Assembly: GCA_947455705.1 (NCBI GenBank) | Contig: CANGPO010000023.1 | Coordinates: 1 to 35,182 of the forward strand | Source of the DNA: Actinomycetota bacterium | GTDB taxonomy: Bacteria > Actinomycetota > Actinomycetes > S36-B12 > CAIYMF01 | Direction: 5' to 3' | Length of the DNA: 35,182 nucleotides | Shown here: one piece after another, positions 1 through 35,182 of the stretch | How the letters are laid out: each line of letters opens with the position of its first letter | Position numbering within the stretch: position 1 is the first letter of the stretch | The notes under the pieces: generated by a model | What the model saw: only the letters and a program-made list of their open reading frames with translations | Told to the model about the DNA's origin: nothing | Database searches by the model: none | Translations under genes and position numbers: made by a program

Positions 1-11
1 CGAAGGACATC

Positions 12-674
12 ATGAGCACCGCTGAGTTACCCGCACCCGGCTCGACGGATCGCACCCGCGTGCGTCGCTTTCCTGACAATGCCCGCTTCGATCGCGAGTT
101 ACTGCACTCGATCTTGGATGACGGACTGCTCGCCTACGTCGCCGTCACCGATGACGAAGGTCAGCCCTACATCCTGCCCACCGCATATGCCCGCGATGGT
201 GATCGTGTCCTGTTCCATGGCTCGACCGGTTCACGTCTCTTCCGACGTCTAGCCGATGGCGAGCGCACCTGCCTGACGGTCACTCATCTGGACGGCTTGG
301 TCTTGGCGCGCTCGGCCTTCGAGAGTTCTATGAATTACCGAAGCGTCATGATTCTGGGGTCGTGCACGGCACTTGAAGGTGAAGACAAAGCCAACGGGCT
401 CAAGGTCATTTCCGATCACCTCCTACCGGGCCGCTGGGAAGACATCCGTGAGCCGTCGAAGAAGGAAGATGCGGCAACGATCGTGCTCGCGCTACCGCTC
501 ACCGAGGTCAGCATCAAGGTCAGTGCCGGTGATCCTGATGACGCAGATGAGGATGTCGACCGTCCCATCTGGGCCGGCCACGTACCCATTCGCGAAGTCT
601 TTGGCGAGCCGATCCCTGACGAAAAGGGTGCGGCCTTCCCCGTTCCGTCCTATGTGCAAGAGTGGACACGATGA
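12..674 (+). CDS. Pyridoxamine 5'-phosphate oxidase-like FMN-binding split-barrel protein
   Basis: A 220-residue protein of the flavin split-barrel type related to PNPOx and NimA-like proteins. The N-terminal half (residues about 25-115) has the expected alternation: a short helix (RELLHSILDDGLLAYVAV), a strand with DEGQPYILPTAYARDGDRVLFHG, and SRLFRRLADGERTCLTVT. These resemble the family pattern of a strand followed by 'P..Y..dgd.l.fHg'. The family binds FMN, F420 or heme, and the actual substrate cannot be told from sequence. The ATG is preceded by GAAGGA at the window edge, so the start is well supported. Its stop overlaps the next gene's ATG by four bases, which suggests it is co-translated with the amine oxidase downstream. 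It may recycle or protect a flavin or aldehyde product of that oxidase; this is inference. Confidence 0.85.
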   Translation: MSTAELPAPGSTDRTRVRRFPDNARFDRELLHSILDDGLLAYVAVTDDEGQPYILPTAYARDGDRVLFHGSTGSRLFRRLADGERTCLTVTHLDGLVLARSAFESSMNYRSVMILGSCTALEGEDKANGLKVISDHLLPGRWEDIREPSKKEDAATIVLALPLTEVSIKVSAGDPDDADEDVDRPIWAGHVPIREVFGEPIPDEKGAAFPVPSYVQEWTR

Positions 675-2086
675 CGAATAACTCCGTAAGTGGCGGCTCA
701 AACGAGCACTACCGACGTACGTCACTGTGGTGGGACACCCTGCCCGCTGACCTCGTCGGACGCCCGCGCCCGTCGCTCACCGAAACCCGCACGGCCGACG
801 TCTGCATCGTTGGCGCTGGCTACACCGGCCTGTGGACCGCGTACTACCTTTCGCAGGCGCATCCCGAACTCGACATCGTGATCCTCGAATCTGAGGTTGC
901 TGGCTTCGGCGCAAGTGGACGCAATGGCGGCTGGGTATCTGCGTACTTCCCAACCTCGCTTGAGACTGTTGCTAAATCCTCGTCCCGCGAAGCTGCCGTG
1001 GCACTGCAGCACATGTTCTTTGACACCGTTCAGGAAGTGGGCCGCGTCGCACAAGCCGAAGGAATCGACTGCCACTACGAGCGCGGTGGCACCGTGTCAC
1101 TTGCCCGCACGCCGGTTCAACTAGCGCGCGCTCGTGAAGATATCGAGTACCACCGCTCATGGGGATTCGGCGACGAGCACTATTCATTTCTCACCGCTGA
1201 CGAAGCCCGTGAACGAGTCGGCGCAACGAACGTCCTTGGTGGCACGTACTCACCGCACTGCGCGGCAATTCATCCTGCCCGCTTAGCGCGCGGATTGGCC
1301 AATGTCGTTGAGCGTCAAGGCGTCACGATCTACGAACACACGAAGGTCACCTCATTTGAGCCTGGTGTCGTGCGCACCGATCATGGCTACGTAAAGGCGA
1401 AGAAGATCGTGCGCGCAACAGAGGCATGGACCTCACAACTACCCGGCCACGATCGTGACGTTATTCCGGTGTATTCACTCATGCTCGCCACCGAACCCTT
1501 ACCAGAGACGTTCTGGGACGAGGTGGGCATCGCTGGTCGAGAGACCTTCGGCGATCAACGGCACCTGATCATTTACGGGCAGCGGACGAAAGACAACAGG
1601 TTCGCATTCGGCGGTCGAGGTGCCCCCTACCACTACGGCTCAGAGATTCGTCCCGAGTTTGATCGAGATCAAAACGTCTTCAACGGCTTATGGGATGTGC
1701 TCACCGAGATGTTCCCAGCACTTTCTGGACATGTCGTCACCCACAATTGGGGCGGCCCCCTGGGAATCCCGCGTGACTGGTACCCGTCAGTAGGATTTGA
1801 TCCAGCTACGGGAATCGGTTGGGGCGGTGGATATGTCGGAGATGGCGTCGCCTCAGCGAACCTTGCCGGCCACACACTGGCCGACTTACTCGTGGGCGAT
1901 CGCACCGAACGCACTGATCTGCCTTGGGCTAACCGCACATCCCCGAAGTGGGAGCCCGAGCCGTTGCGTTGGATCGGTGTGAATGCCGGCCTACGCACCA
2001 TGAGTGCTGCCGATGCTGAGGAAGCCCGCACTGGCAAGCCCTCACGCCGTGCGCAGCTTCTTGCACCATTACTTGGCGGACACTAA
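671..2086 (+). CDS. FAD-dependent amine/amino-acid oxidase of the DAO family (gamma-glutamylputrescine oxidase-like)
   Basis: A 471-residue flavoprotein. Near residues 45-60 it carries the dinucleotide-binding motif GAGYTGLW after a hydrophobic strand, then an acidic residue ending the second strand (ILESE). SGRNGGW follows, a hallmark of DAO-fold oxidases of the PuuB/OrdL type. Near the C-terminus, GYVGDGVASANLAG matches the second FAD contact. Such enzymes oxidise primary or secondary amines to an aldehyde or imine with release of H2O2. The frame stays open to a GTG at 662, but the ATG at 671 forms an ATGA overlap with the preceding stop and has an AAGAG-like site just upstream, so I prefer it. 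The neighbouring cupin and split-barrel protein suggest one catabolic unit for an amine or polyamine; the exact substrate is unknown. Confidence 0.87.
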   Translation: MTNNSVSGGSNEHYRRTSLWWDTLPADLVGRPRPSLTETRTADVCIVGAGYTGLWTAYYLSQAHPELDIVILESEVAGFGASGRNGGWVSAYFPTSLETVAKSSSREAAVALQHMFFDTVQEVGRVAQAEGIDCHYERGGTVSLARTPVQLARAREDIEYHRSWGFGDEHYSFLTADEARERVGATNVLGGTYSPHCAAIHPARLARGLANVVERQGVTIYEHTKVTSFEPGVVRTDHGYVKAKKIVRATEAWTSQLPGHDRDVIPVYSLMLATEPLPETFWDEVGIAGRETFGDQRHLIIYGQRTKDNRFAFGGRGAPYHYGSEIRPEFDRDQNVFNGLWDVLTEMFPALSGHVVTHNWGGPLGIPRDWYPSVGFDPATGIGWGGGYVGDGVASANLAGHTLADLLVGDRTERTDLPWANRTSPKWEPEPLRWIGVNAGLRTMSAADAEEARTGKPSRRAQLLAPLLGGH

Positions 2087-2145
2087 TACTCAACGCACTA
2101 CGATCAACCCCATATATCGATACAGAACTTGCTTCGGAGGATCCC

Positions 2146-2511
2146 ATGACGACTCAGGACGAACTACGCACGATGGTTGTGGCCTACAGCGATGTTCTTG
2201 ATGGCGCGCTCGAACCACTTGGCCCGCGTGTTGGTTTCGATAGTGGAGATCCCCAGACCAGCGGCATCTCATTCTTTGAAGGACACGGTGTTTCGGTCGG
2301 TGTGTGGGAGTGCACACCAGGTGGCTGGACCATCGTTGACCGTCCCAATACTGAGACGATGATGCTGCTCGGCGGGGTCGCGCGCATCACTCCAGCCGAT
2401 GGTGAGCCCGTGGAGCTCGAGGAGGGTGACGTCTTCGTCCTGCCCAAGGGCTGGTCGGGTCGTTGGGATGTCCTGGAGACCGTCCGCAAGTTCTACATCA
2501 TCGCCGAGTAA
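2146..2511 (+). CDS. Cupin-domain protein (DUF861 / cupin_3 type)
   Basis: A 121-residue single-domain cupin. Residues about 45-118 follow the DUF861 pattern: WECTPGGWTIVDRP, an E/T-rich strand, LLGGVARITPADGEPVELEEGDVFVLPKGWSGRWDV and RKFYII. This small family is related to ureidoglycine aminohydrolase and EutQ and is often found beside FAD-dependent amine oxidases. The strands lack the classical pair of HxH metal ligands, so a catalytic metal site is doubtful. A strong GGAGG at 2136-2140 sits five bases before the ATG. The gap to the oxidase is 59 bp with no hairpin seen, so it is probably in the same transcript. Confidence 0.85.
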   Translation: MTTQDELRTMVVAYSDVLDGALEPLGPRVGFDSGDPQTSGISFFEGHGVSVGVWECTPGGWTIVDRPNTETMMLLGGVARITPADGEPVELEEGDVFVLPKGWSGRWDVLETVRKFYIIAE

Positions 2512-2523
2512 TTGGAGAGCACG

Positions 2524-2964
2524 ATGCCTACCTTCCGCGCAACGCTACAGCTCAATGGCAAGACAGCAACTGGTGTTGAAGTACCTCAAAGCGTCGTCGA
2601 CGAGCTTGGCTCGGGTAAACGACCAGCAGTACGGATGACCGTGAACGGACACACCTGGCCCAACACGGTTGCCGTCATGGGCGGACGCAATCTGATCGGC
2701 ATTAGCGCTGAGAATCGTAAACTCGCTGGCGTTGAAGCCGGGGATGTCATCGACGTGACTCTCGAGTTGGACACGTCTACGCGCGAGGTTGAAATCCCCG
2801 CGGACGTGAAGGCTGCCTTCAAGAAGAACAAGGCAGCAGCCGATGCTTTTGCCGCCCTGTCTTACAGCAATCAACGCCGCTGGATCATGCCAATCGACGA
2901 TGCCAAGACCGCTGAGACGAGGCAACGTCGCATCGACAAGATGCTTGCCGATCTATCGTCATGA
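2524..2964 (+). CDS. DUF1905 / YdeI-OmpD-associated family protein
   Basis: A 146-residue protein in two parts. Residues 1-80 resemble DUF1905, a small beta-barrel with FRATLQLNGKTATGVEVP, then a GKRPAVRMTVNG strand and GVEAGDVIDVTLELD. Residues about 88-146 resemble the YdeI/OmpD-associated helix bundle (VPxDVxxAF, then A-x-x-xF-xxLSYSNQRR, then I..AKTAETRQRRI). The family is widespread in Actinobacteria and has been annotated as bacteriocin-protection-like, but its biochemical role is not established. The frame is open from a TTG at 2512, but GGAGAG at 2514-2519 is correctly spaced for the ATG at 2524, which is chosen. It lies 12 bp after the cupin gene and converges on the TetR gene. Confidence 0.8.
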   Translation: MPTFRATLQLNGKTATGVEVPQSVVDELGSGKRPAVRMTVNGHTWPNTVAVMGGRNLIGISAENRKLAGVEAGDVIDVTLELDTSTREVEIPADVKAAFKKNKAAADAFAALSYSNQRRWIMPIDDAKTAETRQRRIDKMLADLSS

Positions 2965-2982
2965 CCAGCGCGTACTCGCAGC

Positions 2983-3612
2983 TCAGAAAGACGCCAAAAC
3001 CTCATTGATGTAGAGCACGGCCATATGGATCTGTGCCTTCAAGAGGGAATCGTTACGTCGTCCACCATGCACGCTGTAATCAACAGCCGAGGTCAGCGCG
3101 ATCACGACGTTGTAAGCCAAGATCTTGGCGTCATGGTCAGGCAGGCGCGGGTTACGCACCTGGAACACAGCGGCAAGTTGATGGCTGACACGATGATCAT
3201 CGTCCCGCTCGGCCGAGTGTAATTCGGGAACAGCGGCATAAATCGCGCGCATGACCAACCCGGCGGGCTCGTCGATACGTAGTTGGGCAATCTCCTTCAG
3301 CCCTGCAAACAAGGTGTCTTCAAGATCATCGGTCTCAAGGGCCTTGAGGTACGGCCTCATAACGATCATCCGGCGATCACTCATTCGCTGAAAGATCTCA
3401 TTGACGATCGCGTACTTATCGGGGAAGTACGAATAAATGGCCGTGATGCTGACTCCTGCTCGCGAGGCGACAGCATTGGTATTGAACGCTTCCCAGCCCG
3501 ACTCCTGAAGGATGTCAGCGGCCGCCGCACAGATACGATCTACGGTCGCTCGCGACCGCGCCTGAACTGGTGTTCGGCGTCGCTGAGCCGGATCGTGGGG
3601 GGTCAATGTCAC
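2983..3612 (-). CDS. TetR family transcriptional regulator
   Basis: A 209-residue regulator. The N-terminal 65 residues give a typical TetR helix-turn-helix: TVDRICAAAADILQESGWEAFNTNAVASRAGVS, then the recognition helix and YSYFPDKYAIVNEIF. The rest is a helical ligand-binding domain that I cannot match to a specific inducer. The start is a GTG with no clear Shine-Dalgarno site. The start codon lies inside an inverted repeat (3607-3626), which could let the protein block its own expression. It is downstream of, and in the same direction as, the OYE gene, but a strong hairpin separates them. Candidate targets are the OYE gene or the amine-oxidase cluster that converges on it. Confidence 0.9.
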   Translation of the reverse strand: MTLTPHDPAQRRRTPVQARSRATVDRICAAAADILQESGWEAFNTNAVASRAGVSITAIYSYFPDKYAIVNEIFQRMSDRRMIVMRPYLKALETDDLEDTLFAGLKEIAQLRIDEPAGLVMRAIYAAVPELHSAERDDDHRVSHQLAAVFQVRNPRLPDHDAKILAYNVVIALTSAVDYSVHGGRRNDSLLKAQIHMAVLYINEVLASF

Positions 3613-3626
3613 ACGTTATGGTGACA
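3607..3626. promoter_or_regulatory. Inverted repeat overlapping the TetR start codon, candidate operator
   Basis: TGTCAC, an eight-base spacer, then GTGACA: a perfect 6+6 inverted repeat whose left arm contains the GTG start codon region of the TetR gene. TetR proteins bind palindromes of about this length in their own promoters. That it is this protein's site is inference. Confidence 0.4.
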
Positions 3627-3733
3627 CGAAATATGCGATCGAGCCTGCAGGAACTGGCCAGATGTAACCCTCGTCTCACTCAACAGGACATAGACCGGAC
3701 ATATCCATCATGATGTCGGGGGTAACGATCTTG

Positions 3734-3778
3734 CACGGGGTGAGGCTCTCGAACGGGGGACGAGAGCCTCACCCCGTG
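3734..3778 (-). terminator. Strong hairpin terminator after the OYE gene
   Basis: An 18-bp perfect stem (3734-3751 paired with 3761-3778) with a nine-base loop, 35 bp beyond the stop codon of the minus-strand OYE gene. No U-tract follows on the minus strand, as is common for actinobacterial terminators. The stem is symmetrical and could also stop plus-strand readthrough. Confidence 0.75.
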
Positions 3779-3812
3779 TTCATTCTTCGCTGATGTGCAG
3801 GTCAACCTCGCG

Positions 3813-4877
3813 CTAGTGACGGCCGCGAACCAGTTGAGGTGCCCACTCGATGTCGGCACCCAATTCATGTGCGGCTCGCAATGCCCATCGAGGCTCACGC
3901 AGCATCGCCCTGCCGATCATCACCGCATCTGCCTGACCCGAAGAAATGATCTCTTCAGCTTGGGCCGGCTGGGTGATCAAGCCGACTGCCGCCGTCGGAA
4001 CTCCTGCTTCGCGTCGAACAGCCTCCGCGAACGGGACCTGGAAGCCGGGCCCAACCGTGATGGCCTGTCGCGGATCGAGTCCTGCCGTTGACACATCCAC
4101 CAGATCGACACCGAGTGCAGCGGCCTGCCGAGCGAACTCAACCGTTGACGGCAGATCCCAGCCACCCTCAACCCAGTCGGTTGCCGATACGCGCAGCAGT
4201 AATGGGCGGTCGTCTGGCCATACCTCGCGCACATCCCTGATGATCTCCAGGGGGTACGCCATTCGGCCTGCCGCGTCGCCACCGTACTGATCAGTCCGCT
4301 CGTTCGATAGTGGCGAGAGGAACTCGTGTAGAAGGTATCCATGGGCAGCATGAATCTCGATCACATCAACGCCGAGGGCAGCGGCCCGGATCGCTGACTC
4401 AACGAATCCGGCTTTAACTCGGACAAGATCATCGGCGGTCATCTCGCGCGGCACAGCAAACTGGCCGAACGCCAGTGCGGATGGGGCCACCGTCTCCCAG
4501 CCGCCATCTTCGACGGCCACCGAGCCCGAACCCTTCCATGGAGCAACCGTGGATGCTTTCCGGCCCGCATGAGCCAACTGGATACCGAAGCGCACATCCT
4601 GGGTTTCAACAGCGGCCACGATGGGCTCAAGGGCTTCGGCATGTGCATCGGACCAGAGGCCGAGATCTTCTGGGGCGATCCGCCCATCTGAGGTGACGGC
4701 AGTGGCTTCGGTCATCACCAGGCCAGCTCGACCGGTGGCCAGCGCACCAAGGTGGATCAATTGCCAGTGGTTAGCAAGCCCGTCGACGCAGCTGTATTGG
4801 CACATGGGGCTCACCCACGCACGATTACTAAAGGTCGTTCCGCGCAAGGTCAGTGGGCTAAAAAGCTGACTCGTCAT
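3813..4877 (-). CDS. Old Yellow Enzyme family NADH:flavin oxidoreductase (YqjM-like ene-reductase)
   Basis: A 354-residue FMN-dependent TIM-barrel reductase of the thermophilic-like (YqjM/xenobiotic reductase) branch. Cys26 in SPMCQYS is the redox-tuning cysteine of that branch, and Tyr28 follows. QLAHAGRKAS near residue 105 is a flavin/substrate contact. His176 and His179 in the HAAHGYLLHEFLSP region are the pair that binds the activated alkene, and NERTDQYGG follows. The C-terminal half has the phosphate-binding GLI and VMIGRAMLREP segments. Family members reduce C=C bonds next to carbonyl or nitro groups. The frame extends upstream, but homology begins at the ATG at 4877 (MTSQLFSPL). The gene is divergent from the glutaryl-CoA dehydrogenase operon, with a palindrome in the shared 122-bp region. 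Confidence 0.93.
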   Translation of the reverse strand: MTSQLFSPLTLRGTTFSNRAWVSPMCQYSCVDGLANHWQLIHLGALATGRAGLVMTEATAVTSDGRIAPEDLGLWSDAHAEALEPIVAAVETQDVRFGIQLAHAGRKASTVAPWKGSGSVAVEDGGWETVAPSALAFGQFAVPREMTADDLVRVKAGFVESAIRAAALGVDVIEIHAAHGYLLHEFLSPLSNERTDQYGGDAAGRMAYPLEIIRDVREVWPDDRPLLLRVSATDWVEGGWDLPSTVEFARQAAALGVDLVDVSTAGLDPRQAITVGPGFQVPFAEAVRREAGVPTAAVGLITQPAQAEEIISSGQADAVMIGRAMLREPRWALRAAHELGADIEWAPQLVRGRH

Positions 4878-4940
4878 GAGCCTATTTTGGCCGAGCCTGA
4901 TGTGGTCAGCATCACCGGGTGGATATGAGCAACAAACTGG

Positions 4941-4956
4941 ATATTGGATCCAATAT
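4941..4956. promoter_or_regulatory. Perfect 16-bp palindrome, candidate GntR operator
   Basis: ATATTGGATCCAATAT is self-complementary over all 16 bases. It lies 64 bp upstream of the OYE start and 43 bp upstream of the dehydrogenase start, within the divergent promoter region. FCD-type GntR regulators commonly bind short AT-flanked palindromes of this general form, and the third gene of the rightward operon encodes such a regulator. Binding is inferred. Confidence 0.55.
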
Positions 4957-4999
4957 GGTCTACGGTCGTCACACACCATCGTTACGTTCAGGAGTCATC

Positions 5000-6178
5000 A
5001 TGGCCGGCACCCCTCAGTCACCCTTCGCCCTTTTGGACTTGGACGGCTTGCTGTCCGACGAAGAGCGCGCAATCCGCGATGTCGTTCGCAGCTACGTCGA
5101 GAGCCGCATCAAGCCGCATGTGGGCGACTGGTTCGAGGCGGGCACGATTCCCGCTCGCGAGCTGGCAACAGAAATGGGTGAATTGGGTCTGCTCGGCATG
5201 CACCTTGAAGGTTACGGATGTGCTGGCACAAGTGCCACAGCGTACGGACTGGCCTGTCTCGAGCTCGAAGCCGGTGACTCAGGTATTCGCTCGCTCGTGA
5301 GCGTTACCGGATCGCTGGCGATGTATGCCATTCACTCCTTCGGTTCGCAAGAGCAGAAGGACGAATGGCTCCCCCGCATGGCCACCGGTGAGGCACTCGG
5401 TTGCTTTGGCCTCACCGAGGCGGACTTCGGCTCAAACCCCAGCGGTATGCGCACCAACGCAAGGCGCGATGGCGATGACTGGATCATCAACGGTTCGAAA
5501 ATGTGGATCACTAATGGCAATGTGGCAGACGTCGCCGTGGTGTGGGCGCAAACCGATGACGGGATCCGCGGGTTCGTCATTCCGACAAACACGCCAGGAT
5601 TCAATGCACGCGAAATTCACAAGAAGCTGTCCCTTCGTGCATCGATCACTAGTGAACTCACCTTCCAGGATCTACGGTTGCCCGCAAGCGCAATGCTTCC
5701 TGGCGTTAAGGGTCTACGCGGTCCGCTGTCGTGCCTTAATGAAGCGCGGTTCGGCATCGTCTTCGGCACCCTCGGCGCTGCACGTGATTGCCTCGAAACT
5801 GCCATTGACTACGCCATCAACCGTGAACAGTTCGACCGTCCCATCGCTGCATTCCAAATGACGCAGAAGAAGCTTGCCGACATGTGCCTCGAACTCGACA
5901 AGGGTTTCCTGCTCGCTCTGCACTTGGGCCGATTGAAGGATGCACACACGATTCGTCCAGAGCAGGTCAGCGTCGGCAAGCTCAACAATGCGCGCGAATC
6001 CCTTGCTATCGCTCGTGAATGCCGTTCAATCCTCGGTGGAAACGGCATCACCCTTGAGTACCCCATCATCCGCCACATGAACAATCTCGAATCCGTCTTC
6101 ACGTACGAGGGCACAAATGAAATGCACACCCTGGTCGTCGGCGAGGCCTTGACGGGCATTGCCGCCTACCGCGGATGA
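5000..6178 (+). CDS. gcdH: Glutaryl-CoA dehydrogenase (acyl-CoA dehydrogenase family)
   Basis: A 392-residue FAD enzyme that oxidises and decarboxylates glutaryl-CoA to crotonyl-CoA. It has the acyl-CoA dehydrogenase layout: an N-terminal helical domain to about residue 125, a beta domain with CFGLTEADFGSNPSGM and WIINGSKMWITNG, and a C-terminal helical domain with NREQFDRPIAAFQMTQKKLADM and ILGGNGI. The features that point to the glutaryl branch are Arg97 in a GIRSLVSVTGSLAM segment, for the distal carboxylate, and the catalytic-base region FTYEGTNEMHTLVVGEALTG with Glu370. The frame opens further upstream, but AGGAG at 4990-4994, five bases before the ATG at 5000, decides the start. It overlaps the CoA-transferase gene by four bases. 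Confidence 0.92.
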   Translation: MAGTPQSPFALLDLDGLLSDEERAIRDVVRSYVESRIKPHVGDWFEAGTIPARELATEMGELGLLGMHLEGYGCAGTSATAYGLACLELEAGDSGIRSLVSVTGSLAMYAIHSFGSQEQKDEWLPRMATGEALGCFGLTEADFGSNPSGMRTNARRDGDDWIINGSKMWITNGNVADVAVVWAQTDDGIRGFVIPTNTPGFNAREIHKKLSLRASITSELTFQDLRLPASAMLPGVKGLRGPLSCLNEARFGIVFGTLGAARDCLETAIDYAINREQFDRPIAAFQMTQKKLADMCLELDKGFLLALHLGRLKDAHTIRPEQVSVGKLNNARESLAIARECRSILGGNGITLEYPIIRHMNNLESVFTYEGTNEMHTLVVGEALTGIAAYRG

Positions 6179-7302
6179 CCGGGGCCCTCGACGGCATCGT
6201 CGTCGCCGATTTCTCGCGGGTGCTCGCGGGCCCATACGCAACGATGCTGCTCGGTGATCTCGGCGCAGAAGTCGTCAAGGTTGAACGCGCGGGCGTCGGC
6301 GACGACACCCGCGGTTGGGGTCCTCCCTATGATCCGACGGGTATGGCCACCTACTTCGGTTCGATCAACCGCAATAAGTCGTCACTGTTTCTTGATCTGG
6401 GATCCGACGCTGGGATGACACAGGCACGTGCCTTGGCACAGCGCGCAGACATCATGATCGAAAACTTCAAGCCGGGTGCCTTTGATCGCATGGGCCTTGG
6501 GTACGAAGCCATCAGCGCGGTGAACCCGGGCGTGATCTACTGCTCGATCAGCGGGTTTGGATCTGGTGCTGGAGCAGAACTGCCCGGCTACGATCTGTTG
6601 GTACAAGCAATGGGTGGGCTGATGTCCGTCACGGGCCCCGGTCCCGGTGAACCCACCAAGGTAGGCGTTGCTCTCGTAGACGTCATCACCGGGTTGCACG
6701 CTGTTTACGGAATCCTCGCCGCCCTTCATCACCGCAACGTTACTGGCGTGGGCCAGCACATTGAGGTCAACCTACTTTCGTCATTGCTCTCAGCGATGGT
6801 CAATCAATCCGCAGCACAGGTTGCCGGCGGGGTCACCCCTGGGATTCTCGGGAACGATCATCCCTCGATAACGCCGTACTCTGTGTACGCAACAGGCGAT
6901 CGACCCCTGATCATCGCAGTCGGCAACGATCGACAATTCCGGTCAGCTGCAACGGTGCTCGGTATTGCTGAGATGGCCGACGATGAACGATTCGCCACGA
7001 ACACCGCTCGCGTTGCACATCGCGATCTCGTTCGGTCGATGATGGAAGCACGACTGGTTACGATGGGTGCCGATCACTGGTACGCAGAACTCACGAAGGT
7101 CGGCGTACCGTCAGGCCCGATCAACGACCTGGCCACCGCGTTCAGTCTGGCCACCGAGCTGGGGCTCAATCCCGTTGTGAATGCAGCCGGGTCACCCATA
7201 CCCCTAGTCGCTAACCCAGTGCGCATGTCCGCAACCCCACCGTCGTATCGGCTAGCCCCTCCGGTGATGCAATCGACAACGGAATCCGAGGACGGTTCAT
7301 GA
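6175..7302 (+). CDS. CaiB/BaiF-type (class III) CoA-transferase, probably acting on glutarate
   Basis: A 375-residue class III CoA-transferase. The N-terminus shows the family signature (LDGIVVADFSRVLAGPYATMLLGDLGAEVVKVE), followed by a motif region with NRNKSSLFLDL and IENFKPG. Asp140 in GYDLLVQA is the expected aspartate that carries the acyl anhydride intermediate. GQHIEVNLLSSLLSAM and a C-terminal GVPSGPINDLATA segment also match the family. These enzymes swap CoA between acyl-CoA donors and dicarboxylates or other acids. The 4-bp overlap with glutaryl-CoA dehydrogenase makes a succinyl-CoA:glutarate transferase role, as in human SUGCT, the most economical reading, but the substrate is inferred from context. 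It also overlaps the GntR gene by four bases. Confidence 0.9.
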   Translation: MTGALDGIVVADFSRVLAGPYATMLLGDLGAEVVKVERAGVGDDTRGWGPPYDPTGMATYFGSINRNKSSLFLDLGSDAGMTQARALAQRADIMIENFKPGAFDRMGLGYEAISAVNPGVIYCSISGFGSGAGAELPGYDLLVQAMGGLMSVTGPGPGEPTKVGVALVDVITGLHAVYGILAALHHRNVTGVGQHIEVNLLSSLLSAMVNQSAAQVAGGVTPGILGNDHPSITPYSVYATGDRPLIIAVGNDRQFRSAATVLGIAEMADDERFATNTARVAHRDLVRSMMEARLVTMGADHWYAELTKVGVPSGPINDLATAFSLATELGLNPVVNAAGSPIPLVANPVRMSATPPSYRLAPPVMQSTTESEDGS

Positions 7303-7973
7303 CCGCTGCCATCTTCAGCAAGCCACCAACTGCGCAGGAGGCCGTGTTGGCCGAGATGCGACGCTTGCTGGTCACTGGCGAGTTGGCACCGGGCACCCCG
7401 ATCCGTCAGGAGGCCTTGGCTGACCGGCTTGGGGTCTCCCGAGTACCTGTGCGCGAGGCGCTCAAGGTCCTCGAGGGGGAAGGACATGTGGAGTATTCAG
7501 CGCATCGCGGATACGTCGTGGCCGAACTCTCCGTAGAGGATCTCGTCGAGGTATACCGACTACGTGAACTCCTTGAGGCTGAGGCGATTCGAGTAGCGGT
7601 ACCCAAACTGAGGGCAGCTGATCTGATCACTCTCGAGCAAGCCGCAGCCGAAGTTACCGCAGCGGGTAAACGCGCCGACTTGGCCGATGTCACCGCCGCT
7701 AATCGCATGTTCCACTTCCTGCTGTTTGACGCGGCCGGTCTACCGCGCTTATCGCGTACTCTCCGGCAGCTATGGGATGCCACTGACGTCTACCGATCGG
7801 TGTATTTTGCTTTACCGACCAATCTGCAAAGAGTGAACGACGAACACGACGAACTCATGGCGGCGCTCCAAGCCGGCGATGCCAAAGCCGCCATAGCAGC
7901 CCAAGCCGCGCACAGGGCCCACTCCGTCGAGGCAGTGAGTAACGCTCTAACGACACAACCGTTAGTTGGCTAG
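7299..7973 (+). CDS. GntR family transcriptional regulator with FCD domain
   Basis: A 224-residue regulator. Residues about 10-78 form the winged helix of GntR proteins: LLVTGELAPGTPIRQEALADRLGVSRVPVREALKVLEGEGHV and the AHRGYVVAEL wing. Residues about 85-215 are an all-helical FCD effector domain with YRLRELLEAEAIRVAV, then FHFLLFDAAGL and EHDELMAALQAGDAKAA. The histidines and the acidic residue that often bind a metal in FCD domains appear to be present (N/H in ANRMFHF, and EHDE). It is the last gene of the glutarate operon, with a GTGA-like four-base overlap, so it is made together with the enzymes. Autoregulation through the palindrome at 4941-4956 is likely but unproven. Confidence 0.92.
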   Translation: MTAAIFSKPPTAQEAVLAEMRRLLVTGELAPGTPIRQEALADRLGVSRVPVREALKVLEGEGHVEYSAHRGYVVAELSVEDLVEVYRLRELLEAEAIRVAVPKLRAADLITLEQAAAEVTAAGKRADLADVTAANRMFHFLLFDAAGLPRLSRTLRQLWDATDVYRSVYFALPTNLQRVNDEHDELMAALQAGDAKAAIAAQAAHRAHSVEAVSNALTTQPLVG

Positions 7974-7988
7974 ACCGAGTCGATCCCG

Positions 7989-9881
7989 TTATTCGCCAGG
8001 CTGTTCCAGTAGCGGCCTGATCCGATCCAAAACGCTTATGTCATCGATCGTGCTCGGTGGCGCTTCGGGACGTCCATCTGCGATTCCGCGCATTGTGCGA
8101 CGCAAGATCTTGCCCGAGCGAGTCTTGGGTAATGCGGGTACGACAACCACGGACTTCAACGCGGCAACGGGACCGATCTGATCTCGAATAGCTGCCACAA
8201 CCTCGGCCTGCAAGACCGCTGGTTCGATCTCTACGCCACTCTTGAGCACAACGAACGCACGTGGCACCTGTCCCTTGAGCGCATCTGCAACACCGATCAC
8301 GGCGCACTCGGCAACCGCTGGATGGGTCGCGACGACTGCCTCCATCGATCCCGTCGAAAGACGGTGACCGGCAACGTTGATGACATCGTCCGTGCGACCC
8401 ATGACGTAGACGTAACCATCGGCATCGACATTTCCGCCATCGCCGGTGGCGTAGTAGCCGGGGAACACCGATAAATATGAATCCACGTAACGCTGGTCAT
8501 CATTCCAGAGCGTCGGCAAGGTACCGGGCGGCAACGGCAACCTGATAGCGATGTTGCCGTCGACGCCGGCCTCGAGTAGGTGACCGTTCTCATCGAGAAC
8601 GTCGACGATGTATCCCGGCATTGGCAAACTCGGCGAACCTGGCTTGATGGGAAGATCGTCGAAGCCACGCGGACTTGCCGCGATGGGCCAACCGGTCTCG
8701 GTCTGCCACCAGTTGTCGACGATAGGAATTCCCAGGTGCCTACTCGCCCAATGGTAGGTTTCCGGATCCAACCGCTCCCCCGCTAAGAACAGTGTCCGCA
8801 GGGATGAGATGTCATAACCGGTTAAGAGTTCGGCAGCAGGATCCTCTTTCTTGATCGCGCGGAATGCCGTCGGCGCAGTGAACAGAGCATTGACTTTGTG
8901 TTCAGCAACAACCCGCCAAAAGGCTCCCGCATCCGGCGTTCCAACCGGCTTCCCTTCGTACAAAACGGTCGTGGCGCCAGCCAACAGCGGGGCATAAACG
9001 ATGTATGAATGCCCGACGACCCATCCGACATCGCTTGCCGCCCAGAATACTTCACCGGCGTTGACACCGTAGATGTTTGGCAGACTCCACGTCAGGGCAA
9101 CCGCATGGCCACCGTTGTCGCGAACGATTCCCTTCGGTTTTCCTGTGGTGCCAGAGGTGTAAAGAATGTAGAGCGGATCAGTCGCGTCAACGGTCACGCA
9201 ATCATGTGGCGTCGCAGCCGCCATCGATTCGACCCAGTCGTGATCGATGGCACCCAATTCCGCATGTGCTTGCGGTCGCTGAAGAATCACCGTGGCCGTT
9301 GGCTTGTGCTCGGCAAGTTCCAGGGCTTTGTCGAGCATCGGCTTGTACTCGATCACCCGTGCACCTTCGATCCCACACGAGGCCGAGACAACAACCGTTG
9401 GTGTGGCGTCATCAATGCGAATCGCGAGCTCATGGGGAGCGAAGCCACCGAATACGACGGAGTGGACCGCGCCAAGACGGGCGGTGGCCAGCATGGCGAT
9501 GACAGCCTCGGGCACCATCGGCATGTAAATGATGACCCGATCCCCTGCCACGACTCCGAGTGAAGCCAAAACCCCGGCGAACAGAGCAACCTCGTCTCGT
9601 AGTTCTCGATACGTCAGCGATCGAGACGCATCAGTAACGGCGCTGTCATAGATCAGCGCAGTGCGGTCACCATGCCCAGCGTCGACGTGTCGATCGACCG
9701 CGTTAAAGCAGGTGTTGAGTCGGCCGCCACGGAACCACCGGTAGTACGGCGCATTGGAATCGTCCAGTACCGAGGTTGGCGGCTCGACCCAATCAACAAG
9801 CTGAGCGGCCTCGCCCCAGAACGCAACCGGATCACTGACACTGCGCGCATACGTCGCTTGGTAGTTACCTGCTGATCCCAT
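7989..9881 (-). CDS. prpE: Propionyl-CoA synthetase (acetyl-CoA synthetase-like, AMP-forming)
   Basis: A 630-residue AMP-forming acyl-CoA ligase. The N-terminus has the ACS leader with PYYRWFRGGRLNTCFNAVDRHV. The P-loop is YILYTSGTTGKPKG followed by IVRDNGGHAVAL, and the RDNGGH sequence is typical of the PrpE/ACSS3 group. Further motifs are WAASDVGWVVGHSY, WWQTETGWPIAA, YYATGDGG and the C-terminal RSGKILRR, whose lysine is needed for adenylation and is often regulated by acetylation. It activates propionate, and probably acetate and other short acids. AAAGGAG precedes the ATG at a proper distance. It begins 26 bp after rlmN ends and runs in the same direction, so it could be read through from the cdsA-rlmN transcript. 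It converges on the GntR gene with 15 bp between stops. Confidence 0.93.
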   Translation of the reverse strand: MGSAGNYQATYARSVSDPVAFWGEAAQLVDWVEPPTSVLDDSNAPYYRWFRGGRLNTCFNAVDRHVDAGHGDRTALIYDSAVTDASRSLTYRELRDEVALFAGVLASLGVVAGDRVIIYMPMVPEAVIAMLATARLGAVHSVVFGGFAPHELAIRIDDATPTVVVSASCGIEGARVIEYKPMLDKALELAEHKPTATVILQRPQAHAELGAIDHDWVESMAAATPHDCVTVDATDPLYILYTSGTTGKPKGIVRDNGGHAVALTWSLPNIYGVNAGEVFWAASDVGWVVGHSYIVYAPLLAGATTVLYEGKPVGTPDAGAFWRVVAEHKVNALFTAPTAFRAIKKEDPAAELLTGYDISSLRTLFLAGERLDPETYHWASRHLGIPIVDNWWQTETGWPIAASPRGFDDLPIKPGSPSLPMPGYIVDVLDENGHLLEAGVDGNIAIRLPLPPGTLPTLWNDDQRYVDSYLSVFPGYYATGDGGNVDADGYVYVMGRTDDVINVAGHRLSTGSMEAVVATHPAVAECAVIGVADALKGQVPRAFVVLKSGVEIEPAVLQAEVVAAIRDQIGPVAALKSVVVVPALPKTRSGKILRRTMRGIADGRPEAPPSTIDDISVLDRIRPLLEQPGE

Positions 9882-9907
9882 GTCACTCCTTTGCGATGAC
9901 CGGCTGC

Positions 9908-11041
9908 CTACTGCTCAGCAGCCGCCAATTGCCCACAGGCTCCGTCGATTTCGCGACCGCGAGTATCGCGAACGGTAACAGCAATTCCGGCCATTTCAAG
10001 TCGGCGTGCGAATTCGCGCTCATCCTCTGGACGCGAGGCCGTCCACTTTGAGCCTGGGGTCGGATTGAGCGGAATGAGATTGACGTGCACGAGCTTGCCG
10101 CGCAACCGCTTGGCCAACAAATCTGCCCGCCACGCCTGATCGTTAATGTCCTTGATCAGTGCATACTCAATGGACACACGACGGTTCGTTGCCCGGGCAT
10201 ACTCCCACGCTGCATCGAGCACCTCGGAGACGTTCCACCGGTTGTTGATCGGCACCAACGTGTCGCGCAATTCGTCGTCCGGAGCATGAAGTGAGACTGC
10301 CAAGGTAACCGGAATCCCTTCCGTGGCCAGCTGACGAATCCGCGGCACTAATCCCACTGTCGACACCGTGATTCCACGCGCCGACATACCAAGCCCGCCT
10401 GGGCTCGGCTCGGTGAGCCGACGAACAGCGCGCAATACCGCGTCGTAATTAGCAAGTGGTTCACCCATACCCATGAACACCACATTGGAGACGCGCCCAA
10501 CCCCGCCAGGCACGTCTCCACGACTCAATTCGGCTGCCCCAGCCACGACCTGATCAACGATCTCAGCAGTGCTCAAATTGCGAGTCAGCCCTGACTGGCC
10601 GGTGGCACAGAAGGGGCAGTTCATGCCACAACCAACCTGACTCGAGACACACATGGTGACGCGCTCCGGATAGCGCATCAGCACACTTTCGACCAGAACC
10701 CCGTCGTGCAATCGCCACAGCGTCTTACGTGTAGTTCCGTTGTCGCAGGTGACTTCGCGAACTAGCGACATCATCGACGGCGTCAGGGCTTCGCCAAGTT
10801 GCTCGCGCTGGGCGGCCGGAACGTCCGTCCAATCAGCGGGATCGCGCGCAAGGCGGGTGAAGTACTGCCGCGAAACCTGATCAGCGCGAAAAGCTGGAAG
10901 ACCCATTTCTTGAACGAGTTCACGTCGTTCAAGAGTTGTCAGATCCGCGAGATGGCGAGGTGGCTTGCGCCGACGGACAGGCGCGTCGAAGAGCAACTCA
11001 CCCGGCTTCAAGGTGACGGGCATTTCCAGATCTTCAGCCAT
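9908..11041 (-). CDS. rlmN: Dual-specificity 23S rRNA/tRNA methyltransferase RlmN (radical SAM)
   Basis: A 377-residue radical-SAM methyltransferase that adds a methyl group at C2 of A2503 in 23S rRNA and A37 in some tRNAs. The iron-sulfur motif CxxxCxxC is present at Cys138, Cys142 and Cys145 ([12 protein letters not shown]). The second catalytic cysteine lies in the conserved C-terminal [18 protein letters not shown] and [17 protein letters not shown] are further family signatures. The ATG at 11041 has no strong ribosome-binding site; an internal ATG at 11023 ([10 protein letters not shown]) is an alternative. Six bases separate it from the upstream cdsA stop, consistent with one transcript. 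Confidence 0.95.
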
Positions 11042-11047
11042 GGCTGA

Positions 11048-11896
11048 TCACGGTCCTAGGTAGGTGCGCAGAAGTAGCCAACCGGTGAATGCGTTGGGCA
11101 ACACGGAGTCGAGCCGGTCGAGCAATCCACCATGGCCGGGGAGTAGATGGCTCATATCCTTCACGCCCAGATCACGTTTGATCGCCGATTCGATGAAATC
11201 ACCGGCAGTGGCCGTGATCGTCATGATGATGCCGGTGATCAGACCCTGCCACCAAGGCGCATGCCACATCCAGACGAACAGGCCAACACCCACGATGCTC
11301 TGCAGGATGATCGAGCCGGCAAAGCCCTCCCATGATTTCTTCGGCGAAATATTCGGAGCCATCGGATGACGGCCCGCAAGGACACCCGCGGCATATCCGC
11401 CGATATCGCTGGCAACGGTCAGGACGATGACGGTAATGACCCGCTGGGCACCATTGGAGGAGGTCATCATCAAGCTCACGAAACTCGCCATCAGGCCGGT
11501 GTACGCCAGGGCAAAGATCGACACCGAAACATCAACGAGGTAGCCGTCGACACCGGCAACCAGCCGATAGCCAAGGATCACCAACACCGTCACGGCGAAC
11601 ACGGCAAGCATTGGCACCGCGCCCAACCAATAAGCGGCCTGCGGCATGATCGCCGCACCTACCGCCGCAGGCACTACCACCAGATTGATATCGCGTTGTG
11701 CGGCCGCCCCGCGCAGTTCGAAGACGCTGATGACCATCGCTATCGAGACGATCACGCTGAACACCGCAGGTGCGAACAGAACTGGGATCAGGACAAGACC
11801 TACGCCAAGAAACAGTCCCACACCAACGGCAGCAAACAGGTTACGCCCGGCCCTGCCGTTAGAGGCAGGGGCTTCGACGACGTTGTCATCACCCAT
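11048..11896 (-). CDS. cdsA: Phosphatidate cytidylyltransferase
   Basis: A roughly 282-residue multipass membrane enzyme that makes CDP-diacylglycerol from phosphatidic acid and CTP. It has about eight hydrophobic segments. The CDS signature is near the C-terminus: SDIGGYAAGVLAGRHPMAPNISPKKSWEG, followed later by SAIKRDLGVKDMSHLLPGHGGLLDRLDS, which holds the metal-binding aspartates. The frame is open to 11980 but would then overlap frr. The ATG at 11896 (MGDDNVVEA), 25 bp after frr, is preferred; a GTG at 11914 is also possible. Neither has a good Shine-Dalgarno site. The order frr-cdsA-rlmN is common in Actinobacteria. Confidence 0.92.
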   Translation of the reverse strand: MGDDNVVEAPASNGRAGRNLFAAVGVGLFLGVGLVLIPVLFAPAVFSVIVSIAMVISVFELRGAAAQRDINLVVVPAAVGAAIMPQAAYWLGAVPMLAVFAVTVLVILGYRLVAGVDGYLVDVSVSIFALAYTGLMASFVSLMMTSSNGAQRVITVIVLTVASDIGGYAAGVLAGRHPMAPNISPKKSWEGFAGSIILQSIVGVGLFVWMWHAPWWQGLITGIIMTITATAGDFIESAIKRDLGVKDMSHLLPGHGGLLDRLDSVLPNAFTGWLLLRTYLGP

Positions 11897-11921
11897 AACA
11901 TGTGGTCGAGCCACGAGGTCT

Positions 11922-12479
11922 CTAGACCTCGAGCAGCTCGGCCTCCTTGTGCTTGAGCAGTTCATCGATCCCGGTGACATGCTTCGAGGTCAAATCATCC
12001 AAGGTCTTTTCTGCGCGACGTGCCTCGTCTTCACCAACCTCGCCATCCTTGACGAGCTTGTCGAGCACATCTTTGGCATGACGACGGATATTGCGCATCG
12101 AGATGCGTGCATCCTCAGCCTTGCCGCGGGCGACCTTGATGAACTCCTTGCGTCGCTCTTCGGTGAGTTGCGGAAAGCCCACGCGAATAACGTTGCCGTC
12201 GTTGGTTGGATTCACACCGAGGTCAGAATCGCGAATGGCCTTCTCGATGGTGTTCATGGCGCTCTTGTCGTAAGGCGTGATGACGACGAGGCGTGCCTCA
12301 GGGATCGCAAAACTAGCCATCTGGGTAACCGGGGTCATCGTGCCGTAGTAATCGGCGACAATCTTGTTGAACATCGCAGTGTTGGCGCGTCCAGTTCGAA
12401 TGCCGGCAAAGTCGTCCTTGGCGACGCTGATCGCCTTGTCCATCTTTTCTTCGGCTTCGAGCAGAGTTTCGTCAATCAC
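11922..12479 (-). CDS. frr: Ribosome recycling factor
   Basis: A 185-residue RRF that splits post-termination ribosomes together with EF-G. Typical features are the opening helix ([27 protein letters not shown]), the beta domain with [28 protein letters not shown], then [45 protein letters not shown]. Length and sequence match the family throughout. The start is a GTG with AGGAG about eight bases upstream. The gap to pyrH (about 100 bp) contains short repeats, described separately. Confidence 0.97.
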
Positions 12480-12497
12480 CGGGATCTCCTCGTCATG

Positions 12498-12522
12498 GTG
12501 TCTTGCTCATCGTGTCTTGCTC
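12498..12522 (-). repeat. Two copies of an 11-bp repeat in the frr leader
   Basis: GTGTCTTGCTC occurs at 12498-12508 and 12512-12522, a period of 14. On the minus (coding) strand the region contains an ATG at 12510 and a TGA at 12493, giving a five-codon frame just before the frr ribosome-binding site. A GTTC microrepeat lies at 12553-12564. No known leader element is recognised. Confidence 0.5.
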
Positions 12523-12582
12523 GTCGTTTCGTTCACGTTATGTCAGTTGTTTGTTCGTTCGTTCGTGCAGCAAAGCTGGCAC

Positions 12583-13475
<893 letters not shown>

Positions 13476-13485
13476 GCCGGGTGTC

Positions 13486-14301
13486 TTAGGAACCGATCTC
13501 GAAACGAGCGAACTTCGTAACCGTGGTGCCAGCTTCGGCCAGAACGGCTTGGACCGACTTCTTGGAATCGAGAACAGACGACTGCTCGAGGAGCACGTTG
13601 TCCTTGAAGTACGAGTTCACGCGGCCTTCGATGATCTTCGGCAGGGCTGCCTCAGGCTTGCCCTCTTCCTTAGCCGTGGCTTCGGCGATACGTCGCTCGC
13701 TCTCGACCACATCCGCGGGAACCTCATCGCGCGATACGAAGGAGGGGCGCATGGCGGCGATCTGCATGGCGACGGAACGGGCGGTGTCTTCGGAGCCTTC
13801 ATAGGCAACGAGAACGCCAACCTGGGCTGGCAAGTCTGCCGCGCGCTTGTGCAGGTAGACGGCCACCGGGCCATCAAGAAGGGCAACGCGACCAAGTTCA
13901 AGCTTCTCGCCGATGACTGCGGACAGGCCGTCGATCTCTTCCTTCACCGTGCGACCACTTTCGAGGGTGACCTCGAGCAGAGCATCACGGCTGTCGACCT
14001 TGCCAGCGGCAGCGGCCGTGACGATCTGGTTGGCAAGGGTCAGGAAGTCAGCGTTCTTAGCGACGAAGTCGGTCTCGCAGAGCACCTCGACGAGTGCACC
14101 ATCAGCGGCAACAACCAAACCGTTGGTGGCTTCACGCTCAGCACCGCGCTTGGCGGCCTTTGCTGCACCGCTGATACGCAGTGCCTCGATCGCGGCGTCG
14201 AAATCGCCATCATTGTCAACGAGTGCCTTCTTGCACTCCATCATGCCCGCGCCGGTTAGGTCGCGGAGCTTCTTCACGTCGGCGGCGGTGATGTCGGCCA
14301 T
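13486..14301 (-). CDS. tsf: Elongation factor Ts
   Basis: A 271-residue guanine-nucleotide exchange factor for EF-Tu. The N-terminal UBA-like domain has [34 protein letters not shown], followed by the EF-Tu contact ETDFVAKN and, later, [15 protein letters not shown]. The C-terminus holds the expected [14 protein letters not shown] segment. The frame runs to 14328, but the core begins [10 protein letters not shown] at ATG 14301, which is chosen. Only a weak GAGAG precedes it. It follows rpsB in the usual order, but the gap is about 220 bp with a strong hairpin. Confidence 0.96.
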
Positions 14302-14331
14302 GGCGTGACTCTCTCTCGTGGTTTGCATCTT

Positions 14332-14382
14332 CTACGGATGGGGGTCAGGTTCGTGCTGGGTCGTACTCATCGTCGTACTCAT
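14332..14382 (-). other. Short open frame with tandem 12-bp repeat in the tsf leader
   Basis: On the minus strand, two near-identical 12-base units (14371-14382 and 14359-14370) encode MSTT twice at the start of a 16-codon frame that ends at TAG 14334-14332. It lies 30 bp upstream of the tsf ATG. No convincing ribosome-binding site is present, so translation is doubtful. Confidence 0.25.
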
Positions 14383-14412
14383 CGTGGCCGTACTGATCGT
14401 GCGTATCGTCAC

Positions 14413-14444
14413 CGCGGCCCGGGTCCATGGGGACCCAGGCCGCG
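14413..14444 (-). terminator. Hairpin terminator or attenuator between rpsB and tsf
   Basis: Arms 14413-14426 and 14431-14444 with a four-base loop. On the minus-strand RNA all 14 pairs form, including one U-G. It is 76 bases past the rpsB stop. As no U-tract follows, it may act as a partial terminator that sets the rpsB/tsf ratio. Confidence 0.65.
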
Positions 14445-14520
14445 ATTCTGACGTCATCGTGCTGACCCAAGGGCCATGTCGATTGGTGCGGTAAACCGCG
14501 GATCAAGCAGACGAACGCAA

Positions 14521-15408
14521 TTACTCGGCTGCGGGTGCTTCGTCGGCAACAACCTCGGCAACAACCTCGGCGGCTTCGGCAACCTCAGCGGCTGGTTCTG
14601 CTTGCGGCGCAGCCTCGGCAGCAGCCTCAGAGCCCGTCAGCAAGGCGGTTTCCCACTCGGCCAGCGGCTCATCAACAGCAACCTGGCCCTCATCAGCGGT
14701 GATACCACTGGCACGGCTGGCACGGGTCATCAGACCATCAGCAACTGCATCAGCGATAACGCGGGTGAGAAGAGCGACTGCGCGAATAGCGTCGTCGTTA
14801 CCCGGAATCGGGAAGTCGACCTCGTCTGGATCACAGTTCGTGTCGAGAATGGCAATCACGGGGATGCGAAGCTTCTTGGCTTCGGCGATCGCGATGTGCT
14901 CCTTCTTGGTGTCAACGATCCACACTGCACTCGGCTGCTTGGACATGTCACGAATACCACCAAGGGTCTTGGTGAGCTTGTCCTTCTCGCGCTTGAGAAC
15001 CAGGAGTTCCTTCTTGGTGAGACCGGAACCGGCAACATCGTCATAGTCGATGAGCTCGAGTTCCTTCATGCGCTGCAACCGCTTGTGAACGGTCTGGAAG
15101 TTCGTGAGCATTCCACCGAGCCAACGCTCGTTGACATAAGGCATGCCAACGCGGGTTGCCTGCTCGGCGATGGGCTCCTGTGCCTGCTTCTTGGTACCGA
15201 TGAACATCACCGAACCACCGTGGGCAACAGTTTCCTTAACGAATTCGTAGGCACGATCGATGTACGTCAGCGACTGCTGAAGATCGATGATGTAGATGCC
15301 GTTGCGCTCGTTGAAGATGAATCGCTTCATCTTCGGGTTCCAACGGCGGGTCTGGTGCCCGAAGTGCACGCCGCTTTCCAGCAGCTGCTTCATTGTGACG
15401 ACGGCCAT
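14521..15408 (-). CDS. rpsB: 30S ribosomal protein S2
   Basis: A 295-residue S2. The core begins [24 protein letters not shown] and includes [70 protein letters not shown]. After the core, roughly the last 45 residues are an acidic Ala/Glu/Val tail ([13 protein letters not shown] at the end) like the tail of S16 in this window. AAGGAG lies ten bases before the ATG at 15408; a TTG two codons earlier is better spaced but adds only two residues. It is divergent from the M23 gene. Confidence 0.96.
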
Positions 15409-15487
15409 GGCCAAGTCGCTCCTTCATCTGGCGCCGAGGCGCGGCAAGCCGAAGCTATGCCGACGCGGCAGCGCCCACTCGGTTGTT

Positions 15488-15509
15488 CATCGAACCGGTT
15501 GGTTCGATG
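15488..15509 (-). promoter_or_regulatory. Hairpin in the rpsB leader
   Basis: CATCGAACC and GGTTCGATG pair perfectly around a GGTT loop, 80 bases upstream of the rpsB ATG. Ribosomal protein leaders often carry a structure bound by the protein they encode; whether this one is bound by S2 is unknown. Confidence 0.4.
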
Positions 15510-15617
15510 CCTGACTCCCGCCGGCGCGACTTTCCGAGTTACCTCGGACCGAAGTCTGCCGCCACCTACACGAGGTGGTACGCGGGCGTGCGATGTCAGC
15601 CCGGAGGCTGCGTCCCT

Positions 15618-15646
15618 AGTCTACGGGTTTGGGCTACAGAGCCGAA
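15618..15646 (-). promoter_or_regulatory. Possible rpsB promoter
   Basis: On the minus strand, TAGACT (15623-15618) fits the actinobacterial TANNNT -10 pattern, with TTCGGC 17 bases upstream as a weak -35. The site would give a leader of about 200 bases that includes the hairpin. Confidence 0.3.
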
Positions 15647-15788
15647 ATCGGCACCGATCAGCCGGGCCGCAGTGCGGCGGTAGCCCGATGTCTCGGGGTG
15701 GCACGAGCACAGCGCAGGGCCAGTGCGCCGTCCACAGCCGGGGATACACCGCCGGTCGTGGTGGGTGACTGGCTGGGAAGGTCGCCAC

Positions 15789-16286
15789 ATGCTGATTGCC
15801 TTTCTTGTGGCCGCCGCCCTGGCCACCTCCACGCTGCCACCTGCGGTGAGCACACCCACGTGGGCGGCGCCTATCGGGCCACCCACCCGGATCATCCGAG
15901 CATTCGACCGTCCCACCCCTAACTGGCTGCCAGGTCACCGTGGGGTGGATCTAGCGGCGATTGCTGGCCAGCCGGTCAAGGCTGCCGGGCCAGGTCGGAT
16001 TGTCTGGTCTGGGCTCATCGTCGGGCGAGGAGTCGTCGTCATCTCACATGCGAACGGATTAAGAACGACGTATGAGCCCGTCACAGGTTCGGCGCCGGTC
16101 GGCCAGATCGTGCGCGCAGGCGACGTGATCGGCCATATCGAAGGTGGTCAATCGCACTGCGGTGGACCGGTGTGGTGTTTGCACTGGGGATTGCGGCGGG
16201 GACGGGAGTACCTCAACCCACTTCTTGTTCTCAAACTCGGCCGCCCGAGACTCATCCCAGTCGTGGCAACGGCGTTACCGCGGTGA
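15789..16286 (+). CDS. M23 (LytM-like) family protein, secreted, catalytic histidines replaced
   Basis: A 165-residue protein. Residues 1-28 are a signal peptide (hydrophobic core LIAFLVAAALA, cleavage probably after TWAA). The LytM fold follows: GHRGVDLAAIAGQPVKAAGPGRIVWSG with zinc ligands His50 and Asp54, then VVVISHANGLRTTYEPV and, near the end, CLHWGLRRG with the third ligand His132. In active LytM enzymes the catalytic histidines are in YxHL and in the first position of HxH; here these are Pro97 and Cys130. Cys124 and Cys130 could form a disulfide. A homologue in this position beside rpsB is common in Actinobacteria. A structural or regulatory cell-wall role is as likely as peptidase activity. 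GGAAGG is seven bases before the ATG, so the start is good. Confidence 0.85.
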   Translation: MLIAFLVAAALATSTLPPAVSTPTWAAPIGPPTRIIRAFDRPTPNWLPGHRGVDLAAIAGQPVKAAGPGRIVWSGLIVGRGVVVISHANGLRTTYEPVTGSAPVGQIVRAGDVIGHIEGGQSHCGGPVWCLHWGLRRGREYLNPLLVLKLGRPRLIPVVATALPR

Positions 16287-16301
16287 CACAGCCGATGACG
16301 G

Positions 16302-17270
16302 CTAGTAATCCGCGGCAGCCAATCGAGCTCGGAGCTGCAGAACCGCCTTGGTGTGCATCTGGCAGATCCGTGATTCGGTCACCCCGAGTACCTGACCGAT
16401 TTCGGCCAGCGTGAGTCCCTCGTAGTAGTACAGGGTGACAACGATCTTCTCGCGTTCGGGCAATCCTTGAATTGCCTGCGCAAGAATGACCTTGGTCTCC
16501 TCACTTTCGAAAGCACCCATCGGATCGGGTGCATTCTTATCTTCAAGTGTGTCGCCCAACGTGCCTTTATCGCCGCGGTCACCACCAGAGTTCATCAACT
16601 CGTCAAGGGCCACAACATTCACGAACGAAACCTGATTGAAGATGGCGTGCAAGTCCTCGAGCGAGACACCCATCTGCTCGGCCACTTCGGGCTCAGTTGG
16701 TGTGCGCTGTAGCTTGACCTCAAGGGCCTGATAAGCGCGCTCAACATCTCGCGCCTTAGAACGAACTGATCGAGGAATCCAATCGATCGAGCGCAGTTCA
16801 TCGATGATGGCGCCACGAATTCGGTTGATCGCATACGTCTCGAACTTGATCGCCCGATCCAGGTCAAACTTCTCGATGGCATCGATCAATCCGAAAATGC
16901 CGTAAGAAACCAAATCACCCTGTTCAACGTTCGGCGGCAATCCAACACCAACGCGTCCGGCCACATATTTGACCAGCGGTGAGTAGTGCAAAATCAGTCG
17001 CTCGCGCAGATGCTGATCTCCGGTGGCTTTAAAGCCCTCCCACAACTCACGAAGCGCTGCGTCGCCGTCAGCTTTGGCTTGTGCCTTCTCGTCCTCGGTC
17101 GGCGTCAGATCAATGGCATCGAGGTCGACCTCATCGACGACGATGATCTCGTCGTCGGCAACGTCGGAGTCCTCATCGGCCTCGACGTCGAGTTCATCAA
17201 CATCGATCTCGACGTCAGAGTCCCCAGCCTCTGGATCCGCGGGCTCATGCTCGCGGGTGCGCCTGCTCAT
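16302..17270 (-). CDS. whiG: RNA polymerase sigma factor of the WhiG/FliA type
   Basis: A 322-residue sigma factor. Region 2 spans residues about 92-165 ([45 protein letters not shown], then [22 protein letters not shown]). Region 3 begins [20 protein letters not shown]. Region 4 is [41 protein letters not shown]. This pattern is the FliA/WhiG group, which drives motility or developmental genes. The first 65 residues are strongly acidic and unlike typical WhiG. AAGG lies upstream of the ATG. The gene's first 26 bases overlap the end of xerC. The targets in this organism are unknown. Confidence 0.92.
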
Positions 17271-18177
17271 ACGTTGACCTTAACCGTTCGACACTGACAT
17301 GGGTGTAAATCTGTGTAGTTCCGAGCGTAGCGTGCCCAAGTATCTCTTGGACGGTCCGCAGGTCCGCGCCTCCCTCCAATAGGTGAGTGGCGGCCGAATG
17401 TCGAAGCCCGTGCGGCCCCATATCTGGGGCGCCCGGCACGTGGGCGAGCATGGCGTGCACGACCGAACGCACAGTCCGTGGGTCAATTCTCTTACCTCGC
17501 GCACCCACAATCAGGGCCGCACCCGATTCAACGGTAATCAGCCGCGGACGGGCAACGCTCAGGTACCCGTCGAGCGCCTGCTGGGCGGGGATTCCATACG
17601 GGACGACCCGCTCCTTACCACCTTTCCCCAGGACACGAACGGTGCGCCGACCATCGTCGATGTCGTCTAGATCCAGTCCGACGAGCTCGCCGACGCGCAT
17701 ACCTGAGGCGTAGAGCAACTCAACGATGCACCGATCACGAATATGAATGGGATCGTCATCGTCGCTGGCGATCAGTGCGATGGACATGAGGTCGCGGGCC
17801 TCATTTTGTTTGAGCACACTCGGTAAGGCTCTACGCGAGGTAGGAGTGGCTAACCGATCACCCGGATCACTCGGGATGAGACCTCGCCGAAACGCCCAGG
17901 CGGTGAAAACGCGAGCACTCGCCGCCCGACGGGCGATCGTGGTGCGGGCATGCCCAGAGGAATCCTCCTGGGCGAGCCAGCCGCGCAGATCTGTCAGGTC
18001 AAGATCGGCAACACTGATCGCACCGCGCTCGCGCGCAAAACTCAGGAGGCGAAGAACATCCCCGGTGTATGCCCGAACGGTGTGCTCACTGCGGCCGAGT
18101 TCAGCCGACAGGTGCACCGCAAACGCCTCGAGGGCGTGCTGCATATCTGCTGGCAACTCGACTGGTGACTCGTTCAC
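17245..18177 (-). CDS. xerC: Tyrosine recombinase XerC
   Basis: A 310-residue site-specific recombinase that resolves chromosome dimers. The N-terminal SAM-like domain starts [26 protein letters not shown]. The catalytic set is complete: Arg161 (ASGMRVGEL), lysine in GKGGKER, His256 and Arg259 ([13 protein letters not shown]), His282 ([12 protein letters not shown]) and Tyr291. The frame is open to a TTG at 18228 that would overlap dprA. I place the start at GTG 18177, which gives a length normal for XerC, but no ribosome-binding site supports either choice. The stop lies inside the first codons of whiG, so the two genes overlap. Confidence 0.93.
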
Positions 18178-18208
18178 ATCACTACGGTGTGCGCCCCAGC
18201 GATGCGAG

Positions 18209-19378
18209 TCAACGCGGCGCGCCGCCAATCACTGCGCTACGAACGATTGACCAGCCTGCATCGCGCCGGCGAATAACACCATCGAGTTCGAGCCGGCTCA
18301 AGCTCACCAACACCTCAGTGGGGGCGAGCCCTGACTCGCGCGCGATCGCATCAGCGCTCATCACTCCACGACTGGGCATCGCATCCAATACCGAGCGGGT
18401 GACGGAGTCGAAGTGATCAAGGTACCCCTGCTGCCCGATCGGCACTGGGGCCAAATCCGTTCCCAACTCCCCCACTGCCTCAATCACTTCAGCGGCATTG
18501 GTGACCAGTAGCGCCCCGTGCCGAAGGATTTGGTGAACCCCACCTGACAGTGCCGATGTGATGGGTCCTGGGGTGCCAAGTACCGGTCGATCTAGGCCAA
18601 GTGCAGCTCGGGCGGTGGCCAATGATCCCGATCGAATCGCGGCCTCGATCACCACGGTCCCACGCGTAATGGCTGCGATGACGCGGTTGCGGACGAGAAA
18701 TCGCGCACGATGCGGCACAGCGCCAGGCGCTACTTCCGAGATAAGGAATCCGTGACTCGCGATCAGCTCAAACATCGACTCATGTCGTGGCGGGTACGCG
18801 ACGTCCACTCCGCAGGCCAGGACTGCAGCGGTGTTGCCATCGGCGGCAAGAGCACCTCGATGTGCAGCCGCATCGATCCCAAATGCACCACCGGATACAA
18901 CTGTCCAACCGTGGCAGGCAAGATCCGAGGCGAACTCACTGGCAATCCGCGCACCGTACGGCGTACAGGCTCGAGCGCCAACGATCGCAACAGATCTCCA
19001 CATGGTCAGACGTAGATCCTGCGAGCCGCGTAGCCATAGTGCCCACGGCGCGGCCATACCCAAGTCATCAAGTTGAGTTGGCCACTCCAGATCTCCAGGG
19101 ATCACCAAGCGCCCACCAAGCAACCGAACTCGTTCAAGATCTGATTCCGGATTCGCTTGGGCCAGGCGGGCAGCCAGCCGCGCATGGAGTTCTGGCATGG
19201 GTTGCGGCAGTGCGATGCGTTCGATCACCCCCAAAGCGCCGTGCTCAGCCACCAACGCAGCAATCTTTGGATCACCTGGCTCAGCCACGGCGGACAACAG
19301 AGCTCGCCGAGTATGTTCGTCAGCCGAGCGCATACGTTCGAGAACATGTGAACCACCGTCGGCATCAACAGTGGCCAT
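18209..19378 (-). CDS. dprA: DNA-processing protein DprA
   Basis: A 389-residue Rossmann-fold protein that binds single-stranded DNA and loads RecA. The core is VAIVGARACTPYGARIASEFA, WTVVSGGAFGIDAAAHRGAL, AVLACGVDVAYPPRHESMFE, LISEVAPGAVPHRARFLVRNRVIAAI and VVIEAAIRSGSLATARAALGLDRPVLGTPG. A C-terminal winged helix of about 60 residues (SRGVMSADAIARESGLAPTEVLVSLSRLELDG) follows. The frame is open upstream into comM. The ATG at 19378 is one base past the comM stop and gives a standard N-terminus, so it is chosen; translational coupling is likely. Confidence 0.93.
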   Translation of the reverse strand: MATVDADGGSHVLERMRSADEHTRRALLSAVAEPGDPKIAALVAEHGALGVIERIALPQPMPELHARLAARLAQANPESDLERVRLLGGRLVIPGDLEWPTQLDDLGMAAPWALWLRGSQDLRLTMWRSVAIVGARACTPYGARIASEFASDLACHGWTVVSGGAFGIDAAAHRGALAADGNTAAVLACGVDVAYPPRHESMFELIASHGFLISEVAPGAVPHRARFLVRNRVIAAITRGTVVIEAAIRSGSLATARAALGLDRPVLGTPGPITSALSGGVHQILRHGALLVTNAAEVIEAVGELGTDLAPVPIGQQGYLDHFDSVTRSVLDAMPSRGVMSADAIARESGLAPTEVLVSLSRLELDGVIRRRDAGWSIVRSAVIGGAPR

Positions 19379-19379
19379 C

Positions 19380-20942
19380 TCAGGCAACCCACGACGTATC
19401 GCCATCGCGATGAGCAAGGGCGGTGTAGACGTCGGCTGACGTCGGTGACGGATGACCGGCCAGATCCGCAACCGTCCATGCCACCTTGGCAACGCGATCC
19501 GCACCACGAGGGGATAGGTGCCCACGCATAAGTGCGCTGTTCAGTGGCTCCGCGGCGGCTGATGACAGTCGGTATTGCCGATGAAGTTCGGGCCCAGGAA
19601 CATCATTGTTCATCGTCCATGGTGCGTCAGCGAATCTATGAGTGGCACGGTCGCGCGCTGCTTTCACCCGGGCAGCAACATCAGCGCTCGACTCAACTCC
19701 CGCTCCCCCATCACGTAAATCAGCAAGGGTTGGCCGCGTCAGCATCACGCGCAGGTCAATGCGATCCATCAACGGGCCGCTCACCCGGGCCAGATACGTC
19801 CTACGTTGAAGTGACGTACATGTACAGCGTGAGGTACCCGCAGCGAGGCCGCTGGAGGCATAGCCACATGGGCAGGGATTCATCGCTAACACCAACTGGA
19901 ATCTGGCTGGTAGTTGAACATGAAATCCGGATCGGTTAATGACGATCACTCCGGACTCCAGTGGCTGACGCAGGGCCTCCAACGTGGCCGGACGAAACTC
20001 AGGTGCCTCGTCAAGAAACAACACCCCACGATGGGCGAGCGACACCATGCCGATGCGCGGGGTCGTTGACCCACCACCAACAAGGGCTGCATAGGTTGCG
20101 GTGTGGTGCGGCGCCTCGAAGGGCGGAGTTGTGACGAGCTCCCCTCTACGAATCGGTCGGCCAGCAACCGAGTGGATCGAGGTGACCTCCAAAGCACTTT
20201 GCTCATCCAAAATTGGCAGTAGTCCTGGTAACCGCTGAGCAAGCAAGGTCTTACCTATGCCGGGCTCACCAACCATCGCGAGGTGATGACCCCCCGCCGC
20301 TGCCAATTCCAAAGCTGCCCGCGCCTCTAGTTGCCCGCGCACATCGACGAGATCAGGCACTGTGACGTTAGGAGGATCGAGCTGCGGTTCCGAGGAATCA
20401 TCGGCCAGTTCGACGTCGGGCGGATCCTCACCACGGGCTAGGGCTACGAGCCCAGCCAACGTCCGGACTCCCACGACGTCGAGCTCTGACACCAGGGCAG
20501 CTTCATGGCGATTAGCCAGCGGCACTATCAATCGTCGGGCACCAACGCGATGAGCGGCGAGGGCAGCAACAAGAGCACCTCTGATGGGGCGCAACCGACC
20601 GTCCAGTCCGAGCTCACCAACGATGACCCATTCGGCGACGACCTCACGTGGGATCTGACCGCTAGCCGCCAGGAGTGCAGCAGCAATCGATGCATCGAGA
20701 GTGGGACCCTTCTTCGGTAATTCGGCCGGCGATAACCCAACGGTGTTCTTCGGGCCAGGCCACTCAAGGCCGCTATTGAGAAATGCAGATCGACATCGAT
20801 CCCGCGCCTCCCCCACGAGTTTGTCGGCAAGGCCCACCACTGAAAATCCCGAAACACCGATGGAAACGTGTGCCTCGACATCCACAACGCAGCCTTCAAC
20901 ACCCAGCAGGACCACACCACGAGTGCGAGCTATACCCGTCAT
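19380..20942 (-). CDS. comM: ComM/YifB family Mg-chelatase-like AAA+ ATPase
   Basis: A 520-residue AAA+ protein. The N-terminal Lon-protease-like fold has VEAHVSIGVSGFSVVGLADKLVGEARDR and NLSPAELPKKGP-type sequence (here VGLSPAELPKKG). The Walker A is MVGEPGIGKTLLAQRLPGLLP, Walker B is GVLFLDEAPEF. The CPCGY/CTCT cysteines between them fit the family's zinc-like insert, followed by VSGPLMDRIDLRV. In Vibrio ComM is a branch-migration helicase used in transformation; in other bacteria the role is less clear. The gene order comM-dprA is conserved. A small inverted repeat (20945-20960) precedes the start. Confidence 0.93.
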   Translation of the reverse strand: MTGIARTRGVVLLGVEGCVVDVEAHVSIGVSGFSVVGLADKLVGEARDRCRSAFLNSGLEWPGPKNTVGLSPAELPKKGPTLDASIAAALLAASGQIPREVVAEWVIVGELGLDGRLRPIRGALVAALAAHRVGARRLIVPLANRHEAALVSELDVVGVRTLAGLVALARGEDPPDVELADDSSEPQLDPPNVTVPDLVDVRGQLEARAALELAAAGGHHLAMVGEPGIGKTLLAQRLPGLLPILDEQSALEVTSIHSVAGRPIRRGELVTTPPFEAPHHTATYAALVGGGSTTPRIGMVSLAHRGVLFLDEAPEFRPATLEALRQPLESGVIVINRSGFHVQLPARFQLVLAMNPCPCGYASSGLAAGTSRCTCTSLQRRTYLARVSGPLMDRIDLRVMLTRPTLADLRDGGAGVESSADVAARVKAARDRATHRFADAPWTMNNDVPGPELHRQYRLSSAAAEPLNSALMRGHLSPRGADRVAKVAWTVADLAGHPSPTSADVYTALAHRDGDTSWVA

Positions 20943-21002
20943 GTGAGGTCACCCGACCTCTGTAACGCTGTGCATGAGCCTGTGTATCGGCTCAGAAAAC
21001 CA

Positions 21003-21428
21003 CTAGTGCAGATCACGAATATGCTCCACCTTCGTCGGCCCCTGAGCTGGTCGCATCACACTGATCACGTCAATGCGCACCCGCGAGGGGCGGACGGCGC
21101 GCGCACGTATCCATGCCGCACCCAGCCGTTCGAGTCGATGCAGTTTTGCTTCGGTGACGGCATCAAATGGTGACCCATAGCGCGATGAGCTACGGGTCTT
21201 CACTTCACAGATGACCAATGTGTTGCCATCTCTGGCCACGACATCGATCTCTCCAATCGCGCATCGCCAATTGCGATCCAGGATGGTCATACCGTCATCG
21301 CGTAGATGACGGGTGGCTACCGCTTCACCAAATCGACCGAGAACACCTTTGCGCTCGGCTACTGACGATCGATCGGATCCGGCTGTTTGCACTCTGGCGT
21401 CGGGGACTTCTACATGGGAGTTCTGCAC
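21003..21428 (-). CDS. YraN family (UPF0102) putative nuclease
   Basis: A 141-residue protein of the UPF0102 family, related to Holliday-junction resolvases by fold. [12 protein letters not shown], then [28 protein letters not shown], carry the expected Glu-Asp-Glu-x-Lys catalytic pattern. The C-terminal VRIDVISVM strand is typical. The start is taken at GTG 21428, which gives about 30 residues before the core; a later start is possible as no good ribosome-binding site is visible. Its function is not firmly known. It lies between rnhB and comM. Confidence 0.88.
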
Positions 21429-21469
21429 GCGCCAAGGGTGCGCCCTGACGCGGTTTCAGCACGCGATCC

Positions 21470-22189
21470 TCAGTTAACTGTGTGTACGACTTTCGAGTCA
21501 GTGAGGTCTGTGGACGGATCAGGAATCGACCAACTGCGACGGTGCTGATCACATGGGCCGTGCACTCGAAGTGCAGCCAGATGTTCAGGTGCGGAGTAAC
21601 CCTTATTCTCCGCCCAGCCGTACTGCGGATACTCGTTGGCAAGCTCGACCATTAACGCATCACGGGTGGTCTTAGCCAAGACGGACGCTGCTGCCACACC
21701 AGCGCACGTCATATCCGCTTTCACTCGAGTCGTGACCGGTACCGGCTCCGTCCACGCATCGAGGTCGGTGAGCATTCCCGACTCGTCAAACAGTGCCGGC
21801 TCAGGCTTGGAGATCCAGTCGTAGCTGCCATCGAGCAGAACATGATCCGGTCGGTTGGACAACTGCGCGAAGGCCCGCTCCCCCGCACATCGCATCGCAC
21901 GCATGAGTCCGATCGCATCGATCTCGTTCGCAGTTGCGTGTGCGACCGCCCATTCTGGCGCCCATTTACGAAGTTTGGGCGCGAGCCGATTACGTGCACT
22001 GGCTGAGAGCAACTTCGAGTCACGCACACCAGTGGGGGCTGTTGGCGTCGTGAGATCGATGACGACGACCCCAACGGTGACCGGCCCACCGAGTGCGCCC
22101 CTACCGACCTCGTCGACGCAGGCCAGCCAGCGCGCACCCGTCGTGCGCAGTAGTTCACGCTCAAATCGAAGGGTTGGCGCTGCGCTCAT
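21470..22189 (-). CDS. rnhB: Ribonuclease HII
   Basis: A 239-residue RNase HII that removes ribonucleotides from DNA. The catalytic carboxylates are visible: Asp26-Glu27 in [14 protein letters not shown], an Asp in VLLDGSYD and an Asp in [23 protein letters not shown]. The C-terminal [28 protein letters not shown] segment is also typical. The start ATG overlaps the stop of the upstream NUDIX gene by four bases (ATGA). Confidence 0.95.
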
Positions 22190-22692
22190 GGAAGCACCTC
22201 GCCGCCAACGTCGATGGGCATACGTGGAGCACCATCGCGCAGTAGCTCTTCCAGCCGCTGCGGTAGGTCGGGAGGTGCAAGTAGGTCACGGGTCTGTACA
22301 TCACGCAGCGCAGCTACGTCGAACCAGGCAAATCCGGTTACCCACTCGCGTTCGTAGTCAGCCATATTCACAAATGACGGCTCGAACTCGTCACCGACCA
22401 TGGCTACGAAGTACCGCTCCGATTGCTCATAAGGCACGTGGTCGTACGAGAACCGACTTAGCCGATTCCAGACATGCGGACCAAGCTCGATCTGCACACC
22501 AATCTCTTCGCCGAATTCCCGAATGGCGGCCTGCTGCGCGTTTTCACCCGCTTCGATCCCACCGCCTGGTGCATGCCAGATGGCGAAGTCGGGTCGAGCC
22601 GGATCGTGTCCGCGAAGCAGGAGAAGTCTGCCTCGCGCAGAAATTGCAAGCACCCGCGCACATTCGCGCGTGATGCGTTGCACTTCATCCAT
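22186..22692 (-). CDS. NUDIX hydrolase
   Basis: A 168-residue NUDIX protein. The box at residues about 44-66 is complete: [23 protein letters not shown]. The region before it ([22 protein letters not shown]) resembles proteins acting on small nucleoside diphosphate derivatives, but the substrate cannot be named. The protein is translationally coupled to rnhB (four-base overlap). A second NUDIX gene is 43 bp upstream, but the two are not close in sequence outside the box. Confidence 0.9.
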
Positions 22693-22735
22693 GCAATGAC
22701 TCTATTCCCAGAGCTCTGTATCCAGAGGTCGACGT

Positions 22736-23251
22736 CTAATTCCAGTGGTCGAAGGGTTCGTGAATCACCGAACCGGCCAAGAAGCCCGGCAACTCCTGAC
22801 TAAGGCGACCAGGGAAGAACCGGGTGTCATCTGCGTCCACGAGTTCGTCGATTGGCCACCAGCGATAGCCGATGTACTCCTGGAGTTCCTGCTCGGTTTG
22901 ACCAGAGCGGACGATGCCCGGAGCTGACGCGGCAACGTCCACGCGAACAACCACCTCATGCTGCCACGTGCGAAGGTGTCGACGAACGTACGTCGAATCT
23001 CGGAACCACGTTGGGGCAGCGACCTGTTCAAGATCGATGGCGATACCCGTTTCTTCGAACACTTCACGAACAGCGGTCTGCGCGTAACTCTCACCCGGAT
23101 CCATGCCACCGCCGGGAAGTTCCCACCATTCACCGAGTTCAGGCATGTGCGGGTCGACGGTGTGGAACAGCAATATGCGTCCGTCGACATCCATCAGGAC
23201 AACGCGAACGCTTGTCCGCTCCACATCGAAGCTCGGCCATGGGGTGACCAC
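22736..23251 (-). CDS. NUDIX hydrolase
   Basis: A 171-residue NUDIX protein with the box at residues about 48-70: GGGMDPGESYAQTAVREVFEETGI. The strand before it (RILLFHTVDP) and the later YRWWPIDELVDADDTRFFPGRL are usual for the ADP-ribose/(d)NTP-type superfamily. The start is a GTG, five bases beyond the lepB stop. The substrate is unknown. Its location behind two signal peptidase genes is conserved in Actinobacteria. Confidence 0.9.
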   Translation of the reverse strand: MVTPWPSFDVERTSVRVVLMDVDGRILLFHTVDPHMPELGEWWELPGGGMDPGESYAQTAVREVFEETGIAIDLEQVAAPTWFRDSTYVRRHLRTWQHEVVVRVDVAASAPGIVRSGQTEQELQEYIGYRWWPIDELVDADDTRFFPGRLSQELPGFLAGSVIHEPFDHWN

Positions 23252-23256
23252 GATGA

Positions 23257-24027
23257 TTACGACTCAGACGGGCTTGGCTCGGCCTCATCAGAGGATGCTG
23301 GTGAAGCCGAGGGTGTCGGTTGATTATTGAGAGCCGGGTTCGTGAACAAGTCTGGAATCGGCTCACCGCTCCAACTTGAGATTGGCCAAATCACGTAGGC
23401 AACTCGACCAACAATGTTGGCCAAGGGCACAGTGCCACTCTCCTCGTCGAGATGGAAGCGCGAATCAGATGAGTCTCCCCGATTGTCACCCATGACAAAA
23501 ACCCGTCCCTGAGGAACGGTGATGTTGAACTGCACTTGGTCGGTCGAGCCCGGCGGCTTGAGATACGGCTCGACGAGCGACACCCCATTGAGAGTGATGC
23601 GGCCATCCGTATCGCAGCACACGACGTTGTCTCCACCGATACCGATCACGCGCTTCACGAGGTCTTTACCAGTGTCAGACGGCAGGAGGCCGATCCACAT
23701 AAGGCCATTGCGCATGATGCCAGCAATACCCGACGCAGGCTCTGGCTCAGGCAGCCAATTCGACGGATCGCTGAAGACGACGATCTCTCCGCGCTGAACT
23801 TCTCCGAAGTGGTTACTGAGCTTCGAGACCAGGATGCGATCTTGGATCTGAAGAGTGTTTTCCATGGAACCCGATGGCACGAAGAAAGCCTGGGCCAAGA
23901 ACGTTCGCACAAAGAAGGAAAGCAGCAGAGCCACTACGACGATAATGAAAAGCTCACGACCCAGTGATGGCTCAGAGTGCTCTTTACGTCGATCAGCGAC
24001 GCGATCTTGCGGGTTGGTCTCGGTCAC
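23257..24027 (-). CDS. lepB: Signal peptidase I (second copy)
   Basis: A 256-residue type I signal peptidase. A cytoplasmic N-terminus is followed by one membrane segment (residues about 25-45, FIIVVVALLLSFFVRTFL). Catalytic Ser54 lies in VPSGSM and Lys125 in DLVKRVIGIGG. The late box VFVMGDNRGDSSDSRFH is intact. The C-terminal tail is Pro/Ser/Glu rich. It overlaps the preceding signal peptidase gene by four bases (GTGA). Confidence 0.95.
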   Translation of the reverse strand: MTETNPQDRVADRRKEHSEPSLGRELFIIVVVALLLSFFVRTFLAQAFFVPSGSMENTLQIQDRILVSKLSNHFGEVQRGEIVVFSDPSNWLPEPEPASGIAGIMRNGLMWIGLLPSDTGKDLVKRVIGIGGDNVVCCDTDGRITLNGVSLVEPYLKPPGSTDQVQFNITVPQGRVFVMGDNRGDSSDSRFHLDEESGTVPLANIVGRVAYVIWPISSWSGEPIPDLFTNPALNNQPTPSASPASSDEAEPSPSES

Positions 24028-24794
24028 GTGCCAGACCGCGCTAGCGCTGGCTGAGTGTACGTCTCCGGGATCGGCAAGATCTGCGCATGCTTTAAGGGCC
24101 AGACGATCACAAATGCACGCCCAATCACTCGGTCAACGGGGACGAAACCACCACCGGGATCACCAAGGTGCGCGCGCGAGTCGCTGCTCGCACCACGATG
24201 GTCTCCCATGACGAATAGTTTCCCATCTGGAACGGTGATGTCGAAGGGCACATCGCTCGGCGCGTTGCCGGGAAAGAGTTCTGCAGTCTCGTTGAGCGGA
24301 ACCCCGTTAACCGTCACTCGACCTTGTGCGTCACAGCACACCACATGATCGCCACCAACTCCGATGACGCGCTTAACGAAATCACGCTCGTCGGGCGCGG
24401 CCAGACCAATGAGTTGACCCATCCATGACATCGCCCGCTGAATCGGATTACCGGGCTCAACCACAGTGAACTCGGGAGCGAAGGAGTCCAATCCGTCGAA
24501 CACCACGATGTCACCGCGCTCGATCGGGCGGGTGTGATACACCGCCTTGTTCACCAGCACGCGATCCCCAACAGCCAACGTGTTTTCCATCGATCCCGAG
24601 GGGATGAAGAACGCTTGGAATAGGAACGTCTTCACCAGAAAGGCGAGAACGAACGCCAGGATGAGCAAGAACGGGAACTCGCGCCAGAAAGACTTCGTGG
24701 AACGGGACTTTTCGGGCTCTGGGCGCGCGTGGCTGCCGTTTGTGGTCACTTGTGACGGCACCGCCATCTCGTCCGCCCCCAGTAAATTCGCCAT
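24024..24794 (-). CDS. lepB: Signal peptidase I (first copy)
   Basis: A 256-residue type I signal peptidase that removes signal peptides outside the membrane. A cytoplasmic N-terminus of about 40 residues is followed by a membrane segment (FPFLLILAFVLAFLVKTFL). Catalytic Ser68 lies in IPSGSM and Lys141 in DFVKRVIGVGG. VFVMGDHRGASSDSRAH is intact. An AGGA precedes the ATG. The two lepB genes are tandem, diverged paralogues (the boxes are shared, the tails and mid-regions are not). Streptomyces has several at this locus. Confidence 0.95.
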   Translation of the reverse strand: MANLLGADEMAVPSQVTTNGSHARPEPEKSRSTKSFWREFPFLLILAFVLAFLVKTFLFQAFFIPSGSMENTLAVGDRVLVNKAVYHTRPIERGDIVVFDGLDSFAPEFTVVEPGNPIQRAMSWMGQLIGLAAPDERDFVKRVIGVGGDHVVCCDAQGRVTVNGVPLNETAELFPGNAPSDVPFDITVPDGKLFVMGDHRGASSDSRAHLGDPGGGFVPVDRVIGRAFVIVWPLKHAQILPIPETYTQPALARSGT

Positions 24795-24929
24795 GGTCCT
24801 ACGAGACTAACCGCCCGACGACGGTTTTAGCACCGCCGCCGAACCCCCAAAACCACGATTCGACACCCCTAAATAGAGGGCACCCAACCGAAGATCGTCA
24901 GCCGCGCCGCAATGAACCGGCGCAACCAA

Positions 24930-25286
24930 CTACTTGGTGACGTTGTCGCGCTTCTCGCGGATCTTGGCCTTCTTACCGCGCAGGTCGCGCAGGTAGTACA
25001 GCTTGGCGCGACGAACATCACCGCGGGTCACAAGCTCGATCTTCTCAACGATGGGAGTGTGAACGGGGAACGTACGCTCAACGCCGACACCGAAGCTGAC
25101 CTTGCGAACGGTGAAGGTCTCGCGAACTCCGCCGCCCTGACGACGAATGACGACGCCCTGGAAGATCTGGATACGCGAACGGTTACCTTCAACGACCTTG
25201 ACGTGCACCTTGAGGGTGTCGCCTGGGCGGAAGTCAGGGATGTCGCTCTTGAGCGACGCTGCATCGACGAGATCGAGCGTATTCAT
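24930..25286 (-). CDS. rplS: 50S ribosomal protein L19
   Basis: A 118-residue L19. It starts [40 protein letters not shown], then [23 protein letters not shown] and [32 protein letters not shown]. The frame opens further upstream (25367). GAGGAG is five bases before the second of two adjacent ATGs, at 25286, so that start is chosen; the first, at 25289, is too close. About 135 bases separate it from lepB, with only a weak 6-bp stem. Confidence 0.97.
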
Positions 25287-25496
25287 CATTACTCCTCGTG
25301 AGGGCCACAGGTCACCCACGTACATGGTGTTGGAAAGATCGGAATAGAACTGTGTTCGCCGACTCACCGAGCCGAGGACGTTAACCCCCCTGTGGCAGGG
25401 TCACACGCTCGAACTCCCCAAGTGTGCCATAGGCCGGTAGTGAGCATGAAATCGAGTCATGTCAGCCGTCAACCGGCCCGGGTGACTCGAACACCA

Positions 25497-26198
25497 CTAC
25501 GGCGCGCGTAAATCTGGACGGAACTGCGCCGTGCGGGCCTCGGCTTGTTCACGACGCCACGCCGCGATGCGACCGTGATCCCCAGATAGCAGGATGTCGG
25601 GGACCTCTAGGCCCCGCCAGGTGGGCGGCTTTGTGTAGATCGGCCCTTCAAGAAGTGACTCCATCGCGCCAGGTGCGAATGAGTCGTCGACGACGCTTTG
25701 CGGGTTACCCAGCACCCCTGGCAGCAATCGCGCAGCTGCTTCGATCATGACCAGCGCTGCAACCTCGCCCCCGGCCAAGACGTAGTCACCGATGCTGACC
25801 TCATCGATGCGGGTCTGCGCAGCGAAATGGCTGGCCACTCGAGAGTCGATTCCTTCGTAGCGACCACAGGCGAAGATGAGCCACTCGTCGTCGGCGAATT
25901 CCTGGGCAACAGCCTGATCAAATGGTCTGCCGCTCGGAGTGGGCACGACTAGCCGGGGCTTGGACTGTGCACCATCGAGGATCGAGTCAAGGGCCTCGCC
26001 CCACGGCTCCGGCTTCATCACCATGCCCGGCCCACCGCCATAGGGGGTGTCATCCACAGTGCGATGTCGGTCATGGGTGAAGTCGCGGAGATCGTGAATC
26101 CGCACATCCAACGTGCCTGCAGCAATCGCCTTGCCCACAAGCGATACCTCAAGCGGGGCGAGGTAATCGGGGAAAATGGTGACGACGTCGATACGCAT
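25497..26198 (-). CDS. trmD: tRNA (guanine-N1-)-methyltransferase
   Basis: A 233-residue SPOUT methyltransferase that makes m1G37 in tRNAs. TrmD signatures are [46 protein letters not shown] and the knot [29 protein letters not shown]. The C-terminal [17 protein letters not shown] is standard. Its start is two bases after the rimM stop. About 210 bases follow before the rplS start. Confidence 0.97.
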
Positions 26199-26200
26199 GA

Positions 26201-26743
26201 CTACTCGTTGGATTCTGGTGCCGGCTCAGGATCGTCAAGCTCAAGCAAACCAGGCGGTGGGGTCACGACCACGCACCCGCCCGGAACATCAATCGTGGGA
26301 ACGAACTCGGTGACGAAAGGTACAAGAACCTCGCGGCTATCCGGACGAATAATCGACAGCAGATCCTGCGACGGAAGATGCACCACATCAACAACCTCGC
26401 CAAGGGGTGAGCCATCGGCTAACTGGGCGCGTAGACCAATCAGTTGGTGGTCGTAGAACTCGTCAGGATCCTGCGGGGCATCGTCATCATCGACAGTCGC
26501 TGACAGGATCACATCACGTAAGGCTTCAGCCGCGTTGCGGTCAACAACCCCCTCGAGGGCCAGAAGCATTCGACCTTGGTGCCATCGAACTGCGGCGACG
26601 GTGAGTGGACCGCGTGCCGCGGGGTCAGTAATTAAAACAGCGCCGGGCGCATACCGGTCGTCTGGTGAATCGGTGCGGACCTCAACGGTCACTTCCCCAC
26701 GGATTCCGTGGGGACGACCGATCCGACCGATGACGACCTGCAT
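26201..26743 (-). CDS. rimM: 16S rRNA processing protein RimM
   Basis: A 180-residue ribosome-maturation factor for the 30S head, working with S19. The N-terminal barrel has [20 protein letters not shown], then [24 protein letters not shown]. The PRC-barrel has [26 protein letters not shown] and a hydrophobic end with [18 protein letters not shown]. It sits between khpA and trmD in the conserved operon. Confidence 0.95.
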
Positions 26744-26764
26744 GGTGCGCCCGGCGCTTAACAG

Positions 26765-27004
26765 TTAGCGTTCGCCGACGTCGAGGAAGTCGATACGTAC
26801 ACCCTTGCCATCAGCCAGAGCTCCGACGACGGTGCGCAGGGAAGTAGCGGTGCGTCCGCTCTTACCGATCACGCGACCCATATCTTCGGGGTTTACTCGG
26901 ACTTCAAGACTCGGACCACGACGACCTGTCCGCTGGCGTACCTCAACATCCTCAGGGTGATCAACGATCCCCTTGACGAGGTGTTCGAGTGCGTCTTCTA
27001 GCAC
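26765..27004 (-). CDS. khpA: KH-domain RNA-binding protein KhpA
   Basis: A 79-residue single KH-domain protein. The RNA-binding GXXG loop is GKSG in MGRVIGKSGRTATSLRTVV. LEDALEHLVKGIVDHPEDVEV is the typical N-terminus. In Gram-positives it pairs with KhpB to bind RNA and affect cell elongation. It starts with GTG one base after the rpsP stop. Confidence 0.95.
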   Translation of the reverse strand: MLEDALEHLVKGIVDHPEDVEVRQRTGRRGPSLEVRVNPEDMGRVIGKSGRTATSLRTVVGALADGKGVRIDFLDVGER

Positions 27005-27005
27005 G

Positions 27006-27596
27006 TCAGGCCTCGGTCGACTCTTCTGCTACCTCGGCGACAGCCTCAGCAGCATCCGATGCCTCAGCAGCGGCCTCTTCGACGACGGCTTCAGCGGCTT
27101 CTGGTGCGTCAGCGACAACCTCGGCAGCGCCCTCTTCGACGACAGCTTCAGCGGCTTCTGGTGCGTCAGCGACAACCTCGGCCACCACCTCTTCGGCCTT
27201 GGGCTCAGCAGCAGCCTTCTTCTTGGGGGTTGTTGCTTCTTTGACGGGCTCGTTCGCGGCCTCAAGTGCGGCGGCCTCAAAGACCGTCTTCTTGTCAACC
27301 TTGGCGGGGGCAACGCGCAGCGTGCCCTCCTGACCAGGCAGGCCCTTGAACTTCTGCCAATCGCCCGTGACCTTGAGAATGGCGGTAACAGCCTCGGTCG
27401 GCTGTGCGCCAACGCTGAGCCAGTACTGGGCCCGCTCGGAGTCGACGCGAATCAGGCTCGGCTCCTCCTTGGGCTGGTAGATGCCGATCTCTTCAATGGC
27501 ACGGCCGTCACGCTTGGTGCGTGCGTCGGCGATGACAATGCGGTACTGCGGGTTGCGCATCTTGCCCATGCGCTTGAGCTTGATCTTGACAGCCAC
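27006..27596 (-). CDS. rpsP: 30S ribosomal protein S16 with a long acidic tail
   Basis: A 196-residue protein; bacterial S16 is usually about 80-150. The core (residues 1-95) is typical: [51 protein letters not shown] and the closing hydrophobic strand. Residues about 110-196 are an Ala/Glu/Val tail with a Lys-rich start ([15 protein letters not shown]) and a 19-residue unit repeated twice. The start is a GTG, with GAGGAG rather far upstream (about 11 bases). Tails of this kind on S16 occur in other Actinobacteria, but the internal repeat is notable. Confidence 0.95.
27074..27183. repeat. 57-bp tandem repeat within the rpsP tail
   Basis: Two copies starting at 27074 and 27131, differing at few positions over more than 50 bases. 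They encode the 19-residue repeat ([17 protein letters not shown] and neighbours). The period is a multiple of three, so copy-number change would keep the frame. Confidence 0.85.
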
Positions 27597-27787
27597 GGGG
27601 TGGACTTCTCCTCGAGATAAGTGGGTGGATGCATATCGTTCGCGTGGGGTGCGACGACCATGCTTCCGATGACCTCATTCACTGCGGACCGGTTAGAGGG
27701 CCGCCCACGATGACGAGATAACCCGCCTATCGTGCCAGATGACCGCCCCTAGCACTAAATCGCGGTCCGATTTTGTGCAGATTACGG

Positions 27788-29347
27788 CTATTTCCCGTCG
27801 AGAAGCCCCTTGAACTCAGGTGGCAACTCACCGAGTTGAGCGGCCAACTCAGCGGGATCAAACCCACCAAAACTTGCATCTGGTGAGGCGATCAGCCCAG
27901 AGTCCGACGGCGCACCCGACCGCTTGGCAGGGTTGCCGCTGCGCTTGGCACCCTTACCCTTGTGCACCTGCGCCTTCTGCTTCGCTTTGGCCCGCTTTCC
28001 GGCCCCGCCAAGCCCTGGCATTCCGGGCATGCCCGGCATCCCGCCACCCGCGCGCATCTGCTTCATGACCTTCTGGGCCTCGACGAACCGATCCACGAGT
28101 TGGTTGACCGCCGACACCTCGACGCCCGCACCGCGAGCAATGCGCGCCCGACGGGAGCCATTGAGAATCTTGTGATCAGCTCGCTCGGCCGGGGTCATCG
28201 AGCGGATGATCGCAGCTACTCGATCAAGCTCACGTTCGTCGAATTCCTCAAGTTGGGCTTTCATGTCACCCATCCCCGGAAGCATTCCGAGGATCTTGCT
28301 CAGCGAGCCCATCTTCTTTAGGCCCATCATCTGCTCAAGGAAATCCTCGAGTGTGAAGTCATCACCTGAGGCAACCTTCGACGCCATCCGAGCCTGCTGC
28401 TCGGCATCAAATGCGCGCTCGGCCTGCTCGATCAGGGTCAGGACATCGCCCATGTCAAGGATGCGCGAGGCCATGCGATCTGGGTGGAAGGCTTCCAGAT
28501 CGGTGAGCTTTTCCCCGACGGATGCGAAAACGATCGGCTTACCCGTGACAGTGACGATCGACAGCGCTGCACCGCCGCGGGCGTCACCATCAAGCTTTGA
28601 CAGCACAACCGCGTCAATACCGATTGCCTCGTCGAATGCTACGGCCGTTCGTACGGAATCCTGACCGATCATCGCGTCGACCACGAGCAAGGTCTCATCT
28701 GGCTGGATGGCGTCTCGAACCTGACGCAGCTGGCCCATCAACTCTTCATCGATGGCCAAGCGACCGGCTGTGTCGACGATGACGATGTCGTACAACTTGG
28801 ACTTAGCAAGCTCGATACCGCTGCGCGCTACGGCGATCGGATCGCCAACACCGTTGCCAGGCTCAGGCGCGTGAATGGCAACACCGGCCCGCTCGGCCAC
28901 CACACTCAACTGATCAACGGCGTTTGGGCGCTGCAGATCTGCTGCTACGAGGAGTGGAGCATGCCCTGCATCGCGCAAATGGAGAGCGAGCTTGCCTGCA
29001 AGTGTCGTCTTTCCCGCACCTTGCAGACCCGCGAGCAAAATCACCGTTGGTGGAGTCTTCGCGTACTGAAGTCGACGGGTAGCACCGCCGAGGATCCCAA
29101 TCAGTTCTTCGTGAACAATCTTGACGATCTGCTGGGCCGGATTGAGAGCTTGATTGACCTCTGCGGACAAGGCACGCTCGCGCACTCGGTCGGTGAAGGC
29201 GCGAACGACGGGCAGGGCGACGTCTGCATCGAGCAGGGCCGTGCGAATCTCACGAACGGTGGCATCGACATCGGCTTCAGACAGCCGACCCTTGCCACGC
29301 AAGTTCTTAAACGTGGCCGCGAGCCGATCAGACAGCGAGGTGAACAA
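27788..29347 (-). CDS. ffh: Signal recognition particle protein Ffh
   Basis: A 519-residue SRP54 GTPase that targets membrane proteins with FtsY. The start is a TTG, accepted because the protein begins at the universal position (MFTSLSDRLAATFKNLRGKGRLSEADVD). The GTPase has GLQGAGKTTLAGKLA, DTAGRLAIDEELM, and TKLDGDARGGAAL. The methionine-rich M domain (residues about 300-440) includes GKSRR-like RNA contacts (here LNGSRRARIARGAG) and a Met/Gly/Pro run (MPGMPGMPG). The basic C-terminal tail (KQKAQVHKGKGAKRSG) is usual for Actinobacteria. It lies upstream of the rpsP operon, separated by about 190 bases in which I see no gene. Confidence 0.97.
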   Translation of the reverse strand: MFTSLSDRLAATFKNLRGKGRLSEADVDATVREIRTALLDADVALPVVRAFTDRVRERALSAEVNQALNPAQQIVKIVHEELIGILGGATRRLQYAKTPPTVILLAGLQGAGKTTLAGKLALHLRDAGHAPLLVAADLQRPNAVDQLSVVAERAGVAIHAPEPGNGVGDPIAVARSGIELAKSKLYDIVIVDTAGRLAIDEELMGQLRQVRDAIQPDETLLVVDAMIGQDSVRTAVAFDEAIGIDAVVLSKLDGDARGGAALSIVTVTGKPIVFASVGEKLTDLEAFHPDRMASRILDMGDVLTLIEQAERAFDAEQQARMASKVASGDDFTLEDFLEQMMGLKKMGSLSKILGMLPGMGDMKAQLEEFDERELDRVAAIIRSMTPAERADHKILNGSRRARIARGAGVEVSAVNQLVDRFVEAQKVMKQMRAGGGMPGMPGMPGLGGAGKRAKAKQKAQVHKGKGAKRSGNPAKRSGAPSDSGLIASPDASFGGFDPAELAAQLGELPPEFKGLLDGK

Positions 29348-29482
29348 AGATCATCCCTACCAGTACGGTTTCGATCCCGCCGAGGGGCGGACCTGCGCCA
29401 GTAGGCGCTCGTACAGCCTAACTTGCTCGGGCCTGCCCCGCCGACCCCATCAGGCCAACGACGCCACGGGAAGCATCATCAG

Positions 29483-31939
29483 TCAGGTCGTACGCGTCAT
29501 CTCAGCCAACACCTCAGACACTGACGCAATAACAGCGTTGCAGCCAAGGCCGGTCAGCGGTTCACCTGAGGCATCCACCATGTAGAAGACGTCAACAACC
29601 TCAGAACCCAACGTGGCGACGCGAGCGGCCGTAATGCTGACCCCCACCTGCGCGATCGCACCAGTGACGCGATGGAGAAGACCGGGCGCGTCATGGGCCC
29701 TTACTTCAAGGACTGTCGCTCGCGAACTCGCACCCGAGATGATGTCGACACGAGGTTGTGCCGTTCCAGATGGAACCGGATATGTACGCTCACGTGCCAA
29801 CAACCGCTCAGTCACGTTTAGCGATCCAGTGACTGCTCTGGAGATGTCCTCACGAACTCGACTCACCGGAGGCGGTTCCCCGAAAACGGGCAGGACCGTC
29901 CACACCTGCACGGCCCGTAACTCGCCGCCTAGTGAGCGAACCGTCTCAACCTGCGCGCCACGAACGGCCAACCGGTGCAAAGACAGCACCCCGGCTACCG
30001 TCGACAACAAGCCGGTGCGATCGGGCGCGATGACGGTTATCACCGAGAAGTGATCATCGTGATCAGCATGCACAACAACCTTGTCCGATTCGATGTCTCC
30101 AGCAATGCGATCGACATCAGCCCTTAGCGACGATGTACTAAGACTCGCCACGACGTCACCGGCCACCCCAACGGATTCTGCTACCCCCGTTGCCACTTCC
30201 TGACGTACCTGCAGCTGCGCCCGGGCTCGAGACACCAGATCGTCAATAAGTGCCTTCTTCCACACACTCCACGCAGCCGGGCCAGTGGCTGCAGCATCGG
30301 CCTGTGTGAGTGCGTGCAGGAGATCGAGCAGCCGTTCATCACCCACTGCCTCAACAACTCCCAGCACTGTGGCCGGATCATCAAGATCTCGTCGCGTGGC
30401 CATTTCCGGGAGTAGGAGGTGAAGTTCGACCATCCGGCATAGCACCGTCGTGTCGGCCGGATCGAAGCCCAACGCAGGAGCGATGTGCGCGACCAAACGA
30501 ACACCAACCTCGGTGTGATCACCTGGCCGGCCCTTACCAATGTCATGAAGCAGCGCACCCACCAGCAGCAGATCGGGACGATCTACTCGCCGTGCATACG
30601 GCATGGCTTGGATGGCTGCTTCCACCAGGTGTCGGTCAACTGTGTAGATATGAACCGGATTATGTTGTGGCGCGCTACGGACCACCGACCACTCTGGAAT
30701 GAGTCGGCTCCACAGGTCGAGTTGATCGAGGGCCTCCCACACTGGAACCGCAGATACACCCGCGCCCAGTAGCGAAACGAGCGCATCTCGAGCTTCGACG
30801 GGCCATGGAACGGGCATGGGCGCACTCGTTAATGCCAACCGCTCGACGGCATGTGGAGCGATTCGCAGTCCGGCCTGAGCCGCTGCGGCCGCGAGCCGAA
30901 GGATCAGAACGGGGTCGTGTTCGGGTTGCGCATCTGCGGCGAGAACGACCTCGCCATCTTGAACGACCACACCATCTGCGAGGGGAGCACGATCGGATTT
31001 CTGTGTACCGATCAGCCGAGCTCGGTTCATCAGTCGATTGGTACTCCGACGCTGCAATCGATCCACTCGGTGCCAGGTGATGTCGGATGCGTACGCGATC
31101 GCCCGTCCTGCAGTAGATAGCGCCCGCAGAAGTTCGTCCGACGGATCGTCGCCATGCATACCAAGTCGGCGAGCCACATCAGCACGATCCTGGGCCACCA
31201 CAACATCAGTGGCCCGTCCCGTTGCACGATGCAACGCGTCACGCGCATCGAGCAACAGATCGCGATGAGGCACGAGGCCAGCAATCGGCGCATGGGTGAT
31301 CCACGATGCGGCCACCGCACGAAGCGCAACGATGTCGCGGAGTCCGCCGTGGCTATCTTTCAGATTCGGTTCTAGCAAGTACGCGAGTTCGCCGGCCCGA
31401 GCTGCGCGCTCGGTGACGTTCTCGTGAAGTTCGGCAAGCCGCCGCGGAGCCAATGCGCGCCAGTCACCAAGGATCGACTCACGCACTGATTTAGTGAGCG
31501 CCTCATCTCCGGAAACAGTTCTCGAGTCAAGGAATCCGAGGACGACCTTGAGATCTGAGGAAGCCAACCGGCGCATCTCCGCTGGCGCACGTACTGAGTG
31601 ATCAAGCTTGATCCCCGAGTCCCAAATGGGATACCAGAGGGCATCAGCGGCTTGATTCACGCGAGCAACTGAAGCGGCCGGCGGATGGATCAGCACCAGA
31701 TCGAGATCACTTCCCGGCGCAAGCTCTCCTCGCCCGTAACCACCAACGGCTACGAGGGACGCCCCTATGGCTGGGGCTCCAGACAGTACGAAGAGCCCGT
31801 GAATCCAGCGATCAGTCAGATCTGTCAGCGCACGGCGCCGCTCACCCGAGGTCATGTCCTCGCGTTCTAGCAACGCCGTGCGCTGAGTCAGAAACGACTT
31901 CGTCAGATCATCTGCCGACATTGAATCAGGTGTTGACAT
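29483..31939 (-). CDS. glnD: PII uridylyl-/adenylyltransferase GlnD
   Basis: An 818-residue sensor that modifies GlnK. The N-terminal nucleotidyltransferase has VGGYGRGELAPGSDLDLVLI and WDSGIKLDHSVR. The HD domain is intact (LLVGALLHDIGKGRPGDHTEVG), as needed for removal of the group. Two ACT domains at the C-terminus (HFSVITVIAPDRTGLLSTVAGVLS and VLEVRAHDAPGLLHRVTGAIAQVG) sense glutamine. In Actinobacteria the partner transfer is adenylylation, by work in Corynebacterium and Streptomyces. AGGTAACC precedes the ATG; glnK stops six bases upstream. Confidence 0.96.
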   Translation of the reverse strand: MSTPDSMSADDLTKSFLTQRTALLEREDMTSGERRRALTDLTDRWIHGLFVLSGAPAIGASLVAVGGYGRGELAPGSDLDLVLIHPPAASVARVNQAADALWYPIWDSGIKLDHSVRAPAEMRRLASSDLKVVLGFLDSRTVSGDEALTKSVRESILGDWRALAPRRLAELHENVTERAARAGELAYLLEPNLKDSHGGLRDIVALRAVAASWITHAPIAGLVPHRDLLLDARDALHRATGRATDVVVAQDRADVARRLGMHGDDPSDELLRALSTAGRAIAYASDITWHRVDRLQRRSTNRLMNRARLIGTQKSDRAPLADGVVVQDGEVVLAADAQPEHDPVLILRLAAAAAQAGLRIAPHAVERLALTSAPMPVPWPVEARDALVSLLGAGVSAVPVWEALDQLDLWSRLIPEWSVVRSAPQHNPVHIYTVDRHLVEAAIQAMPYARRVDRPDLLLVGALLHDIGKGRPGDHTEVGVRLVAHIAPALGFDPADTTVLCRMVELHLLLPEMATRRDLDDPATVLGVVEAVGDERLLDLLHALTQADAAATGPAAWSVWKKALIDDLVSRARAQLQVRQEVATGVAESVGVAGDVVASLSTSSLRADVDRIAGDIESDKVVVHADHDDHFSVITVIAPDRTGLLSTVAGVLSLHRLAVRGAQVETVRSLGGELRAVQVWTVLPVFGEPPPVSRVREDISRAVTGSLNVTERLLARERTYPVPSGTAQPRVDIISGASSRATVLEVRAHDAPGLLHRVTGAIAQVGVSITAARVATLGSEVVDVFYMVDASGEPLTGLGCNAVIASVSEVLAEMTRTT

Positions 31940-31945
31940 GGTTAC

Positions 31946-33636
<1,691 letters not shown>

Positions 33637-33754
33637 TGAGTTCCCCTCCACGGTGAAATGGAAAAGACGCGTCAGATGCCGCGTCAGGCATCCGGCGCGC
33701 CTATGCGTCGAAGGACATCACATCGAACTCATGTTGCGGTGCCACGCATCGCAG

Positions 33755-33770
33755 GTTTCATTCACGTGAC
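33755..33770 (-). promoter_or_regulatory. GlnR-like half-site upstream of amtB
   Basis: On the minus strand the sequence reads GTCAC, six bases, GAAAC, an exact match to one half of the actinobacterial GlnR consensus (gTnAC-n6-GaAAC). It lies 119 bases upstream of the amtB start. A second GTAAC is 15 bases further upstream, two bases short of canonical spacing, so the full double box is imperfect. Confidence 0.5.
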
Positions 33771-33815
33771 GATATGAGCCGTTGTGTTACAACAATGTGT
33801 CAGGCAGTGCTGATT

Positions 33816-33840
33816 GTGGGCTCCACACCGTGGAGCCCAC
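33816..33840 (-). terminator. Hairpin terminator after ftsY
   Basis: A perfect 11-bp stem (33816-33826 with 33830-33840) and a three-base loop, beginning eight bases past the ftsY stop on the minus strand. No U-tract follows. It separates ftsY from the nitrogen operon. Confidence 0.78.
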
Positions 33841-33848
33841 GGCGCAAA

Positions 33849-34982
33849 CTACTCCAACAGAGCGTCGACGAAGGTTTCTACGTCGAACGGAGCCAGGTCA
33901 TCTGGGCCCTCGCCGAGGCCCACGAGTTTGACCGGCACCCCGAGATCGCGCTGTACCGCAGCGATGATGCCACCCTTAGCTGTGCCATCGAGCTTGGTGA
34001 GCACAATGCCTGTGACGTCCACGACTTCAGCGAACACCTGGGCCTGACGTACGCCGTTCTGCCCCGTCGTCGCATCCAACACCAGTAACACCTCATCGAC
34101 CGGTGACTGCTTTTCGACGACCCGCTTAACCTTGCCGAGCTCGTCCATCAGACCGGATTTGGTGTGCAATCGGCCCGCGGTATCAATGACGACCACATCC
34201 GCACCTTGGGCTACAGCTTCCTTCACTGCATCAAAGGCCACTGCTGCCGGGTCTGCTGCCTCCGGGCCTGTGACGACCGTTGCACCCACTCGATCGCCCC
34301 AGGTCTGCAACTGCTGCGAGGCTGCCGCGCGGAACGTATCAGCGGCACCGAGCACTACAGTCCGGCCGTCGCCGACAAGGGAGCGGGCCAGTTTGCCCGT
34401 AGTGGTCGTCTTACCGGTGCCGTTAACACCCACGACGAGGATGACCGACGGACGACCCTCGGCATGAGTGACCAAGTCACGGTTCATCGTGGGATCGAGT
34501 AATGCGATCAATTCCTCGCGAAGCATGGTGCGAGCCGAACTCGGATCAGAAACCCCATCAACGCGCACGCGCTTTTTCAGTGACTCGATAAGTTCCTGCG
34601 TGGGCGCAACACCAAGGTCAGAGGCAAGAAGGGTTTCTTCAACCTCATCCCATGTTGACTGATCGATGTGATCGCGCGACAGAAGTGCCAACAACCCCTG
34701 GCCCACTGCAGAGTTCGAACGCGCAAGCCGTGACCGAAGCCGGACAAGCCTGCCCACCGACGTCTCTGGGGACGCGAGCTCGGGAACCGAGGTCTCGATG
34801 GCCGCCGGAGCGTCAACGTCAATCACATCGAGATCGACATCGTCAGAAGTCGACGGAATCTGTGCGGTGGTGGGCGCGGAATCTATGGCCGATGGAGTGT
34901 TACGGCGACCAAGGAAACCCCAGGTGGCGCCAACGACGACGAGGACTGCCACGCCAATGAGAACGTACTCAATAAGTGTCAT
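33849..34982 (-). CDS. ftsY: Signal recognition particle receptor FtsY
   Basis: A 377-residue SRP receptor. The N-terminus has a membrane anchor (residues about 4-24, IEYVLIGVAVLVVVGATWGFL), then an acidic A region to about residue 75. The NG domain has LLASDLGVAPTQELIESL, P-loop VVGVNGTGKTTTTGKLA, GAADTFRAAASQQLQ, DTAGRLHTKSGLMDEL and TKLDGTAKGGIIAAV. The final residues (APFDVETFVDALL) are standard. GGAG lies about ten bases before the ATG. It lies downstream of smc, 41 bp away. Confidence 0.97.
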   Translation of the reverse strand: MTLIEYVLIGVAVLVVVGATWGFLGRRNTPSAIDSAPTTAQIPSTSDDVDLDVIDVDAPAAIETSVPELASPETSVGRLVRLRSRLARSNSAVGQGLLALLSRDHIDQSTWDEVEETLLASDLGVAPTQELIESLKKRVRVDGVSDPSSARTMLREELIALLDPTMNRDLVTHAEGRPSVILVVGVNGTGKTTTTGKLARSLVGDGRTVVLGAADTFRAAASQQLQTWGDRVGATVVTGPEAADPAAVAFDAVKEAVAQGADVVVIDTAGRLHTKSGLMDELGKVKRVVEKQSPVDEVLLVLDATTGQNGVRQAQVFAEVVDVTGIVLTKLDGTAKGGIIAAVQRDLGVPVKLVGLGEGPDDLAPFDVETFVDALLE

Positions 34983-35023
34983 TGCAGATTAACTCCAGTC
35001 GACTTTGCTCAACGCGTACGCGA

Positions 35024-35182
35024 CTAAGCCGGAAGTGCTGCCTCGGACACATCGATGGGTTCACTATCGTCGCCATCCTCACGAAGCCGCTGGCCGATGA
35101 CTGTGGTGACACCATCGCCACGCATCGAGACTCCGTAGAGCGCATCAGCAATCTCCATGGTGCGCTTTTGGTGGGTGATGAC
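35024..35182 (-). CDS. smc: Chromosome segregation protein SMC, C-terminal end (partial)
   Basis: The last 52 codons of a gene that runs off the right edge. The frame starts [17 protein letters not shown], then [16 protein letters not shown]. This is the C-terminal half of the SMC ATPase head just after the Walker B/D-loop, where VTHQK.TM..AD.LYGV.M is conserved. An acidic tail follows. smc-ftsY is the standard actinobacterial order. No start is in the window, so the size cannot be judged. Confidence 0.9.

Follow-up and report, generated by a model that had tools for sequence, protein, structure and literature searches.

A perfect palindrome lies between the divergent genes for an OYE-family oxidoreductase and a glutaryl-CoA dehydrogenase (gcdH), which raises the question of whether it is the operator of the GntR protein encoded by the third gene of the gcdH operon or a product of chance. 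The window, by which we mean the whole 35,182-nt stretch of DNA analysed, contains the palindrome ATATTGGATCCAATAT (Table 1). It is fully self-complementary and has no second match in the window at up to three mismatches, in agreement with the perfect 16-bp palindrome claimed in the first-pass annotation, and its location within the 122-bp divergent gap between the OYE gene and gcdH bears out the divergent promoter region, close to both starts, described there. The bare palindrome is unremarkable. One palindrome of at least 16 bp is seen in the window against 0.8 expected from first-order Markov sequences, at least one was present in 31 of 60 such simulations, and palindromes of at least 12 bp number 14 against an expected 12.5. 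Because symmetry alone is at chance level, the reality of the site has to be decided by conservation, and it is conservation that makes it real.

Genes around the palindrome

The three genes to the right of the palindrome are ordered gcdH, CoA-transferase and gntR, with neighbouring coding regions overlapping by 4 bp each, which makes a single transcript likely. The ATG of gcdH is preceded by AGGAG at 4990. On the other side, the OYE frame extends without a stop codon to an ATG at 4979. The start given in Table 1 was preferred on two grounds: counted from it, the Pfam match sets in at residue 4, and the alignments with relatives include the first residue.

Table 1. Features of the palindrome region and the adjoining genes, in window coordinates
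Feature	Position	Strand	Remarks
OYE-family flavin oxidoreductase, divergent	3813..4877	-	PF00724
-35-like CTGGAT, abutting the operator	4937..4942	+	predicted; TGNAT here in 10/10 genus loci
16-bp perfect palindrome	4941..4956	.	outer 2 bp on the right not conserved
Conserved operator core ATTGGATCCAAT	4943..4954	.	5' of gcdH in 10/10 genus loci and most ortholog loci
-10-like TACGGT (TANNNT)	4961..4966	+	predicted; 18-nt spacer from the -35-like element
gcdH, glutaryl-CoA dehydrogenase, first gene of the operon	5000..6178	+	Pfam acyl-CoA dehydrogenase domains; best PDB match 3sf6
CoA-transferase family III (CaiB type), probably glutarate CoA-transferase	6175..7302	+	PF02515; NCBIfam and PDB matches
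GntR/FCD transcriptional regulator, proposed operator binder	7299..7973	+	PF00392 and PF07729 above cut-off

The assignment of these genes to glutarate catabolism, made in the first-pass annotation, is supported by comparison with solved structures and protein family models. The best solved match of GcdH (E 1.7e-188) is named glutaryl-CoA dehydrogenase, as are nine of its top ten PDB matches (one as 'putative'), the tenth being an acyl-CoA dehydrogenase, and the following match drops from 362 to 230 bits. GcdH scores 198.7 bits against the NCBIfam model NF045552 (GlutCoADH_Des; cut-off 470), and no NCBIfam equivalog model was passed. For the CoA-transferase, the best NCBIfam model is succinate--glutarate CoA-transferase at 340 bits, under its cut-off of 750, and the PDB matches include succinate--hydroxymethylglutarate CoA-transferase. 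A PrpE-like acyl-CoA synthetase gene (7989-9881) is convergent with gntR in the window and is found near the cluster in many relatives. By eye, an inverted repeat is visible at 3733-3778, between a TetR gene (2983-3612) and the OYE gene; its arms of about 17 bp (CACGGGGTGAGGCTCTCG.../...GAGAGCCTCACCCCGTG) probably form a terminator.

The regulator belongs to the FCD subfamily of the GntR family, with both the N-terminal winged helix (PF00392, 52.2 bits, cut-off 27) and the C-terminal FCD domain (PF07729, 85.1 bits, cut-off 24.3) present. Its AlphaFold2 model has a pLDDT of 91.8 and matches FCD regulators in the PDB, VanR types among them. The protein scores 48.4 bits against the NCBIfam CsiR model NF008576, well under its cut-off of 218. 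Across 26 aligned sequences H139, H183 and H205 are invariant and N135 is conserved in at least 90%, with a spacing like that of the metal site of the VanR-type repressor Atu1419 in a sequence-only comparison; N135 and H139 form an N-x3-H start as in the Atu1419 zinc site. The FCD domain and fold matches together with these four residues make a small acid a plausible effector. V49, in an SRVP stretch, is invariant in orthologs and might matter for the recognition of the off-consensus box TTGG/CCAA.

Conservation of the site and of the regulator

Within the genus of the window, 10 of 11 genomes encode a GntR ortholog of at least 68% identity, and in every one of these ten (drafts, 88-99% complete) ATTGGATMCAAT occurs exactly once, upstream of gcdH. 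The count of the motif upstream of gcdH in related genomes, proposed as a check in the first-pass annotation, consequently showed it to be conserved. The core has the form ATTGGATCCAAT in nine of these loci and ATTGGATACAAT in one. In the 2.98-Mb draft genome from which the window derives, the core is the only site at up to one mismatch to ATTGKATMCAAT. A second TTGGATCCAA in this genome (G000:C26:3026) was not counted, as it lies within a long open reading frame (1466-3952 of L081) and differs at both outer bases of the 12-mer.

Alignment of the ten genus loci shows that the right-hand flank of the core varies and that TGNAT directly precedes the core in all of them. This conservation limits the probable functional unit to the inner 12 bp, and the left-flank TGNAT looks like a -35 element rather than a part of the palindrome. 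The eleventh genus genome (G004) has a gcdH that is 87% identical and contains neither a GntR ortholog nor ATTGGATMCAAT. It carries ATTGGATACCGT, with two mismatches, about 46 nt upstream of gcdH (L245 near 2711), which looks like an operator decaying once the regulator was lost.

To cover a wider range of genomes, GntR homologs were searched for in 99 genomes including the window's own, yielding matches in 73, and the neighbourhoods of 46 of the better matches were taken (L033-L078). In this set of relatives, a site with at most one mismatch was present near a gene start at 38 of the 39 loci that combine a GntR protein of at least 50% identity with GcdH or CoA-transferase nearby. Among the named loci with an ortholog alignment, which are the best 80 of 508, the same combination was found 41 times, with a site at up to one mismatch in 36, at two mismatches in two more and none in three; after removal of 10 repeats of the relatives set, 26 of 31 carry a site with at most one mismatch. 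GntR homologs of less than 40% identity are accompanied by the site in 1 of 24 cases. The relatives share ancestry, and these counts do not represent independent events. Gene orders vary among the loci and include gcdH-CoA-transferase-gntR, CoA-transferase-gntR-gcdH and divergent gcdH/CoA-transferase, and in Saccharopolyspora and Actinomadura gntR is transcribed away from the genes it presumably controls; in one Actinomadura locus (L137) the site stands between gcdH and gntR. In other actinobacteria and with other gene orders the site still accompanies the regulator, and is found at whichever promoter would have to be controlled. The pairing does not hold everywhere: 8 of the named orthologs of at least 50% identity (again among the best 80 of 508) that lack GcdH and CoA-transferase nearby show no site at the start of gntR.

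Arthrobacter and Pseudarthrobacter orthologs without gcdH nearby show a near-site (two mismatches to ATTGGATCCAAT) just past gntR (L146:5692, L148:5697 and L150:5689), which in L146 precedes a short-chain dehydrogenase gene. In a class-wide scan TTGGATMCAAT occurred in 82 of 296 genomes; these occurrences come without gene contexts and were not used as evidence. Four genomes of one family (f30; G124, G142, G159 and G173) each have 3-4 TTGGATMCAAT places, of which two are separated by about 3.3 kb, a spacing like that of a GntR locus.

Presence of the regulator (best E at most 1e-40) and of an exact site was tabulated for 60 genomes including the window's own. Both are present in 25, neither in 28, the regulator alone in 4 and the site alone in 3, so that 53 of the 60 genomes show agreement (Fisher p 1.7e-9, with no correction for relatedness). 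The four genomes with an ortholog and no exact site are G011, G015, G017 and G038, with near-sites in G011 and G017. The site without a close ortholog occurs in G044, G045 and G051, and in G022, one of the 25 genomes with both, the two sites lie at unrelated genes. Among the 31 genomes lacking the ortholog, 28 had been picked as having no exact site, a biased choice that leaves the near-site result as the informative one for them, and the three site-only genomes were added. A gcdH gene (E 1e-60 or better) is present in 18 of the 31. Upstream of these 18 genes one exact site (G044) and one two-mismatch remnant (G004) are found, and the best 12-mer has 3-6 mismatches in the remaining 16, including loci where the CoA-transferase is still nearby.

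Site targets in the small-genome family

A related family with small genomes, in what is probably the order Candidatus Nanopelagicales like the window, carries sites at several loci. Exact sites in 13 members of this small-genome family with a close ortholog occupy 38 distinct loci, 36 of which lie at four targets. By our own tally these are the CoA-transferase in all 13 genomes, usually followed by gntR, etfB in 11, gcdH in 8, where paired sites are 20-21 bp apart, and crotonyl-CoA carboxylase/reductase (ccr) in 3. Target names are based on one scanned member each (L194: PF01012/PF00766; L195: TIGR01751, 600 bits against 379); the remaining members were named from tblastn similarity. The 13 genomes have a best E of 2.2e-66 or lower, except for G100, which was counted on the strength of a separate analysis; the next best values among the small-genome members searched for sites are 5.1e-55 and 3.2e-50. 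In family members without a close ortholog none of 8 site loci is at such a target. Of the two remaining loci, both in one genome (G068), one is at an ABC transporter (SBP_bac_5, OppC-like permease); at the other the site separates the divergent genes for an amino-acid permease and a class III aminotransferase (L229:2037-2048), a pair that hints at lysine or aminovalerate input.

GcdH hands electrons to ETF and yields crotonyl-CoA, and the target set is thus what a regulator of the glutaryl-CoA pathway should control. The window's own genome contains a crotonyl-CoA carboxylase/reductase (604 bits) and has no site there, which indicates that the larger regulon is lineage-specific.

Promoter geometry, mode of action and known systems

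The collection of distinct sites numbers 95, obtained from 117 by removing same-target contexts more than 85% identical (loci L033-L078, L113-L162 and L191-L243 and the window). Among distinct C-type gcdH sites, 21 of 39 are followed by TANNNT beginning 4-7 nt past the core, compared with 0-4 of 39 in control windows; the other 18 lack it at these positions. In the window the predicted layout reads CTGGAT, core, TACGGT, a transcript start near 4973, AGGAG and ATG; a generic sigma-70 scan of the OYE-gcdH gap detected no consensus promoter. A-type sites (ATTGGATACAAT) direct TACAAT toward the gene in 26 of 26 CoA-transferase, 10 of 10 gcdH and 2 of 2 ccr cases, and those at etf show no preferred orientation (toward the gene in 3, away from it in 4). 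In 23 of 26 CoA-transferase cases the A-type site has an ATG or GTG exactly 6 nt further on, and these sites apparently supply the -10 element of leaderless genes. A protein bound to either type would cover promoter elements, which makes repression the natural reading.

We conclude that ATTGGATCCAAT is very probably the operator through which an FCD/GntR protein, encoded by the third gene of the operon and so subject to its own control, represses glutaryl-CoA catabolism. The conserved site coincides with predicted promoter elements of the regulator's own operon, as expected of an autoregulated local repressor. A GntR/FCD dimer would occupy the palindrome in the spacer of the gcdH promoter, between its -35 and -10 elements, and block RNA polymerase, so that gcdH, the CoA-transferase gene and the regulator's own gene would be repressed together until an acidic pathway metabolite (glutarate, glutaryl-CoA or crotonyl-CoA) released the repressor. 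Binding, dimer stoichiometry, repression rather than activation and the effector are what we infer from the sequences. The first-pass annotation had put the palindrome forward as the GntR operator; this proposal is strongly supported by comparative footprinting, co-occurrence, regulon and promoter geometry as far as the 12-bp core is concerned, and does not extend to the right outer 2 bp of the palindrome, which are not conserved. This mode of action is ordinary for its kind.

Three other accounts of the site were weighed against repression by the local GntR protein. A chance feature, of which 0.8 would be expected per window, is contradicted by conservation, regulator co-occurrence and the regulon data, leaving this account with a negligible probability. 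The site could alternatively be the motif of a different regulator of acyl-CoA metabolism that merely lies near GntR, in keeping with the exact site of G044 (L209:2333) at a gcdH-CoA-transferase locus in a genome whose best GntR match reaches no more than 33% identity. Site and GntR are nevertheless both present or both absent in the great majority of the tabulated genomes, gcdH/CoA-transferase loci without GntR have at least 4 mismatches in their best upstream 12-mer (L247-L251 and L255; 3 in L266), and the Saccharopolyspora site lies between a divergent CoA-transferase gene and gntR, which together render a different regulator very improbable. Activation, with metabolite-bound GntR recruiting polymerase to gcdH, would have a parallel in the LysR protein GcdR of Pseudomonas putida, which activates gcdH with glutarate as effector (PMC6667623). 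Against it, the core is placed so that a bound protein should block polymerase, either in the spacer separating the -35-like from the -10-like element or with the -10 inside it, and the FCD relative Atu1419, whose sites have such placements, is a repressor (PMC7797058); we regard activation as quite improbable.

The operator might also act in both directions, with GntR repressing the divergent OYE gene as well and tying the ene-reductase to glutarate. The 122-bp divergent gap has its one site close to the midpoint, from where both genes could be served; G005 and G007 share the divergent arrangement of OYE and gcdH, and according to a survey of FadR-subfamily divergons both operons are usually served by one site (PMC4494728). 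The link between ene-reductase and glutarate control suggested in the first-pass annotation, however, finds no support as a conserved trait. OYE is encoded in 10 of 11 genus genomes and in 9 of the 10 with the regulator, and adjoins gcdH in three only (G000, G005 and G007); six other regulator-bearing genomes carry it on a different contig, with their single site at gcdH, and one yielded no OYE. By eye, the three aligned gaps share no common promoter element on the OYE side. Control of OYE by the operator is possible for the window's own arrangement, and as a reading of the site it is unlikely.

Beyond repression of the local operon, we think it rather probable that the data describe a so far undescribed regulator-operator pair at the actinobacterial glutaryl-CoA to crotonyl-CoA node, expanded in the small-genome family into a pathway regulon of glutarate activation, GcdH, ETF and ccr (with the permease/aminotransferase pair in one genome), in which a change of one operator base (C to A) would turn a site within the promoter spacer into one that itself forms the -10 of leaderless genes. 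A literature search covering mostly freely accessible papers, with RegPrecise outside its scope, returned the Pseudomonas system and no description of this actinobacterial pair. ATTGGATCCAAT occurs in 37 papers and TTGGATCCAA in 156; among the 20 listed for each there was no GntR title, and they look like chance or primer matches; combining motif and GntR gave no paper with TTGGATACAA or ATTGTATACAAT, and TTGGATCCAA only in a cellulase paper. An apparently unstudied actinobacterial regulator thereby gains a testable operator and a pathway. The results suggest that small-genome Nanopelagicales relatives couple the breakdown of glutarate, perhaps derived from lysine, to crotonyl-CoA carboxylation through one switch, and this wider regulon is worth following. 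Within the genus the operator is short, occurs once per genome and departs from the family consensus, which makes it a clean case for the study of GntR specificity, and it is a possible part for glutarate sensors.

Four published systems come closest to the window's site and regulator. One is Atu1419 of Agrobacterium fabrum, a VanR-type FCD/GntR repressor with the operator ATGTATACAT, whose 10-bp palindromes overlap the -10 or lie between -10 and -35 (PMC7797058). It resembles the window's regulator in its FCD fold (by model match), the proposed role as a local catabolic repressor, a short perfect palindrome and both site placements, and its metal site, Asn137/His141/His192/His214 (PMC7797058), is similar in spacing to Asn135, His139, His183 and His205. 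Atu1419 differs in its operator sequence and in its pathway, hydroxycinnamate rather than glutarate, and tetramer formation and looping have been shown for it, whereas the window's regulator is known from sequence and model and has one site per genome in the genus. In Pseudomonas putida, CsiR (GntR) and GcdR (LysR) regulate glutarate catabolism with glutarate as effector of both; unlike in the window, it is the LysR activator that governs gcdH there, and the targets of the GntR protein are csiD and lhgO (PMC6667623). FadR-subfamily operators, with the published consensus TKGT/ACMA, in some groups with 2-nt spacing (PMC4494728), share with the window's site an AT-rich palindrome read by a winged helix and a single site in a divergent gap. 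The window's box TTGG/CCAA departs from that consensus, and the canonical ACAA appears on one side of A-type sites only. HypR of Streptomyces coelicolor, with the binding motif CTNTGC(A/C)ATGTCAC and a role in the hydroxyproline pathway, is likewise an autorepressing actinobacterial GntR-type repressor of an amino-acid catabolic operon, and differs in motif and pathway (PMC6608401).
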